Shown: positions 1 to 64,000 of the stretch, in pieces
Layout of the letters: each line of letters opens with the position of its first letter
Position numbering within the stretch: the first letter of the stretch is position 1
Assembly: GCF_000797495.1 (NCBI RefSeq)
Contig: NZ_JTGN01000001.1
Coordinates: forward strand, 696,072-760,071
DNA: 64,000 nucleotides
DNA from: Robinsoniella peoriensis
Lineage (GTDB): Bacteria; Bacillota; Clostridia; Lachnospirales; Lachnospiraceae
Direction: 5' to 3'
Made by a program: the position numbers and the translations under genes
The notes under the pieces: generated by a model
Database searches by the model: none
Seen by the model: the letters and a program-made list of their open reading frames with translations, nothing else
Told to the model about the DNA's origin: nothing

Positions 1-1350
1 ATTTACACACAGACAGACGAATTCATCTCCTCCGTAACGGCTGATATAGATTCCTTCCATAACATTATGGGACAAAATCTGGGCTACTTTACGTAAAACC
101 ACATCTCCCTGGAAATGACCATAGTAGTCATTATACTGTTTAAAATAATCCACATCCAGCATGATATAACCCAGGGTCTTCAGATTCTCTCTGTGTGTCA
201 TCTTAGTTACCAGTTTATTAAACGACCTCCGGTTATACAATCCGGTTAGTTCATCAAGCTGACTGGCATTTTCCAGCGCCTTTCTTTGCTGAATCATATG
301 TTCATGCTCCATCGCTGCCTGATGGATCTGAATCCTTGAAAGCATACTTTGTGAACGCATCTCATCTTCAATCGCTGTAATCTTCCTGACAATTATATAA
401 TAATCCTGATATGCCTGTCCCAGCTCATCTTCTTCCTGGTACTGCTGGTAATATTTTATTTTAAGGATCTGAATGCGATACAATAATGACAGCGATACAT
501 CATATTCGAATTTCTGTATAATATCCAGCAATTTCTTACAGCGTTCCCTGTCACCAATTTCCAGCATGTTTGCACACATACCTTCTGCCATATCACAGAC
601 AAAAAACTGGTCTTCCACATTCAGTAAGTCGTCTCCCATTAATCTGTCAGCTTTCTCAGCACATTTCTCCCGGTCTCCTGTCATAGCATAGTAAGCACAC
701 CAGCTGCACCCTAACCGGATACGGCTATACACACTGTCATCACACAGTTTTTCACATTTTACAAGAGCCTGTCTGGCACCGTCAGCATCTCCCAGATGTC
801 CGCATACTTCCGCTAAATTAGTCAGATAACAGACCGCAGCCCCAATATTCTCCTCCTCCAGATTGTGCTCAATGTTCGTATATGCCAATTCAAAATATGT
901 CCTGGCTGTTTCCCAGTCTTCTCTGCAGGCAAAGGAATATCCGATATTATTATACAGCTTTCCTGCCATACTGATATCTCCCAGCTTTTCTGCCAGTTTC
1001 TTACCGTCTAAAAAGTAAGACAGCGCCGTCTGGTCATCATTCAGCTTCTGATAATAGAGCCCGGCGCAGTTACACAGCACCAGCATCAAGTCATCAAAAC
1101 CATAATCTTTGCATAATGTACTTGCCCGCAGGAGAAAAAAACCACAGCTGGAATACTCTCCCAATGCCAGGTGGCAGTCCACTAAATATACATTTGCAAA
1201 CGCACAGCCATAGGTGTACTGCTCCGCTTCTGACACATCCAGTAACCTTTTACAAAGCTGCCGTTCTTCTTCCAGATCCGTAAATCGAACCTCCAGAATT
1301 CTCTCCATCAATTTCGTTTCATAAGAATCTAATTTCTTTTTTCTGCTCAT
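1..1350 (-). CDS. TPR-GGDEF protein (putative diguanylate cyclase), 3' end outside window
   Basis: Predicted diguanylate cyclase making c-di-GMP from two GTP, cytosolic because no membrane segment or signal peptide is seen. The frame is open from an ATG at 1350 to the window edge. About 320 N-terminal residues read as tandem helical TPR-like repeats, followed by a GGDEF domain whose YGGDEF motif lies near residue 440, just inside the window. The metal and dimer region (DELTGLYNRRSF, MLDVDYFKQYND) is intact. No RxxD inhibitory site is seen at the usual place five residues before GGDEF. The start overlaps the stop of the neighbouring paralogue in an ATGA arrangement, implying translational coupling. 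The two proteins share the N-terminal pattern RILE(I/V)R(Y/F)TDLEEE, so they are tandem duplicates. The ligand of the TPR part is unknown. Cyclase activity is inferred from the intact motif. Confidence 0.88.
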   Translation of the reverse strand, partial: MSRKKKLDSYETKLMERILEVRFTDLEEERQLCKRLLDVSEAEQYTYGCAFANVYLVDCHLALGEYSSCGFFLLRASTLCKDYGFDDLMLVLCNCAGLYYQKLNDDQTALSYFLDGKKLAEKLGDISMAGKLYNNIGYSFACREDWETARTYFELAYTNIEHNLEEENIGAAVCYLTNLAEVCGHLGDADGARQALVKCEKLCDDSVYSRIRLGCSWCAYYAMTGDREKCAEKADRLMGDDLLNVEDQFFVCDMAEGMCANMLEIGDRERCKKLLDIIQKFEYDVSLSLLYRIQILKIKYYQQYQEEDELGQAYQDYYIIVRKITAIEDEMRSQSMLSRIQIHQAAMEHEHMIQQRKALENASQLDELTGLYNRRSFNKLVTKMTHRENLKTLGYIMLDVDYFKQYNDYYGHFQGDVVLRKVAQILSHNVMEGIYISRYGGDEFVCLCVN

Positions 1351-2927
1351 AATAAATCTACTCTTTTTCTGGAATATGTGTTGCGGCCGGAGCGCTTACT
1401 CTGATAGAGCGCCTGGTCTGCAAGCTGAAACAATAAATGCATTTCTACCTGCGCTTTGTCTTCACCTGCCGCAAAACCAATAGAAAGGGTCACTTCATTG
1501 CTGCAGGGAGACTTTTCATGTGGCAGAGCCTTAGAATGCAGGCTGTCCCTGACACATTTAATAAAATTTTCTATCTCCTCCACCGCTAATCCTTCACAAA
1601 CACATACAAATTCATCTCCCCCATAGCGGCATGAAGAAATTCCGGTTTGTCTGTTTTCTATAAGGCAGCGGGCAATATCCTGGAGAACGAGATCTCCTTT
1701 TAAATGTCCGTAATAATCATTATATTCTTTAAAATAATCTACGTCCAGAATAATAATCCCCATGTTTTGCCGGGCATTTTCACTGGTTCGGTCCCGCATC
1801 AAGGATTCTAAATACCTGCGGCTATATACACCCGTTAATTCATCCACATTCACTTCCCGCTCTAAGGTTTCCTGTTCCGACTGCATAATTTCCTTCTGCT
1901 GTACCAATTGGTCCAGATGAATCTTTGATTTCATAGCATTTACAATCACATTATTTACCTTCGCCCGAAATCCCTCATTTTTCTCATAAAACCTGTGATA
2001 TACCTCTGTGTGTTTTGAAACCGGCTCGAACAAAAACTCATAGCGGATCGTTGTTTCCTCAAGAGCCTGCATCTGATCCACTCCAGCTTCAACGCAGTTA
2101 ACCTGCATAGCCTTTAGAAAATGTTTTGCATAATGGGCATTATTCAAATCCATCATTTTTTGTGTCAGGGTGTGATAAGTCTCGAATGCCGACAGCATGT
2201 CTTCATTTATAACTTCCTGGCTCCGGAGTAAAAGGTCTGCATATTCAAATGCTTTTTCATTTTCACCTACCGCAGCATAGTAGAGGCACCAATTCTTATA
2301 TCCCAGTACCTTCTTCTGCCGGGAATCCGATCCTGTCTGATCATACTCTTCAATAAATTTTCTGGCATCCGCATATTGATTCATAAGTAAAAACACCTCA
2401 GACAGATTGCCCAGTATTGAGAGAAAGACCGGGCTTTCCTCTAATACTGACTGCAGCCGATATGCTTTCAAATAATAATTCAGTGCCTGTTCATAACATC
2501 GATGACGCTGAAATGCAAATGCCAGGTTGTTCAATACCACACATTCTCCTGCCGCATCATTCAGCCGCTCTGCCACTGTAATTGCTTTCAGGTAATATTC
2601 TATGGAGTTTTCTTCATCACCACGCATATCATGATAGATCCCGAACAGACTATATACCCGCAGATGAAGATCGTCCCAGTTATGATTTTCCAGGATCAGA
2701 CTTTGCGCTCCCTGCAGGCACTTTCCTGCATTCTCTTCATCATAAACCGCAATATAGTAATCCCCCAGGTATGTCAGTGCAAATGCTTTACCATAGGAAT
2801 CATTACATTTTTCTGACCAGTCCAGAAGTTCCTGGCACAGCCTCTTTTCTTCTTCCAAATCCGTATAACGAATTTCCAAAATTCGGGACATGATCTTTCT
2901 CATGCCGTGATTTAAATATTCTGTCAT
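1347..2927 (-). CDS. TPR-GGDEF protein (putative diguanylate cyclase)
   Basis: A 526-residue cytosolic protein with an N-terminal array of TPR-like helical repeats (about residues 20-330), a short coiled linker and a C-terminal GGDEF domain (about 360-520). The active-site motif RYGGDEF is complete near residue 435, and the Asp-containing ILDVDYFKEYND segment is present, so c-di-GMP synthesis is plausible. No canonical RxxD product-inhibition site precedes it. An AGAGG ribosome site stands ahead of the ATG at 2927. It starts 14 bp after the oppF stop in the same direction and overlaps the next GGDEF gene by 4 bp, so it appears to be part of the opp operon. TPR modules in Gram-positive bacteria often bind peptides. 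A peptide-responsive cyclase is an inference from position, not something the sequence proves. Confidence 0.9.
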   Translation of the reverse strand: MTEYLNHGMRKIMSRILEIRYTDLEEEKRLCQELLDWSEKCNDSYGKAFALTYLGDYYIAVYDEENAGKCLQGAQSLILENHNWDDLHLRVYSLFGIYHDMRGDEENSIEYYLKAITVAERLNDAAGECVVLNNLAFAFQRHRCYEQALNYYLKAYRLQSVLEESPVFLSILGNLSEVFLLMNQYADARKFIEEYDQTGSDSRQKKVLGYKNWCLYYAAVGENEKAFEYADLLLRSQEVINEDMLSAFETYHTLTQKMMDLNNAHYAKHFLKAMQVNCVEAGVDQMQALEETTIRYEFLFEPVSKHTEVYHRFYEKNEGFRAKVNNVIVNAMKSKIHLDQLVQQKEIMQSEQETLEREVNVDELTGVYSRRYLESLMRDRTSENARQNMGIIILDVDYFKEYNDYYGHLKGDLVLQDIARCLIENRQTGISSCRYGGDEFVCVCEGLAVEEIENFIKCVRDSLHSKALPHEKSPCSNEVTLSIGFAAGEDKAQVEMHLLFQLADQALYQSKRSGRNTYSRKRVDLL

Positions 2928-2941
2928 TCAATTGGCCTCTT

Positions 2942-3904
2942 TTATTGATTTTGTTCTGTATAGTGACAAGCAGCCAGATGGCCGCCGGAAATCTCCTTTA
3001 ATGCAGGTTTTTCATTCATACAACGTTCCTTTGCCCGCTTACAGCGCCCTGCAAAGGGACACCCTTTGATTGACCCGGCAGCTAAAGACATATCATCTGC
3101 CTCCGTGCGCTTGCCGCTTATGATCTGCTCCCGTGAATCTACTGTCAATACCGACTCCAGCAAAAGTCTGGTATAAGGATGCTGCGGGGTTCTATATATT
3201 TCTTTTGTTCTTCCAATCTCCATTATGTGTCCCAGATACATAACAGCCACGCGGTCAGATATATAATGTACCATATTCATATCATGAGCAATAAAAACAT
3301 AAGTTAATCCGATCTCTTTGCCCAAACGTTTCAGCAGATTCATAATCTGGCTCTGAATAGACACATCTAATGCGGCAATCGGTTCATCGCATATCAGCAG
3401 CTCAGGCTCCAATGCCAATGCACGTGCAATTCCGATACGCTGTCTCTGTCCGCCGGAAAATTCATTGGGGAAGCGTCCGGCATGAGCTGTCTGCAGCCCC
3501 ACTGATTCCAGAAGTTCAAAGACCCTGGTTTCTCTCTCTTTTTTCGTTAATCTGTTCTGAATGACCAGGTTTTCAGCAACAATATCTCCCACCGTCATCC
3601 GGGGATTCAGGGACGAATATGGATCCTGAAAGACCATCTGAACTTTGTTTGCAAATGCAAGCCGGTGTTTTCTCCGCTTTAAATCAAGTTTTGCTCCATG
3701 GAAGTACAGGTTTCCTTCTACCTTTGGATAAACACCCATTATGACTCTGGCAAGTGTAGATTTACCACAGCCTGATTCTCCAACAATACCCAGTGTTTCC
3801 CCTTTATTAATCTTCAGATTCACATCCTGCAGCGCCTGAACTCTTCGTTTGTCATTTATCGTAAAGCCCTTGGAGACATGTTCTAACTGAAGTAATGGTT
3901 CCAT
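2942..3904 (-). CDS. oppF: oligopeptide ABC transporter ATP-binding protein OppF
   Basis: One of two ATPases powering an oligopeptide/dipeptide importer on the cytoplasmic face. At 320 residues it has the family length. Walker A GESGCGKS is at about 42-49, the signature FSGGQ at about 149-153 and Walker B LLICDE at about 169-174. The oligopeptide-transporter C-terminal domain with the Cys pattern CPFAGRCKRAKERC is near the end. That cysteine region is typical of Opp/Dpp ATPases and in some members binds an iron-sulfur cluster. The ATG overlaps the oppD stop as TAATG, so the two ATPases should be made in equal amounts. Two GGDEF genes follow directly. Confidence 0.95.
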   Translation of the reverse strand: MEPLLQLEHVSKGFTINDKRRVQALQDVNLKINKGETLGIVGESGCGKSTLARVIMGVYPKVEGNLYFHGAKLDLKRRKHRLAFANKVQMVFQDPYSSLNPRMTVGDIVAENLVIQNRLTKKERETRVFELLESVGLQTAHAGRFPNEFSGGQRQRIGIARALALEPELLICDEPIAALDVSIQSQIMNLLKRLGKEIGLTYVFIAHDMNMVHYISDRVAVMYLGHIMEIGRTKEIYRTPQHPYTRLLLESVLTVDSREQIISGKRTEADDMSLAAGSIKGCPFAGRCKRAKERCMNEKPALKEISGGHLAACHYTEQNQ

Positions 3905-4893
3905 TATGAATATCCTCCTTCTGGGTTATCCCGGTGATAAAGCCAGCAAGATGTCCTGTGTCCATCCTCTATTTCAATTTCAGGCGGATCCGCCAGATGA
4001 CAAATCTTCATACAAGCTTCACAGCGCGGCGCAAAGGAACACCCTTGCGGCAGCTTGTCAAGATCCGGCGGGGCTCCATTAATTGCACGGAGTTCCTTAT
4101 CCTTTTCCAGGTTTGGCAAACTCTCAATTAGGCCGCGTGTATAGGGATGTGCCGGTTTTTCAAACAACCTTCCAACATCACTTTCCTCCACAATTTTACC
4201 TGCATACATAACCGCAACTTTATCCGCAACATTTGCTACGACGCTCAGATCATGGGTTATCATTAATACAGACGTATGCAGCTCTGTCTGCATTTTTTTC
4301 AGTAGAGCCAGAATCTGCATTTGAATGGTGGGATCAAGTGCCGTTGTTGGTTCATCTGCAATCAGCAATACCGGACTGCATGCCAAAGCCATGGCAATCA
4401 TGGCTCTCTGACGCATTCCTCCTGAATACTGATGTGGATACTGCTCTGCACGCAGGGATGCTTCCGGTATCTGTACCATTTCCAGCAGCCGAACCGCTTC
4501 TGACTTACACTCAGCAGACGTTTTTTTTCCATGTCTGCGCAGAGTTTCTGTCACCTGTTTTCCAACCTTCATGGTTGGATTCAGATATGTAAGCGGATCC
4601 TGAAAAATCATGCCTGCCAGCTTCCCTCGTATTTCAAGCATCTCTCTCTCAGAAGCAGCAAGAATATCTCTTCCACCAAGCCAGAGCTCTTCTGCTGTCA
4701 TATCCCCCCCTGATACATCATTGAGTTTTAAAACAGATTTTGCTGTCACACTCTTTCCACATCCGCTTTCTCCTACCAGCGCCAGAATTTCTCCTTTTCT
4801 AACCGACAAAGATACCCCCCGTACAGCATCCAGATTCCCATAACGCTGTTTAAATGACACTCTCAGCTCTTTTATTTTCAGCACTTCGTCCAT
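3904..4893 (-). CDS. oppD: oligopeptide ABC transporter ATP-binding protein OppD
   Basis: Second ATPase of the peptide importer, 329 residues. Walker A GESGCGKS lies at about 41-48, the signature reads YSGGMRQR and Walker B is LLIADEP. The C-terminal oligopeptide domain has the pattern CSFAPRCEACMKIC. The signature is the slightly divergent SGGM form usual for OppD. It overlaps the end of oppC by 44 bp and meets oppF at TAATG, so translation is tightly coupled. The ATG at 4893 gives the standard N-terminus beginning right before the first beta strand. Confidence 0.95.
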   Translation of the reverse strand: MDEVLKIKELRVSFKQRYGNLDAVRGVSLSVRKGEILALVGESGCGKSVTAKSVLKLNDVSGGDMTAEELWLGGRDILAASEREMLEIRGKLAGMIFQDPLTYLNPTMKVGKQVTETLRRHGKKTSAECKSEAVRLLEMVQIPEASLRAEQYPHQYSGGMRQRAMIAMALACSPVLLIADEPTTALDPTIQMQILALLKKMQTELHTSVLMITHDLSVVANVADKVAVMYAGKIVEESDVGRLFEKPAHPYTRGLIESLPNLEKDKELRAINGAPPDLDKLPQGCSFAPRCEACMKICHLADPPEIEIEDGHRTSCWLYHRDNPEGGYS

Positions 4894-5863
4894 GTGTAAT
4901 ATGTCTCCTTATCTTAGGATCCAGAATATCCTGTAATCTGTCACCCAGAAGATTGAACGCCAGCATAAGCAGACAGATGTATATTCCAGGCACTGCTAAC
5001 TGCATCGGATATGTCTGAAACACACCGATGCCTTCATTTGCCATGACCCCCAGAGAGGGATAAGGCGGCGCAACTCCCATTCCGAGCATAGATAAAAACG
5101 CTTCGGTAAAAATAATCCCAGGTATATCCAGAGTAGCATTAACAATAATAATTCCAAACATATTTGGGAGCAGATGTATAAAAATAATCCGTCCTGCACT
5201 GGCTCCCATTATTTTTGCTGCCACCACAAATTCCTGATTTTTCAGCGATAACACCTGACCTCTTACAAGTCTAGCCATACCTGTCCATCCAACAAGGGAA
5301 TACGCAATAATCAAGGAACCGATTCCTCTTGGCAGAACTGCCATCAAAAGCAGGACAATTACCATATAAGGTATACCGCTGACTACCTCCAGAAGACGCA
5401 TCATTATATTGTCAGCTGCTCCTCCCATATATCCCGAGATACTGCCGTATGTAACCCCCACAACACAGTCAATCAATGCCACGGCACCTGCCACAGTCAG
5501 CGAAATTCTTGCACCATACCAGAGCCTTACGAATATATCACGTCCTAAATGGTCTGTACCAAATATATGAATCAATCCATTGACCGGATCTCTGCTGAAA
5601 AATGACTGATTCGCAAAAGCGACATTCTGTGCCGCATAATCAAACGGACTCAGAAAAGGAATCAGTACCGCTCCCAGGATCATTGCCAGAAGGAGAATCA
5701 GAAAAAAACCAGTTGACGGGCTGCTCAGGAAAAGCTGAAATGTTTCCTTACCATAGCTTGGTACAGTATGTATGGCATTCTCTTTCTGCTTCGGTTCATT
5801 CTTCGCTACCCGCTCAAAATACTCAGCCGGTATCCTGCCATTTTCATCCTTCAATTTCAACAC
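4850..5863 (-). CDS. oppC: oligopeptide ABC transporter permease OppC
   Basis: Inner-membrane permease subunit of the peptide importer, 337 residues, with a long hydrophilic N-terminal part, a first membrane helix near residue 50 and five more helices in the C-terminal BPD_transp_1 domain. The cytoplasmic EAA-type coupling loop (VAAKIMGASAGRIIFIHLLPN) contacts the ATPases. The sequence FGTDHLGRDIFVRLWYGARISL is a hallmark of OppC/DppC. After the usual DPKIR terminus there is a short extra basic tail that overlaps the oppD start by 44 bp. It overlaps oppB by 20 bp upstream. Confidence 0.94.
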   Translation of the reverse strand: MLKLKDENGRIPAEYFERVAKNEPKQKENAIHTVPSYGKETFQLFLSSPSTGFFLILLLAMILGAVLIPFLSPFDYAAQNVAFANQSFFSRDPVNGLIHIFGTDHLGRDIFVRLWYGARISLTVAGAVALIDCVVGVTYGSISGYMGGAADNIMMRLLEVVSGIPYMVIVLLLMAVLPRGIGSLIIAYSLVGWTGMARLVRGQVLSLKNQEFVVAAKIMGASAGRIIFIHLLPNMFGIIIVNATLDIPGIIFTEAFLSMLGMGVAPPYPSLGVMANEGIGVFQTYPMQLAVPGIYICLLMLAFNLLGDRLQDILDPKIRRHITHGRSAENKRAESVI

Positions 5864-6812
5864 CTCCCAGCCTGATTCTCGGATCTACGAGACTATGAAT
5901 GACATCTACAACCAAATTACAAAGTACCAGGAAAATACCAAAAAATAAAGTTGTACCCACAATAACCGGATAATCATTTGCCCGAACAGAATCGACAAAA
6001 TACTTTCCAAGTCCCGGTATTGCAAAAACATTTTCAACCGCAAAAGTTCCAGTAAGCAATACCGCGGTCATGGGACCAAGTACTGTTATTACAGGCATAA
6101 CAGCATTTCGGAGGCAATGGCTGAAAATAATTTGCTTTTTACTAAGCCCTTTCATTCTTGCTGTCGTAATATAATCCTTTTCCAGTACTTCCAGCATACT
6201 GGAACGCATAAGCCGGCTGATAATTGCAATCGTACCAAATGCCAGCGAAAAAGAGGGCAGTAACTTACTGCTTTCTCCTTTCCACCCAATGATGTCGAAT
6301 ACATGCATACCGGTAATCTGATACAGCTTAACCCCAAGAAAATACTGCAGTAGAGCTCCCAAAATAAAAGAAGGGACCGACACACCCAGTAATGCTATGA
6401 TCATAATTCCGGTATCCCAGGCTTTCCCTCGTTTAACCGCTGCCATGATCCCCAGTAATAAGCCAATCAGAACCGCAAAGATCAGGGAACGGATTCCAAG
6501 TTCCAGGGACACCGGAAATGCACCGCCGATAATATCGGTGACCTGTCTGCCGCTTACAAGAGAACTTCCAAGGTCTCCCCTGCATACATTCCCAATATAA
6601 ATAAAATATTGTTCAAAGACCGGCTTGTCCAGCCCGTACTTTGCCGTAAGGGCGGCCTGGATAGCCGGTCTGATTGCTTTATTTCCCGAGAACGGATTCC
6701 CGGGAAGCATATGCATTAATAAAAATGTTATGGTTGTCAATACCAGTACTGTAAAAAAAGCATATATGATCCTTTTTACCACATATTGAGCTTGAAAGCG
6801 CAAAATTTTCAC
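5844..6812 (-). CDS. oppB: oligopeptide ABC transporter permease OppB
   Basis: First permease of the importer, 322 residues. The OppB/DppB N-terminal membrane helix is followed by the conserved MHMLPGNPF segment, the five-helix permease domain and an EAA loop (TARMKGLSKKQIIFSHCLRN). The open frame starts with GTG at 6812. A TTG three codons later (6803) is better spaced behind an AGAGGTGA ribosome site, so the true start is one of these two non-ATG codons. It lies 14 bp after oppA and overlaps oppC, consistent with a single operon. Confidence 0.93.
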   Translation of the reverse strand: MKILRFQAQYVVKRIIYAFFTVLVLTTITFLLMHMLPGNPFSGNKAIRPAIQAALTAKYGLDKPVFEQYFIYIGNVCRGDLGSSLVSGRQVTDIIGGAFPVSLELGIRSLIFAVLIGLLLGIMAAVKRGKAWDTGIMIIALLGVSVPSFILGALLQYFLGVKLYQITGMHVFDIIGWKGESSKLLPSFSLAFGTIAIISRLMRSSMLEVLEKDYITTARMKGLSKKQIIFSHCLRNAVMPVITVLGPMTAVLLTGTFAVENVFAIPGLGKYFVDSVRANDYPVIVGTTLFFGIFLVLCNLVVDVIHSLVDPRIRLGGVEIEG

Positions 6813-6826
6813 CTCTGCTCTCTGCC

Positions 6827-8530
6827 TTACCGGGCATTAATAGACGCACCGTCACACACGTTGAAATACTGGAACGGCGTACGTACCAGACCCTCCACTT
6901 TGTCTGACACTGCATATGTAGTACAGGTAAAATACAGCGGCCCCATCGCCATATCATCTAACAATAACTTCTCTGCCTGAATCATCAGTTCCTGTTTTTT
7001 GCCTGCATCACCTTGCTCATCTGCATCTGCCAAAAGCCTGTCATACTCAGGATTGGAGTATTTCCCCATGTTATTGACATTATCACTGGCGAAGTATTCC
7101 AAAAATGTTATTGCAGTATTCTCAGTCGGTCCGTTTGCCTCAATGCTTATATTAAAATCTCCATTTTCTTTGGCTTCCTGAAGTGCTTTCCATGCCTGGG
7201 CATTAATCGTCACATCAATACCAAGATTTGTCTTCCACTGCTGCTGGATATATGCCGCCTGATTCTGGCTGTAAGACGTATCCACAACATCCAGTGTCAG
7301 CTTTATATCTGCGGCTGCTATTTTCAATTCCTCCAGAGCAAGTTCCATATATTTTTTTGCATTTTCCAAATCATATGCGAACAGGCTGCCACGTGCACTG
7401 GCATAGCTTTTCTCTCCGGCACCTGCAATCATCTCCGGCACGAGACCATCTGCTGCAACAGACCCGTCTGCAATCACATTATCAAGAAGACTCTGTGTAT
7501 CAATGGAATAAGCCAGCGCTTTCCGAATATTTTCATTAGCCAGATACTCATTCTCCATATTAAATCCGAGATACCACGTTCCCCCGTCAATATAGGTATG
7601 AATTGCTTTTTCATCTTTATCTTTCACCTGTGCAATCTGCTCACTGTAAATATTGCACAGATCAATTTCTCCGGTTGTAAAAGCATTCAGCCGGGTATTC
7701 GTATCGCCGATCATAGCCAGCTTGACCTTAGGAATCCTGATATCAGAAGCATTGTAATAATCATCCCACTTTTCCAGCATCATATGGTCATCATGGGTCC
7801 ATTCCGTCAGCCTGTACGCCCCGTTCGTAACCATCTTATCCGCATCTTTTCCATATTCCGCAGCACCAATTTCTTCATAAGCCTTTTGATTCATCGGAAA
7901 ATACATGGGCAGTGCTAAAAGGAACAGGCCATCCGTCATAGGATGTGACCATTCAATCTCCAATGTATAATCATCTCTCACCTTAATTCCCAGTTCCGAT
8001 TCATCTGCCTGCCCATTATAAAAAGCTTCTCCGTTTTTAATATTCTCATATAAAAACGAAGCCATGAATGCACCTGTATCCGGCTTCATCTGGGTTACCC
8101 ATGCAAAATAAAAATCCTTTGCGGTAACCGGTTCACCATTGGACCACTTTGCATTCTGCTTTAAGTAAATAACATATTTCGTATTATCTGCACTGATGTC
8201 CCACTTTTCTGCCAAGTCAGCCACCGGCTCGTCATTTTTATCCAGTCTGGCAATACCAGACATGCAGTGTGACAATATACTCATGGCAACCGCATCACAC
8301 ACAAGGATGGAGTTCATCTCAACAGGTTCTGTGGTAATGTCTAACACGACGGTATCTTCATCCGTGGTGCCTGGGAATGCACCTGCTTTCTTCTGAACTG
8401 CATTCTCCTGACCCGTTTGATCTGTATTCACCTGATCTGTTTTGCCTCCGGCACTGGTATTTCCGCAGGACACTAAATTGAACATCACGATTAAAATCAT
8501 TGCAAATGCCAGTAATTTTTTCTTTCTCAT
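6827..8530 (-). CDS. oppA: oligopeptide-binding lipoprotein OppA (SBP family 5)
   Basis: Extracellular substrate-binding protein of the peptide importer, tethered to the membrane by lipid. The N-terminus has a charged start, a hydrophobic core and a lipobox LVSCG with the lipidated Cys at residue 22, followed by a Gly/Thr/Gln-rich linker. The mature part is a family 5 bacterial extracellular solute-binding domain (WSNGEPVTAKDFYFAW and NENIRKALAYSID are typical blocks). Length 567 residues is normal for OppA. A GGGGAAG ribosome site precedes ATG 8530. It is the first gene of the operon behind a perfect consensus promoter. The peptide preference cannot be read from sequence. Confidence 0.95.
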   Translation of the reverse strand: MRKKKLLAFAMILIVMFNLVSCGNTSAGGKTDQVNTDQTGQENAVQKKAGAFPGTTDEDTVVLDITTEPVEMNSILVCDAVAMSILSHCMSGIARLDKNDEPVADLAEKWDISADNTKYVIYLKQNAKWSNGEPVTAKDFYFAWVTQMKPDTGAFMASFLYENIKNGEAFYNGQADESELGIKVRDDYTLEIEWSHPMTDGLFLLALPMYFPMNQKAYEEIGAAEYGKDADKMVTNGAYRLTEWTHDDHMMLEKWDDYYNASDIRIPKVKLAMIGDTNTRLNAFTTGEIDLCNIYSEQIAQVKDKDEKAIHTYIDGGTWYLGFNMENEYLANENIRKALAYSIDTQSLLDNVIADGSVAADGLVPEMIAGAGEKSYASARGSLFAYDLENAKKYMELALEELKIAAADIKLTLDVVDTSYSQNQAAYIQQQWKTNLGIDVTINAQAWKALQEAKENGDFNISIEANGPTENTAITFLEYFASDNVNNMGKYSNPEYDRLLADADEQGDAGKKQELMIQAEKLLLDDMAMGPLYFTCTTYAVSDKVEGLVRTPFQYFNVCDGASINAR

Positions 8531-8587
8531 AATTTACTTCCCCTTTTTTCTAATTAATGTAGAATGGAAATTTATGTATTTGGGGTA

Positions 8588-8617
8588 ATTATAGCATTTA
8601 TTGAAATGTGTTGTCAA
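8588..8617 (-). promoter_or_regulatory. consensus sigma-A promoter of the opp-GGDEF operon
   Basis: On the minus strand TTGACA (8617-8612) and TATAAT (8593-8588) are both perfect and separated by 18 bp. Transcription would start near 8580, giving a leader of about 50 nt before oppA. No clear operator repeat is seen next to it. Confidence 0.85.
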
Positions 8618-8637
8618 TTTATACATGGAGGAGTTTT

Positions 8638-8730
8638 ATGGGGTGGGAAATACGGAAAATAGCTGTGCAAAACGATGCGCATCCTGCCGGAAAAGTGAAT
8701 ACCTTTGTAAAAGTAAAACTTTCATACTAA
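8638..8730 (+). CDS. possible 30-residue small ORF
   Basis: A short frame of 30 codons begins at ATG 8638 behind a strong GGAGGAG site with 4-5 nt spacing. It runs divergently from oppA and overlaps the last bases of the 932-residue gene's stop region. The peptide starts MGWEIRKIAVQND and ends KVNTFVKVKLSY. It is hydrophilic and basic and matches no family I recognise. No convincing plus-strand promoter was found, and the ribosome-like site could be chance. Confidence 0.25.
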   Translation: MGWEIRKIAVQNDAHPAGKVNTFVKVKLSY

Positions 8731-11525
8731 ATATCATCATAGTATACTTCTTTGTTCATATAAATCTTTTCCCGCTTAGAATCATAGTACATACTTGATT
8801 GACCTATAATCGGAGTGATATCATATCTGTCAAAGTTTAATCCATATTCCTCCTGTATAAATTCAATAAACTCCATAATGTCTATTTTCTTCAACTTTTT
8901 CATGATAAACAAAAAGAAATCAGCACGCGTAAACTGCCTTCCTATGTGACTAAAAAGGAAACCACCGCCTACTTTACTATAACGAATCTCCTTATTACCG
9001 CGCAATAAGGCTCCATAAAACCAATCGTCATAACCAAGCTTATCCAATTTACTTGTAAATCCGTTTTTTCTGATAGATTTTATTGAAAAAAACTCTTCGT
9101 TATCATATTGTGCCGCATCAAATGCATATTGTTTTAAATCTTCTTGCGATATATCCGGTGCCTTTTCACTAAAACTTCCATAAGTCAAATACTTATTTTT
9201 TACAAATTCCAAAATATCACAATTAATGCGCATGCCCTCCAGAACACCTGCAAAATTTTGATTATACTTAATACGTCTGTCAAACATGTCAAGATCCGTA
9301 ATCTCATCCTTAAGTAAAAGTGCTTTAAAATACTCCTCTCCATTCGGATAAGTATTTTTTATAACATAATCAATATACACCTGAAATCCCATAGTTTTTA
9401 GTGTATATGGATTTACTTTTTCCTTATCTCCTTTTGGGAATGTTTCCATGTAGATATTTTCAATATCTTCGATAAAATAAAAGTCTTTTATAAGTTTATT
9501 CCCCATAATTTTATATTCAGCATCTGACATGATCTTATAGTCCACAGAAAACATACCGTTATTGTAATATTTATTGATAAAAGGTGTAAAGTTAGCCAAT
9601 GCTGTTTCGCTTTTCACACCAAATTCTTCCTCATATGCCTTACCAAAAGCATAAAACTCAATCGGTGCAACTCTGTATAAAAATTCTACGGTCTGCTGTT
9701 CTCTGTCTGATTCTCCAATGGAAATAAATGGCATCCTTCCTAATGATAAGTTTATCGGCAATTTATCAATATTTTTCTTTATAATATTATGTAATTCATA
9801 CTCATCCATAATATTGAATTCTTCCATTAATTCAGGATAAACATTAAACATTTTCAGTGTAGAAATCTCCATGTTTTGAAATGAATCAAAACCTAATTCT
9901 GCAAACAACCTGTCAAGATCATATTCCTGCATATTATAATATCTAATCCGGTGTCCGTATTTGCTAAGAACATAGCATTGATCATCCATCCTTGCCTCAA
10001 AGGCTCTTTCTGTGGGATATAACAGCCGCTCAACATTCTCTAATCCATTCATTTTCAGAAAATCCATATATAGCTGATAATATTCTGAAATAGTACACTC
10101 CTGATCACTATAATTTATTTCAAGTAACTTCCTTATTATAGCTTCTCTTTTTATTGGGATATATTCTCCACCGATTACTACACAGTATTTATACATTTCT
10201 TTTACTGCCTTTTGTGCAATTGTACCTGAAATATGCTCATCATTTAGTAATTCTTCTAACCCCTTAGAACCTTTTTTATAAGTTCCTTTAAGATAGTTAA
10301 ACGATTCTTCTGACAAACTAAATATGTTCTTAAACTCTTCCTTCGTAATGTCATAATTTTCGAACCAATATTTAAAGTCATCTTCTCTAAGCTTCGGCAT
10401 ATTCTCAATTGCCTTTTTTGTAATCTGTCTTACTCTTTCTCTAGTTATCCCTATAATGCTGCCGGTCTCTTCCAGAGTCATACCCTTTAATCGACACATT
10501 AAAGCTGTTTTTTGATTTCCTTCCTCCATCCGATCCGTATAATCCTGAACTGTTAAAAGATGATATTGCAATCCATCATCTGTATAATCCACCTTATCTT
10601 GGGCTTTAAGCTTCTCAATTATTTCCATAAAAATATCAGATGAACATAGTCCAAAGGGCAGCATCTTCTTTAATGTATCCATTGGTACTATTGCAGTTTC
10701 CTGAAGCAAAGAGCAAATATAGTTTTCAAACAGCTTAAAAATTGAAACATCTGAAAATATTTTATTTAATAAATTCCTATTTCCCCATACCATTTCTATA
10801 TCGGATTCCAGTAAATCCCTATTCTTATATACAATGACCTTTACCTGGTTACTATATATCGCATCATCAAGATCCGGACAATTTATTTTTATATCTTCTT
10901 TAATTCTATTAGAATACAGATCAATGAGATGACTATGTTCATCCGCCTTATATTGAATACAGATAATTTCTTTAAGTTTATTTAAAATTTCTTCTCTGGT
11001 GCCAGCCCCCATTCCTTTTACTTCCAAAAAATCTTTATAATCCGTGTTCACTATAGACTTTGCCGTCATATATTTATTTCTTAATAAAGCTCCCGTAGCT
11101 CTTGCAGACATCCTCATATCATTCACGTCAATATCGTTCATAATAAAACCATTTGAGTCGTAAAATAAAGTATCATGAACATCTTCCGAAATTGTTGTTT
11201 CATCCAGATAATGCAGAACCTTGATTTTCTTCTCCTGAGTAGTATTGTTATGTTTATTGAAATTAACGTTCTTTTCTAAGACAACATCATTTATTTCTGC
11301 TTCCAGGTTTAAATCAGTTTCTATTTCCCCCAGAATAGATTTTTTTATAACATCTAATATTTCTACAGCAACATATTTATCAATAGAATCTATACCTAGT
11401 ATCTCTTCTATTGAAAGCTGCATCAATTCACCTAAATTACTAATATTATATTTCTTTATAACGTTAAACGTATTTGATGAAAACCCCAGCTTGTCTATTA
11501 ATATATCTTTATTTTCCCCAATCAT
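8727..11525 (-). CDS. large protein with two RNAP alpha-CTD-like domains and a sigma region 4-like HTH
   Basis: A 932-residue soluble protein of unknown function. Residues about 8-65 (KLGFSSNTFNVIKKYNISN, LGELMQLSIEEILGI) and about 138-190 (the second includes EVKGMGAGTREEILNKL) resemble the helix-hairpin-helix C-terminal domain of RNA polymerase alpha. Residues about 337-378 (GMTLEETGSIIGITRERVRQ) are a good match to the sigma-70 region 4 helix-turn-helix. The remaining 550 residues look like repeated mixed alpha/beta or winged-helix modules. Two of them share an EE(F/Y)G(V/L) block followed by a TPxI block. No nuclease, helicase or region 2 sigma motif was seen. AAGGAG precedes ATG 11525. 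Base composition is clearly more AT-rich than its neighbours, suggesting acquisition, although it sits between ordinary genes. A DNA-binding role near promoters is inferred. Confidence 0.75.
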   Translation of the reverse strand: MIGENKDILIDKLGFSSNTFNVIKKYNISNLGELMQLSIEEILGIDSIDKYVAVEILDVIKKSILGEIETDLNLEAEINDVVLEKNVNFNKHNNTTQEKKIKVLHYLDETTISEDVHDTLFYDSNGFIMNDIDVNDMRMSARATGALLRNKYMTAKSIVNTDYKDFLEVKGMGAGTREEILNKLKEIICIQYKADEHSHLIDLYSNRIKEDIKINCPDLDDAIYSNQVKVIVYKNRDLLESDIEMVWGNRNLLNKIFSDVSIFKLFENYICSLLQETAIVPMDTLKKMLPFGLCSSDIFMEIIEKLKAQDKVDYTDDGLQYHLLTVQDYTDRMEEGNQKTALMCRLKGMTLEETGSIIGITRERVRQITKKAIENMPKLREDDFKYWFENYDITKEEFKNIFSLSEESFNYLKGTYKKGSKGLEELLNDEHISGTIAQKAVKEMYKYCVVIGGEYIPIKREAIIRKLLEINYSDQECTISEYYQLYMDFLKMNGLENVERLLYPTERAFEARMDDQCYVLSKYGHRIRYYNMQEYDLDRLFAELGFDSFQNMEISTLKMFNVYPELMEEFNIMDEYELHNIIKKNIDKLPINLSLGRMPFISIGESDREQQTVEFLYRVAPIEFYAFGKAYEEEFGVKSETALANFTPFINKYYNNGMFSVDYKIMSDAEYKIMGNKLIKDFYFIEDIENIYMETFPKGDKEKVNPYTLKTMGFQVYIDYVIKNTYPNGEEYFKALLLKDEITDLDMFDRRIKYNQNFAGVLEGMRINCDILEFVKNKYLTYGSFSEKAPDISQEDLKQYAFDAAQYDNEEFFSIKSIRKNGFTSKLDKLGYDDWFYGALLRGNKEIRYSKVGGGFLFSHIGRQFTRADFFLFIMKKLKKIDIMEFIEFIQEEYGLNFDRYDITPIIGQSSMYYDSKREKIYMNKEVYYDDI

Positions 11526-11575
11526 GATATTACTCCTTTAAAAGTTATTTACATATCATAGTTTATTAATTTCCA

Positions 11576-12994
11576 TCAAATAGTATCGCAAATGCTCTTA
11601 GAATAAGCTTTCTGCATGAGAAGTGCCACAGTTTCAACATGCCCAGTATTCCCAAACATATCCACCCCCCGCACTCTCTCAACCTCATACCCCCCATCAC
11701 AGAGATACCTAAGATCCCTAGCCAGCGTAGCACTATCACAGCTCACATACACCACCTTCGAAACCCCCATCTCCAGGATAGCCTTCAGCAAAGCTTCCTC
11801 ACACCCTTTCCTGGGCGGATCAACCACAATCACATCAGCTTTCACATTCTCCTCAGCCAGCTTCTTAGGCAGTACCTCTTCTGATTTCCCCACATAAAAC
11901 TCCGCATTCTCAATCCCATTTAACTTCGCATTCCTCCTGGCGTCCTCTATCGCCTCCGGCACGATTTCCACCCCATAAACCTGCTTTGCCCTCTGAGCCA
12001 GGAACAACGATATGGTCCCGATTCCACAATAAAGATCCCACACCGTCTCATTCCCGGTAAGCCCCGCATATTCAAGTGCGGTGCCATAAAGTTTCTCCGT
12101 CTGTGCCGGATTTACCTGATAGAAAGACAGCGGAGAAATCTGATACTTCACATCACCGATATAATCTTCAATATATCCTTTTCCCCACAATTCTACAATC
12201 TCTCTTCCAAGAATTACATTTGTTTTCTCCTGATTCACATTCAGGGTTATGCTGGTCATTCCATCAAGTTCGCAGAGGCTTTTGATCAGTTCCTCCTGAT
12301 TTGGCAGAGACTTCCCATTTACAATGATGCAGACCATAATCTCTTTTGTCCGAAAACCATAACGGATCAGAACATGGCGCACCAGCCCTTTTCCGGTAGC
12401 TTCATCGTAAGAAGAAACTTTGTTTTCGGTCATATAATCAATGACTTTATCTAATATGGTTTCGTTGATGTCAACGCCGAGGAAGCACTTTCGATTGGGA
12501 ATAATATTATGGGTTCTTCCTGCATAAAAGCCTGCGATAATATTGCCGTCTTTATCTGTTCCGATGGGGAACTGGGCTTTGTTCCGGTAATAAAACGGTT
12601 CTTTCATTCCTATGATAGGCTCCATGGGTGGATTTTCAAACTTCCCGATTCGGATCAGATTGTTACGGATTTTATTTTCTTTGAATTTGAGCTGTTGTTC
12701 GTAGGACATTTCCTGAATCTGGCAGCCACCGCATTGCCTGGCAACCGGACATTTTGCTTCTATGCGGTATGGGGACGGCTCTTTAATAGTTAGCATTCTT
12801 GCGTAGCCATAATTTTTCTTGGCTTTCGTGATTTTTGCCTCGATCACATCTCCTATCACAGCATCTTTGACAAACAGCGTATATCCGTCTACCTTGCCGA
12901 TTCCTTCTCCATCCATACCAATATCTTCTATTTTTACTTTTACTAAATCATTCTTCTTCATTGAAATAACTTCTGCTCGACCATTCTTTTTCAT
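11576..12994 (-). CDS. rlmD: 23S rRNA (uracil-5-)-methyltransferase RlmD/RumA family
   Basis: SAM-dependent RNA m5U methyltransferase. An N-terminal TRAM RNA-binding domain (about residues 12-70) is followed by an iron-sulfur cysteine set (CPVARQCGGCQ), the SAM-binding segment VWDLYCGIGTISLFLA and the catalytic loop VYVSCDSATLARDL containing the nucleophilic Cys. Length 472 is typical. The Firmicute members of this family (RlmCD-like) can modify U747 and U1939, so the exact target is open. The start is ATG 12994 behind AAAGGGAAA; ATG 12961 is an alternative that still precedes TRAM. The last 450 bases use codons differently from the first 900: the sense strand becomes much richer in G. Confidence 0.92.
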   Translation of the reverse strand: MKKNGRAEVISMKKNDLVKVKIEDIGMDGEGIGKVDGYTLFVKDAVIGDVIEAKITKAKKNYGYARMLTIKEPSPYRIEAKCPVARQCGGCQIQEMSYEQQLKFKENKIRNNLIRIGKFENPPMEPIIGMKEPFYYRNKAQFPIGTDKDGNIIAGFYAGRTHNIIPNRKCFLGVDINETILDKVIDYMTENKVSSYDEATGKGLVRHVLIRYGFRTKEIMVCIIVNGKSLPNQEELIKSLCELDGMTSITLNVNQEKTNVILGREIVELWGKGYIEDYIGDVKYQISPLSFYQVNPAQTEKLYGTALEYAGLTGNETVWDLYCGIGTISLFLAQRAKQVYGVEIVPEAIEDARRNAKLNGIENAEFYVGKSEEVLPKKLAEENVKADVIVVDPPRKGCEEALLKAILEMGVSKVVYVSCDSATLARDLRYLCDGGYEVERVRGVDMFGNTGHVETVALLMQKAYSKSICDTI

Positions 12995-13042
12995 TAAAAT
13001 AATTTCCCTTTCATCTGCCTGATGTAAATTACAATTGCAAAT

Positions 13043-13072
13043 ATAGCAGGCACCGACCGGGCTGCCTGCTAT
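13043..13072 (-). terminator. hairpin after yhaM
   Basis: Perfect 10-bp inverted repeat ATAGCAGGCA/TGCCTGCTAT with a 10-nt loop, 55 bp beyond the yhaM stop. It is followed on the minus strand by only a short AT-rich stretch, so termination may be weak. It could also insulate yhaM from rlmD. Confidence 0.5.
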
Positions 13073-13127
13073 ACACTTTCTAACTATTTTGCTGCATCAT
13101 ATCTTTTAAATAACATCTATCTCTCCA

Positions 13128-14072
13128 TTAAATACTGGTCTTTCGAATATTAGATTCAAACAACCGGTTGTACCCAAGCCAGTCCGAGTTATCCCCGGCA
13201 CCCATGATAATCTCCTTCATGGTCTCCATCTTCGCATCCGTATTATCCGCCAGATTAAGTGCCACCGCTTCTGCCAGTGCCGGTTTTTTCGGGGAACCGT
13301 ATTCCAGTTCTCCATGGTGTGCAAGGATGCAGTGTCTTAATTCGCTTGCCAGTTTTGCCGGGAAATTTGGTATTTTCCGGATACTGCTGCCCAGTAATTC
13401 CGCACCGATGAATATGTGTCCCAGAAGCTGTCCGTCATCTGTGTAATCATTCTCCGGAAATGCAGATAATTCACGCATTTTTCCGATATCATGGAATACT
13501 GCTGAGGTAAACAGCAGATCTTTATTCAAAAACGGATACTGACGTACATAGTCTGCGCAGAGGTTCAGTACACCAAGTGTATGTTCTAATAATCCTCCGA
13601 CAAATCCATGATGTACGGATTTCGCAGCCGAATGGAATTTAAATGCTTTGATAAAACTTTCATTTTCTACAAAAAAGCTGTCTGTAAGCTCTTTGAGATA
13701 TGGGTTTTGGATCTGTCCAATCAGACTCAGAAGCTCTTTGTACATTTCTTCAATATCCCTGGAGCTCACCGGAAGATAATCAGCTGGTTCATATTCGCCA
13801 ACCTGTGCTTTTCTTACACGTTTTATGTTCAACTGCAGAGTTCCCTGGAAGCTGGTTACGTCTCCTACTACATCTATGTAATCCATGGCATCGAAATCAT
13901 CGATTCCCTGGGAATTAGGATCCCAGATCTTCGCATCGATTGTGCCTGTTTTGTCCTGAAGAACTACGTTTTCATATGTTTTTCCGTTTTTAGTAACCGC
14001 GGATTGTTTATATTTGCATAAATAGATATCTCCTACACGTTCACTCTCATGCAGCATTTCAATGTATTTCAT
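13128..14072 (-). CDS. yhaM: 3'-5' exoribonuclease YhaM family (OB + HD domain)
   Basis: Predicted 3'-5' exoribonuclease acting on RNA, and possibly single-stranded DNA, in the cytosol. The N-terminal 100 residues form an OB-fold nucleic-acid-binding domain (GTIDAKIWDPNSQ). Residues about 150-300 are an HD metal-dependent phosphohydrolase domain with HHGFVGGLLEHTL, the HD doublet in VFHDIGKM and a second His set in CILAHHGELEYGSP. The length of 314 fits YhaM. It starts at ATG 14072, and a hairpin lies beyond the stop. Confidence 0.92.
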   Translation of the reverse strand: MKYIEMLHESERVGDIYLCKYKQSAVTKNGKTYENVVLQDKTGTIDAKIWDPNSQGIDDFDAMDYIDVVGDVTSFQGTLQLNIKRVRKAQVGEYEPADYLPVSSRDIEEMYKELLSLIGQIQNPYLKELTDSFFVENESFIKAFKFHSAAKSVHHGFVGGLLEHTLGVLNLCADYVRQYPFLNKDLLFTSAVFHDIGKMRELSAFPENDYTDDGQLLGHIFIGAELLGSSIRKIPNFPAKLASELRHCILAHHGELEYGSPKKPALAEAVALNLADNTDAKMETMKEIIMGAGDNSDWLGYNRLFESNIRKTSI

Positions 14073-14153
14073 AATCTTTTTTCTCTTACCTTTCCAAACT
14101 GTATATTATTTATATTCGCCGTCCACGATTATACCACAAATAACCTCAGGAAT

Positions 14154-15467
14154 CTACTGTGCATTTCCAAGTGTCACGTCAGCGGGAATTTCTGCGTAAT
14201 TTCCATCCATTCCCTGGCGCATCAGCAGTACATGGGCGATCTCCTCCGGCTTTAATTTACCAAGCTGGTCGCTGTACTGTTTCATATTCGTGATTTTTTC
14301 CCCATTAATGGATATCAGTATATCTGCTTTTTGTATACCGGCATACATTGCGGGAGAATCTGCGGCTATTTCTTTTACATAGACACCTTCCGGGATATGG
14401 GATTCCTTTTGGATGCTCTCCGTAACTTCTTTTCCGATAATGCCCATATAAGCCATTTCTACGTTATTGGTCATATTCTCAATCATCTGCCGTATTTCGG
14501 AAATCGATACACCGGTTACTGTGGACTGTTCCGCTTGATTTGAAAAATCCCTGGTGATGACTCCTACTATTTTACCGTCCAGATTGACAAGAATACCACT
14601 GCCTTCGCTGCTTCCAATGATATCGGTATTGATCATGTTATATTCCCTGTCCTCTACCGAAGTTGGTAATATGGATGTGACCATTCCAAAAGCAATGGAT
14701 TCTGTATAGCCCAGGGGACTGCCAATGGCTATTACAGGAGCTCCCTGCGCAACCGAGCAGGAACTCGCTAATGCTGAGGTATCGATCAGATTCTTCGTTT
14801 CTTCCGGAATCTTGCTGATCGGAAGCCTCACAAGCGCCATATCGGTAGTGGGATCCTGTTTCTGCAAGTCCGCATCCACAGTTGTCGCATCTGGAAATGT
14901 TACCCGTAAACGTTCTGCACTTTCTATTACGGCAGACTCTGTCAGCACGTACATATAAGCGCCATTTGCAGCCACAATCAGTCCGGATGCCTCCACATTA
15001 TTTTCGGAAGGTTCATTGAACAGGTCTACATTGCTGCTGCTTCCCGTCACTGTGACCACAGCTCTTTGTGCTTCTCTGGCAACGGAATACATCTGACTGT
15101 AAAGTTTCTTATAATCAGACAGATTCAGTGCCTTTTCTTCTATAACTGTCTGCGGTATGATCTCGCTCTCTTTTTCCGTCACCGCTGCGTCGGTTGGTTT
15201 TTCTGTCGGTTTTTCGGTCGGTTTCTCCGCTGGCTTATCCGTTTCTTCTTCTTGCGCAATTACGATCTGTGTCGGGGTCTGGGGCTCACCAAATTTCTGT
15301 TTAGCCCAAGGTGTGATGATTGCAAATGTCAATCCGGCTACAGCGCCAAACACAACTGCAAGTCCTACAGCCGCTCCCGTCTTCAGAAACCATTTCTTCT
15401 TATAAAATGGCTTTGTCTTAATATGCTCATTGATAAAAGTAAAATCCTTTTTTCCTTGTTGCGACAT
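14154..15467 (-). CDS. membrane-anchored HtrA/DegP-like protein with PDZ domain, catalytic His missing
   Basis: A 437-residue envelope protein of the trypsin-like S1C family. One membrane helix (about 28-52) is followed by an EKPTEKPTEKPT low-complexity stalk, a trypsin-like domain (about 130-310) and a PDZ domain (about 338-425). By comparison with B. subtilis HtrA, the catalytic His of the TNNHVVEG block is Ala here (TESAVIES, residue 179). The Asp is kept (TTDMAL, 209). The GNSGGP serine loop reads SSEGSGI with Ser 290 in a one-residue-shorter loop. Proteolysis is therefore doubtful, and a binding or chaperone role is possible. ATG 15467 was chosen over an upstream ATG because it has AGAAGGAGAG in front and gives a normal cytoplasmic tail. 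Confidence 0.88.
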   Translation of the reverse strand: MSQQGKKDFTFINEHIKTKPFYKKKWFLKTGAAVGLAVVFGAVAGLTFAIITPWAKQKFGEPQTPTQIVIAQEEETDKPAEKPTEKPTEKPTDAAVTEKESEIIPQTVIEEKALNLSDYKKLYSQMYSVAREAQRAVVTVTGSSSNVDLFNEPSENNVEASGLIVAANGAYMYVLTESAVIESAERLRVTFPDATTVDADLQKQDPTTDMALVRLPISKIPEETKNLIDTSALASSCSVAQGAPVIAIGSPLGYTESIAFGMVTSILPTSVEDREYNMINTDIIGSSEGSGILVNLDGKIVGVITRDFSNQAEQSTVTGVSISEIRQMIENMTNNVEMAYMGIIGKEVTESIQKESHIPEGVYVKEIAADSPAMYAGIQKADILISINGEKITNMKQYSDQLGKLKPEEIAHVLLMRQGMDGNYAEIPADVTLGNAQ

Positions 15468-15568
15468 AAAAGTACTCTCCTTCTCACAGTAAAACACATA
15501 TCCCCACAGTAATGTCCTAATTCTATCAAACACATATGAACAATCTATGAATTTTAAAAAAATTTAGG

Positions 15569-15597
15569 TTTTCAATTGTCCGTTTATGGGGTATGAT
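15569..15597 (+). promoter_or_regulatory. candidate mutS2 promoter
   Basis: TTTTCA (15569-15574) and TATGAT (15592-15597) with a 17-bp spacer, about 90 bp before mutS2. Each box is 4-5 of 6 to consensus, so this is a reasonable but unproven call. Confidence 0.4.
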
Positions 15598-15612
15598 AGA
15601 AGCAGGCTTACC

Positions 15613-15653
15613 AGAGCGTGTCTGAAAAACCACTGCACCAATCCCCACGCTCT
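15613..15653 (+). repeat. inverted repeat AGAGCGTG/CACGCTCT in mutS2 leader
   Basis: Perfect 8-bp arms AGAGCGTG (15613-15620) and CACGCTCT (15646-15653) enclose 25 bases. The AGAGCGT core recurs at 24117 on the plus strand and, as CACGCTCT, at 32826-32833, suggesting remnants of a small dispersed palindromic repeat. It would also form a hairpin in the mutS2 leader RNA. Confidence 0.45.
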
Positions 15654-15685
15654 AACTATAAAATAAAAGATAAACAGGTGAATTT

Positions 15686-18064
15686 ATGAATCAAAAAGCA
15701 TTAAAGACATTAGAGTATTACAAAATCATAGATCAGCTTACGGAATTTGCAGGTTCCCTTCTTGGAAAAGAACAGTGTAAGAATCTTCTTCCTTCCTCTG
15801 ATATAGAAGAAATTGGCAGAATGCAGCACGAAACCAGAGACGCCCTTTTACGCATTTATCAAAAAGGCAGCGTTTCCTTTTCCGGGGTAACGGATATACG
15901 GGGTTCTTTAAAGCGCCTTGATATTGGAAGTATCCTTAGTATGGAAGAATTACTTCGTATCTGTAAGCTGCTTGAGACCTGCAGCCGCGTGAAATCCTAT
16001 TCCCGCGGTGAGACTGACAATGACGAACCGGACTGTCTGGATGAGATGTTCGAGGCATTGCAGCCGCTGACTCCGCTTTCTACGGAAATCAGACGCTGTA
16101 TCCCATCAGAAACGGAGATCAGCGATGATGCCAGCCCTGCCCTGCATCACATCAGACGCCAGATGAAGCAGACGAATGACAAGATCCATTCCCAGCTTTC
16201 TTCTATGGTAAATGGCTCAGTCCGTACTTATTTACAGGATGCGGTTATTACTATGAGAAATGGACGTTACTGCATTCCCGTAAAGGCAGAATACCGGGGT
16301 CAGGTACCTGGTATGATCCATGACCAGTCTTCTACCGGCTCCACTTTATTCGTGGAACCTATGGCTGTAGTGAAGCTGAACAATGACATTCGGGAACTGG
16401 AATTAAAGGAAGAAAAAGAAATTGAAGTTATCCTTTCTACGTTGAGTTCACAGGCAGCTGAGGAAATGGAGGCTTTGGAAGACGACCTGGCATTGCTGAC
16501 AAAATTAGATTTTATTTTTGCCCGTGCCCTGCTGGCTAAATCTTATAACGGAAGCGAACCGATTTTCAATGAACGGGGATATATTAATATCAAAAAAGGC
16601 CGCCATCCGTTACTGGACAAAAAGAAGGTGGTGCCAATTGATATCCAGCTTGGCCAGAAATTTGAACTGCTGATTATTACCGGTCCGAATACCGGTGGTA
16701 AAACTGTTTCCTTAAAAACGGTAGGTCTGTTTACCCTGATGGGACAGGCAGGCCTGCATATTCCGGCATTTGACCGCTCGGAACTGGCGGTATTTGAAGA
16801 GGTATATGCAGATATCGGAGATGAGCAGAGTATTGAGCAAAGCCTTAGTACCTTCTCTTCCCATATGACTAATATCGTTTCTATTTTGGAACATGCAACA
16901 GATAAATCCCTTGTACTGTTTGATGAATTAGGGGCAGGAACTGACCCTACGGAAGGCGCCGCTCTTGCAATTGCCATTCTGAGCAATCTGCACCGTCAGG
17001 GCATCCGGACAATGGCCACGACTCATTACAGTGAACTGAAAGTATATGCCCTTACAACCCCCGGGGTGGAAAACGGCTGCTGCGAATTCAACGTAGAGAC
17101 CCTCCGCCCTACTTATCGTCTCTTAATCGGCATTCCCGGCAAAAGTAACGCTTTTGCCATATCCGGTAAGCTCGGACTGCCCCAGGAGATCATTGAGGAA
17201 GCAAAAGGACATTTAAGTGAGCAGGATGAGAGTTTCGAAGACCTGATTACGGATCTGGAAAACAGCCGTGTAACCATTGAACAGGAACGGGATGAAATCA
17301 ACCGCTATAAGCAGGAAATTCAGACCTTAAAAGAAAAACTGGAAGAAAAGCAGGTAAAACTGAATACCAGCAAAGATAAGATTTTAAGAGAAGCAAATGA
17401 ACAGGCCCACCAGATTCTCCGTGAAGCAAAAGAATATGCAGACACTACCATTAAGAATTTCAACAAATTCGGCAAAGCCGGGATTTCTTCCAAACAAATG
17501 GAACAGGAACGCAGCCGTCTGCGTGAAAAAATGTCTTCCGTAGAAAAGAATCTGGCTATGAAGACAGAAAAAAAAGCAGTGAAAGCAATCAAGCCGAAAG
17601 AACTTCGCGTAGGCGACAGTGTAAAAGTACTGAGTCTGAATCTGCGGGGAACCGTAAGTACCCTGCCCAACGCGAAAGGTGATCTGTTTGTACAAATGGG
17701 TATTCTGCGCTCCCAGGTAAATGTAAGTGACCTGGAACGCATCGATGAACCGGTTATTACCGCCCCGAACATGAGCAGATCCAGCAGCGGCAAGATAAAG
17801 ATGTCCAAATCTGCATCTGTGGGCATTGAAATCAACCTGCTTGGCAAGACCTCTGACGAAGCCCTTGCCGAACTGGACAAATATCTGGATGATGCTTACC
17901 TGGCACACATGCCTTCTGTACGCGTTGTACACGGTAAAGGTACCGGCGCACTTCGTAAAGCGGTGCACAATTATCTGAAGCGTTCAAAAATCGTAGCTTC
18001 TTACCGCCTTGGTGAATTTGGTGAAGGTGATTCCGGAGTTACTATCGTAGAATTTAAGAAGTAG
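15686..18064 (+). CDS. mutS2: endonuclease MutS2
   Basis: MutS-family ATPase, 792 residues. It lacks the mismatch-recognition domain and starts directly with the core/lever region (1-290). The ATPase domain carries Walker A GPNTGGKT (about 332-339) and Walker B LVLFDELGAGTDP, and a long coiled-coil (about 515-630) follows. A small basic beta domain and a C-terminal Smr domain (about 708-792) close the protein. MutS2 is linked to suppression of recombination and to rescue of collided ribosomes in Firmicutes. The Smr HGKGTGALR motif is present, but the LDLRG motif is INLLG here, losing the acidic residue and Arg considered important for Smr nuclease activity. The start follows CAGGTGA. The gene lies 48 bp before a two-component pair, possibly co-transcribed. 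Confidence 0.95.
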   Translation: MNQKALKTLEYYKIIDQLTEFAGSLLGKEQCKNLLPSSDIEEIGRMQHETRDALLRIYQKGSVSFSGVTDIRGSLKRLDIGSILSMEELLRICKLLETCSRVKSYSRGETDNDEPDCLDEMFEALQPLTPLSTEIRRCIPSETEISDDASPALHHIRRQMKQTNDKIHSQLSSMVNGSVRTYLQDAVITMRNGRYCIPVKAEYRGQVPGMIHDQSSTGSTLFVEPMAVVKLNNDIRELELKEEKEIEVILSTLSSQAAEEMEALEDDLALLTKLDFIFARALLAKSYNGSEPIFNERGYINIKKGRHPLLDKKKVVPIDIQLGQKFELLIITGPNTGGKTVSLKTVGLFTLMGQAGLHIPAFDRSELAVFEEVYADIGDEQSIEQSLSTFSSHMTNIVSILEHATDKSLVLFDELGAGTDPTEGAALAIAILSNLHRQGIRTMATTHYSELKVYALTTPGVENGCCEFNVETLRPTYRLLIGIPGKSNAFAISGKLGLPQEIIEEAKGHLSEQDESFEDLITDLENSRVTIEQERDEINRYKQEIQTLKEKLEEKQVKLNTSKDKILREANEQAHQILREAKEYADTTIKNFNKFGKAGISSKQMEQERSRLREKMSSVEKNLAMKTEKKAVKAIKPKELRVGDSVKVLSLNLRGTVSTLPNAKGDLFVQMGILRSQVNVSDLERIDEPVITAPNMSRSSSGKIKMSKSASVGIEINLLGKTSDEALAELDKYLDDAYLAHMPSVRVVHGKGTGALRKAVHNYLKRSKIVASYRLGEFGEGDSGVTIVEFKK

Positions 18065-18112
18065 TAGAATGGGATATTCACTTACATTTATTCCACATTT
18101 AAGGAGGTCATT

Positions 18113-18814
18113 ATGGTGACAAGACAGAAAATCATGATCGTAGATGATGATGCTAACATTGCAGAACTTATATCTCTGTATTTAACAAAAGAATGTTTTG
18201 ATACAAAAATGGTATATGACGGGGAAGAGGCTATTAAAGAATTTGACCAATTTCAACCAAACCTGATCCTGCTGGATCTGATGCTTCCGGGTATGGATGG
18301 CTATCAGGTCTGCCGTGAAATCAGGCAGAAATCTTCCGTTCCAATTATTATGCTTTCCGCAAAAGGAGAAATCTTTGATAAAGTTTTAGGTTTAGAATTA
18401 GGTGCAGATGATTATATGATTAAGCCCTTTGATTCCAAAGAACTGGTAGCCCGGGTAAAAGCGGTACTCCGCCGCTTCCAGCCGGAGAAACCTGCAGCTG
18501 CAAAGCCAGCCGGAAAATACGTGGAGTATCAGGATCTGGTGATCAATCAGACCAATTATTCCGTTGTCTATATGGGGGAAACCGTTGATATGCCGCCCAA
18601 AGAACTGGAATTATTATACTTCCTGGCTTCTTCCCCAAATCAGGTGTTTACCAGAGAACAGCTTCTGGATCATATCTGGGGCTATGAATATATCGGCGAT
18701 ACCCGAACCGTAGACGTACATATTAAGCGCCTTCGTGAAAAAATTAAGGACCATGCAAACTGGGCGATTTCCACCGTCTGGGGCATCGGTTACAAATTTG
18801 AGGTGAAATCTTAA
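18113..18814 (+). CDS. OmpR-family response regulator
   Basis: DNA-binding response regulator of 233 residues. The receiver domain (about 6-120) has the acidic pair in MIVDDDAN, the phospho-acceptor Asp in LLDLMLPG and the Lys in IKPFDSKEL. The C-terminal winged helix (about 140-230) has the Trans_Reg_C pattern FTREQLLDHIWGYEY and RTVDVHIKRLREKI. A strong AAGGAGG site precedes ATG 18113. It overlaps the kinase gene as TAATG, so the two are a cognate pair. The stimulus is unknown. Confidence 0.94.
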   Translation: MVTRQKIMIVDDDANIAELISLYLTKECFDTKMVYDGEEAIKEFDQFQPNLILLDLMLPGMDGYQVCREIRQKSSVPIIMLSAKGEIFDKVLGLELGADDYMIKPFDSKELVARVKAVLRRFQPEKPAAAKPAGKYVEYQDLVINQTNYSVVYMGETVDMPPKELELLYFLASSPNQVFTREQLLDHIWGYEYIGDTRTVDVHIKRLREKIKDHANWAISTVWGIGYKFEVKS

Positions 18815-20247
18815 TGAAAAAAGCTTTATACATTAAGTTCATTTCCGTATTTCTCGTATTCGGAATCCTGAGCTTTGTACTGATCTCCACCTTAAGTTCC
18901 TTCCTGACCCACAAATACCTGGTTAATTCAAAAGCGGAAGCCATGTATAAGGAACTGAATGTCCTTGCCTCCGGTCAGATCGCAGAATCCTATTCGGGTG
19001 GCGGACCTTCCATGCTGGAGATCTACACCAATATGCGGGCGCTGGCATCCTACCAGTCCGCCCAGATCTGGTTGATTAACACTAAGGGACAGATTTTATT
19101 GAATTCCGGAGAAATCTATGATCCGGAACATTTGAAAACCATTAACGGATTTGACCCTACGGCGCTGACTTCCAGTTATTATCAGGTAGGCAGCTTCTTC
19201 AACAGCTTTTCTACCGATGTTTTAAGTGTGGTAGTACCGGTCACATCCAACTATAAAGTAAAAGGCTATATCTCCATGCATTATAATATGTCCCAGCTGG
19301 AATCAGAGAAGAATTCAGTCCTGAATATCTCCTACATTACCTTTGGACTGATTTTCCTGTTATCCCTGATTATACTGGGTGCGTTTACTGCAATGGTGTA
19401 CATCCCCATCAAGAAGATTATCCAGGCGGTAAACGAATATGCCAGCGGCAATCTGAATTACACACTACCGGTGGAGACTGACGATGAGATCGGATATCTG
19501 GCGGCTTCCCTGAACTATATGGCAAGTGAACTGAATAAATCGGGTGAATATCAGAGAAAATTTATATCCAATATTTCACATGATTTCCGTTCTCCGCTGA
19601 CCTCAATCAAAGGCTATGTAGAAGCTATCCAGGATGGAACCATTCCACCGGAAATGCAGGACAAGTACCTGAAAATTGTACTTTCGGAAACGGAACGGCT
19701 GAACAAGCTCACCCGTGGACTTCTGACTTTGAACAACTTCGATGACAAAGGAACCTTACTGGAGCTTACCGACTTTGACATTAACGGTATCATAAAAGAT
19801 ACCGCTGCATCCTTTGAAGGAACCTGTACCAATAAGCGGATTACCATACAGCTTGTTTTTGAATCACAGAATCTGTTTGTAAATGCAGACATGGGTAAAA
19901 TCCAGCAGGTACTATACAACCTGATCGACAATGCCATCAAATTCAGTCACCAGGACTCTTCCATTTTTATTGAAACTACGGTGAGGCATGAAAAGGTATT
20001 CGTTTCGGTAAAAGACACCGGAGAAGGCATTCCCAAAGAAAGTATCAAGAAAATATGGGAAAGATTCTATAAGACGGACCCCTCCAGAGGAAAAGATAAA
20101 AAGGGCACCGGACTTGGGCTCGCCATTACAAAAGAGATCATTCAGGCGCATAATGAAAATATCAATGTTGTCAGCACCTTAGGCGTGGGCACTGAATTTA
20201 CCTTTACTTTGGCAAAAGCAAAAGAAACAGCCAATCAGGAAGCTTAA
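18814..20247 (+). CDS. sensor histidine kinase (HAMP-HisKA-HATPase)
   Basis: Membrane sensor kinase of 477 residues. A first helix at about 7-27 and a second at about 170-195 enclose an extracytoplasmic sensing region of about 140 residues. A HAMP linker follows, then the HisKA phospho-acceptor SNISHDFRSPLTSIKGY and the ATPase domain with LIDNAIKFS, DTGEGIP and GTGLGLAI. It is translationally coupled to the response regulator just upstream and ends before a strong terminator. The extracytoplasmic domain carries no recognised ligand motif. The general type resembles PhoR/WalK-like kinases, but the target cannot be assigned. Confidence 0.94.
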   Translation: MKKALYIKFISVFLVFGILSFVLISTLSSFLTHKYLVNSKAEAMYKELNVLASGQIAESYSGGGPSMLEIYTNMRALASYQSAQIWLINTKGQILLNSGEIYDPEHLKTINGFDPTALTSSYYQVGSFFNSFSTDVLSVVVPVTSNYKVKGYISMHYNMSQLESEKNSVLNISYITFGLIFLLSLIILGAFTAMVYIPIKKIIQAVNEYASGNLNYTLPVETDDEIGYLAASLNYMASELNKSGEYQRKFISNISHDFRSPLTSIKGYVEAIQDGTIPPEMQDKYLKIVLSETERLNKLTRGLLTLNNFDDKGTLLELTDFDINGIIKDTAASFEGTCTNKRITIQLVFESQNLFVNADMGKIQQVLYNLIDNAIKFSHQDSSIFIETTVRHEKVFVSVKDTGEGIPKESIKKIWERFYKTDPSRGKDKKGTGLGLAITKEIIQAHNENINVVSTLGVGTEFTFTLAKAKETANQEA

Positions 20248-20265
20248 TTATATCTCAAACAAAAA

Positions 20266-20318
20266 GAAGACAGCCGGATTTTGGGTTCTCCCTGAACTCA
20301 CAGCTGTCTTCCTTTTTT
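20266..20318 (+). terminator. rho-independent terminator after the two-component operon
   Basis: Nine-bp stem GAAGACAGC (20266-20274) and GCTGTCTTC (20303-20311), followed by CTTTTTT, 18 bp beyond the kinase stop. Confidence 0.85.
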
Positions 20319-20434
20319 AATCTTATTAAATTTTTTTTTGAATGCCAGACGTAACTTGCTATTAGAAACTTCGATTGCTTTAACATAAGCTGCCAGCTAT
20401 GTTATCTACTATAGGCTTTAACCCTCTAAATGTT

Positions 20435-20830
20435 TTATAATTGCTTACGATACACTAGAAATTCATACAATCCAAGCAGCATACATCCCACTGCATAACT
20501 CCAAATATCTTTCCAGTCAAATACAGACCCTAAAACCACCTTTGCAAAGGCATTATCCTGCAGTCCCAACAATTCCACAAGATGAAAATATTGCAAACCT
20601 TCCACAAAAACTGCAAATAAAAATACATACAGGGGCAGCATGTGGATACCTGCCGGGCAGAATATGCGCACAAAGCTGTAAACTACGATCACAACGAGTA
20701 CATCACCTATATAAGGGCGAATGAATTGATCATGCACAAATAGTGCAATCCACACTTCTGTTAAAAATAATACAGCAAACAGACCGGCAAATATCAGACG
20801 CTTTCGGTTTTTACTATTATTTCCAATCAT
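20435..20830 (-). CDS. DUF2809 family membrane protein
   Basis: Small integral membrane protein of 131 residues with four predicted helices. The pattern RPYIGDVLVVIVVYSFVR, then an extracellular loop, then a DWKDIWSYAVG block matches the DUF2809 family, whose function is unknown. ATG 20830 is chosen because it gives the usual family N-terminus. An upstream in-frame start would add 23 residues read out of frame through trmL. The start overlaps the last 14 bp of trmL and has only a weak ribosome site, so translation is probably coupled to trmL. Confidence 0.8.
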   Translation of the reverse strand: MIGNNSKNRKRLIFAGLFAVLFLTEVWIALFVHDQFIRPYIGDVLVVIVVYSFVRIFCPAGIHMLPLYVFLFAVFVEGLQYFHLVELLGLQDNAFAKVVLGSVFDWKDIWSYAVGCMLLGLYEFLVYRKQL

Positions 20831-21317
20831 ATTTTGTGAGATGGCCTTCCAGCTGCATATGGTCAAACTGATTCTGACGCAGTGCCTCATAAAGGACAAT
20901 GGATACGGAATTTGCCAGATTTAAGGAGCGGATATCACCGATCATAGGAATTCTGACTGTTGTTTCCTGGTTCTCCAGCAGAATTTCTTCCGGTATTCCG
21001 GCACTTTCTTTGCCAAACATAATATAGCAGTCCGGCTCATAGGAAGCTTCTGTGTATACCTGAGGCGCTTTGGTGCTTGCCATATAAATTTTAGCGCCCG
21101 GGTTTTTACTTAGGAAATCCTCATAATTAACGTAAGTGGTTACATCCAGATCCTTCCAATAATCCATTCCTGCCCTTTTAATTTCTTTTTCATTTAGACG
21201 AAATCCCAGTGGCTCAATAAGATGAAGCCTGGTTCCTGTTGCCACACAGGTTCTTCCGATATTGCCTGTATTTGCAGGGATTTCCGGTTCGTATAATACA
21301 ATATTTAATTTTGCCAT
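20817..21317 (-). CDS. trmL: tRNA (cytidine(34)-2'-O)-methyltransferase TrmL
   Basis: SPOUT-class SAM-dependent methyltransferase that 2'-O-methylates the wobble base of leucine tRNAs. The 166-residue length and the knot-fold motifs NIVLYEPEIPANTGNIGRTC, IMFGKESAGIPEE and IPMIGDIRSLNLANSVSIVLYE are characteristic. AGGAGG precedes ATG 21317. It overlaps the DUF2809 gene by 14 bp. Confidence 0.94.
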   Translation of the reverse strand: MAKLNIVLYEPEIPANTGNIGRTCVATGTRLHLIEPLGFRLNEKEIKRAGMDYWKDLDVTTYVNYEDFLSKNPGAKIYMASTKAPQVYTEASYEPDCYIMFGKESAGIPEEILLENQETTVRIPMIGDIRSLNLANSVSIVLYEALRQNQFDHMQLEGHLTKYDWK

Positions 21318-21388
21318 TTTAAGCTTATCCTCCTGATCAGTCTTATCTTCCGTATTTTATTCTGAATTCTGTCCTAATCGCGTGTTTA

Positions 21389-21409
21389 CAGATTCATTTC
21401 ATGAATCTG
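21389..21409. other. short perfect hairpin after the aminotransferase
   Basis: CAGATTCAT-TTC-ATGAATCTG, a 9-bp stem with a 3-nt loop, between the aminotransferase stop and trmL. It has no T-run on the minus strand, so it may be a processing or weak termination structure. Confidence 0.4.
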
Positions 21410-21437
21410 AATTCCCACTTTCTGACATGATTACACC

Positions 21438-22601
21438 TTATCCACGCAGCTTATTAATAAAGCGCTCCAGGTGCTTCAGTGCTACCTTCAGATTCTCAAG
21501 GGAATACGCATATGAGATACGAAGATACCCTTCGCCGCAGTCTCCAAATGCAGATCCCGGAACTACAGCTACTTTTTCCTCTTCTAACAGCCTTGTGGCA
21601 AAATCTTCTGAGGTCATTCCGAATTCTTTTATGCACGGGAATACATAAAAAGCCCCAAAGGGTTCAAAACAGGGCAGTCCCATTTCTTTAAAGGCATGCA
21701 TCAGATAGCGCCTTCTGCCATTATAAGCTTCCCGCATTACGGCAACATCACCATCGCCGTTTTTCATAGCCTCAATTGCAGCATATTGGCTGTTGGTTGG
21801 CGCACACATTATGGCATACTGATGAATTTTGGTCATCTGTGCCGTTATCACCTCCGGCGCACATACATAGCCTAAGCGCCATCCTGTCATGGCATATGAC
21901 TTGGAAAATCCATTAATCGTAATGGTCCTCTCACGCATTCCGGGAAGGCTTGCAATAGATACATGATCTCCGTTGTAGGTCAGTTCCGAATAAATTTCAT
22001 CTGATAGTACATATAAATCTTTTTCAATGATTACCTCTGCTATTTCTTCCAGGTCTTTCCGGCTCATGACTGCACCGGTTGGATTGTTTGGAAAAGGCAG
22101 AACCAGAATCTTGGTTTTCTCCGTAATTCCATCCAGAAGTTCCTGTTTCGTCAAACGAAACTCATTCTCTTCTTTCAGATTGATTACCTTTGGCACCCCG
22201 TCTGCCAGTACAACACAGGGCAGATATGACACAAAGCTTGGCTGAGGGATAAGAACTTCATCCCCCGGGTTCAGCATGGCACGCATTGCCAGGTCGATCG
22301 CCTCACTTCCACCAACGGTAACCAGAGTTTCCTTGTCCGGAGAATATTCTATATTACATCTGCGTTTCAAATATTTACATATCTCCACACGGAGTTCTTT
22401 TAGTCCTGCATTGGAAGTATAAAAAGTCCTTCCCTTTTCCAGGGCATAGATTCCCTCATCTCTCACATGCCAGGGAGTATCAAAATCCGGCTCCCCTACG
22501 CCAAGTGATATGACATCATCCATTTCACTTACAATATCAAAAAATTTACGTATACCGGATGGCTGGATTCCAACCACCTTATCTGCTATAGGATTTCTCA
22601 C
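21438..22601 (-). CDS. class I/II pyridoxal-phosphate aminotransferase
   Basis: PLP-dependent aminotransferase of 387 residues, fold type I. The Lys forming the Schiff base lies in INGFSKSYAMTGWRLGY. PFPNNPTGAV carries the Asn that contacts PLP, and LSDEIYSELTY carries the Asp and Tyr pair. It belongs with the AspB/PatA-like subgroup, so the amino acid donor is unclear. The start is GTG 22601, sharing a GTGA overlap with the stop of the Lrp regulator gene, so the two are translated together. The pairing suggests Lrp-type control of this enzyme by an amino acid ligand, which is inference. Confidence 0.92.
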   Translation of the reverse strand: MRNPIADKVVGIQPSGIRKFFDIVSEMDDVISLGVGEPDFDTPWHVRDEGIYALEKGRTFYTSNAGLKELRVEICKYLKRRCNIEYSPDKETLVTVGGSEAIDLAMRAMLNPGDEVLIPQPSFVSYLPCVVLADGVPKVINLKEENEFRLTKQELLDGITEKTKILVLPFPNNPTGAVMSRKDLEEIAEVIIEKDLYVLSDEIYSELTYNGDHVSIASLPGMRERTITINGFSKSYAMTGWRLGYVCAPEVITAQMTKIHQYAIMCAPTNSQYAAIEAMKNGDGDVAVMREAYNGRRRYLMHAFKEMGLPCFEPFGAFYVFPCIKEFGMTSEDFATRLLEEEKVAVVPGSAFGDCGEGYLRISYAYSLENLKVALKHLERFINKLRG

Positions 22602-23080
22602 GGGGTCACCAGCATCCTTTCATCTTTGACTTTTTTATCAAATATCGTTCCATGATCTTTATATTTCTTCAAAACAAAATGTGTCGCTGTACTTAATACC
22701 GTATCCAGCGTAGAAAGTTTATCCGAAACAAATCCGGATACCTCTTTTAACGTTTTCCCTTCCAGAATTACCATCAGGTCATAAGCACCGGAAATCAGAT
22801 ATACGGAACGTACTTCCGGATAATTATAAATTCGCTCAGCAATGGAATCGAATCCCTGTCCCCTTTGGGGCGTTACCCGAACTTCAATCAGTGCCGTAAT
22901 CTTTTCTGTAGATGTCTTGTCCCAGTCAATTAAGGTGTGATATCCACAGATTACCTTCTCATGTTCCATTTTTGCAATCTCATTTGCTATCGTTATCTCA
23001 TCCGAACCTAGTAATACCGCCAGTTCCTTCAGATCGATGCGGCTGTTTTTCTCTAAAAATGTTAATATCTGCTCTCTCAT
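22598..23080 (-). CDS. Lrp/AsnC family transcriptional regulator
   Basis: Amino-acid-responsive regulator of 160 residues. The N-terminal helix-turn-helix (about 10-55, IDLKELAVLLGSDEITIANEI) is followed by an AsnC/RAM ligand-binding domain (about 65-145, with VYLISGAYDLMVILEG). AGGAG precedes ATG 23080. It overlaps the aminotransferase start by 4 bp and follows the AIR-synthase-like gene by 30 bp, giving a likely three-gene operon. Confidence 0.93.
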   Translation of the reverse strand: MREQILTFLEKNSRIDLKELAVLLGSDEITIANEIAKMEHEKVICGYHTLIDWDKTSTEKITALIEVRVTPQRGQGFDSIAERIYNYPEVRSVYLISGAYDLMVILEGKTLKEVSGFVSDKLSTLDTVLSTATHFVLKKYKDHGTIFDKKVKDERMLVTP

Positions 23081-23110
23081 CTTAGCTCCTATCTGCCTGC
23101 TGCCAGGCTG

Positions 23111-24094
23111 CTACAACAATTTATATATTTCATCCGGCTGGGGACGTTCCAGAAATCTGCTGTCCTCTCCGTTAAACAATACCCGGTCATTGCCATCGGT
23201 TGTTCTTCCGATCAGTGATGCCGGTATCCTGCATTTTCCCAATTCGGCAATCAGTCCTAGTCCATCGTCTGCTGCAATCAGAAGGGCTCCGCTGGACATC
23301 AGAACATAAGGATTCAACCCAAAGTACTCACATATTTCTATACTTTCCTGCTTCACCGGTATTTTCTTTAGATCCGCTTCCAGTCCTACACCTGCACTTT
23401 CAGCCAGCTCCCAGAGTGCACCAAAGATTCCGCCCTCTGTCACATCATGCATGGCAGATACCCCGAAGCGGCTTGCGGCGGCTGCCTCCGGCACAACGGA
23501 AATATACCGGTCAAATTTCTTTGCGGTTTCAATCATAGCCATTGGGAATCTATTTTTCAGTTCCGCTTCTTTTTCTTTTGCAAGAATAGCGGTTCCCTCA
23601 AGGGCAATCCACTTGGTAAGTACCAGATCCTGCCCCGGTTTCACACCGCCTGTTGCCAGGACTTTACTTTCCAATGCTTTCCCGATACCCGACACTGTAA
23701 TGACCGGCTGATTAACCGCCGTGGTCGTTTCCGTATGCCCTCCTGCAATCTGTATATTCAGTGAGGCGCAGGTATCTTCCAGTTCCTGCATCATGGCACG
23801 CAGTTCGGGCTCTTCCATGGAAACAGGAAGCAGAATGCTGAGCAGCACTGCTACCGGCTGGGCTCCGGATGTTGCGATATCATTGGCAGTTACATGTATT
23901 GCCAGGGCTGCGGCATTCTTTGCCGCCGCTGTAACCGGATCAATCGAGCATACAAACACTTCCCCTTCGGCAAGCTTTAACACCGCACAGTCCTCTCCGA
24001 CCCCTGCCCCCTGAAGCACTTCACTTCGTTTTGTTTTTATCTGTCTGAACACAGACCTTTTTAGGGTCTGTTCTGAAATTTTACCAATTTTCAT
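23111..24094 (-). CDS. AIR synthase-related (HypE/PurM-like) protein
   Basis: A 327-residue protein of the PurM/HypE/SelD/ThiL ATP-binding superfamily. The N-terminal AIRS domain (about 35-145) has GAGVGEDCAVL, the Asp-containing SIDPVTAAAKNAA and IHVTANDIATSGAQPV, followed by GGHTET. The C-terminal AIRS_C domain (about 155-300) has SAMHDVTEGGIFGALWE. It resembles HypE most, but no hydrogenase maturation gene is nearby and the C-terminus ends DEIYKLL rather than in the HypE PRIC-type cysteine. Function is therefore unassigned. ATG 24094 was chosen because AGAAGGAG precedes it with good spacing; the upstream in-frame start has none. Confidence 0.82.
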   Translation of the reverse strand: MKIGKISEQTLKRSVFRQIKTKRSEVLQGAGVGEDCAVLKLAEGEVFVCSIDPVTAAAKNAAALAIHVTANDIATSGAQPVAVLLSILLPVSMEEPELRAMMQELEDTCASLNIQIAGGHTETTTAVNQPVITVSGIGKALESKVLATGGVKPGQDLVLTKWIALEGTAILAKEKEAELKNRFPMAMIETAKKFDRYISVVPEAAAASRFGVSAMHDVTEGGIFGALWELAESAGVGLEADLKKIPVKQESIEICEYFGLNPYVLMSSGALLIAADDGLGLIAELGKCRIPASLIGRTTDGNDRVLFNGEDSRFLERPQPDEIYKLL

Positions 24095-24116
24095 AAATTT
24101 CTCCTTCTGGTACACC

Positions 24117-24159
24117 AGAGCGTATTCAAAAAATCATTCCTGCCCTCTGCATAGAATGA
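24117..24159 (+). repeat. remnant of a dispersed palindromic repeat
   Basis: Begins AGAGCGT (24117) followed by an A-rich stretch, then the hairpin arms TCATTC (24134-24139) and GAATGA (24154-24159). It shares its AGAGCGT start with the element at 15613, which suggests a degraded small repeat. Confidence 0.4.
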
Positions 24160-24314
24160 CCACCTGAAAATATTTTTCGTTTACAAAAAGCCTGTTGGAT
24201 ACATTTTAATACAACTTAAGTGCAATTGCAACTGTTAGCCGCCATATAGTCCCACAGTCATCACCGGTATATCATTTCTGGTCATAGCGTAATCATTCCG
24301 GCATAAACCGGCAA

Positions 24315-24346
24315 AATCGGCAGCCACAAATATGTAGCTGCCGATT
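24315..24346 (-). terminator. terminator-like hairpin downstream of vanW-family gene
   Basis: Perfect 10-bp stem AATCGGCAGC/GCTGCCGATT with a 12-nt loop. Minus-strand readout ends GATTTTG, so a moderate terminator about 120 bp after the VanW stop. Confidence 0.55.
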
Positions 24347-24467
24347 ATTTCTTCATATGATTTCTTTTCTTCTGCTTTTATCTTATTACGCCTGCTGTCA
24401 AGCTGCTTTTATCTTCCCGTAATTGATCTTTCCATCATTGATCTTCTCGTCATTGATCTTCTCGTCA

Positions 24468-26135
24468 TTACTGTGCTGCTCCATTCGCGGTATTTGGATC
24501 TGTTGGTGCCTCAATCGGCGGCTGTCCATTTGCATCCGGCTGGGGCGCCTCCGTTACAGGCGGCTGATTCGGATCCGGAGGTGTCTGCGGGTCGGAAGGC
24601 GTCTGGTTTGGCTCTGTCTGAGGTGCATCCGTTGTAGGTGTCTGATTCGGATCCGTAGATGGTGTCTGGGGCTCACTGGCCGGCTGTGTCTGAGGCGTGG
24701 ACGCCGCGCCGCTGATCGCTGCCTGAACCGCATTTAAATCATTTGCGGCAATCGCATTGCTGATCGCTGCTGCCTGATTCGGGTCCGCCGTAGCTGTACC
24801 AACTTCATAACCTAACGGGGCTGCCTGATAGTAACTGGAGTTTACCTGTGTCTTGGTAGTTTCTCCGTTTTCCGTAACATACTTCCAAAGCTTTGCTTCC
24901 TTACCGGTAAGTGCACTCTGGGTCTGCTGCAGGTATCCGACATTCTGATTTGGATTGGCATACAGTGCAACTCCTTCTGCACTAAAAGTTTTCACTGTCT
25001 CACTTACATATTCCAGCACCCGGTCAGCAGGTCTTGTCTCATGACCGTAAATCGTAAAAGTAAGTTCGCCGCCATATGCCGATCCTGCCAGATAGATCGG
25101 TGCATCCGTATTGTTTACAAATACAAGATCCATCAATCCTTCTGCAATAGCTGCATCCATGGACGGTTCTACATAAGTAACAATCATTGTGTGATTCGAT
25201 CTTTCCGTTACATCCAACTCCGCCAGCAGCAATGCATTGTATAACGTAGTGGAAACCTGACAGATACCTCCGCCATAGCTGTCTACTACTCTGCCACTCT
25301 CATAAGAAGGTGCCATTTCATATCCATTTTCAGCATTAAAAGGTACCACTGCATCTGTAACAGAGAAGCTTTCTCCTGGATAAAGCAAATGTCCGTTCAG
25401 CAGTTCCGCTCCTCTTTCTACATTCTGGTTTCTTCCTGTGGTAGAACCATAGTATGTAGTATAAGTTCCCAGAACATCTTCTACCTTTGACAATTCTTCA
25501 TCTGAAAATTTAGGCTTATCCTGATTCACGGAAAGTGTAACCGTTCCCGATTCTCCCTTAAAATCACTGTTCATATAATTGGTAATCGCATATACCGAAT
25601 CTTCAACGTTGATTTTCTGTCCGATGACACCGGGTACAACCTCAAACTCGCCATTTTCTCTGGTAAGGCTGCCCTCCTGCGCTTCTTTTTCAAATACTTT
25701 GCATTTTGTCTCTACATAATTGCGGGCAGTAGAAGCATCCGCAGTATATTCCAGTTCAAATTTTGCAGGCTCATGCTGCAAATCTTTATTTTCTTTATAA
25801 CGCTTAATCAGATTACCGGCTTTTCCCAGTTCTAATGCCTGTTCCACCACATCTGTATTCGCCCATTTAGCTCCCAGCTCCCCTGCTGTTGCCGTTGCCG
25901 TATCTGTGCCTACCTGAAGCGTAATAGAAGCCGATTCCATTTTTGCAACTTCTCCTTTTACTGCTTCTTCTGCCTGATCCTTTGTCATTCCGGATACGTC
26001 AACATCACCAATATACACGCCTTTGTTAATCGTTCCGTCGGACTGTTCCGCATTGGCGGACAGGATACTTCCCCCGGCTGCCAATACCGCTGTCAGAACT
26101 ACAGCAGGCAAAACCACCTTATTCCACTTATTCAT
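24468..26135 (-). CDS. VanW family cell-wall-associated protein with Pro/Thr-rich tail
   Basis: Secreted or membrane-anchored 555-residue protein. An N-terminal hydrophobic segment ends in an SANAEQ-like cleavage site. Two putative peptidoglycan-binding (PG_binding_4-type) segments follow (about 35-230). Then comes the VanW domain (about 240-370), with LYPGESFSVTDAV, GGGICQVSTTLYNA and the conserved RSNHTMIV. The last 80 residues are a disordered TDPNQTP/PQTP repeat tail. VanW proteins occur with vancomycin clusters but are common in clostridia without them, and their activity is unknown. ATG 26135 is preferred to 26141 because the AGAAGGGG site is then 8 nt away instead of 2. The upstream small gene ends only a few bases before. 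Confidence 0.9.
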   Translation of the reverse strand: MNKWNKVVLPAVVLTAVLAAGGSILSANAEQSDGTINKGVYIGDVDVSGMTKDQAEEAVKGEVAKMESASITLQVGTDTATATAGELGAKWANTDVVEQALELGKAGNLIKRYKENKDLQHEPAKFELEYTADASTARNYVETKCKVFEKEAQEGSLTRENGEFEVVPGVIGQKINVEDSVYAITNYMNSDFKGESGTVTLSVNQDKPKFSDEELSKVEDVLGTYTTYYGSTTGRNQNVERGAELLNGHLLYPGESFSVTDAVVPFNAENGYEMAPSYESGRVVDSYGGGICQVSTTLYNALLLAELDVTERSNHTMIVTYVEPSMDAAIAEGLMDLVFVNNTDAPIYLAGSAYGGELTFTIYGHETRPADRVLEYVSETVKTFSAEGVALYANPNQNVGYLQQTQSALTGKEAKLWKYVTENGETTKTQVNSSYYQAAPLGYEVGTATADPNQAAAISNAIAANDLNAVQAAISGAASTPQTQPASEPQTPSTDPNQTPTTDAPQTEPNQTPSDPQTPPDPNQPPVTEAPQPDANGQPPIEAPTDPNTANGAAQ

Positions 26136-26150
26136 CTTCATTTCCCCTTC

Positions 26151-26258
26151 TTAAATAAATAATTCCAAAACCATAGGTACCACCATAGCCAACACAATGA
26201 CTACAATAATAGCTGCTGCAATAATACGCTTTGTCTTATTATTGTGAAAATTCATCAT
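26151..26258 (-). CDS. 35-residue single-pass membrane peptide
   Basis: Small ORF starting MMNFHNNKTKR, followed by a 20-residue hydrophobic helix (IIAAAIIVVIVLAMVVPMVL) and ending ELFI. An AAGAGGTGA ribosome site lies 7 nt before ATG 26258 (a second ATG follows immediately). It begins 6 bp after the exonuclease stop and ends just before the VanW ribosome site, so it is packed into the operon like a real gene. Basic head plus one helix resembles Prli42-type or other small membrane proteins of Firmicutes, but no homology is claimed. Confidence 0.65.
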   Translation of the reverse strand: MMNFHNNKTKRIIAAAIIVVIVLAMVVPMVLELFI

Positions 26259-26264
26259 AGGAAA

Positions 26265-26978
26265 TCACCTCTTAATCCTTCCATATTCTAGTATTATTTT
26301 ATCTATCAATCTAGAGGCGTCATTTCTGGTCATGCTCTCGATTGTGACGTCCAGTTCTATTTTATGATATTTTACCAAATCTATCAAGTAAACTTTTTGA
26401 GAATTTGTAATCGGATTCTGTTTTTTTACCTGAAATATCAGTTCCTGAGGCACAAATGCCCTGGGAATCGCCCTGGCATACTCACCTGCCAGCAGCTTAT
26501 ACAGCTCACTTGATGAAATCGCATCATCCAAAGCACGGTGATGCCGCTCCTGCCCAATCCCAAAGTGGCAGCACAGAGAAGTGAGGCTTTTGCTCGGTAC
26601 ATCGTCCAGACACTGCCTTGCAATCTTCAGGGTATCAATTCCTTTTTTCTCAAATGACAATTTATAATTAACCGCCTGACGTTTGATGAAACTGTAATCA
26701 AATATTACATTGTGCCCCAGCAGCGGCAATCCCTCACAAAAGTCCACCAGGGTCCTTACTGCTGTCTCCGTACACTCGGCGCCTTTCATCATAGAATCAT
26801 CAATTCCCGTTAATGCTGTTATTTTCTCCGGAATACGCATCTGACAATCCACAAACGTTTCATATGTATCCGTAACTTCCCCACCTATTACCTTCACAGC
26901 GCCGATTTCCAATATTCTGTCCCGGTTAGGATTTAATCCGGTAGTTTCCAGATCCAGCGCAACATAATTTTCACTCAT
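26265..26978 (-). CDS. DnaQ-like 3'-5' exonuclease (DEDDh)
   Basis: Predicted DNA 3'-5' exonuclease of 237 residues, related to the proofreading domain of PolC/DnaQ. Exo I is ALDLETTGLNP (Asp and Glu), Exo II is GHNVIFDYSFI and Exo III is HHRALDDA, so all DEDDh acidic residues and the His are present. The C-terminal 70 residues are not a recognised domain. The frame is open up to GTG 27023, but that codon lies inside a hairpin leader shared with two other genes. In those genes the ATG falls exactly where ATG 26978 does, so 26978 is the preferred start. The downstream small membrane peptide gene follows after 6 bp. Confidence 0.87.
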   Translation of the reverse strand: MSENYVALDLETTGLNPNRDRILEIGAVKVIGGEVTDTYETFVDCQMRIPEKITALTGIDDSMMKGAECTETAVRTLVDFCEGLPLLGHNVIFDYSFIKRQAVNYKLSFEKKGIDTLKIARQCLDDVPSKSLTSLCCHFGIGQERHHRALDDAISSSELYKLLAGEYARAIPRAFVPQELIFQVKKQNPITNSQKVYLIDLVKYHKIELDVTIESMTRNDASRLIDKIILEYGRIKR

Positions 26979-27095
26979 CTTTAGTCCCATTGCATATTGC
27001 AGTCTTGCCTGCAATACTGCCACAATAAAACAGGTTGAAAGATCGTGGCTTCCTTTCTATGATTTCAATTTTCTTTCAACTTTTACTCCTGCATA
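26979..27095 (-). repeat. two-hairpin leader element, copy A (divergent)
   Basis: Upstream of the exonuclease. Hairpin 1 is ATTGCAG (26996-27002), loop TCTTGC, CTGCAAT (27009-27015). It keeps the 7-6-7 geometry of copies B and C but has a compensatory C-G to T-A change in the stem. Hairpin 2 has arms GTTGAAAG (27034-27041) and CTTTCAAC (27073-27080) with a longer loop. It also shares a CAGGAGTAAA-type edge with copy B. Confidence 0.7.
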
Positions 27096-27126
27096 CCGGA
27101 GCATTTTCACACACACTCCGGTATGC
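27091..27126 (-). terminator. hairpin after nth
   Basis: Perfect 11-bp stem GCATACCGGAG/CTCCGGTATGC with a 14-nt loop, starting 6 bp past the nth stop. No long T-run follows, so it may act as a weak terminator or RNA 3' stabiliser. Confidence 0.55.
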
Positions 27127-27132
27127 TGTATA

Positions 27133-27786
27133 TTACTTCTTTATTTTTTTCTTTTTGTTCTTTTCTTTGTATTCCAGACAATAATCCGTCAGAAAACACT
27201 CTTCACATTTTGGGCCTCTTGCAAAACAGATCTGCCTTCCAAATGTAATAATCTGTATATTATAGAGTATCCAGTGATCCTTGGGGAGGACTTTCATCAG
27301 CTCAAATTCTACCTTTTCCGGGTCATCTTCCTTTGTAAGCCCCAGCCTTTTGGATATACGCTTTACATGGGTATCCACTACAATACTAGGCTGGTTAAAG
27401 ATATTTCCCCTGATTACGTTTGCCGTTTTCCTTCCAACTCCAGCCAGAGCTGTCAGGTCTTCCAGAGAATCCGGCACCTCTCCATTGTATTTTTCCATCA
27501 GCGTATTGGTACAGGATATGATATTTTTCGCTTTGTTATGGTAAAAACCGGTTGGCTTAATATCCTGCTCTAATTCTTTTAAGTCCGCATTGGCGAATTT
27601 TTTCACGGTATCATATTTTTTAAATAATTCTTTAGTCACTATATTAACTCTGGCATCCGTACACTGGGCACTGAGCATGGTTGCAATCAATAGCTGCCAC
27701 GGTGTTTCATGGTCCAGATAGCATTTATACTCTCTTGTGTATACTTCATCCAGTTTATCCAGGATGGCCTTTGTTCTTTTTGTCAT
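27133..27786 (-). CDS. nth: endonuclease III
   Basis: Base-excision-repair DNA glycosylase/AP lyase removing oxidised pyrimidines, 217 residues. The helix-hairpin-helix-GPD region has the catalytic Lys in LAGVGRKTANVI and the Asp in IVVDTHVKRISKRLG. The C-terminal [4Fe-4S] motif C-x6-C-x2-C-x5-C (CFARGPKCEECFLTDYC) is complete. A very basic Lys-rich tail follows. CAGGAGG precedes ATG 27786 and is itself part of the repeated leader element. Confidence 0.95.
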   Translation of the reverse strand: MTKRTKAILDKLDEVYTREYKCYLDHETPWQLLIATMLSAQCTDARVNIVTKELFKKYDTVKKFANADLKELEQDIKPTGFYHNKAKNIISCTNTLMEKYNGEVPDSLEDLTALAGVGRKTANVIRGNIFNQPSIVVDTHVKRISKRLGLTKEDDPEKVEFELMKVLPKDHWILYNIQIITFGRQICFARGPKCEECFLTDYCLEYKEKNKKKKIKK

Positions 27787-27787
27787 T

Positions 27788-27866
27788 GTTATACCTCCTG
27801 CATATCGCAGGCCTGCCTGCGATACTGCCTTAATAAGTAGTTTGAAAGCGCTTTTCTTTCAAACTT
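27788..27866 (-). repeat. two-hairpin leader element, copy B
   Basis: 79 bp directly upstream of nth, matching copy C at 76 of 79 positions. Hairpin 1 is ATCGCAG (27804-27810), loop GCCTGC, CTGCGAT (27817-27823). Hairpin 2 is GTTTGAAAG (27840-27848) and CTTTCAAAC (27856-27864). The gene-proximal end supplies the GGAGG ribosome site. Confidence 0.8.
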
Positions 27867-27901
27867 ACTCCTATCTGATACAGCATTTCATCTTATTGGG
27901 T

Positions 27902-29623
27902 TCAAAAATCAATTACAGAAACAGATGCGTCATCACTCAATGGATTTCTGCTGCGGTAATCAAATACCACCCCAAAGCACCCCTCCTGCAGCTGATCCAG
28001 CACCTGATAATGAAACACTTCAAAATGTGTCATCTTCGATAACTGCTTATAATTATATCCATCATATCCCTTTAAATAAGAGGGATTCTCTGCTTCCTTT
28101 TTATAAAATTCGTAAATGCGCTCTTTATAGTCTCCCGGATCATCTGCCCAGGAAGGTCTGCTCTTACTGTTTTCACGCAGATACAGATCAAGCAAAAGCA
28201 ATTCATCATATAGCCCGGCATTTTTTTCATCCTGTTCTCTGGCAAAATTTCTTAGATGCTCAATTCTAGCCATGCGGGAATGTTTCTGTCCTCCCAGTCC
28301 GTTTCGGTCATAAAATAATGCCAGCTGCTCAAACATTTCATAGGCAGAGCCAAACGCCCTTTCCAGAAATTGAACCGTGTTCGCAAACTGAAGGCTGTTA
28401 TAATAGACCTCTACCATCTCTTCCACTGCCTTCAGCTTTAGTACTTCTTCGTAAGAAAGCCATCTTGTACTCAGCACTTCATACTGAGGGCGTGTCTTAT
28501 AAGAGATACCATACTGTTCGGCATTCAGATGCATTTTCGATCCCTTTAATACCTTCAAAAATCCAAGCTGGAACTGATCCGGTTTCAGTGCGTAGACATC
28601 ATTAAAAGACCGAACAAAGCTATCATAATTTTCATAGGGCAGCCCGGCTATCAGATCCAGATGCTGATGAATATTTTTCCCCCTGCGGATTCTCCCCACG
28701 ATTTGCTTTAAAGCTTCAAAATCCATGACACGGTCGATTTCCTGTATCGTTTCCATATTCGTAGACTGTACGCCGATTTCCAGCTGTACCAGGCCAGGGC
28801 GCAGAGTTCCAAGCAGCTGCAGCTCTTCTTCATTTAATAAATCCGCTGCGATTTCAAAATGAAAATTTGTAATTCCATTGTCGTGCTCCCGGATATAATT
28901 CCATATACCCTGGGCATGTCTGTGGTTGCAGTTAAAAGTACGATCCACAAATTTAACCTGGGGTACCTTATGATCCAGAAAAAACTGCAGTTCCTTCTCT
29001 ACCAGGGAAAGGCTTCGAAACCGCAGCTTCTTATCTATGGAAGAAAGACAATAGCTGCAGGAAAAAGGGCAGCCTCTGCTGCTTTCATAGTAAACGATCT
29101 TATTGGCAAAATCCTTCATGTCACCGTACATAAACGGCAAAGTATCCATATCCAGAATCGGGTTGGACGGATTTTGAATAATCTTATTCTGCTTATTACG
29201 GTATGCAATCCCCTTAATCTGCTCAAGCTCACCGCCCCGCACATAATACGCCGTCAAGTCGTAAAAGGTCTGCTCCCCTTCCCCAATCATAACACCGCTC
29301 ACCTGGGGATATGCTTCCAGAAACGTTACCGCATCAAAAGAAACTTCCGGCCCCCCTGCCCAAATCCTGGTATCCGGCAGAATTTTTGCCAGGTCTTCCA
29401 TTAAAATCTTCACATATTCCAGATTCCAGATATAGCAGGAAAAAGCGATAACATCCGGTTTTTTCTTATAAATATCCTGAAGAATATCGTCCGTATAATG
29501 ATTTATTGTATATTCTGCAATTTCAATATGCTCCTCAAACTCCCTGGCAAAAGCCCGCAGACTGTAAACAGCCAGATTAGAATGAATGTATTTCGCATTG
29601 ATTGCAGCTAAAAGTAACTTCAT
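27902..29623 (-). CDS. B12-binding-type radical SAM protein (DUF4080)
   Basis: Radical SAM enzyme of 573 residues. The N-terminal B12-binding-like Rossmann domain (about 1-135) lacks a clear DxHxxG cobalamin motif. The radical SAM core follows with the [4Fe-4S] motif CxxxCxxC in GCPFSCSYC (about 187-194). The C-terminal region (about 380-570) corresponds to DUF4080. Members of this group are widespread in clostridia and their substrates are mostly unknown. The start ATG 29623 is fixed by the repeated leader with its GGAGG site. It is followed by nth, which has the same leader, so the two genes may be co-regulated. Confidence 0.9.
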   Translation of the reverse strand: MKLLLAAINAKYIHSNLAVYSLRAFAREFEEHIEIAEYTINHYTDDILQDIYKKKPDVIAFSCYIWNLEYVKILMEDLAKILPDTRIWAGGPEVSFDAVTFLEAYPQVSGVMIGEGEQTFYDLTAYYVRGGELEQIKGIAYRNKQNKIIQNPSNPILDMDTLPFMYGDMKDFANKIVYYESSRGCPFSCSYCLSSIDKKLRFRSLSLVEKELQFFLDHKVPQVKFVDRTFNCNHRHAQGIWNYIREHDNGITNFHFEIAADLLNEEELQLLGTLRPGLVQLEIGVQSTNMETIQEIDRVMDFEALKQIVGRIRRGKNIHQHLDLIAGLPYENYDSFVRSFNDVYALKPDQFQLGFLKVLKGSKMHLNAEQYGISYKTRPQYEVLSTRWLSYEEVLKLKAVEEMVEVYYNSLQFANTVQFLERAFGSAYEMFEQLALFYDRNGLGGQKHSRMARIEHLRNFAREQDEKNAGLYDELLLLDLYLRENSKSRPSWADDPGDYKERIYEFYKKEAENPSYLKGYDGYNYKQLSKMTHFEVFHYQVLDQLQEGCFGVVFDYRSRNPLSDDASVSVIDF

Positions 29624-29624
29624 A

Positions 29625-29703
29625 GTTATACCTCCTGCATATCGCAGGCCTGCCTGTGATACTGTCTTAATAAGTAGTTTGAAAGCGCTTTTCTTTCACA
29701 CTT
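29625..29703 (-). repeat. two-hairpin leader element, copy C
   Basis: 79 bp directly upstream of the radical SAM gene, differing from copy B at three positions. One change breaks a base pair in hairpin 1 and one in hairpin 2. The GGAGG ribosome site lies at the gene-proximal end, as in copy B. Confidence 0.8.
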
Positions 29704-30000
29704 TATCTCCTGAAATTTATTCATACCTTTTTAGTATAACATACTCATATGGATTTTCAACTGGAAGAAACGACAAAAAATGAGTATTTATGCGGCTGCA
29801 AATTTACTTTTTGAGAGGGGAGATGCGAAAAGGGGACTCTTTGTATATGTTGGGTAATGTACGGAAAGATGGGAGTGGGAAACATAGATTTTTAAATCCT
29901 TCCTGATTAATAAAACACAAAATCCACCAGCCTTAAATTTTTCTGGTGGATTTGTGTGTATTTTCTATGGATGATTCCTTATTCTGACCCAGGGATTCCT
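29704..30000. other. intergenic region between radical SAM gene and transposase remnant
   Basis: About 300 bp with no credible gene. It contains the terminator at 29915-29959 and otherwise AT-rich sequence. A plus-strand purine-rich stretch (about 29812-29882) has no recognisable structure. Confidence 0.5.
29915..29959 (-). terminator. terminator of the oleate hydratase side
   Basis: Long stem ACACAAAATCCACCAG / CTGGTGGATTTGTGTGT with one bulge. The minus-strand side runs into TTTTGTGTTTTATT. It could act for transcripts arriving from ohyA. Confidence 0.65.
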
Positions 30001-30105
30001 TTATTTTTCCCCCATCACTTTCATGATTCGTTTGAGGTTTACTGCAAATATTGCCATCGCTCCCTGCATTTCCATTAAGCGTCCCTTACTCAACAAAACC
30101 CAAAA
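30001..30105 (-). pseudogene. C-terminal remnant of a transposase
   Basis: An open stretch of about 34 codons ends at TAA 30003 and reads LLSKGRLMEMQGAMAIFAVN followed by LKRIMKVMGEK. This resembles the C-terminus of IS1182/IS4-type transposases, where a conserved xxYNLKRxxxxxG segment ends the protein. A stop codon lies just upstream and no start, DDE motif or terminal repeats are visible, so it is a decayed fragment left beside ohyA. Confidence 0.5.
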
Positions 30106-30113
30106 GCAAAAGT

Positions 30114-31847
30114 TTATCTATAAGCCGTCTTCAATGCCACAGCCAACACCTTAGGGTTCTTCTTATACTGTGTAACCGGACAGATTTTCTTATTGATCCG
30201 CAGCAGTTTATAGATTGCAGTTCTTGCAGCCCTCACCGAATATTCCTCTGTAAATACCATATCTTCCGGAATTTCAACGAACTGACTGATCATAGCAAAA
30301 TTAGTGGAATTGCCAGGCACTACTTTTGGTCTGTCTGTCATTTTTCTTGGTTCGAACTGTGAATCAATATATGGCATCATACATGGGATTACATTTATAA
30401 CGTCTTCCATAATCTCATCAATCTTATCTTCAAAATGCAGATGATGAAGCAGTTCGGTCAATAACTCTTCGCCTGTACAATCTCTCATTGCCTTTGGTAC
30501 ATAATCCCCAACTTTATCCGTATACAGTCCGTATCCCCAGAAAATAGTCTGGTCGGCCGGCTGGTTTTTGAAATGAGGTTGTGCTGCTACGACAATACTC
30601 ATTAACCAGTTGGAATCCTTAAAGGTCATCAGCGCACCGCTTCCGGGTATATTGGTTGAGAATTTTTCAATCATCTTTAACAGCTTATTGCCTTTACAGG
30701 TAACCGTAAAGCTTTCCCAGTTAGTCTCTTCCGGTTTTGTGAAGAATGGTGCTGGATTTCCAAGACCATCCTTTTTTGCAGCCACTTTCTTCCACAGTTC
30801 ACCGGAAATCGGATTCTCCGGTTTATATTCTGCCGGAGTATTGAAATCACCAAGTGTTGCACAATCCGTCATACAACCGTTTGTCATAATACACAGATCG
30901 CCTTCTTTTAAGGTTACGATACTTTCCTCTCCGTCTTTCAAAATGTGCATTGCAGTAGCCGTGATAGAATACCCTTCTGCAAAATCAATATCCGTTACGG
31001 TTGCATTGGTTACAAAATCCACACCATGTGCTTCCAGATAGGAGCGAATCGGCAGGATAACAGAATCATACTGGTTAAACTGAGTCCTGGTCACACCTTC
31101 CAATGTCTCAATTCTTGGGAATTCAAAAATCATTCTTTCCATATAGCGTTTGAATTCAAATAAGCTGGACCATTTCTGGAATGCAAATGTCGTCTGCCAC
31201 ATATACCAGAAATTCGTCTCGAAGAAATGCGGCGTGTCTTTGAACCACTCCAGAATGGTCATGTCATCCAGTTCACTTTCCGGAGTGATCATTAATTTTC
31301 CAAGAGTCATACGGTCGTCATTGTTAAATCCCATACTCTTAACATCCTGAATTACACCGTCTTTATCGATAAGACGTGCCTTAGCATGGGTCGGATGCGC
31401 ATGGTCAAAGCTTAAAATCTCTTCGGTTACACTCTTCCCGGGATACTCCAGAGATGGAATACTTTTAAATAATTCCCAGAAATTTTCATAAGTTTCTTCA
31501 TTTAACATACGTCCGCCACGGCATACAAATCCTCCTGCCGGTGTACCGATTCCGTCGTTACTGCCTCCAAGAATGTGCATTCCTTCGTAGATATGGATGT
31601 TCTCACCCTTAAAATGTCCGTCTCTGATTGCATAAGCTGCCCCTGCCATAGAAGCCAGCCCGCCGCCTACAAAGTGAATCTGTTTATCACCATGGTCTAT
31701 TTCTTCATTAAAATCATATTCATAGTCTTCCTGCTGTTTGTTCTCTTCTTTTTGATCTCTGGATTTCTTATAAGCGGTTGCTGCTACTGCTGCACCTCCT
31801 ATGATAACGCCTGTTTTCACTAATTTTTTCCATGTTTTCTTAGCCAT
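30114..31847 (-). CDS. ohyA: oleate hydratase (myosin-cross-reactive antigen family)
   Basis: FAD-dependent hydratase adding water to the cis double bond of unsaturated fatty acids, for example oleate to 10-hydroxystearate, often a detoxification step in gut bacteria. 577 residues. The FAD site is VGGGLASMAGAAYAIRDG (about 57-75), and typical blocks include PSLEYPGKSVTEEI and NFWYMWQTTFAF. The family motif RGGREME reads RGGRMLN, so the catalytic Glu (E122 of the Elizabethkingia enzyme, from memory) is Met, as reported for some actinobacterial hydratases. An N-terminal Lys-flanked hydrophobic segment (about 9-25) may anchor it in the membrane, which is unusual. ATG 31847 is preferred to 31853 because GAGG lies 8 nt away. 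A TetR gene lies upstream. Confidence 0.92.
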   Translation of the reverse strand: MAKKTWKKLVKTGVIIGGAAVAATAYKKSRDQKEENKQQEDYEYDFNEEIDHGDKQIHFVGGGLASMAGAAYAIRDGHFKGENIHIYEGMHILGGSNDGIGTPAGGFVCRGGRMLNEETYENFWELFKSIPSLEYPGKSVTEEILSFDHAHPTHAKARLIDKDGVIQDVKSMGFNNDDRMTLGKLMITPESELDDMTILEWFKDTPHFFETNFWYMWQTTFAFQKWSSLFEFKRYMERMIFEFPRIETLEGVTRTQFNQYDSVILPIRSYLEAHGVDFVTNATVTDIDFAEGYSITATAMHILKDGEESIVTLKEGDLCIMTNGCMTDCATLGDFNTPAEYKPENPISGELWKKVAAKKDGLGNPAPFFTKPEETNWESFTVTCKGNKLLKMIEKFSTNIPGSGALMTFKDSNWLMSIVVAAQPHFKNQPADQTIFWGYGLYTDKVGDYVPKAMRDCTGEELLTELLHHLHFEDKIDEIMEDVINVIPCMMPYIDSQFEPRKMTDRPKVVPGNSTNFAMISQFVEIPEDMVFTEEYSVRAARTAIYKLLRINKKICPVTQYKKNPKVLAVALKTAYR

Positions 31848-31928
31848 AATCATTACCTCATTTCTTTGTTTTGCCAGTTTGAATTTACTTTGTTTTCTCT
31901 TTTTCTTTTATTGTTCCCTTATGGCTAA

Positions 31929-31957
31929 ATTATAAAACAGGCAATTCAAAATGTAAC
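31929..31957 (-). promoter_or_regulatory. candidate ohyA promoter
   Basis: TATAAT (31934-31929) with GTTACA (31957-31952) 17 bp upstream on the minus strand, about 75 nt before ohyA. The -35 is only 4 of 6. It lies inside the inverted repeat at 31937-31978. Confidence 0.5.
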
Positions 31958-31978
31958 TAGACACTTTGAACTGCCTGT
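31937..31978. promoter_or_regulatory. inverted repeat overlapping ohyA promoter (candidate TetR operator or terminator)
   Basis: Arms ACAGGCAATTCAAA and TTTGAACTGCCTGT (14 bp, one mismatch) with a 14-bp spacer. They cover the -35 and spacer of the ohyA promoter, as expected for repressor binding. On the minus strand the hairpin is followed by TTTTATAATTT, so it could instead terminate tetR transcription, or do both. Confidence 0.5.
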
Positions 31979-32019
31979 CTAAATCTCCGGATATGGTCAG
32001 TAACGGAATTTAAAACGTT

Positions 32020-32574
32020 TTAATTACCGCTGTATCTATCATAAGCAGCTTTTTCACTGCTCAGAACAAGCCCCTTCATAAACTTCACAAATACTTCCGG
32101 TTCTTCTTTCATGCCACGTTTCATCCAGTCAATCACAGACCCGCAGGCTCCGTGGGCAAAAAATCCCGCATAGAATTTCTTATCCGCTTTGGAAAGTCTT
32201 TGTCTCATATCAAGTGCTTCGATTGCTTCCCCGAAAAGTTCTGTTGTTACGTGAAATAGATGTTCCTGAAAGTTATCCTGTGCATAACGGATGGTATTTT
32301 GGTAGAAATAACTTTCCGCTCTTATCCTGATCAGCATCTTACACAAATGTCCGTCCCAGTTATCAAAGTCAATTCCTTTTACCAGGTCTGCAAAAATATC
32401 CTGATAGTATACCCAGTTCAGAAGTTCGTACTTATCCTGAAAATGATAGTAGAAAGTCTGTCTGTTATAGCCGCTCACTGCGGTAATATCCGATACGGAT
32501 ATCTTATCAAAAGGCTTTTTCCTCGCAAGCTGTTTTAATGCCTGGCCCATATCCGCTTTCGCATTTGATTCCAT
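32020..32574 (-). CDS. TetR/AcrR family transcriptional regulator
   Basis: DNA-binding regulator of 184 residues. The N-terminal TetR helix-turn-helix is clear (ISVSDITAVSGYNRQTFYYHF), followed by an all-helical ligand domain of about 120 residues. The type resembles DhaS-like TetR proteins. ATG 32574 is used because GGGAGG lies 8 nt upstream; the in-frame GTG three codons earlier overlaps that site. It lies upstream of ohyA in the same direction with a 170-bp gap containing an inverted repeat, so control of ohyA by fatty acids is a reasonable inference. A perfect palindrome TTAAAACGTTTTAA spans its stop codon (32010-32023). Confidence 0.9.
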   Translation of the reverse strand: MESNAKADMGQALKQLARKKPFDKISVSDITAVSGYNRQTFYYHFQDKYELLNWVYYQDIFADLVKGIDFDNWDGHLCKMLIRIRAESYFYQNTIRYAQDNFQEHLFHVTTELFGEAIEALDMRQRLSKADKKFYAGFFAHGACGSVIDWMKRGMKEEPEVFVKFMKGLVLSSEKAAYDRYSGN

Positions 32575-32619
32575 ATAACGCACCTCCCAACTTACCGGAA
32601 GCTACATCCGATTCTGTAG

Positions 32620-32820
32620 CTTCTGCATATTGCTGCCTGCCATGACTCCTATATAACTTCTGCCTATTACAGCCTGCCATATCTGACTCCTAAATGACTT
32701 CTGCCTATTACAGCCTGCCATATCTGACTCCTAAATGACTTCTGCATATTGCCGCCTGCCCACGTCTGGCGCCTATAAGGCTTCTGCATATTGCCGCCTG
32801 CAGCTGCCAGAAAACAATTT
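32620..32820. repeat. 41-bp tandem repeat, five units
   Basis: Units start at 32620, 32657, 32698, 32739 and 32781, each beginning CTTCTGC on the plus strand, with lengths of 37, 41, 41 and 42 bp and a final partial unit. Units 2 and 3 are identical over 41 bp. On the minus strand each has the core GGCAGGC-GCAATATGCAGAAG with variations. This resembles the GGCAGGCCTGCGATATGCAG segment of the two-hairpin leaders near 27.8 and 29.6 kb. There is no spacer diversity, so it is not a CRISPR array. It lies between the exporter and tetR. Confidence 0.75.
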
Positions 32821-32831
32821 CAAGACACGCT

Positions 32832-34592
32832 CTAAGCATTCTGCTGAAACTGGCTGTTATACAAGTCCGCATAAAATCCATTATTTCCCAGCAGCGACTC
32901 ATGATTTCCCTGTTCTATAATTGCCCCATCCTTCATTACCAGTATAATATCTGCCTCTCTAATAGTAGATAAACGGTGCGCTACAATAAAGCTGGTTCTT
33001 CCCTGCATCATTTTTTCAAATGCTTTCTGTATCTTGATCTCCGTCCTGGTATCAATAGAAGACGTTGCTTCATCCAGTATGAGCATCGGGGGAAGACAGA
33101 GCATCACTCTGGCAATGCAGAGCAGCTGTTTCTGTCCCTGGGACAGATTTCCTCCGGCTTCTGATATGACCGTATCATAACCATCCGGCATTCTCTTGAT
33201 AAAACTATGGGCATGCGCTGATTTTGCCGCTTCCATTATTTCCTCCCTGGATGCGTCCGGTTTCCCATATGCTATATTGTCTGCAATCGTGCCGGATTTT
33301 AACCAGGTTTCCTGTAAAACCATTCCATAATTTGTTCTCAGACTGTCTCTCGTCAGCGTTCTGACCGGATGGCCGCTTACCGAGATCTCCCCACTGTCTA
33401 CATCGTAAAATCTCATTAAAAGATTAATAATCGTTGTCTTGCCGCACCCGGTAGGCCCAACAATTGCTATACGCTGTCCTGATTTGACATCCAGGTTCAA
33501 TCCTTGTATCAGGGATACTTCCGGGTTATAAGAAAATTGAACATTTTTCAATTTCACATTTCCATTCACCATCTCCGGCTTTAGTTCTAAAGCATCCGAA
33601 GTATCGGGAGTCTGAGGCTCTTCATCGATCAGTGCAAAAACCCTGGTAGCTGACGCCAATGCGTTTTGTAATTCCGTTACCACTCCTGAAATTTCATTAA
33701 ATGGCTTTGTATACTGATTGGCATAGCTTAAGAAACAAGACAGCTGCCCTACGCTGATCACTCCCCGAATAGCAGAAATAGCACCTACAATGCCGACGCC
33801 TGCATAAACCAAACCGTTTACAAACCTGGTTGCCGGATTTGTAATGGAAGAAAAGAAGATTGCTCTCAGACTGCATTTCCTGAGATCTTCATTAATAACC
33901 CGGAACTTCTCTTCTGCCTCTTCTTCATGGGAAAATGCCTTTACAATCTTTTGGTTTCCAACCATTTCTTCTACCAGCGAAGTCATCTCACCACGGGTTT
34001 CCGACTGCAGTTTGAACATAGAAAATGTCCTTCTGGCGATAAAGCTTGCCACAAATAAAGAAAGCGGCGTAATCAGGACGACCACCAGGGTTATTTTAAA
34101 GTTAACACTCAGCATAAATAAAAGCGTACCCAGGATCGTTATGACTCCTGTAAATAACTGTGAAAATCCTAATAGTAAACCATCCGAAAACTGATCCACA
34201 TCGGTAATGACCTTACTAATCACTTCACCATACTGATTGCTGTCTATATATCGAAGAGGTAAAATTTCCAAATGCTCAAATGCCTCTGTTCGGATATCTT
34301 TTACTACATGATAAGTTATTTTATTGTTGCACAGATTCATCAGCCACTGGGCAAGTGCTGTGATTCCCACAACGATCCCAAACCTCACCAGCAAAGGCAT
34401 TAAAGCAGCAAAATCAACCTGTCCTTTATCAAGAATAAGATCGATTCCCTGCCCTGTAATTACCGGTGCATAAAGCGTCAATACTACACTGACCACCGCA
34501 AAGATCAAGGACATAATGAGAAGGTGTCCGTAAGGTTTAATTAATCTCAATATTCTTTTTTCTGTTTCTCTGTTATTTCCCTGCTTTTTCAT
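32832..34592 (-). CDS. ABC exporter subunit (permease-ATPase fusion), catalytic half
   Basis: Half-transporter of 586 residues: a six-helix ABC_membrane domain (about 25-310) and a nucleotide-binding domain (about 350-580). Walker A is GPTGCGKTT, the signature LSQGQKQ and Walker B MLILDEATSSID with the catalytic Glu present. Together with the next gene it forms a heterodimeric exporter of the LmrCD/TM287-288 type, commonly a multidrug or lipid pump. The signature has Q in place of the first G of LSGGQ, which is common in this subunit class. The start overlaps the partner's stop as TAATG. Confidence 0.93.
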   Translation of the reverse strand: MKKQGNNRETEKRILRLIKPYGHLLIMSLIFAVVSVVLTLYAPVITGQGIDLILDKGQVDFAALMPLLVRFGIVVGITALAQWLMNLCNNKITYHVVKDIRTEAFEHLEILPLRYIDSNQYGEVISKVITDVDQFSDGLLLGFSQLFTGVITILGTLLFMLSVNFKITLVVVLITPLSLFVASFIARRTFSMFKLQSETRGEMTSLVEEMVGNQKIVKAFSHEEEAEEKFRVINEDLRKCSLRAIFFSSITNPATRFVNGLVYAGVGIVGAISAIRGVISVGQLSCFLSYANQYTKPFNEISGVVTELQNALASATRVFALIDEEPQTPDTSDALELKPEMVNGNVKLKNVQFSYNPEVSLIQGLNLDVKSGQRIAIVGPTGCGKTTIINLLMRFYDVDSGEISVSGHPVRTLTRDSLRTNYGMVLQETWLKSGTIADNIAYGKPDASREEIMEAAKSAHAHSFIKRMPDGYDTVISEAGGNLSQGQKQLLCIARVMLCLPPMLILDEATSSIDTRTEIKIQKAFEKMMQGRTSFIVAHRLSTIREADIILVMKDGAIIEQGNHESLLGNNGFYADLYNSQFQQNA

Positions 34593-36319
34593 TATCCACG
34601 CAGCTCCTTTTCCGAAAGCTGTGACAAACAGATTTCTTTATAAACTTCACACGTTTCAAATAATTCCTGATGCGTGCCGATTCCAGCCAGTCCGCCATCA
34701 TCCAATACGATAATCTGATCTGCATTCCGTATTGTCGTAGCTCTCTGCGATACGATAAAAACGGTCATTCCCTTTGTTTTTTCAGTAATCGCCCTTCTTA
34801 GCTTTGCATCAGTGGCAAAATCCAGCGCCGATGCACTGTCGTCCAAAATCAGCACTTCCGGCTGTCCAACCAGCGCTCTGGCAATGGTAAGCCTCTGGCG
34901 CTGTCCTCCGGATAAATTCTTGCCCCCCTGCATAATCTTTGTATCCAAGCCTTCCGGCTTCCCGTCAATAAATTCCCTGGCCTGGGCAATCTCAAGTGCA
35001 CGATATATTTCTTCATCAGTAGCTTCTTTTTTGCCCCATTTCATATTTTCACGGATCGACCCTGCAAATAAAACTGCATTTTGCGGAACTACGCCTACTT
35101 TTCTGCGAAGCTGCCCAAAAGGATAATCCTTAACATTTATGCCATCCATCCTAACTGCCCCTTCTCTTACATCATAGAAACGGGGAATCAGATTAACCAG
35201 GGTACTTTTTCCGGAGCCTGTACCTCCGATGATTCCAATGGTTTGTCCACTTGCTGCTTCAAAAGACAGGTTTGTCAGAGAATCCTTATTTCCTTTATAG
35301 GCAAAACACACTTTATCAAAGGAAACTTTGGGAGCGCCTTTTTCTGGCTGAACCGGCTGGTCACCTTCTTGCATATCAGATCTCTGTTCAAATACATCAT
35401 TGATTCTGATTGCAGATGCAGAAGCTTTCGTAAATGAAATAATGAGACTAGCCAGCGCCACAAGCGCCAGTAGAATCTGTGACATATAATTAATCAGTGC
35501 TATGAGTTCTCCCTGGGTAATGATCCCGTTGTAAACAGTTTTTCCGCCAAACCAGAGCACAATAATAATTGCAGCGTTTACGATTACATAAGTAATTGGA
35601 TTTAACAGCGCCGAAATTCTTCCTACCCGCAGCTGAATTCCCATCAACTGCCTGCTTTCCCGGTCAAAGTCTTCCATCTCTTCCTGCTGTCTGGAGAATG
35701 CCCGGATAACTCTCGCACCGGTAAGATTTTCACGGGTAATCAGCAGTACTTTATCCAGCTTGTTCTGAACCTTTTTGTAAATGGGAATGCTGATCATCAT
35801 AATCCCATAGATTACAGCAGACAAAACAGGTACCAGAACAACAAATATCCACGCCAATTTCACATTGATGGTAAATGCCATGATAACAGCCCCCAGAACA
35901 ATAAACGGGGATCTTAGAAAAAGCCGCAATACCAGGTTTACCCCTGCCTGTGCCTGATTGATGTCACTGGTGATTCTGGTTACCAGTGTAGATGTTCCTA
36001 TGGTATCCAGTTCGGTATAAGACAAACCATTAATATGGGCAAACAAATCCTTTCGAAGCTCCGTACCAAACCCTGTAGCTGCTTTTGCCGCAAAATACTG
36101 GGCTGTCAGGGAACAGGTCAGTCCCAAAATGCCAAAGCCAATCAGAACCGCTCCCATTTTTAATATGTATGGAAGGTCTGCATTCTTAATTCCAATGTCA
36201 ATAATCCTCGCCATTACCAGCGGTACCAGAAGTTCAAAGCACGCTTCCAGAAGCTTAAATAGTGGCCCTATAATACTTTCCTTTTCATAGCCCTTCAGAT
36301 ATTTTATTAGTTTACGCAT
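34592..36319 (-). CDS. ABC exporter subunit (permease-ATPase fusion), degenerate-site half
   Basis: 575-residue partner of the downstream half-transporter. A six-helix membrane domain (about 15-300) precedes a nucleotide-binding domain with Walker A GGTGSGKST, signature NLSGGQRQR and Walker B VLILDDSASALD. The catalytic Glu after Walker B is Asp here, marking the non-hydrolysing site expected in one half of heterodimeric exporters. ATG 36319 is chosen because GGAG lies 6 nt upstream; an in-frame ATG 24 bases earlier has no ribosome site. A divergent AraC regulator gene lies upstream and probably controls this pair. Confidence 0.93.
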   Translation of the reverse strand: MRKLIKYLKGYEKESIIGPLFKLLEACFELLVPLVMARIIDIGIKNADLPYILKMGAVLIGFGILGLTCSLTAQYFAAKAATGFGTELRKDLFAHINGLSYTELDTIGTSTLVTRITSDINQAQAGVNLVLRLFLRSPFIVLGAVIMAFTINVKLAWIFVVLVPVLSAVIYGIMMISIPIYKKVQNKLDKVLLITRENLTGARVIRAFSRQQEEMEDFDRESRQLMGIQLRVGRISALLNPITYVIVNAAIIIVLWFGGKTVYNGIITQGELIALINYMSQILLALVALASLIISFTKASASAIRINDVFEQRSDMQEGDQPVQPEKGAPKVSFDKVCFAYKGNKDSLTNLSFEAASGQTIGIIGGTGSGKSTLVNLIPRFYDVREGAVRMDGINVKDYPFGQLRRKVGVVPQNAVLFAGSIRENMKWGKKEATDEEIYRALEIAQAREFIDGKPEGLDTKIMQGGKNLSGGQRQRLTIARALVGQPEVLILDDSASALDFATDAKLRRAITEKTKGMTVFIVSQRATTIRNADQIIVLDDGGLAGIGTHQELFETCEVYKEICLSQLSEKELRG

Positions 36320-36359
36320 TGGTGTACTCCATATCTCCTTCATTTAAAAATTATATTCA

Positions 36360-36388
36360 ATTATACAACGATTTCAGAAATCTGTATA
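36360..36388 (-). promoter_or_regulatory. candidate promoter of the ABC exporter operon
   Basis: TATAAT (36365-36360) with TATACA (36388-36383) 17 bp upstream. The weak -35 is consistent with a promoter needing an activator. Confidence 0.5.
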
Positions 36389-36416
36389 GGTAGTTTTAGG
36401 TAACTATAGGGGTAAC
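36387..36416. promoter_or_regulatory. three direct repeats TAGGTA-type with exact 10-bp period
   Basis: TAGGTAGTTT, TAGGTAACTA and TAGGGGTAAC start at 36387, 36397 and 36407. They abut the -35 of the exporter promoter, on one face of the helix, as expected for cooperative activator binding. Confidence 0.5.
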
Positions 36417-36492
36417 TTATAAAGTAAGCAAAACACCCATACATTTTACCAAAAATTCATTCCTTTACTGTCCAAACTTCAGATTTTTGTCA

Positions 36493-36521
36493 TTGACAGT
36501 CCGTATACGGACACTTATAAT
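36493..36521 (+). promoter_or_regulatory. consensus promoter of the AraC regulator with operator palindrome in the spacer
   Basis: TTGACA (36493-36498) and TATAAT (36516-36521) are perfect with a 17-bp spacer. The spacer contains the perfect 14-bp palindrome GTCCGTATACGGAC (36499-36512). A protein bound there would block polymerase. Transcription would start near 36528, about 50 nt before the gene. Confidence 0.8.
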
Positions 36522-36576
36522 TAAATTAGCAATTATTATTCTTAGAAAACCTACAAAGAGAAATCAGGAGTGAACA

Positions 36577-37578
36577 ATGAATTTATCATCATTAGATGCT
36601 AATCTTCGAAATTTAACAAAAAAAGAACAAGAGTACCGTCAGGGAATCCGAAGCCATTTCTGGTCACATTTCCCAACGGAAATCCGGAACGGTAAAACTA
36701 TATATAAAATATTTATTAACCGAAGCCGCGAAAATGACATCTGTGCTATTCCCAACAGTCTTTTTGTGCGTAAGCATTCCAGGTTTCAGGCCTGTCCCCT
36801 GCACATACATAAATGGGTGGAAATTAATTATATGTATTCCGGATCCTGTGCCCAGATCATAAACGAAGAAACACATATTTTAGAAGAAAATCAGGTGATC
36901 TTCATAGACTCAGACACCCCTCATTCCGTGGGGAAAATCGGTGAAAATGATATCATGATCAGCCTCCTTATCGACAAAAATTATCTGAATATGAATTTTT
37001 TCAGCAGACTTGCAAAAGGAAGCATTCTTTCTCAATTTTTCATTAATACAATCGTTGAAAATACAAGTGATATACACTATATTATATTTCAATCCCAAAA
37101 CAGCAGGCGCATTCCTATATTTTTCCGGGAATTTCTTTGTGAATGCTATGACCCGTCACTGAATTCTACCGATATGCTCAAGAGTCTTTTCAATCTCATC
37201 CTTTCAGAATTGATCAACGTATATGAAAACGATCTTGGTAAATGTGAACGAAAAGGACTGAAAGGGACTGTGATCCCCATACTTCGATACATAGAAGGAA
37301 ACTTCAGAACCTGTACCCTGGAATCTACTGCTGCCTTTTTTAATTTAAATGCCAACTATCTGACTACTCTGCTCAAGCAAAATACCGGGTACTCCTACAA
37401 AGAACTGGTGCAGATGCAGCGTTTTAAAAGTTCCGAGAAACTACTTGCGAATACGAATACTCCGGTAAGTGTCATCGCTAATCAGGTGGGTTACGAAAAT
37501 GTCAGCTTTTTTTATAAGAAATTCAAAGAAGGCTATGGCTGTTCCCCAAAAGAATACCGGATGAAACACCGCCGTTAA
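36577..37578 (+). CDS. AraC family transcriptional regulator with cupin sensor domain
   Basis: 333-residue regulator. The N-terminal cupin-like sensor (about 65-150, CPLHIHKWVEINYMYSG and FIDSDTPHSV) is followed by a C-terminal double helix-turn-helix AraC domain (about 230-330). The hallmark second-helix block is SVIANQVGYENVSFFYKKFKEGYGCSPKEYR. Divergent from the ABC exporter pair, with repeats in the shared intergenic region, so it is the likely regulator of that pump and perhaps of itself. AGGAG precedes ATG 36577. Confidence 0.93.
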   Translation: MNLSSLDANLRNLTKKEQEYRQGIRSHFWSHFPTEIRNGKTIYKIFINRSRENDICAIPNSLFVRKHSRFQACPLHIHKWVEINYMYSGSCAQIINEETHILEENQVIFIDSDTPHSVGKIGENDIMISLLIDKNYLNMNFFSRLAKGSILSQFFINTIVENTSDIHYIIFQSQNSRRIPIFFREFLCECYDPSLNSTDMLKSLFNLILSELINVYENDLGKCERKGLKGTVIPILRYIEGNFRTCTLESTAAFFNLNANYLTTLLKQNTGYSYKELVQMQRFKSSEKLLANTNTPVSVIANQVGYENVSFFYKKFKEGYGCSPKEYRMKHRR

Positions 37579-37611
37579 TCAGTACAACAACTTTTTAATG
37601 TTCTCCGCAAT

Positions 37612-37650
37612 AAAAATAAGCAGCCCGTTATTCGGGACTGCTTATTTTTA
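37612..37650. terminator. bidirectional terminator between AraC gene and lipoprotein gene
   Basis: AAAAATAAGCAG and CTGCTTATTTTT with an inner CCCG/CGGG pair form a long stem with A-run and T-run on both sides, serving the two convergent genes. Confidence 0.85.
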
Positions 37651-37662
37651 TCAGGAATCAGA

Positions 37663-39021
37663 CTACTCTGATTTTTCTGTTGTTTTTTCGGTTGTCTTCT
37701 CTGTCGCTTTGTCAGAAGTCTTTTCTGTTGCTTTATCTGAACCGGCTTCCGTGGTTTCTTCCGTTGATCCTTCTTTTCCAGTTTCTTTCTCTGTAGTTTT
37801 TTCTGTAGCAGCTTCGGTTACCCTTGCTTCTTCATTTGTTACTTTTGCATTTTCTAACAGAAATTCCACTACTTTATCCTGGATCAGGCTTAATTCAATG
37901 ATATCTTTTCCATACTGTTTCAGGAATTCATCTTCGCTTTCAAAACCATAATCTTTGCTGTATTTTGTAAGTCCATCTTTGTATTCCTGATCAGAGATCG
38001 TGATTTTTTCTTTTTCAGCAATTGCTTTTAATAACATTTCCTGAACCAATCCCTGCTTTACTGTTTCTTCTGCCTTTTTCATGAAATCATCTTCGGACAT
38101 CTGCATATTAGCCTGAAGAAACTCTTCTAAGGACTGATCTGACTGTTTTGCGTAGGATTCATAGTATGTCTTCATACTCTGAACATTCTGGTCTACTAAT
38201 TCCTTCGGATAATCATTAATCTTGGAATTGCTGTAAACCTTAGAGATCAGGTCATTTATTTCTGCTGTTCTCTGGCTCTGTGCCTTCTGCTGCATCAGGG
38301 TTGCTTTCACCTGCTCTTTGTATTCATCTACTGTCTTAGCATCTGAAATCTGCTTTACCAGTTCATCTGTTATTTCAGGTAATCTCTTGATGGAATTAAC
38401 GGTTACACTAAATACAACGTCTTTACCCTGTAATTCTTCTTTTTGATAGCTATCCGGGAATTTCAGGTTCAGATCTTTGTTTTCTCCTGATTTAACTCCG
38501 ATTAATCCTTCTTCAAATCCTTCGATAAAAGCATTGGAACCAATGGTTAATTCATATCCTTTATCCGTTGCTCCCTCTACTGCTTCTCCGTCAACTTTAC
38601 CTTCAAAATCAATATTTACAATATCGCCATCCTGAACTGTTCCGTCTTTAACTTCTTCCATCTTATTCTGCTGTGTAACAGTACTTTTGATCTGCTCATT
38701 GATTTCTTCATCGGTTACTTCTTCTGTCTCCAGTGTAACTTCCAGGCCTTTATACTCTCCCAGTGTTACATAATCCAGAGCTTCATATTTCGCACGCTCT
38801 GTCTGTTTCTGGGTCTCAGAAGTTGCTTCTGTTGCATTCTCAGAGGTCTTTTCTGTACCTTCTTTCGTCTCAGATGCCTTCTCACTTCCGGCTTCTGATG
38901 TAGCGGATGCTGCCTCTGTTGCAGCCTGTGTTGACGTATCTGCTGTCTTCTTATCGCTAGAGCAGCCTGCTGCCAAAACACTCAGGCTTAATAATAATGC
39001 AACTACAATTTTTTTCTTCAT
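37663..39021 (-). CDS. trigger factor-like peptidyl-prolyl isomerase lipoprotein
   Basis: Predicted extracytoplasmic folding factor. The N-terminus is a lipoprotein signal with lipobox LAAGC (Cys 20). A Thr/Glu/Ala-rich linker follows, then a region matching the trigger factor PPIase (FKBP-type) domain (GDIVNIDFEGKVDGEAVEGA, IGSNAFIEGFEEGLIG). After it comes the helical trigger factor C-terminal substrate-binding region. The ribosome-binding N-domain with its FRxGxxP signature is absent, so it is not canonical Tig. The last 45 residues are a TEKTTEK low-complexity tail. ATG 39021 is chosen because it begins the signal peptide. It lies downstream of a polysaccharide deacetylase gene in the same direction. 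Confidence 0.87.
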   Translation of the reverse strand: MKKKIVVALLLSLSVLAAGCSSDKKTADTSTQAATEAASATSEAGSEKASETKEGTEKTSENATEATSETQKQTERAKYEALDYVTLGEYKGLEVTLETEEVTDEEINEQIKSTVTQQNKMEEVKDGTVQDGDIVNIDFEGKVDGEAVEGATDKGYELTIGSNAFIEGFEEGLIGVKSGENKDLNLKFPDSYQKEELQGKDVVFSVTVNSIKRLPEITDELVKQISDAKTVDEYKEQVKATLMQQKAQSQRTAEINDLISKVYSNSKINDYPKELVDQNVQSMKTYYESYAKQSDQSLEEFLQANMQMSEDDFMKKAEETVKQGLVQEMLLKAIAEKEKITISDQEYKDGLTKYSKDYGFESEDEFLKQYGKDIIELSLIQDKVVEFLLENAKVTNEEARVTEAATEKTTEKETGKEGSTEETTEAGSDKATEKTSDKATEKTTEKTTEKSE

Positions 39022-39092
39022 AAAATAAATATCCTCTCTGATTTTACGCCGCTTTACTTCCGGCTCTTTCATTTCTTTGCTAATATAAACAA

Positions 39093-40550
39093 CTACATTT
39101 GCGGGACAGGTGTAGGTCTGGACTTATCAAATACGGAATTCGCATCAAATAAATCACTTACCAGTTCCGGATTATAATACATTCTGTATCCATCCAGGTT
39201 TCTTCTGCCCTGACGCATGAAGTTATCACCAAACTGTACCCAGTACTGGGATGAATCTACATTACAATAGATATCAAATCCAACACTCTTCAAATACTCA
39301 AATTTGCCGTCTGTATTCTCGGCTGTATATCCCTCTACCGGACCAATATCCTGGCCGAAGGCAAAGATAATAATGTTTGTAGGTCCTAAAATCGGTTCTA
39401 CAGTGTCCAGCCATTTCTGCGTATCTACTTTAAGCTTGTCCAGACTAATCGTACCTACCGGCTGATGCCCCCAGGTATGACTTGCAAATGTCCATCCATT
39501 GGCTTTCATTGCATCCGCTACTTTCGTTGCATCTGCCACATCCTGATCATAATTGAAATCAGGGTGTTTGTCCAGCCAAACTTTCTGATCTGTATCTAAA
39601 CTTTCCGGATCTCTGGTCTTGTACACGATATCCGTACGATATCCAAACACACCGTTATATCCGGTCATTGCCAGTGTTCCTTTTGCTCCGCGATAGGAAA
39701 AATCCGGATGCTCTTTAACAAATTCATCAATTAACGGTACCATGTCATCGTTACCAATCGTCACCGAACCATCGTCTTCCGTATAAGAAGTTTTCACTTC
39801 CCCATTTTCATCCACAACCAGTTTATCAGCCATACCATAGCCTTCCTGGTAATGATAGTAGCTCACATCATCCTGTGAAAGGACAAATGGCTTTTTATCC
39901 GGCGGCAGCATAATCTTGCCTTTTACGAGGTTGCCGTTTTCATCAAACGTAGCCATATCGGAAAGCTTTACCATTACATAGCCTTTTTCATACATAGACT
40001 GTGTAATTTTGTTAAACTCTTCAATTGTTGTCATAACCTGGTTGATTCCGCCTGAAGTGTGGTCACCAGGTCCGAAAGCCCGCTTCGTATCTTTAACCAG
40101 TGAATGGTAAAATACGTGAGTTACCTCTTCCAGGGGATATTCCACACAGGTTGCCTTGGTTGCTTCGTATCCGGATACTTTAGACTGCATGGCTGTATCA
40201 TTGGCATAACCTGCTGAACTCTTAAGAAGCTCGATCGCTGCATCATAGTCATACATTGCTGCAAGCCTGTCCGCTTTTGCTACCAGGTCTTCCTGCGGTG
40301 CTTCGGTTACTTTTTGTGTCTCTGATTCCTGCTTTTCACTTGCTCCAGACTGACTTTCCGTCTGCTTATTACCCGATGATGAAGTTCCGTTCGTATTATT
40401 TTTTTTGTCAAGTACACCCTTTATTAAAAAGAAACAAAGCGCCGCAATAACCAAAACTAATACTGCAATAATGATTTTCCCCATCAGCACTTGTTTTTTG
40501 CGTTTTGCTTTTCTGGCTTCTGCCCGATTATCTTTTCCGTTTGTCTCCAT
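39093..40550 (-). CDS. membrane-anchored polysaccharide deacetylase family protein
   Basis: 485-residue envelope protein. A basic cytoplasmic start, one membrane helix (about 24-46), a Ser/Gln/Glu-rich linker and a short helical segment precede a polysaccharide deacetylase (NodB-like) domain (about 135-470). The metal-binding Asp of motif 1 is in LSQDDVSYY and motif 2 is ASHTWGH (HxxxH). The catalytic core is therefore conserved in a divergent setting. Likely substrates are peptidoglycan or teichoic-acid-linked sugars. It precedes the trigger-factor-like lipoprotein by 70 bp. Confidence 0.88.
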   Translation of the reverse strand: METNGKDNRAEARKAKRKKQVLMGKIIIAVLVLVIAALCFFLIKGVLDKKNNTNGTSSSGNKQTESQSGASEKQESETQKVTEAPQEDLVAKADRLAAMYDYDAAIELLKSSAGYANDTAMQSKVSGYEATKATCVEYPLEEVTHVFYHSLVKDTKRAFGPGDHTSGGINQVMTTIEEFNKITQSMYEKGYVMVKLSDMATFDENGNLVKGKIMLPPDKKPFVLSQDDVSYYHYQEGYGMADKLVVDENGEVKTSYTEDDGSVTIGNDDMVPLIDEFVKEHPDFSYRGAKGTLAMTGYNGVFGYRTDIVYKTRDPESLDTDQKVWLDKHPDFNYDQDVADATKVADAMKANGWTFASHTWGHQPVGTISLDKLKVDTQKWLDTVEPILGPTNIIIFAFGQDIGPVEGYTAENTDGKFEYLKSVGFDIYCNVDSSQYWVQFGDNFMRQGRRNLDGYRMYYNPELVSDLFDANSVFDKSRPTPVPQM

Positions 40551-40771
40551 TCTCTTCCTCCCTCAATGTATTGTTAAATCTACCAGTCCTCATATTTTAT
40601 GCGGACTGCATCTGTTATATTATAGCATATTCCGCACTAAAATCTACCTCAAAATAGTTTTTTAAGAAAAAATAAAGAAATATTGCACTTTTAAGGAAAG
40701 AATGGTAGAATGTAACAAGGTGTGAAAAATATTTGATTCTACCGATTCTACTTTATTCAGGAGGGTAACCT

Positions 40772-41254
40772 ATGTCAACTTTTTTAACTGTTCTGCTGAT
40801 TATTTTAGCAGTTCTGGTCGTATTATTGGGCGTCCTGTACTTCTTTGGACGAAAAGCACAGAAAAAACAAGCCATTCAACAAGAACAGATGGAGGCAGCC
40901 AAGCAAACGGTATCCATGCTGATAATCGATAAAAAGCGGCTAAAAATAAAAGAGTCCGGCCTTCCGCAGATGGTAATTGACCAGACCCCGCGACTTATGC
41001 GTGGTTCAAAGCTTCCGATCGTAAAAGCGAAAGTCGGCCCTAAGATCATGACTCTTGTATGTGATGCTAAAATCTACGATGTAGTTCCGATTAAGAAAGA
41101 AGTTAAAGCCGTAGTAAGCGGTATCTACATTACCGAAGTCAAAGGTGTTCGCGGTCCTTTGGAAGTTCCACAGAAAAAGCAAAACTGGTTCCAGAAGGCA
41201 AAAAGCAAAATTACAGGAAACAAAACCAAGGACAAAGATAAAAAGAAAAAATAA
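40772..41254 (+). CDS. small membrane protein, unknown function
   Basis: 160 residues: one N-terminal helix (about 4-25), then a basic helix, a compact region (about 45-130) with QMVIDQTPRLMRGSKLPIVKAKVGP, and a very Lys-rich tail. No family recognised. The helix-in, soluble-cytoplasmic topology suggests a membrane-attached cytosolic protein. AGGAGG precedes ATG 40772. It is divergent from the deacetylase gene and ends at a strong terminator, so it is a one-gene unit. A possible promoter TTGCAC-17-TAGAAT (40683-40711) is weak. Confidence 0.75.
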   Translation: MSTFLTVLLIILAVLVVLLGVLYFFGRKAQKKQAIQQEQMEAAKQTVSMLIIDKKRLKIKESGLPQMVIDQTPRLMRGSKLPIVKAKVGPKIMTLVCDAKIYDVVPIKKEVKAVVSGIYITEVKGVRGPLEVPQKKQNWFQKAKSKITGNKTKDKDKKKK

Positions 41255-41267
41255 GCATCTACATATT

Positions 41268-41309
41268 AAGAACCGGTCAGAATATATTATTTCATTCTGA
41301 CCGGTTCTT
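41268..41309. terminator. bidirectional terminator
   Basis: Perfect 16-bp stem AAGAACCGGTCAGAAT / ATTCTGACCGGTTCTT with a 10-nt loop and T-runs on both strands, between the small membrane protein gene and the DUF1934 gene. Confidence 0.9.
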
Positions 41310-41340
41310 TATACATATATTACATTCTTATATTACATTC

Positions 41341-41793
41341 TTAGTTTCCCATTAACTGAAAGCTCTTGTTGTCCATGGATTTAATATTCATATTAATACA
41401 GCAGTCAGCCAGATGTTCATAATTAACTTCCAGGGCATAGTCCACTTTCACATCAATATTGTCATCCGACGTATCCACATGGATACTGGTAGCTGAAATT
41501 CCAATCAGGAGATTTCCAAATGGTGTATCATAATACGTCATATTTTTTTTATTCTGCTCAAACACCATATGTACATTGGTCAGTCCCCGTTTTGTAACTT
41601 CCAGACCATCCTCTTTTAATTTAATCAGATTCTGGATCTTTCCATCCATGCCTTCCATAACTTCTTCGTAACTGATATAATGTTTTCCGTCTTTCTGCAG
41701 ATACTTCGCGGCAGTCACAACCTCCACCGGATCTTCACCGCTGGTTTCCAGTGTCTGCATTCCTTTGATACTTATTAACACTTCTCCCGTCAT
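41341..41793 (-). CDS. DUF1934 domain protein (YwiB-like)
   Basis: 150-residue protein of the DUF1934/YwiB family, predicted small beta-barrel of calycin type. Typical blocks are KHYISYEE, MVFEQNKKNMTYYDTPFG and VDYALEVNYEHLADC. Function unknown, though the family is conserved next to wall or translation genes in Firmicutes. ATG 41793 is chosen because AAGGTGAG, overlapping the murI stop, lies 6 nt upstream; the GTG at 41802 has no room for a ribosome site. It follows murI directly and is probably co-transcribed. Confidence 0.87.
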   Translation of the reverse strand: MTGEVLISIKGMQTLETSGEDPVEVVTAAKYLQKDGKHYISYEEVMEGMDGKIQNLIKLKEDGLEVTKRGLTNVHMVFEQNKKNMTYYDTPFGNLLIGISATSIHVDTSDDNIDVKVDYALEVNYEHLADCCINMNIKSMDNKSFQLMGN

Positions 41794-41803
41794 CGTACTC
41801 ACC

Positions 41804-42628
41804 TTAAAATTCTTCTATATTGATTTGTTTTGTGGTTTCAATATCATATGGTAAAATAGAATTGGCAAACTGTTTGAATTTGTCCGCCGCATCACTTACA
41901 AAAAACTGGTAAGGTGTCTCATCTTCCCCATAGCTTTCTGTATTGGCGATTCCCTTTTTCTGTAATAATTCTTTTAATCCCCTTGCTGTTTCATAAGCAG
42001 GATTTACAAGTGTTACCTTATCTCCCATGATCGCTCCGATTGTAGACCGAATCAGCGGGTAATGGGTACAGCCTAAGATCAGCGTATCAATGTCCTGTTC
42101 TTTTAATTCTGACAGATAGCGGTTTGCTATCTCTACGGTTACCGGATCTTTTAACAGCCCCTCTTCTACCAGAGGCACAAACAGCGGGCAGGCTTTTCCG
42201 ATCACCTGAATATCCGGATTCTGTCCACAGATAAAATCCAGATACATATGACTGTTTACCGTACCTTCGGTTCCGATAACCCCGATTTTTCCATTTCTGG
42301 TTGTCTCGCATGCCACCATGGCTCCCGGCTTTACTACTCCGATAATTGGAATATCCAGTTCTTTTTGCACTTCTTCTAAAGCAAATGCACTGGCCGTATT
42401 GCAGGCAATCACAATCGCCTTTACTTCCTGTGTCTGCAGAAAACGTATGATCTGCCTGGAATATTTTAAAATGGTATCTTTTGATTTACTGCCATAAGGC
42501 ACCCGCGCAGTATCGCCGAAATAGACAATCCTCTCCTGAGGGCTGTTGCGCATGACCTCTCTGGCAACGGTCAAACCTCCTACTCCTGAGTCAAATATGC
42601 CGATTGGTTTCTGATTTATATTATTCAT
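41804..42628 (-). CDS. murI: glutamate racemase
   Basis: Cofactor-independent racemase making D-glutamate for peptidoglycan, 274 residues. The two catalytic cysteines are in IACNTASA and ILGCTHYPLI. The N-terminal GIFDSGVGGLTV and YFGDTARVPYG blocks are family hallmarks. DUF1934 follows without a gap. Confidence 0.96.
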   Translation of the reverse strand: MNNINQKPIGIFDSGVGGLTVAREVMRNSPQERIVYFGDTARVPYGSKSKDTILKYSRQIIRFLQTQEVKAIVIACNTASAFALEEVQKELDIPIIGVVKPGAMVACETTRNGKIGVIGTEGTVNSHMYLDFICGQNPDIQVIGKACPLFVPLVEEGLLKDPVTVEIANRYLSELKEQDIDTLILGCTHYPLIRSTIGAIMGDKVTLVNPAYETARGLKELLQKKGIANTESYGEDETPYQFFVSDAADKFKQFANSILPYDIETTKQINIEEF

Positions 42629-42736
42629 TATTATATCCTCAATCTGATTTTTAAAGCTTTTCTTCCACTATTCTACTAGCAATCATCAAATAATTCAAGT
42701 GCTGAATTACCGGGACCCCTGCAAGCTGCCGTTTTC

Positions 42737-43387
42737 TCAGGAAAAAATCTCAGGTTTCCCATCAATAAATGCAAAATAAACCTCTGTTTCACTTAAGTAT
42801 TTCGCTTTGCCGTTTGTTCCCTCGGTAATTTCCCCTTTCAGATCCAGAAGTTCATCACCCGGAACTAATGCTTTGACTATTACAATATCCGTATATTCCG
42901 AATCCAGGACAGCGATCTTTCTCTGCCCCAGTAAATACTGTATCCTGCCGATACCATTATAATCTGTTTTAATCTCCAGAATCCACCCATGCTGCTTCGT
43001 AATGACAATGCTTTCCCGCAGTCCTTCCTGGACCGCTTTTGAATAAGCCCGTACAAGTCCTCCCGTTCCTAACAGCGTGCCTCCAAAATATCTGGTCACA
43101 ACTACAACTGCATTGTGGATTTCTTCTCCCAGCAAAACATCCAGCATAGGTTTGCCGGCAGTTCCGCCGGGTTCCCCATCATCGCTGCATCTTTGTATTT
43201 CCTGATTTTCCCCTAGAACGAATGCAAAACAATTGTGTGAAGCATTCCAGTATTTCTTTTTCATTGCCGCAATAAATTCCAATGCCTCTTCTTCATTGAT
43301 GACAGGCTGAACCGTGGCGATAAACCGGGACTTTTTTTCACTGATTTCTCCCTCGCCGCCCAAATAGACTATTTTCAGATTTTTCAT
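42737..43387 (-). CDS. YigZ/IMPACT family protein
   Basis: 216-residue protein with the UPF0029/IMPACT N-terminal domain (KSRFIATVQPV, WNASHNCFAFVLG, RCSDDGEPGGTAGKPML) and a C-terminal DUF1949-like ferredoxin domain. Proposed roles include translation-linked regulation; the activity is not established. It lies upstream of murI with a 108-bp gap that shows no promoter or terminator by eye. Confidence 0.92.
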   Translation of the reverse strand: MKNLKIVYLGGEGEISEKKSRFIATVQPVINEEEALEFIAAMKKKYWNASHNCFAFVLGENQEIQRCSDDGEPGGTAGKPMLDVLLGEEIHNAVVVVTRYFGGTLLGTGGLVRAYSKAVQEGLRESIVITKQHGWILEIKTDYNGIGRIQYLLGQRKIAVLDSEYTDIVIVKALVPGDELLDLKGEITEGTNGKAKYLSETEVYFAFIDGKPEIFS

Positions 43388-43592
43388 AACTGATCATCCT
43401 TTTCTTAATGTAACGCCCTCTTTTTTTATTTGTGTCCGTTTTTTCACAAATTTCAGCTAAAAGGGGATGTATACAAATTTCTCTTTGCGTACATTATAAG
43501 ATAAGAAGCCCATTTTCACAATCTATATATTTTATGAAGTACTTAAAAAAAAATGAACTTGTTACTTCACCCTTTATTTCATCTACTTTATT

Positions 43593-43601
43593 TGTTATAA
43601 T
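43593..43601 (+). promoter_or_regulatory. extended -10 promoter of the class A PBP gene
   Basis: TGTTATAAT (43593-43601) fits the extended -10 form TGnTATAAT. No good -35 is seen, consistent with an extended -10 promoter. It lies about 75 bp before the gene. Confidence 0.6.
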
Positions 43602-43611
43602 ACATAGACCA

Positions 43612-43646
43612 GTGGAATTTCTGTAAGTCTATGGATCCAATTCCGC
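43612..43646 (+). other. 5' leader hairpin of the PBP gene
   Basis: GTGGAATT (43612-43619) pairs with AATTCCGC (43639-43646), one U-G wobble, just upstream of the AAGGAGG ribosome site. It could affect translation, but no known family matches. Confidence 0.35.
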
Positions 43647-43675
43647 TGTTTGCAAGTATTAAGGAGGCCGTGCCT

Positions 43676-46516
43676 ATGAATTATGGAAAAAAAGAAATTT
43701 CCAAAAAACAAAAAGAACAGACTTCTGCGAAGGTGGGCAAAAAAATTGGCTTCACTTTTGTTAAAGTATTGCTAATATGTTTCGTTGCCCTGATCGTTGG
43801 TGGGACATGCATTGGGTTTGGTCTGATCAATGGACTGATAAAAAATGCGCCTGATATTTCCGGTATGAGCGTAGCACCTACCCAGGCGGCAACTTACATT
43901 TATGATACCGATGGAAATCCCATCCAGAAGCTGACTGCATCGGATTCTAACCGAACTCCGGTTACTATTGATAAAATACCCATTGACCTGCAGCACGCCG
44001 TAGTTGCAGTAGAAGATGAACGTTTCTATGAACATAACGGTATTGATGTCCGCGGAATTATCCGTGCGTTTGTTGTAGGTGTCAGCAGCGGGAACTTTTC
44101 CGAAGGCGCCAGTACCATTACCCAGCAGCTTTTAAAGAACAATGTATTTCCCGACTGGGTCAGCGAATCTTCCCTTGCGGAGCGATTCAAGCGTAAATTC
44201 CAGGAGCAGTACCTGGCACTGCAGTTGGAAAAAAGCCTTACAAAAGATCAGATTTTGGAAGATTATCTGAATACCATTAACCTGGGAGCAGGTGCGTATG
44301 GCGTTCAGGCTGCCGCTCATCGCTACTTCAACAAGGATGTATCGGAGCTTACCCTTTCTGAAAGTACTGTTATCGCAGGTATTACCCAGAATCCTTCCGG
44401 TTACAATCCTATCCTTTATCCGGAAGAGAATGCAAAAAGACGTGTTAAAGTATTAAACCATATGCTTGAACAGGGGTACATTGATCAGACACAATATGAT
44501 GAAGCTCTGAATGATGATGTCTATTCCAGAATCCAGGAAACCGATGTGGAAACCGGCGAGACATCAATCTACAGTTATTATGAAGATGCTTTGATCGACC
44601 AGGCTATGGACGACCTGATGGAAATCAAAGGCTACACCCAGAATCAGGCTTATAAAGCTCTGTATTCCGGCGGTTTAAAAGTATTTTCCAACCAGGACAA
44701 AAATATTCAGCAGATTTGTGATGAAGAATTTGCGAATCCTGCTAATTTCCCATCCGGAACTTTAATCGGCCTGGACTATGCTTTGACTCTGGAATCCGCT
44801 GACGGAGAGGCATCTTTCTATGACAGCGAGAGTATGAGAGTGTATTTTGAAGCACAGGATGCATCCTTTAATATGATGTTTCCTGATTCCGATACCGCGA
44901 ATTCCTATGCTGCGCAGTATAAGCAGGCTGTTATGAAATCCGGCGATACGGTGCTCTCAGAACGTATCTCACTGATTCCACAGCCCCAGGCTTCCGTGGT
45001 AATTATTGATCAGAGTACCGGCTATGTAAAAGCCATCGTAGGCGGACGGGGTAACAAGGAAGCCAGCCTGACATTAAACCGTGCCACTTCTACCAGAAGA
45101 CAGCCGGGATCTACTTTTAAGCCGATTACCGTGTATGGTCCTGCAATTGACCGTGCAGGCATGACACTTTCCACCGTTTATGATAACGCACCTTATAATT
45201 ATACCAACGGGCCGGAAGTCCGGAACTGGGACAGCGATTATGGATACAGCGGTTTAGAAACGATCCGCTCCGCCATTACCAAGTCCATCAACGTCATAGC
45301 CGTAAAATGTCTGACGGATATATCTCCTCAGACAGGTATAGATTATGCCGAGAAATTTGGTATCACAACACTTTATAACCATGATGTGAATAGTAACGGA
45401 GATGTCCTGACGGACGCTAACCAGCCATTGGCTTTGGGTGGTGTACGGGACGGTGTTGTGAATCTGGAACTTACGGGTGCATACGCCGCCATTGCTAATA
45501 AAGGCCAGTATATCGAGCCGAAATTTTATTCTAAGATTGAGGATCTGAACGGAAATATCGTCATTGATAACACCACGCCTGTCAGCTCCAGTGCAGTTAA
45601 GCAATCCACTGCGTTCCTGCTGACAAGTGCCATGGAAGATGTTATTAAAAAACCGGAAGGTACTGCATATGGAACCATTAATCTGGGTGATATGCCGGTA
45701 GCCGGCAAATCAGGTACCACGGATGATACAAAGGATATCTGGTTTGAAGGTTATACACCCTATTATACCTGCGGTATCTGGGGCGGCTATGACAATAATG
45801 TAGCCCTTCCTGACGGAGATATTTACCACTCCTACAGCAAGGTACTCTGGAACGCTATTATGCAGAGGATTCACCAGGATCTTCCTGTAAAAGAATTTGA
45901 ACAGCCGGAGGATATTGTAACCGCTTCGGTTTGTAAAAAATCCGGCAAGCTTGCAATACCGGGTGTCTGCAGTGCAGATCCAAGAGGCTCTCAGGTATAC
46001 ACTGAATACTATGTAAGAGGTACACAGCCGGTAGCTGAATGTGATGTACACGTAGCTGTCAAGATCTGTTCTAAGACCGGACTGAAAGCAACCAGCACCT
46101 GTGAACCTGTAACCAAGGTCTTCGTTCAAAGACCGACGGGAAGCGAAGGAACTACCGACGATTCTGCTTATGCACCGCCAGGCGGCACCTGCAGCGGACA
46201 CACCATACTGGACAAATTATCTGATCTGCTAAAAGGAGATAAAGATAAAAATAAAAAAGAATCTGAGACTTCACCGGACGGAGAAGAAAACAAACCACAG
46301 AATCCGGAAGATGCCAATAAACCATCGTACCCCGGAACCAACACTCCGGATGATACAACCGGTGAGGGCAATGGAGAAGGAACAGGAAACGGTACGGGCA
46401 ATGGAACTACACCTCCGGGTGATCAAAACCAGGGAAACGGAGGCCAGACCACACCGCCTTCCTATCCGGGGGGGAATACCAATGGCGACGGGGTAATTGA
46501 TGCTCCACCGCAATAA
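43676..46516 (+). CDS. class A penicillin-binding protein (PBP1A family)
   Basis: Bifunctional peptidoglycan synthase of 946 residues. A short cytoplasmic part and one membrane helix (about 20-45) precede the glycosyltransferase 51 domain. It has the catalytic Glu in VAVEDERFYEHNGID and the EGASTITQQL block. The transpeptidase domain has the active-site Ser in GSTFKP, SIN as the SxN motif and KSGTT. An OB-like region and about 120 residues of Gly/Asn/Pro/Thr-rich disordered tail end the protein, probably wall-spanning. ATG 43676 has AAGGAGG 8 nt upstream and begins a normal N-terminus, whereas an in-frame ATG at 43631 lacks a site. Confidence 0.95.
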   Translation: MNYGKKEISKKQKEQTSAKVGKKIGFTFVKVLLICFVALIVGGTCIGFGLINGLIKNAPDISGMSVAPTQAATYIYDTDGNPIQKLTASDSNRTPVTIDKIPIDLQHAVVAVEDERFYEHNGIDVRGIIRAFVVGVSSGNFSEGASTITQQLLKNNVFPDWVSESSLAERFKRKFQEQYLALQLEKSLTKDQILEDYLNTINLGAGAYGVQAAAHRYFNKDVSELTLSESTVIAGITQNPSGYNPILYPEENAKRRVKVLNHMLEQGYIDQTQYDEALNDDVYSRIQETDVETGETSIYSYYEDALIDQAMDDLMEIKGYTQNQAYKALYSGGLKVFSNQDKNIQQICDEEFANPANFPSGTLIGLDYALTLESADGEASFYDSESMRVYFEAQDASFNMMFPDSDTANSYAAQYKQAVMKSGDTVLSERISLIPQPQASVVIIDQSTGYVKAIVGGRGNKEASLTLNRATSTRRQPGSTFKPITVYGPAIDRAGMTLSTVYDNAPYNYTNGPEVRNWDSDYGYSGLETIRSAITKSINVIAVKCLTDISPQTGIDYAEKFGITTLYNHDVNSNGDVLTDANQPLALGGVRDGVVNLELTGAYAAIANKGQYIEPKFYSKIEDLNGNIVIDNTTPVSSSAVKQSTAFLLTSAMEDVIKKPEGTAYGTINLGDMPVAGKSGTTDDTKDIWFEGYTPYYTCGIWGGYDNNVALPDGDIYHSYSKVLWNAIMQRIHQDLPVKEFEQPEDIVTASVCKKSGKLAIPGVCSADPRGSQVYTEYYVRGTQPVAECDVHVAVKICSKTGLKATSTCEPVTKVFVQRPTGSEGTTDDSAYAPPGGTCSGHTILDKLSDLLKGDKDKNKKESETSPDGEENKPQNPEDANKPSYPGTNTPDDTTGEGNGEGTGNGTGNGTTPPGDQNQGNGGQTTPPSYPGGNTNGDGVIDAPPQ

Positions 46517-46539
46517 AACCATTGTATACAGCAAAAAAC

Positions 46540-46581
46540 GGAGAAGAAATCTAAATAATAAGATTTCTTCTCCATTTTTTT
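46540..46581. terminator. bidirectional terminator after PBP gene
   Basis: Perfect 12-bp stem GGAGAAGAAATC / GATTTCTTCTCC with a 10-nt loop, followed by ATTTTTTT on the plus strand. A-rich on the other side, serving the convergent response regulator gene as well. Confidence 0.9.
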
Positions 46582-46598
46582 ATTACAGTATATCCTCT

Positions 46599-48182
46599 TT
46601 ATTTTCGAAATTGACTGCGGTATTCCTTTGGCGACATCCCCACCATATTTTTAAACATCTTTGAAAAATAGGAAAAATTATCATATCCTGCTTTTATGGA
46701 AATCAGATTCACCGGTTCTTCCGTCTTTTCCAAATATTCCTTAGCCAGTCTGATTCTCTGATTTGCCAGATATACACCGATGGGTTCCCCTACCTCTTTT
46801 TTAAAAATTCTAGCCAGATAGTCCGGATTCAAATATACTTTTTCTGCTAATGATTCTCTGGTTATTTCCTGATCAGGATTTTCATCAATAAATCTTTTCA
46901 CCTTTTCTACTACTGAATTAGACTGCTGCTTTTCATTCAGAAGCCTGGCGGCCTCCCCCACCATCTTTTCAATAAATATTTTACATTCCTTTACGGAATG
47001 TATGGCATCCTTTAAGTTATGTATACGGTATCCAGCTTCTTCCAATTCTTCCGTGCTGATACCTTCTTTTTGATAAGCAAGGCGGAATGTATGGGCGAAA
47101 TCCAGTGTGAATCTGGAGAGTATCTCTGTATTTGCAGATTTTCTTTTTACAAGGTTGTCTAAATACTCATTCACAACAGGCATGATAGAACTGCTCTCCT
47201 GCATGAGGCTCTCCCAGATCTGCCAATTGGGCGGCTGATAATCTGCTTCTTTATACACAAAGTCCTGCTGCATTACCACCTGTCCTTCCCCGTCTGCACA
47301 GTGATCCAGCATCTGTGCCACATCTGCAAAGCTTTCCTGTATTTGAAGTATTCTGCAGACATTTCCCACTGCAAAACAACAATTTGACCGAAAATGCCTT
47401 GTAATATTTTCGATCAGGTTTTTCCCTTTTTCCCCTATTTTGTAAAGTGCATCTTCTCCCATGGTTTTAATCACCACAATGCAGGAAGATTTCGTATGGG
47501 AAAGCACACATTCTACATGTGTATCAGGAGTGTCAAACAACTCTTCTAACACATTTTTCATAGACCACACCAGCATTCCCATACCCAGATCATTATAAGC
47601 CCATTCATAATCGTAAAGCTGGCAGACTGCTACTACAAACCGGACTGAATCTTCATAGCGAAGCATATAACGCTCCAGTGCAGCTTCCAGATCCTTTTGG
47701 CCTGGGATCTGCTGCTCCAGCATCAGCCCCCGAAAGAAAGATTCCTTCCGGCTCTTTTCTGTCTGGTTCCAGTGATCATAGTATCTGCGGTAATCCAGCC
47801 GCTCCAGTTCCTCCTGCTCTGCCGCTGCTGCCTTTCTCAAAAGCTCCTCAAGTTCTCCATAATCAATTGGTTTTAGCGTATAAGCAAAACACCCCAGCTT
47901 CACCGCCTGTCTTGCGTATTCAAACTCCGCATAGCTGGTGAGAAGGATATCCTTTATCACAAGATCCTGCTGCCGTATCCACGAGATCAGTTCCAGTCCA
48001 TTTTCACGTGGCATTTCAATATCGGAAACCACCAGATGAATCGGTACATCCAGTATGATCTTTTTTGCATTTCTAACACTCTGGGCAGTATAGACATTTT
48101 CAATCTGAAGTTGTTTCCAGTCCAGGGTATTTTTAACGGCTTCCAATACATAGGCGTCATCATCTACAAGTAATAAGTTCAT
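46599..48182 (-). CDS. YesN-type AraC-family response regulator
   Basis: 527-residue response regulator for carbohydrate uptake. The receiver domain (about 1-120) has the acidic cluster LLLVDDDAY and the phospho-acceptor in VVSDIEMPRENG. A central helical linker follows, then a C-terminal double AraC helix-turn-helix (about 430-525) ending in the block ISIKAGYDNFSYFSKMFKNMVG MSPKEYR (written split). ATG 48182 is preferred because GAGGAGG stands ahead of it and it begins the receiver; an upstream in-frame start would overlap the kinase reading frame by far more. It overlaps the kinase gene end by 23 bp, a cognate YesM/YesN pair. Confidence 0.93.
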   Translation of the reverse strand: MNLLLVDDDAYVLEAVKNTLDWKQLQIENVYTAQSVRNAKKIILDVPIHLVVSDIEMPRENGLELISWIRQQDLVIKDILLTSYAEFEYARQAVKLGCFAYTLKPIDYGELEELLRKAAAAEQEELERLDYRRYYDHWNQTEKSRKESFFRGLMLEQQIPGQKDLEAALERYMLRYEDSVRFVVAVCQLYDYEWAYNDLGMGMLVWSMKNVLEELFDTPDTHVECVLSHTKSSCIVVIKTMGEDALYKIGEKGKNLIENITRHFRSNCCFAVGNVCRILQIQESFADVAQMLDHCADGEGQVVMQQDFVYKEADYQPPNWQIWESLMQESSSIMPVVNEYLDNLVKRKSANTEILSRFTLDFAHTFRLAYQKEGISTEELEEAGYRIHNLKDAIHSVKECKIFIEKMVGEAARLLNEKQQSNSVVEKVKRFIDENPDQEITRESLAEKVYLNPDYLARIFKKEVGEPIGVYLANQRIRLAKEYLEKTEEPVNLISIKAGYDNFSYFSKMFKNMVGMSPKEYRSQFRK

Positions 48183-49914
48183 CCTTTTCCTCCTCGTTCC
48201 AAATAAATGGCATATACAGCCGAACCCCTGCTCCCTGATCCTCTTTGTTGTAGAACTCTGCTTCTGCTTCATTTCCAAAGAAAAGCCCCAGACGTTTAAT
48301 CACATTCATAACCCCTATCTGTTTGCCGTCATGGGAGATATCTTCTTTCCGGTTCAATTTTTCCATGATATCCGCCTGAAATCCTTCTCCGTTATCTTCC
48401 ACAATCAATTCCAGCTTATACTTACCATGTATTTTTACTCTGCGTACAATTACCAGAATTTTCGTTTCGTAATCAAAGGTCATAGCATGTTTGATTGTAT
48501 TTTCTACAAAGGTCTGCAGTATCAGGGGTGGTATTTTTGCATCCAAAACACTTTCTTCTACATGGATGTCGGAACGGAATCCTCCTTTATAACGAATTTC
48601 CTGAATTTTAAGATATCTCCTGGTGTGTTCAAGTTCCTCACCCAAACATACCATGTTTTCATTACTCTTAAAAATATACCTTAAATATGCGGATACATTT
48701 TTGGATAACTCCTGTATTTCTTTGTCTTTTCCCATCTGTGCCATATTGTAGATAATGTTCAGACAATTCAAGTAAAAATGCGGTTCAATTTGAAGCGTCA
48801 GGAAATCCATTTTGATTTTTTGCTGTTCTAACGTCTTTTCGTAGATATTAATTTTCAGATTCTTAATCCGGCTTACCAGGTTGGCAAGCATCTCGCTTGC
48901 CTTTCCAAGTTCGTTAATCTGGTAATGAGTAGCTACCGAGTAACCCTCGTCTTCGTTCAGGCGGTCAATGTTCTCTGTAAATGTCTGAATGGGATGTACC
49001 AATGTCCGATACAAGAAGTAAAGGAATATCAGTAAAAAAAGTCCGAGAATTGTAATTGACATGCCTGCAACAAACTGAAATTTCAAGAGATTCATTACAT
49101 TCTGTTCATGAATCACCAGTGTGAAGTCATAATCTTCCGTGCCGGGACGCCGGATCACCGTATACCCTTTTAATAGGCTTACGCTCACTTCATCATCTGA
49201 AACCCCCGACAGATCAATACGATCCTCTTTCAGCTTTTCACTTCCGCTGTATACTGCATTTTCCTTTGAGGTGACGGCGATATAATAATCCTCTCCAAAA
49301 GCATTGTTATCAACAGAGCGCAGCAGCTGGTTTAACTGCATCCAGGAAAACATATACATGTCATTATTCCTGCGCACATATATCAGGTAAGTTTCCCCAT
49401 CTAAATCGTGCATGAGCCACCTGCCCTTTTCTGCTTCTTCTATGGCAAATTTAAGCAGCTTTCCTCCGGCCTTTCTCCAATTATCATAGGCAGAATCCGT
49501 AGCACATCCATTTACCATAATCTCCCCTTTTTGAAGATATACCGCATAGTTTACAAGATGATCACTCTGTACGCTCCATTTGCTTAACTGCTTCTTCACA
49601 CTTCTTTGCAGCAGTATGGATTCCCGTTCGTCTGTGACACTAGCCAGCCTTTCCAGCTCGATATCATATCCAAGCTCTGTGGCTACATTTTCTTTTATTG
49701 TATCCATGGTATTCTGAATCCCCTGAATCTGGCTGTCCAGAACCTGAATTCTTCCGTCACGGCTGTATTTTGAAACCGTATAGGAGGCATACATACTAAG
49801 TCCGACATTAATAATTACCATTAGAATAAGCAGCAAAGAAAACCACTTCAGTAACCTGACAAAATCATATTTCCGAAATTTCTCCTCCATAGTACGCTTT
49901 TCTTTTGATAACAT
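48160..49914 (-). CDS. YesM-type sensor histidine kinase
   Basis: 584-residue membrane kinase. One helix near the N-terminus (about 22-42) and a second at about 275-300 enclose a large extracytoplasmic sensor. HAMP-like and coiled segments lead to the His_kinase domain with the phospho-acceptor in QIEPHFYLNCLN and the ATP-binding domain. The latter has LILQTFVENTIKHA (N-box) and VEDNGEGF (G-box). ATG 49914 has a GGGGGGA site about 8 nt upstream. It follows the sugar transporter genes by 80 bp in the same direction, so it probably senses the transported sugar or its binding protein and activates the operon through the partner regulator. Confidence 0.92.
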   Translation of the reverse strand: MLSKEKRTMEEKFRKYDFVRLLKWFSLLLILMVIINVGLSMYASYTVSKYSRDGRIQVLDSQIQGIQNTMDTIKENVATELGYDIELERLASVTDERESILLQRSVKKQLSKWSVQSDHLVNYAVYLQKGEIMVNGCATDSAYDNWRKAGGKLLKFAIEEAEKGRWLMHDLDGETYLIYVRRNNDMYMFSWMQLNQLLRSVDNNAFGEDYYIAVTSKENAVYSGSEKLKEDRIDLSGVSDDEVSVSLLKGYTVIRRPGTEDYDFTLVIHEQNVMNLLKFQFVAGMSITILGLFLLIFLYFLYRTLVHPIQTFTENIDRLNEDEGYSVATHYQINELGKASEMLANLVSRIKNLKINIYEKTLEQQKIKMDFLTLQIEPHFYLNCLNIIYNMAQMGKDKEIQELSKNVSAYLRYIFKSNENMVCLGEELEHTRRYLKIQEIRYKGGFRSDIHVEESVLDAKIPPLILQTFVENTIKHAMTFDYETKILVIVRRVKIHGKYKLELIVEDNGEGFQADIMEKLNRKEDISHDGKQIGVMNVIKRLGLFFGNEAEAEFYNKEDQGAGVRLYMPFIWNEEEKDELITCR

Positions 49915-49994
49915 ATTGCCGGTCCCCCCATTACAATCTTCTGAACTTCCGCCAACAGATGGCTGCCTTGCCTATATCATTCGTTTGTTTTAGT

Positions 49995-50888
49995 TTAACC
50001 TTTGACAGCTCCTACCGCAATACCTTTTGCAAAATACTTCTGCAGGAATGGGAAAATACAAAGAATGGGAAGCACGCCGATAAATGCGATTGCCATACGC
50101 ATAGATGCGCTTGGCATATTACTCATATCCACCTGAGCCCCCGCATTGGGGTTCTGGGCAAGATACTGGATATCTGTAATCATTTTATTTAACAGACTCT
50201 GTATCCCCCACAGGCTTCTCTTATCCCGGATATAATACAGCGCATTGGTCCAGTCATTCCAGTAGGTCAGAGCGGAAAAGAGTCCCATAGATACCAGAAT
50301 CGGTTTTCCAAGAGGCAGAACAATAGTTTTGAAAATCCGAAAATGCCCGGCTCCATCAATGTTGGCTGCTTCGTAAAGTGCCGATGGAATACTGTTTGTA
50401 AAAAATGTCCGAATCATAATAACATTCATAGCGCTGACCAGGAATTGGGGAACAACCAGTCCGGCAAAAGTATCTTTGATATGTAAATAAGTGGTATACA
50501 TCAGATACGTGGGAACCAGACCTCCATTAAACAGCATGGTAAAAAATACAAAAAAGGAGATTAGCCGTTTAAATGGAAGATTCTGGAGGGACAAACCATA
50601 AGCCAGCATAGATGAAAGCAAAATATTTAACCCCGTCCCCACTACCGTGATGAGAATGGTCATCATGTACGCTCTTCCAATCTCTCCCGAGCTTTGAATT
50701 AAATATTCATAAGCGGATGTACTTAATACCTTTGGAAAGAAAGAGTATCCATTTGCAATCAGCGTATTTTCTTCCGTTATAGAACCGATAAACAGCAGTA
50801 TAAACGGCAGAATCATCATTAGCGCCAAAGCGGTTAAAAAAATATGTACAAAGACCATTGCAGTCTTTTGTGATTTACTTATTATCAT
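49995..50888 (-). CDS. carbohydrate ABC transporter permease (LplC/YtcP-like)
   Basis: 297-residue permease, six predicted helices, with the EAA coupling loop of the sugar CUT1 class (LYEAANIDGAGHFRIFKTIVLPLGKP). The N-terminal half has IGSITEENTLIANGYSFFPK, typical of the LplC/YtcP subgroup whose transporters import complex or acidic oligosaccharides. The gap to the upstream permease is 19 bp and the two are co-transcribed. Confidence 0.92.
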   Translation of the reverse strand: MIISKSQKTAMVFVHIFLTALALMMILPFILLFIGSITEENTLIANGYSFFPKVLSTSAYEYLIQSSGEIGRAYMMTILITVVGTGLNILLSSMLAYGLSLQNLPFKRLISFFVFFTMLFNGGLVPTYLMYTTYLHIKDTFAGLVVPQFLVSAMNVIMIRTFFTNSIPSALYEAANIDGAGHFRIFKTIVLPLGKPILVSMGLFSALTYWNDWTNALYYIRDKRSLWGIQSLLNKMITDIQYLAQNPNAGAQVDMSNMPSASMRMAIAFIGVLPILCIFPFLQKYFAKGIAVGAVKG

Positions 50889-50907
50889 AATCTATGACTC
50901 TCCTTTC

Positions 50908-51888
50908 CTAAAAAAGTGCGTTATCTGGGCTGATCTTTTTCACGATCAGATTAGATACCATGACCAGAATAAAGCCTACACAGGATTGATAAAATCCGGC
51001 TGCCGAAGACATACCCACATCCCCCAGTGTCAAGAGCCCCCTATATACATAGGTATCTATGGTTTGTGTGGTGGCATATAACATCCCGGAGTTCATGGGC
51101 ACCTGATAGAACAGGCTGAAATCCGAATAAAAAATTCTTCCTATGTTCAGCAGCGTTAAGGTTATAATAGAAGGAACCAGTGCCGGAAGTGTTACATAAA
51201 AAATCTGCTTTAATTTTCCTGCACCGTCAAGAGCTGCCGCTTCGTAATAGGAACTGTCAATTCCTGCAATAGCAGCGATATAAATAAGGGTTCCATAGCC
51301 CACGCCCTTCCAGCAGTTCACAACCACCAGAATTACCGGCCAATACTTTGCCTCTGCATACCAGTTTACAGGCTCCATGCCAAATGCCGGAAGTATAGTA
51401 TTATTCAGCATTCCATTGTCTCCGCTAAACAGAGCGTATACAATATAGGAAACGATTACATAGGACATCAAAAATGGCAGCAATACCGAACTTTGATAAA
51501 TCGTCTTCCCCTTTTTAGACCGGATTTCACTTATGAGAACCGCAATCAGAATCCCCATCAGGGTATTTACAATGATAAAAGCGAAATTATACAACAGCGT
51601 ATTTCTGGTTATGGTCCACGCATCACTTGTATTAAATAAAAACTTAAAATTATCCAGCCCGCACCAGGGACTTTGAAAAATCCCTGTGGAAAAATTCACC
51701 TTTTTGAATGCAATTACCAATCCCAGCATCGGAAGATAATTATTAATCAATAGATAAATCAGTGCGGGCGCCATCATGATAAATACCGGCAGCCACTTTC
51801 TGAATTGTACTCTTTTGCTCTTTTTACGCCCTGCTGCTGCAATGGCTGCCGTACCTTGTTCTGTACCATTTACCTTCCGAAATGCCAT
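50908..51888 (-). CDS. carbohydrate ABC transporter permease (LplB/YteP-like)
   Basis: 326-residue permease with six helices. The EAA loop reads YYEAAALDGAGKLKQIFYVTLPALVP, and the N-terminal MMAPALIYLLINNYLPM is typical of LplB/YteP proteins. A long Ala/Lys-rich cytoplasmic start precedes the first helix. ATG 51888 is chosen because AAGGAGAA lies 6 nt upstream and the gene then starts 13 bp after the binding protein gene. An earlier in-frame start would overlap that gene. Confidence 0.92.
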   Translation of the reverse strand: MAFRKVNGTEQGTAAIAAAGRKKSKRVQFRKWLPVFIMMAPALIYLLINNYLPMLGLVIAFKKVNFSTGIFQSPWCGLDNFKFLFNTSDAWTITRNTLLYNFAFIIVNTLMGILIAVLISEIRSKKGKTIYQSSVLLPFLMSYVIVSYIVYALFSGDNGMLNNTILPAFGMEPVNWYAEAKYWPVILVVVNCWKGVGYGTLIYIAAIAGIDSSYYEAAALDGAGKLKQIFYVTLPALVPSIITLTLLNIGRIFYSDFSLFYQVPMNSGMLYATTQTIDTYVYRGLLTLGDVGMSSAAGFYQSCVGFILVMVSNLIVKKISPDNALF

Positions 51889-51901
51889 AAAGTTCTCCTT
51901 C

Positions 51902-53431
51902 CTACTTTTGCGCTGCCAGCCATTCATCCAACTGTTTCTGCTTCTCATCTATTACAGTCTGCAGCCCCGCTTTGTAAAGCGCATCATTAAACTGCCCGAT
52001 TGCCGCTTCCGGCTCCAGTGACCCCGTTCCAATGGCGTCATAAAATTGGTTCTTTGCATTTGTCAATGCAGTTAATTCCCCTGCCACATTGGTAGAATCA
52101 TAGGTAAATCCCAGCGCCTTTGATCTGGATGCCTTCTGGATTAATTCATTTTGTGTATCCCATTTTGATGGATCTTCCCCTTCCCAGACATAGGCAATTG
52201 TCTGATTCGGAAGTTCCCAGCCAATATTCAGACCATATTTCTTATTGGATGCATCAACACCTTCCGGATAAGTGATGATTCCCTTTTCCTTATCCACAAA
52301 TTGATAATGTTCTCCTTCAATTCCCCAGTTCAGCAAATTCATAATTTCGGGACTTCCATAGATATAGTCCAGACACTGGAACGCCTTATCCGGATTCTTT
52401 GAATTCCTTGCAATTCCCCAGGTATTAAAGTTCACACTGTAACTTGTGATATATGGATCACCAAATAACGAGGCAGAACTTAAATCATAACCCGTTGACA
52501 ATTCATCCTGTTCCTCGGCACCTGCTTTGAGGGGTGTAAAATAGGAAAATGCTGTTCCGGCCTTTACCTGATTTACCAGTATTTCGGTAGTAGTGGCACC
52601 GTCCTTGGAAATGTATCCCGCCTGATTCCAGTCATATAATTTCTTTGCAAATGTTTTAAATTCCTCTGTCTCATAGAGGTTTACAACATCCGTAGACTGC
52701 CCTTTATCCATCAGCGTTCCAAATCCATCTGTGAGAAAATCTGCCGTTTCCCATCTGAATAACGGAGTTCCTGCCTGTGTACTTGCAAGCATAGTCATAT
52801 CCGGATGCTTTTCCTTTACCGCTGCAAAAATCTTGTCCAAATCATCCACGCTTTTGATATCCTCTGCCTTGAATCCGGATTCCTCTAAAAGATCCGTTCT
52901 CATCATAATTCCTTCCCAGGTGATCTGTTCCCGCATAGTCGTTACCCCATACGTAAAATCACCGATCCGGGGGGATTTCAGGAAATCTGCATCCACATAT
53001 TTCTTCATGTTGGTACCATATTTTTCAATATAATCCGTCAAGTCCAACACCTGTCCGTTACTTACATACCCCGCTGCATTGGTTACAATTATTGGAACAA
53101 TATCCAAAGCTTCGTCTCCGGATAGCATCAGGGACAATTCATTGGTATAAGTCCCCCAGGAACAAGGTACCAGATCCAGCTCCATGTTGATATCCTTTTT
53201 CAATATTTCATTCACTTTCTCCAGAACCGCAGGCTCTGCTTCTTCATAAGCATCGCCGATATATGCCATGGTAACCTTATAAGTTTCTTTGCTTTTTGAA
53301 TCCGCCGCTGCAGCTGTACTTTCTTTGCCGTTACCACTACTGCTTCCCTCAGTGTTTCCGCCGCATCCGGATATCATACCTGCTGCCAGTGCAGTGCACA
53401 GTACTCCCGCCATAACTTTTTTAAACTTCAT
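51902..53431 (-). CDS. sugar-binding lipoprotein (extracellular solute-binding, LplA-like)
   Basis: 509-residue extracellular binding protein of the CUT1 sugar importer. The signal peptide ends in lipobox ISGCG (Cys 23) and a Gly/Ser/Asn-rich linker follows. The mature part matches family 1/LplA-type solute-binding proteins, with repeated acidic and aromatic residues for sugar stacking. First gene of the operon with the two permeases and the YesM/YesN pair. No ATPase gene is present here, so a shared MsiK/MsmX-like ATPase elsewhere must energise it. No glycoside hydrolase lies nearby, so the sugar cannot be guessed. Confidence 0.92.
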   Translation of the reverse strand: MKFKKVMAGVLCTALAAGMISGCGGNTEGSSSGNGKESTAAAADSKSKETYKVTMAYIGDAYEEAEPAVLEKVNEILKKDINMELDLVPCSWGTYTNELSLMLSGDEALDIVPIIVTNAAGYVSNGQVLDLTDYIEKYGTNMKKYVDADFLKSPRIGDFTYGVTTMREQITWEGIMMRTDLLEESGFKAEDIKSVDDLDKIFAAVKEKHPDMTMLASTQAGTPLFRWETADFLTDGFGTLMDKGQSTDVVNLYETEEFKTFAKKLYDWNQAGYISKDGATTTEILVNQVKAGTAFSYFTPLKAGAEEQDELSTGYDLSSASLFGDPYITSYSVNFNTWGIARNSKNPDKAFQCLDYIYGSPEIMNLLNWGIEGEHYQFVDKEKGIITYPEGVDASNKKYGLNIGWELPNQTIAYVWEGEDPSKWDTQNELIQKASRSKALGFTYDSTNVAGELTALTNAKNQFYDAIGTGSLEPEAAIGQFNDALYKAGLQTVIDEKQKQLDEWLAAQK

Positions 53432-53477
53432 ATCATAATCCTCCTTTTCCTCCGTTAATGTTTTATTTGATACGGGT

Positions 53478-53506
53478 ATTATAGAATAGCAGGATTTTTA
53501 TTTCTA
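53478..53506 (-). promoter_or_regulatory. candidate promoter of the sugar importer operon
   Basis: TATAAT (53483-53478) with TAGAAA (53506-53501) 17 bp upstream, about 45 nt before the gene. The weak -35 suits an activated promoter, and YesN is the likely activator. Confidence 0.5.
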
Positions 53507-53650
53507 CAACTATAAGGACTTTGTACTGTTACAATTCGGACTATCCATCCGACTATCTGTAAATTCTCCTTTCCCTCTTGACTTTCCCCCGCGCGGCACC
53601 CCTTATTCTATACTTACCAAACAAATTTATTTTCCAGAAAGGTATCTGAT

Positions 53651-54706
53651 ATGAAAAAAATAATCTCTGATTTTACCCCCGGCGGCGGAAAACACTGTAT
53701 CACAAATGCTCTAAAACTAATTTTCAATTACTATGGACATCCGATGTCAGAAGAAATGCTTCTTGGTCTGGGTTGCGGCATATCGTTTTGTTATCTGAAC
53801 CAGGTAGCCTCCCCCATGATTAACGGACGTATCAAACCTTTTGTCTTTGAAGAAATTCTGGCTAACAGGCTGAATATAACCATCCGCTGCCGGCAGCAAA
53901 AGGATTATATGAAAGCATTTGCATCCGCCAGGAATTCCATCGACCAGAACCATCCCGTTTTCATCTATGTTGATATGCCCTACTTAAAATATTTAAACCT
54001 GGATGAGGACTATCATTTTGGCGCCCATGCTGTTGTATTATTCGGATATGACGATGATCAGAAGATATTCTATATCAGCGATCGTGACAGCCGCCATCAT
54101 CCAATCCGTACTCCCAAAGGCAGCATTGCCCGGGATTACCACCTGGTATCTTATGAAGAAACAGAAAATGCACGTTCCAGCCATCATCGCCCGTTTCCTG
54201 CACATAACAAATATCTGGAATTTGATTTCTCTCACATCCGTCCCGTTTCAAAGGAAATGATACTGGACGCTATACAGGAAAATTGCCTTAGTATGCGAAA
54301 TGCGCCTGCCCATCTCCTTGGACTGAATGGAATTAAAAAGTTTTCGAAAGAAGTTTTGAAATGGAAAAATTTTGATTTAGAAAAAAGAAAAAGATCCGGT
54401 AGTACGAATTATTTTATGATTCACGCCGACGGCGGTACCGGTGGTGGAATTTTCCGAAGTATGTATGGGGATTTTTTAATCGAAGCTGCTGACGTTACTG
54501 GCTTAGAAAATTTAAAAGATATCGGTGTACGCTTTTTAGCTGTGGCTGATCAATGGGATACTGTGGCTGATGCGATGTGGGCCCTGTCCGAAACCGGAGA
54601 TACTGATCTGCTGGCAGGCATATCTGTCAAAGTTGAAGACATCCATACTCAGGAAACAGAACTTTTTCAGGAGCTTCTGGATTTGAAAAGACCACAGCAC
54701 CTCTGA
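53651..54706 (+). CDS. BtrH N-terminal domain protein (DUF4872)
   Basis: 351-residue cytosolic protein. The N-terminal domain (about 1-150) begins FTPGGGKHCITNALKLIFNY and carries GLGCGISFCYL and HFGAHAVVLFGYDDD. This matches BtrH-type proteins, which resemble C39-like cysteine peptidase folds, with Cys 16 and the His in GAHAV as possible active residues. The C-terminal half corresponds to DUF4872. BtrH of the butirosin pathway is an acyltransferase that loads a side chain onto the aminoglycoside. No amino-sugar or carrier-protein gene lies here, so the role is unknown. ATG 53651 follows AGAAAGG. Confidence 0.85.
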   Translation: MKKIISDFTPGGGKHCITNALKLIFNYYGHPMSEEMLLGLGCGISFCYLNQVASPMINGRIKPFVFEEILANRLNITIRCRQQKDYMKAFASARNSIDQNHPVFIYVDMPYLKYLNLDEDYHFGAHAVVLFGYDDDQKIFYISDRDSRHHPIRTPKGSIARDYHLVSYEETENARSSHHRPFPAHNKYLEFDFSHIRPVSKEMILDAIQENCLSMRNAPAHLLGLNGIKKFSKEVLKWKNFDLEKRKRSGSTNYFMIHADGGTGGGIFRSMYGDFLIEAADVTGLENLKDIGVRFLAVADQWDTVADAMWALSETGDTDLLAGISVKVEDIHTQETELFQELLDLKRPQHL

Positions 54707-54718
54707 TATATGCCCGGT

Positions 54719-54742
54719 CAGGCAGGATAAGATTCCTGCCTG
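54719..54742 (+). terminator. hairpin after the BtrH-like gene
   Basis: Perfect 8-bp stem CAGGCAGG / CCTGCCTG with an 8-nt loop, then TGCATGTTTT. The T-run is short, so termination is moderate. Confidence 0.55.
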
Positions 54743-54811
54743 TGCATGTTTTAGAGGAATGTGGTCTATTTCTATTATGAATCCTTTTACTGTATGCCTC
54801 TGTAAGTATGC

Positions 54812-55744
54812 CTACAGGATCATCTTAGCTGCGCCGAAGATCCCTGCATCATTACCCAGCTCCGCCAGTGCAAACACAGCATCTTTACAGGCACTGAAAG
54901 CATATGTATTATAGTATTTACGAATATAATCCAGCAAAATATCTCCGGCTTTTGAAACGCCTCCGCCAATAACGAAGACTTCCGGATCTACCACACCTGC
55001 GATTACAGACAGGGCACTGCCCAGATATTTACCAAAACTTTCTGCTATTTCCATTGCTACTTTATCTTCTGCTTTCACAGCATCAAATACTGTTTTAGCT
55101 GATACTTCTCCATCACGCAGTACAGACGGCTCTGCATCAGCAGCCAGACGTGCATTGGCTAATCTGACAATTCCGGTTGCGGATGCTACCTGTTCCAGAC
55201 AGCCTTTGTTACCACAGTTGCATGCTTCTTCCATACTGTCTTCCACATGAACATGGCCGATCTCTCCGCCTGCTCCATGAGAACCCGTAACGATCTGTCC
55301 ATTAATAATGATTCCGCCGCCAACACCCGTACCAAGAGTTACCATAACTACATTATGATATCCGGCGCCGCCGCCTTTCCACATCTCTCCAAGAGCCGCT
55401 ACATTGGCATCGTTTCCGGCTTTTACAGGAAGACCAATCAGCTTTTCCATCTGTTCCACGAGATTTACATAGCCCCAGTGAAGATTAACTGCACACAGGA
55501 TATCACCTGCTTCGTTAACCGGTCCCGGTACGCCGATACCAACGCCTGCGATATCTTCTCTTTCCAGCTGCTTTTCTAATATTTTATTATTGATAGCGCC
55601 TGCCACATCCGGAATAATATTAATTCCGTTATTCTCTGTTCTTGTTTTAATTTCCCATTTGTCAAGAACTTCCCCTTTCACGTCAAAGAGACCGCATTTT
55701 ACGGATGTACCACCAATATCAATTCCAAAACAATATTTCTTCAT
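54812..55744 (-). CDS. ROK family glucokinase
   Basis: 310-residue sugar kinase of the ROK family phosphorylating glucose with ATP. The ATP-binding motif DIGGTSVKCG is at 9-18, the catalytic Asp is in AGNDANVAALGE, the sugar-binding block is GAGGEIGHVHVE, and the zinc motif is CNCGNKGCLEQ. The length fits a kinase rather than a ROK repressor, as there is no N-terminal helix-turn-helix. It is the third gene of uvrC-hprK-glk, 6 bp after hprK, a link between glycolytic entry and carbon catabolite control. Confidence 0.93.
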   Translation of the reverse strand: MKKYCFGIDIGGTSVKCGLFDVKGEVLDKWEIKTRTENNGINIIPDVAGAINNKILEKQLEREDIAGVGIGVPGPVNEAGDILCAVNLHWGYVNLVEQMEKLIGLPVKAGNDANVAALGEMWKGGGAGYHNVVMVTLGTGVGGGIIINGQIVTGSHGAGGEIGHVHVEDSMEEACNCGNKGCLEQVASATGIVRLANARLAADAEPSVLRDGEVSAKTVFDAVKAEDKVAMEIAESFGKYLGSALSVIAGVVDPEVFVIGGGVSKAGDILLDYIRKYYNTYAFSACKDAVFALAELGNDAGIFGAAKMIL

Positions 55745-55750
55745 AATTCT

Positions 55751-56692
55751 TTATTCTCCTTCTGGTCCGCGTCTTTTTGCAAGACTATTCTGTACGCGGT
55801 TATATAATTCCTGCGCAGCATTATAACCCATCTTTTTCTGTCTGTGGTTAACTGCAGCAGATTCTACGATAACAGCCAGGTTTCTGCCCGGACGGATCGG
55901 CAATGAATGGCAAACCACCTGATTTCCAAGGAATTCTGTATATTCCTCTTCCAATCCCAGTCTGTCATATTCTTTTTCTCTGTCCCATTCTTCCAGTTTA
56001 ATTACCAGATCGATAGACTGTGTATTCTTAACACTTTCCACACCAAACAGTGTTTTCACATCAATGATTCCTATACCGCGGAGTTCGATGAAATGCCTGG
56101 TTATATCCGGTGCAGAACCAATTATGGTTTCGTCACTGACTTTACGGATCTCAACAACGTCATCCGAAACAAGCCGGTGCCCTCTCTTAATCAGCTCCAA
56201 TGCAGCCTCACTCTTACCAATACCGCTTTCGCCCATAATCAGGACCCCTTCACCATAAACGTCCACCAGAACGCCGTGTATGGAAATACAGGGAGCCAGT
56301 TCCACATTCAGCCAGCGGATAATCTCAGCCATAAAAGAGGATGTAGTCTTCCTGGTAGTGAAAATAGGAACATTATATTTATTCGCCAGTTCCATCATAT
56401 CTGCATCCGGCTCTGTCCTTGTGGTGTATACGATACATGGTATCTTACTGGAAATAAACTGCTCATATATCGGAAGCTTCTTTTCTCTGTCTAAATGTTC
56501 CAGATAGGTGTATTCCACATATCCGATAATCTGTACGCGATCAGAATCAAAATGATCAAAATATCCCGTCAGCTGCAATGCAGGACGGTTAATATCCGGG
56601 AGGGTAATCTTAATAGCAGACATATCCACATCCGGAGTCATATTCTTTAAATCCAGTTTCTCAACCAACTTGCTTAAAGCTACACTTGCCAT
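55751..56692 (-). CDS. hprK: HPr kinase/phosphorylase
   Basis: Bifunctional enzyme phosphorylating or dephosphorylating Ser46 of HPr (or Crh), the central switch of carbon catabolite repression in Firmicutes. 313 residues. The N-terminal domain (1-130) is followed by the kinase domain with Walker A GESGIGKS at about 154-161 and the Asp pair in RLVSDDVVEI. The family signature is LRGIGIIDVKTLFG. It is followed 6 bp later by the glucokinase and preceded by uvrC, so sugar entry genes are physically linked. Confidence 0.96.
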   Translation of the reverse strand: MASVALSKLVEKLDLKNMTPDVDMSAIKITLPDINRPALQLTGYFDHFDSDRVQIIGYVEYTYLEHLDREKKLPIYEQFISSKIPCIVYTTRTEPDADMMELANKYNVPIFTTRKTTSSFMAEIIRWLNVELAPCISIHGVLVDVYGEGVLIMGESGIGKSEAALELIKRGHRLVSDDVVEIRKVSDETIIGSAPDITRHFIELRGIGIIDVKTLFGVESVKNTQSIDLVIKLEEWDREKEYDRLGLEEEYTEFLGNQVVCHSLPIRPGRNLAVIVESAAVNHRQKKMGYNAAQELYNRVQNSLAKRRGPEGE

Positions 56693-56751
56693 ATCTCTTC
56701 TCCTTCAAAATTTAATTAATATGTTAATATTATCATAATTATGCCCGAACA

Positions 56752-58599
56752 TCAATGAAAGAAATCATACACTTTTTTTGCACTATTTGCATTCATGGAC
56801 GGCGCCTTGGCAAGTTCCTCTTCGGAAGCATCCCTAATGGCTTCCAGAGACTTAAATGTCCGCATCAATGCCTTTCTCCTGGCAGGCCCGATTCCATCAA
56901 TATCATCCAGAATAGAATGTACCTGCTGCTTGCTTCTAAGGGACCTGTGATATTCAATGGCAAAACGATGTGCCTCGTCCTGAATTCTGGTAATCAGACG
57001 AAAACCTTCCGAAGACTTTTCAATTGGTATTTCTACATTATTAAAAAATAATCCTCTGGTTCTGTGATTATCATCTTTGACCATACCGCAGACCGGAATG
57101 TTCATTTTCAGATTATCCATAACCCTCAGCGCTACATTGACCTGGCCCTTACCGCCGTCCATCATGATCAGATCCGGAAATCTGCTGAAACTGCTGAATT
57201 CTTTCTCCTGTTTCGCTTCCTCAAGCTCAGCAAGACCATGGCTGAATCTTCTGGTCAGCACTTCTTCCATGCTGGCATAATCATCCGGTCCCTTTACCGA
57301 TTGGATCTTAAACTTACGGTAATCGCTTCGTTTTGGTTTACCCTTTTCGTATACAATCATGGATCCTACCGATTCAAATCCACTGATATTGGAAATATCA
57401 AACGCTTCCACACGCACTACATTCTCAAGCCCCAGCAGGCCTGCAATCTCTTTCATGGCGCCAATGGTACGTCCTTCTTCCCGTTTGATTTTTTCTTTAT
57501 CCTGGCTTAAAACCAATTCTGCGTTTCTGGCCGCCAATTCTACCAGTTTTTCTTTCGTGCCTTTTTTGGGAACTTTGATATGTACCCTCTGTCCTCTTTT
57601 CTTAGAAAGCCACTGTTCAATAACCTCGCAGTCTTCCACTTCTTCCTGGATCATCAGTTCCTTGGGAATAAATGGTGTCCCTGCATAAAACTGCTTGATA
57701 AAACTGTCTAAAACCATTCCTTTTGTATCGTGGGGAGCTACTCTCAGATAGAAGTGGTCCCTTCCAATCAGCCTGCCCGACCGTACAAAAAACACCTGTA
57801 CCACAGCGTCCGTATCATCGGAAGCCATTGCAATAATATCCTTATCTTCCCCATCACTCATGGTGATCTTCTGTTTTTGGGCAATCTGTTTCACGCTGTT
57901 CAGAAGCTCTCTCTGTTCGATTGCTGCTTCAAAATCCATTCGTTCAGAAGCATCCTGCATCCTCTGCTCCAGCATTTTAATTACCGGATCATAATTTCCG
58001 TCCAGAAAAGCAATAGCTTCATTCACCTGATTACGGTATTCCTCTTTGGTAACATAGCCCTGACAGGGGGCGTTGCACTGTTTAATATGGTAATTCAGAC
58101 AGGGTCTCTCATTCCCGATGTCTCTTGGCAGGCTTCTGTTGCAGGTACGCAGCTTATACAGCTTGTTAATCAGCTCAATCGTATCCTTAATCGCTCCGGC
58201 ACTGGTATATGGTCCGAAATATTTGCATTTGTCCTTTTTCATGATACGTGCAAATAAAACCCTGGGATATTCCTCCTGTACCGTAACCTTAATAAATGGA
58301 TAGGACTTATCATCTTTTAACATGGTATTGTACTTTGGTCTGTGTTCCTTAATCAGATTACATTCCAAAACCAGCGCTTCCAGCTCCGAATCTGTAATGA
58401 TGTATTCGAAGCGGCGGATCTTTGTCACCATCTGTTCGATTTTAGCACCCTTATTTCTGCTGCTTTGAAAATACTGCCGTACCCGGTTCTTGAGACTGAT
58501 TGCCTTTCCTACATAGATTATGGCATCCTTTGCATCATGCATAATATATACACCCGGCTTCGCCGGTAGTTTCTTAAGTTCCTCCTGGATATCAAACAA
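56752..58599 (-). CDS. uvrC: excinuclease ABC subunit C
   Basis: Nucleotide-excision-repair endonuclease making the 3' and 5' cuts near lesions held by UvrB. The GIY-YIG domain (about 10-95, [20 protein letters not shown]) is followed by a UvrB/UvrC motif helix pair ([25 protein letters not shown]). The RNase H-like C-terminal endonuclease domain has ISNISG, DGGKGQ and HRF residues. The helix-hairpin-helix tail ends with GPARRKALM and [10 protein letters not shown]. The likely start is TTG 58599, seven nt after GGGAGG and giving the usual [13 protein letters not shown]-terminus; a GTG at 58608 overlaps the ribosome site. Confidence 0.94.
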
Positions 58600-58621
58600 C
58601 GATACCACCTCCCTTTCTAAA

Positions 58622-58662
58622 AAAATACAGCAAATCTGTTATTCACAAATTTACTGTATTTT
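58622..58662 (-). terminator. ftsH terminator
   Basis: AAAATACAG (58622-58630) and CTGTATTTT (58654-58662) form a 9-bp stem. On the minus strand it is followed by TTTTTTTAG just beyond the ftsH stop and before uvrC. Confidence 0.75.
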
Positions 58663-58681
58663 ATCTTGTCTTTTAAAGAAT

Positions 58682-60766
58682 TTATTCACACACAGTGTTG
58701 TTATCGGGATTCTTATCCACAGTATCCACATTTTCAGACTGCTTTTGTATCTGCTGCACATTATCACCAGAAACCGATGCATCAATTTCTGCAGCTTTTA
58801 CCTGATGATTACTTTCCGCTTCCAACTGAGGCTGGCTGGCACCTTCAACAGCTCCTGCCGCAGATCCTTCCAAGGCCGCCTTATCTTCTGCTTCCACTTC
58901 GTGGAAAATCTTCATAAACTCTTTACCGGTAATGGTTTCCTTTTCAATGAGGAATGCAGCAATCTTATCCAGTGCTATTCTATGTTTGCTGAGAAGTCTC
59001 TTCGCCTCTACATAAGCATCTTTGAGCACTTTCATAACTTCACGGTCAACCTCGGCTGCCGTTCTGTCGCTGCAATTTAACATGGTTCTGCCTTCCAGAT
59101 ACTGATTCTCAGGACTTTCAATTCCCATCATTCCAAAAGTTTCCGACATACCATACTGTGTAATCATCGCTCTGGTAAGCTTGGTAGCCTGCTCAATATC
59201 ATTTGCGGCTCCGGTTGTTACACTGTTAAATACCAGTTCTTCTGCTGCACGCCCTGCCACAAATTCAATAATCTTTGCGCGGATCTCACCTTCTGAATTC
59301 AGGAATTTTTCTTCTTCCGGAACATTCATGACATATCCAAGTGCTCCCATTGTTCTTGGCACAATAGTTATCTTCTGCACCGGCTCAGAATCCTTCTGAA
59401 GCGCACTTACCAATGCATGACCTACTTCGTGGTAGGAAACAATTCTTCGCTCTTCTTTGCTCAGGATCTTGTTCTTCTTTTCCTTACCGACTAATACAAC
59501 TTCTACAGACTCAAATAAATCAGACTGTGAAACTACATTTCTGCCCTTCTTAACTGCCAGAATTGCTGCCTCATTAATCATATTTGCCAGATCGGAACCA
59601 ACAGCTCCTGAAGTAGCAAGTGCAATAGCTTCCAAATCTACGGTGTCATCCAGAAGAACATTTTTGGAATGTACTTTCAGAATATCCACACGGCCTTTCA
59701 GATCCGGCTTATCTACAACTACACGTCTGTCAAAACGACCGGGACGCAGAAGCGCCTGATCCAGAACTTCCGGACGGTTTGTAGCTGCCAGAATCAGTAA
59801 TCCCTTCGAGGTATCAAAACCATCCATCTCAGCAAGCAGCTGGTTCAAGGTCTGCTCACGTTCGTCATTTCCACCGCCATAACGGCTGTCACGGCTCTTA
59901 CCGATTGCATCAATTTCATCAATAAAAATAATACATGGCGCATTCTTTTTCGCCTCTTCAAATAAATCACGGACACGTGATGCACCGACACCTACGAACA
60001 TTTCCACAAAATCAGAACCGGATAATGAGAAGAACGGCGCATGTGCTTCTCCTGCAACTGCCTTTGCCAGAAGTGTTTTACCTGTTCCAGGAGGTCCTAC
60101 TAAAAGAGCACCCTTTGGAAGCTTGGCACCAATCTTCGTGTATTTTCCTGGATTTTCAAGAAAATCAACGACTTCCTGCAAGGACTCCTTGGCTTCATCC
60201 TGTCCTGCCACATCCCGGAATGTGACTCCTGTTTCTTTCTGCACATATACTTTAGCCTTGCTCTTGCCAACACCGCCCATCATGCCGCCGCCCTTGGACA
60301 TTTTTCTCAGGAAAAATCCAAGTACAACCCAGATCAGAATCAGCGGGATCGCAATGCTTAAAATATTATAGAGAATTGCAGATGTCATGTCCGGAATCGC
60401 TCCATTAAAGTCCACACCTGCTGCAATTAATTTTTCGGTCAGGTTCGGGTCGGGTACAACGCCGGTATAATACGTCATCGTCACCCCTGGGAATGGCTGT
60501 TCCTTAGGAGTAATAACAATCTTACTGGACTGTATGTCAACCTTTTTGACTTCTTTCTTCTCTACCATTTCCATAAATTTGTTATATGTGATTTCTTTTT
60601 CGGTAGAATTCTTCAGCATATTATTGAAAATACTCATACCGACCAGGGCTATCAGTGTTACTACTAAAAATATCATGATCGTCTGCCCATTTTTAGACGG
60701 CTTGCCATTATTATTATTGGATCCGTTATTCGGTCCATTTCCTGGCTGTTGATTATTATCCATCAT
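58682..60766 (-). CDS. ftsH: ATP-dependent zinc metalloprotease FtsH
   Basis: Membrane AAA+ protease degrading misfolded membrane proteins and regulators, 694 residues. Two membrane helices (about 29-48 and 128-150) enclose an extracytoplasmic FtsH_ext domain. The AAA module follows with Walker A GPPGTGKT, Walker [12 protein letters not shown] and the second region of homology. The protease domain has HEVGH as the zinc motif and a downstream Asp. The last 60 residues are a Gln/Val/Asp-rich tail. ATG 60766 or the adjacent ATG 60763 both follow GAGGAGG; the choice changes one residue. Confidence 0.95.
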
Positions 60767-60792
60767 CTTCCTCCTCGTGATACGTCCTCTCT

Positions 60793-60821
60793 ATTATAAA
60801 GATACTTCACCCAGAAATCAA
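60793..60821 (-). promoter_or_regulatory. ftsH promoter
   Basis: TATAAT (60798-60793) with TTGATT (60821-60816) 17 bp upstream on the minus strand, about 35 nt before ftsH. Confidence 0.65.
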
Positions 60822-60959
60822 TATCGAGTTTGTGAAAAAGCCTCCATAATTCTTAAACTTTTATAAAAATCCTCAAAAAATGACTGGCATAACTCTGATA
60901 CTTTGTAGTATACTAATTCAGTAAAGAATCATACCATAAAATTTAGGATCGGTGAACCA

Positions 60960-62438
60960 ATGAAAATAGGATTTGATAACGAGAAATACTTACAGATGCA
61001 ATCTGAGCATATCAGAAAAAGAATCAGCCAGTTTGGCAACAAACTCTATCTGGAATTCGGCGGAAAACTTTTTGATGACTTTCACGCAGCCAGAGTTCTT
61101 CCAGGATTTGCACCGGACAGTAAACTGCGTATGCTGATGCAGCTCTCCGACCAGGCAGAAATTGTAATCGTCATCAGCGCCGGTGACATAGAGAAGAATA
61201 AAGTCCGGGGTGATCTTGGGATCACTTATGATACAGACGTTCTCCGTCTGATCGACGCATTCGAAGAAAAAGGGCTCTACGTAGGCAGTGTTGTCATTAC
61301 ACAGTATTCCGGTCAGAACAGCGCGCAGCTCTTTAAAACCAGACTGGAAAAATTAGGACGTAAAGTGTATGTCCACTATGCCATCGAAGGCTATCCAAGC
61401 AATATACCATTAATCGTCAGCGATAACGGATATGGTAAAAATGAATATATTGAAACAACGAGACCGCTGGTCGTGATCACAGCACCCGGTCCCGGAAGCG
61501 GAAAAATGGCAACCTGCCTTTCCCAGCTCTACCACGAGCAAAAACATGGCATTCGTGCCGGTTATGCCAAATTTGAAACCTTCCCGATCTGGAATATCCC
61601 CCTGAAACATCCTGTAAATCTGGCTTATGAAGCAGCAACAGCCGATTTAAATGATGTAAATATGATTGACCCGTTCCATCTGGAAGCATACGATGAAAAA
61701 GCTGTAAATTATAACCGTGATGTTGAGATCTTTCCGGTCTTAGGTGCTATTTTCGAGCGTATTTTTGGGGAATGCCCTTATAAATCCCCTACGGATATGG
61801 GTGTTAATATGGCTGGAAATTGTATCTTCGATGACGAAGCCTGCAAAGAAGCCTCTAACCAGGAGATCCTTCGCCGTTATTATTATGCACTGAACGGACT
61901 TGCGGAAGGTACAAAACAGGAAGAAGAAGTATTTAAAATCGAACTGATCATGAAACAGGCTCATCTGACCGCAGCGAACCGAAAGGTGGTACAGATTGCA
62001 CTGGACCGCGCAGAAGCTACAGGTGCCCCGGCTGCTGCCCTGGAACTGGCTGATGGCAGAATGGTTACCGGAAAAACTTCTGACCTTTTGGGAGCATCCG
62101 CAGCCCTTCTTCTAAATGCATTGAAGGAACTTGCCGGCATCGACCATAAAGCCCATGTTATTTCACCGGAAGCCATTGAACCTATCCAGACTCTGAAGAC
62201 TGCATATCTGGGCAGCAAAAACCCAAGGCTCCATACGGATGAAATACTGATCGCACTTTCCATTTCTGCTGCTACCAGTGAAAATGCCAAGCTTGCACTG
62301 GAACAGCTTCCCAAGCTATCCGGATGTCAGGCCCATACTTCCGTTATGCTGTCTATGGTAGATATAAAGCAGTTTAAACGTCTTTCCGTCCAGCTGACTT
62401 CTGAACCGGTATATGAGGACAAGCGTATTTATCACTAA
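60960..62438 (+). CDS. DUF1846 family protein
   Basis: 492-residue cytosolic protein of the DUF1846 family, common in clostridia and streptococci, with no established activity. Blocks such as [41 protein letters not shown] and INLGAGNC-like [15 protein letters not shown] are typical. The GPGSGKM segment resembles a nucleotide loop, and a P-loop-type or peptidase-like fold has been suggested for the family. GGTGAACC precedes ATG 60960. It is divergent from ftsH and followed by a strong terminator, so it is a one-gene unit. Confidence 0.88.
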
Positions 62439-62538
62439 ATTACAATTAAAATTGCTTTTGGCAGGCTGTATGTCACATTATTATTTGTTACCTTTTTATA
62501 AAACCCGGTAATTAACTTTATGACATTAAACAAATATC

Positions 62539-62582
62539 TGCGCCAAATAAATGAATCTTTGTTTATTTGGCGCAAATTTTAT
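62539..62582 (+). terminator. rho-independent terminator before pyrG
   Basis: Perfect 13-bp stem TGCGCCAAATAAA / TTTATTTGGCGCA with a 10-nt loop, then AATTTTATTTTTTT. It ends the DUF1846 unit about 100 bp after the stop. Confidence 0.9.
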
Positions 62583-62685
62583 TTTTTTGTAAAAAACACT
62601 GTATTTATTAACTCTGAAGGTGTATAATTCTTTCGTTATTTTTTGACCAGCACGAGAGTGTGTTTGAGAAAACAGGAGGAAATTT

Positions 62686-64000
62686 ATGCCAGTAAAGTAT
62701 GTATTTGTAACAGGCGGAGTAGTATCAGGCTTGGGAAAAGGCATCACTGCCGCTTCACTCGGCCGCTTACTGAAGGCCCGGGGATACAAGGTAACCATGC
62801 AGAAGTTCGACCCTTACATCAATATTGACCCCGGAACTATGAATCCTATCCAGCACGGCGAAGTATTTGTTACAGATGACGGTGCCGAAACGGATTTGGA
62901 TTTAGGACACTATGAGCGGTTCATTGACGAAAGCCTTGATAAGAATTCCAATGTAACCACCGGTAAAATTTACTGGTCCGTACTGCAAAAAGAACGTCGC
63001 GGTGATTTCGGCGGAGGTACTGTACAGGTCATCCCCCACATCACAAACGAGATTAAGAACCGTTTTTACCGGAATTTTACATCCGATGAAACAAGAATTG
63101 CCATTATTGAAGTCGGCGGTACGGTCGGAGATATCGAAAGCCAGCCTTTCCTGGAATCCATCCGTCAGTTCCAGCATGACGTAGGCCGGGAAAACGCAAT
63201 TCTGATTCACGTAACTTTAATCCCTTACCTGAAAGCTTCGGGTGAAATGAAAACCAAACCCACCCAGGCAAGTGTAAAAGAATTACAGGGTATGGGTATT
63301 CGCCCGGATATCATTGTCTGCCGTTCCGAACTGCCGTTGGAACAAGGCATCAAAGACAAAATCGCACTTTTCTGTAACGTCCCTAATCATCACGTCCTCC
63401 AAAATCTGGATGTGGAATATCTGTATGAAGCACCTCTTGCAATGGAGCAGGAGCATCTGGCCCAGGTGGCATGTGAATGTCTGAATCTGGAATGCCCAAA
63501 ACCCAATCTGGAAGACTGGGAAGACATGGTAAATGCTCTGCGACATCCAACCAAAGTAGTAGAAATTGCTCTTGTCGGTAAATATATCCAACTCCATGAC
63601 GCCTATATCAGTGTTGTAGAAGCCCTTAAACATGGTGGTATCGCCAGCCGCGCCACAGTTAATATACGCTGGATTGATTCAGAATTATTAAATGAGAACA
63701 ATATTTCAGATCTCCTTGGAGATGTGGATGGCATTCTGGTGCCCGGAGGTTTCGGCAACCGGGGAATTGAAGGAAAAATTATGGCGATTGCATATGCCAG
63801 AACACATGAGATCCCTTTCCTTGGGCTCTGTCTGGGCATGCAGCTTGCCATAGTTGAATTTGCCAGAAATGTGGTTGGTTTCCATGATGCACACAGCATC
63901 GAACTGGATGCTTCCACTACCCATCCCGTGATTTCCCTGATGCCGGACCAGGATGGTATCGAAGACATCGGCGGCACTTTAAGACTTGGTTCTTATCCCT
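62686..64000 (+). CDS. pyrG: CTP synthase (3' end outside window)
   Basis: Amidotransferase converting UTP, ATP and glutamine to CTP; the window holds the first 438 codons. The synthetase domain begins [17 protein letters not shown] (P-loop) and carries [19 protein letters not shown] and [16 protein letters not shown]. The class I glutamine amidotransferase domain follows with PGGFGNRG and the nucleophilic Cys in [17 protein letters not shown] precedes ATG 62686 by 5 nt. A TATAAT at 62623-62628 suggests a promoter in the gap, but no good -35 was found and no attenuator is evident. Confidence 0.95.

What the first reader, a model, noticed from the sequence alone, without database searches (positions are those of the whole stretch)
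30114..31978. Oleate hydratase with a Met at the catalytic Glu position and an N-terminal membrane segment
The family motif RGGREME reads RGGRMLN, so the Glu thought to activate water is replaced by Met, as recalled for certain actinobacterial enzymes. A Lys-flanked hydrophobic helix at about 9-25 is not part of classical oleate hydratases and would anchor it where fatty acids arrive. The expected substrate-Tyr block FWYMW is kept.
Basis: partly seen in the sequence, partly recalled or inferred. Interest (0 to 1): 0.5.

Follow-up and report, generated by a model that had tools for sequence, protein, structure and literature searches.

The report
Methionine-type oleate hydratase with N-terminal tether
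A gut-type bacterium carries a normal enzyme that adds water to unsaturated fatty acids; it belongs to a known branch that does this without the usual catalytic glutamate, and it has a short greasy tail that probably ties it to the membrane.

Summary
Its activation loop reads RGGRMLN, and a Lys-flanked Gly/Ala-rich stretch lies at residues 14-28. Both features are known in kind: the Met equals Met77 of R. erythropolis OhyRe, and Met-type ("clade II") enzymes without the C-terminal membrane domain, some with an N-terminal basic/hydrophobic helix, were described in Bacillales in 2024. It is not HFam3-like: the FAD lid is short. Beyond the finding: (i) the tether arose at least twice, in the Met clade and separately in Glu-type Lachnospiraceae enzymes, where the old start codon is now Ile in 10 of 11; (ii) Met116 travels with Thr222 (110/113), Arg256 and Val421; the S. 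aureus counterpart of Thr222 (Met186) holds the catalytic water by its backbone carbonyl; (iii) a TetR gene often sits upstream, with an inverted repeat over a promoter-like site. Activity, topology and the role of Thr222 are untested. New member of a known kind; modest interest.

The parts
30114..31847 (-). Met-type oleate hydratase CDS, 577 aa from the ATG at 31847 (579 aa from the ATG at 31853)
   Evidence: PF06100 681.5 bits; NF010584 751.7 bits, cut-off 567; 5odo E 9.7e-149; model pLDDT 90.9, Z 53.2 and 1.2 A over 507 residues to 5odo; Shine-Dalgarno spacing read
31770..31814 (-). Lys-flanked Gly/Ala-rich hydrophobic stretch, residues 14-28 (numbering from the ATG at 31853)
   Evidence: sequence; composition scores; low-confidence helix 17-41 of the model, residues 19-43 here
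31686..31769 (-). charged linker, residues 29-56, between the hydrophobic stretch and the FAD domain
   Evidence: 28 residues; low pLDDT in the model
31494..31520 (-). activation loop region, residues 112-120 RGGRMLNEE, with Met116 at the Glu position
31188..31190 (-). Thr222, equivalent of S. aureus Met186, whose backbone carbonyl holds the catalytic water
   Evidence: alignment; paper PMC7948970
31143..31145 (-). Tyr237, equivalent of Em Tyr241 and Sa Tyr201
31929..31957 (-). promoter-like site GTTACA-17-TATAAT
   Evidence: 6 such sites in the stretch, shuffles mean 8.5, so no more than chance by itself
31937..31978 (-). 18-nt inverted repeat with a 6-nt spacer, candidate TetR operator (or terminator of the TetR gene)
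   Evidence: better than all of 20 shuffles
32020..32583 (-). TetR-family regulator, probable partner gene
   Evidence: PF14278 and PF00440; same arrangement in Listeria and in 58 of 126 loci with enough flank

Best explanation
[quoted passage not shown] The hydrophobic, non-amphipathic N-terminal stretch, with Lys on both sides and a 28-residue linker, tethers the cytosolic enzyme to the inner face of the membrane; this clade lacks the C-terminal membrane-binding domain (tether inferred). Catalysis does without the loop Glu. The water is held by the carboxy end of helix alpha-7 and probably the hydroxyl of Thr222, the proton comes from the buried substrate carboxyl, and Met116 packs against the flavin and carbocation (inferred). 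The adjacent TetR protein probably controls the gene through the inverted repeat over the promoter-like site (inferred). Shown here: family, predicted fold, Met position, missing C-terminal domain, N-terminal stretch, gene pair. Not shown: activity, FAD binding, topology, regulation.
For: Family and fold: (all oleate hydratases at VIA Z 41-53, next family Z 25). Met116. The C-terminal tail after residue 563 is 16-18 aa in 104 of 104 Met-type rows; 39 of 41 Glu-type rows have 39-78 aa, and the other two (L096, L124) run into their contig ends. N-terminal stretch: 70 of 104 Met-type rows by script, plus 5 whose start the script misplaced; two or more Lys/Arg within 6 residues after it in 81 of 88 rows; hydrophobic moment median 0.07 against 0.09 shuffled, so not amphipathic. 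Thr222: 110 of 113 Met-type rows against Met in 50 of 50 Glu-type; Arg256 111/113 against Phe 46/50; Val421 112/113 against Thr 44/50. Literature: the alpha-7 carbonyl and the substrate carboxyl contribute in SaOhyA; M77E and V393T both hurt OhyRe, and V393 is window V421. TetR gene immediately upstream in 42/94 Met-type and 16/32 Glu-type loci, against 1/95 and 0/23 downstream.
Against: No activity or localisation data. The window's own stretch is at the weak end for a membrane span (1.19; median of 88 relatives 1.67; 49 of 88 reach 1.6), and the model gives it pLDDT about 40-64. Lys on both sides leaves topology open. Glu-type enzymes with the same kind of stretch still keep the C-terminal domain (17 of 41), so the stretch is not simply its replacement. 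Met and Thr222 differ across one deep branch of the tree (type needs one change), so their co-occurrence is close to one event, not repeated coupling; one Met-type row (Hymenobacter) has Met at 222, one Val, one Leu. No coordinates were available to measure where Thr222 points.
Confidence: 0.66

Rival explanations
1. A different acidic residue takes over the job of the missing Glu: Glu119/Glu120 in the longer loop (MLNEE), or Glu244 on the helix after Tyr237.
For: Met-type loops are usually one residue longer; Glu120 is Glu in 100 of 105 Met-type rows, and Glu244 is Glu in 105 of 105 in the first set.
Against: Glu119/Glu120 are not kept (Natrinema, Nostoc). In the wider set Glu244 is Met, Leu or His in 4 of 113 Met-type rows, and the extra loop residue is missing in the same four proteobacterial rows, so neither is general.
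Confidence: 0.2
2. The N-terminal stretch is a Sec signal or signal anchor, and the enzyme works outside the cell.
For: The basic start and Ala-rich core resemble a signal (sequence); fatty acids arrive from outside.
Against: 81 of 88 relatives have two or more Lys/Arg within 6 residues after the stretch, which opposes export; the VanW protein in the same window shows what a plain leader looks like; no lipobox Cys follows the stretch (sequence). No signal-peptide predictor was run.
Confidence: 0.08
3. The N-terminal stretch does not touch the membrane; it is a disordered or oligomerising tail.
For: Low pLDDT, weak hydrophobicity in this member, and classical dimeric enzymes use an N-terminal helix for dimerisation (PMC8994360, passages).
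Against: Two lineages converge on the same make-up, 12-25 uncharged Gly/Ala-rich residues between Lys clusters, non-amphipathic.
Confidence: 0.2
4. The protein is a relative that no longer hydrates oleate, or prefers another substrate or position.
For: Residues aligned with Em Thr436 and Asn438 (substrate-site role recalled; Thr role also) are Val421 and Ala423 here.
Against: OhyRe shares Met77 and Val393 and is active (read); fold and family-invariant residues are intact.
Confidence: 0.12

Closest known systems
Clade II OhyA of Bacillales (Listeria, most Paenibacillus), PMC11669549
   Same: No loop Glu, no C-terminal membrane-binding domain, some members with an N-terminal basic/hydrophobic helix; Listeria enzyme about 68% identical and with the same kind of TetR gene upstream
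   Different: Published for Bacillales only (no hit for 'Clostridi' in the text); the window's nearest named relatives are clostridial
Rhodococcus erythropolis OhyRe (5odo, HFam3)
   Same: RGGRMLNEETYEN loop, Met77, Val393, Thr at 222, short C terminus; Z 53.2
   Different: OhyRe has a 25/27-residue FAD lid with GXXXG; the window has a short lid with GGSNDG
S. aureus OhyA / L. acidophilus LAH (HFam2) and E. meningoseptica OhyA (HFam11)
   Same: MCRA fold, loop Arg residues and Tyr201/Tyr241 kept
   Different: Glu82/Glu122 in the loop, Met186 at the water site, C-terminal extension
Glu-type Lachnospiraceae-family enzymes with an N-terminal stretch (L100-L102, L105, L106, L108-L111 and others)
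   Same: Same kind of Lys-flanked Gly/Ala-rich N-terminal stretch
   Different: Glu in the loop, C-terminal domain kept, linker median 60 aa against 25; separate origin on both trees

Membership tests
Oleate hydratase / MCRA family (PF06100, NF010584) | Scores above curated cut-offs over nearly the full length | tested here: met
   681.5 bits (cut-off 23), 751.7 bits (cut-off 567)
Oleate hydratase / MCRA family (PF06100, NF010584) | Fold of solved oleate hydratases | tested here: met
   Predicted model: Foldseek 5odo_A E 2.6e-69; VIA Z 53.2, 1.2 A over 507
Oleate hydratase / MCRA family (PF06100, NF010584) | Active-site Tyr (Em Tyr241, Sa Tyr201) | tested here: met
   Window Tyr237; Tyr in 147 of 148 rows
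Oleate hydratase / MCRA family (PF06100, NF010584) | FAD-dependent hydration of oleate | not testable with these tools
   No assay
Clade II (Met-type) OhyA | Loop Glu absent | tested here: met
   Met116
Clade II (Met-type) OhyA | No C-terminal membrane-binding domain | tested here: met
   17 aa after residue 563, as in 98 of 104 Met-type rows
Clade II (Met-type) OhyA | Falls with Met-type enzymes in a tree | tested here: met
   Met type needs one change, SH-aLRT 98; in the second tree with the type-defining columns masked
HFam3 (OhyRe) | Met in the activation loop | tested here: met
HFam3 (OhyRe) | Extended 25/27-residue FAD lid with GXXXG | tested here: not met
   Short lid GGSNDG in the alignment (criterion read)
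HFam1 (HyED) | At least 62% identity to HFam1 members | not testable with these tools
   HyED sequences not held; PMC8403116 says most Met-bearing sequences are HFam1
Classical Glu-type (HFam2/HFam11) | Catalytic Glu in RGGREM | tested here: not met
Membrane-anchored protein | Hydrophobic span long and hydrophobic enough | tested here: inconclusive
   15 residues, 19-residue mean 1.19, under the usual 1.6 (recalled rule)

The most novel reading that the evidence does not exclude
[quoted passage not shown] In Clostridia both chemistries were independently fitted with the same kind of N-terminal membrane tether, in the Glu lineage by writing over the old start codon.
Probability: 0.3. Interest if true: 0.55.

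Novelty: new member of a known kind. Interest (0 to 1): 0.34.

Why it matters
How the Met-type enzymes activate water is named as unresolved in a 2021 review (PMC8403116, passages read). The co-segregating residues Thr222, Arg256 and Val421 turn that into a short mutagenesis list. The two separate gains of the same kind of N-terminal stretch suggest that bringing the enzyme to the membrane is under selection in clostridial and gut bacteria, where 10-hydroxystearic acid is of interest as a host-active metabolite (start of the abstract of PMC13423806 seen).

Tried and rejected
Glu244/Arg247 as a universal replacement for the loop Glu: perfect in the first 105 Met-type rows, dropped after Phyllobacterium, Paraburkholderia, Bradyrhizobium and Polymorphobacter enzymes lacked them.

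A single origin of the tether inside the Met clade: one change in the first tree, but two in the second (total 3), where Paenibacillus-type rows without it nest inside. Only "at least two origins overall" is claimed.

Tether as a simple substitute for the C-terminal domain: rejected as a rule, since 17 of 41 Glu-type rows have both.

Pfam on the N-terminal 58 residues: DUF3824 just at its cut-off and two sub-threshold hits, taken as compositional. Cassette elsewhere in the own genome: one weak hit, E 0.42, a small acidic protein.

ABC-transporter pair upstream as a functional partner: a similar transporter gene lies near ohy in 9 relatives of about 140 loci, not pursued.

Rows dropped: the truncated second copy of L077; L113 (odd relative) and L124 from the trees, and rows over 86% or 80% identical to a kept one; only 47 of 64 intergenic stretches (40-350 nt) were scored.

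Papers not reached: the original OhyRe paper is not held. Schmid 2016 (HyED) was not read.

Full report
WHAT IS THERE. The finding lies on the minus strand: an open frame of 579 codons at 30114..31853. GAGG at 31859-31856 sits 8 nt before the ATG at 31847 and only 2 nt before the one at 31853, so the protein probably starts MAKKTWKK (577 aa; read). Numbers below count from the ATG at 31853. 31854-31978 is upstream DNA. The protein matches PF06100 (681.5 bits) and NF010584 oleate hydratase (751.7 bits, cut-off 567). Its best solved relative is 5odo, R. erythropolis OhyRe (E 9.7e-149). The genome holds one copy. A model from 68 aligned sequences has mean pLDDT 90.9 and superposes on 5odo with Z 53.2 and 1.2 A over 507 residues.

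THE METHIONINE. Met116 aligns with Em Glu122, Sa Glu82 and OhyRe Met77. In 148 aligned rows this column holds Met in 105, Glu in 42 and a gap in 1. The replacement is known: a review says Met is strictly conserved in HFam3 and M77E is much less active (PMC8994360, passages and the mechanism section); another says about 30% of sequences have Met, mostly HFam1 (PMC8403116, phylogeny section); Neff et al. 2024 say that Bacillales clade II lacks the Glu (PMC11669549, sections 3.1 and 4). The window is not HFam3-like in its lid, which is short with GGSNDG.

WHAT GOES WITH THE METHIONINE. In a wider set of 164 rows (113 Met-type, 50 Glu-type counting the 7kax E82A mutant, 1 other), Met116 goes with Thr222 (110 of 113; Met in 50 of 50 Glu-type), Arg256 (111/113; Phe 46/50) and Val421 (112/113; Thr 44/50). 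Thr222 aligns with Sa Met186, whose backbone carbonyl at the end of helix alpha-7 holds the catalytic water (PMC7948970, passages and discussion). Val421 is OhyRe Val393, and V393T also damages OhyRe (PMC6013536, passages). The S. aureus paper argues that the substrate carboxyl also helps to form the hydronium ion, and that E82A keeps some activity. From this I infer that Met-type enzymes hold the water by the helix end and Thr222 and rely on the substrate carboxyl. Against over-reading it: the type changed once on each tree, there are three exceptions at 222, and I had no coordinates. Glu244 and Arg247, perfect in the first 105 Met-type rows, fail in four proteobacterial enzymes.

THE N-TERMINAL STRETCH. 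Residues 14-28 carry no charge and lie between Lys clusters, followed by a 28-residue linker. By a fixed rule, 70 of 104 Met-type and 17 of 41 Glu-type rows have such a stretch. Five more Met-type rows (L067, L070, L073, L074, L081) have it upstream of a start that my script misplaced, and one (L008) is cut by its contig. The other Met-type rows, such as Paenibacillus, Alkaliphilus, Nostoc, Natrinema and Streptomyces, begin just before the FAD fold. Among 88 rows with the stretch (70 Met-type, 17 Glu-type and the odd relative L113), 81 have two or more Lys/Arg within six residues after it, which argues against export; none is amphipathic beyond shuffles. The window's own stretch is weak (19-residue mean 1.19; median of relatives 1.67) and is modelled with low confidence. 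A membrane tether is likely, not shown. Neff et al. already describe an N-terminal helix with basic segments in longer clade II enzymes of Bacillales and suggest membrane contact.

TWO ORIGINS. On a tree of 93 rows (kept from 147 after removing near-copies) the Met type needs one change and the stretch two, one in each clade. On a second tree of 79 of 162 rows, with type-defining columns masked and more phyla, the type again needs one change and the stretch three: one in the Glu clade, two in the Met clade. So at least two origins; the root was placed between the types by hand. In the Glu-type enzymes with the recognisable motif, 15 without the stretch start MYYSxG with ATG, while in the 11 with upstream coding sequence the same codon is ATT, ATC or ATA in 10 and TTT in one (one of the 11, L121, is cut by its contig). 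The extension therefore runs over the old start site. I found no description of this in print: searches 'oleate hydratase' with Lachnospiraceae (5 papers, listing and abstract starts only), and those.

NEIGHBOURS. A TetR-family gene lies upstream on the same strand (32020-32583), as in Listeria. A matching TetR gene sits immediately upstream in 42 of 94 Met-type and 16 of 32 Glu-type loci with enough flank, and immediately downstream in 1 of 95 and 0 of 23. Between the two window genes an 18-nt inverted repeat (31937-31978) overlaps a promoter-like site; the same element also scores as a terminator. Of 47 intergenic stretches scored, 22 had a palindrome better than all of 20 shuffles, about 2 being expected.

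VERDICT. A real, intact Met-type oleate hydratase, new as a member but not in kind. The mechanism proposal and the repeated gain of the tether are the parts worth a specialist's time.

Noticed in passing
window 31937-31978: 18-nt inverted repeat over a promoter-like site between the TetR gene and the hydratase gene; long palindromes recur between these genes in many relatives.
   Followed up: partly
L113:742-2247: A PF06100 relative with the N-terminal stretch whose loop reads RSGR and whose Tyr is Phe, without internal stops: perhaps a degenerate or repurposed paralogue.
   Followed up: no
L112:850-1455 and L165 (own genome C19 near 489139): Small, very acidic proteins that begin with the same kind of MAKK...Gly/Ala stretch, so the cassette is not special to hydratases.
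   Followed up: partly
L168, L169, L170, L171: Met-type enzymes of alpha- and betaproteobacteria without the extra loop residue and without Glu244/Arg247: possible intermediates between the two types.
   Followed up: partly
L177 and L178: Glu-type plasmid enzymes of Acinetobacter and Rhizobium with N-terminal extensions of 57-60 aa and long C-terminal tails, without the hydrophobic stretch in the part printed.
   Followed up: no
window 24468-26141: VanW-domain protein with a plain signal-peptide-like leader ending ANAEQ, useful as an in-window contrast.
   Followed up: partly
L003 and L022: Niameybacter massiliensis carries two distinct Met-type copies on one contig.
   Followed up: no
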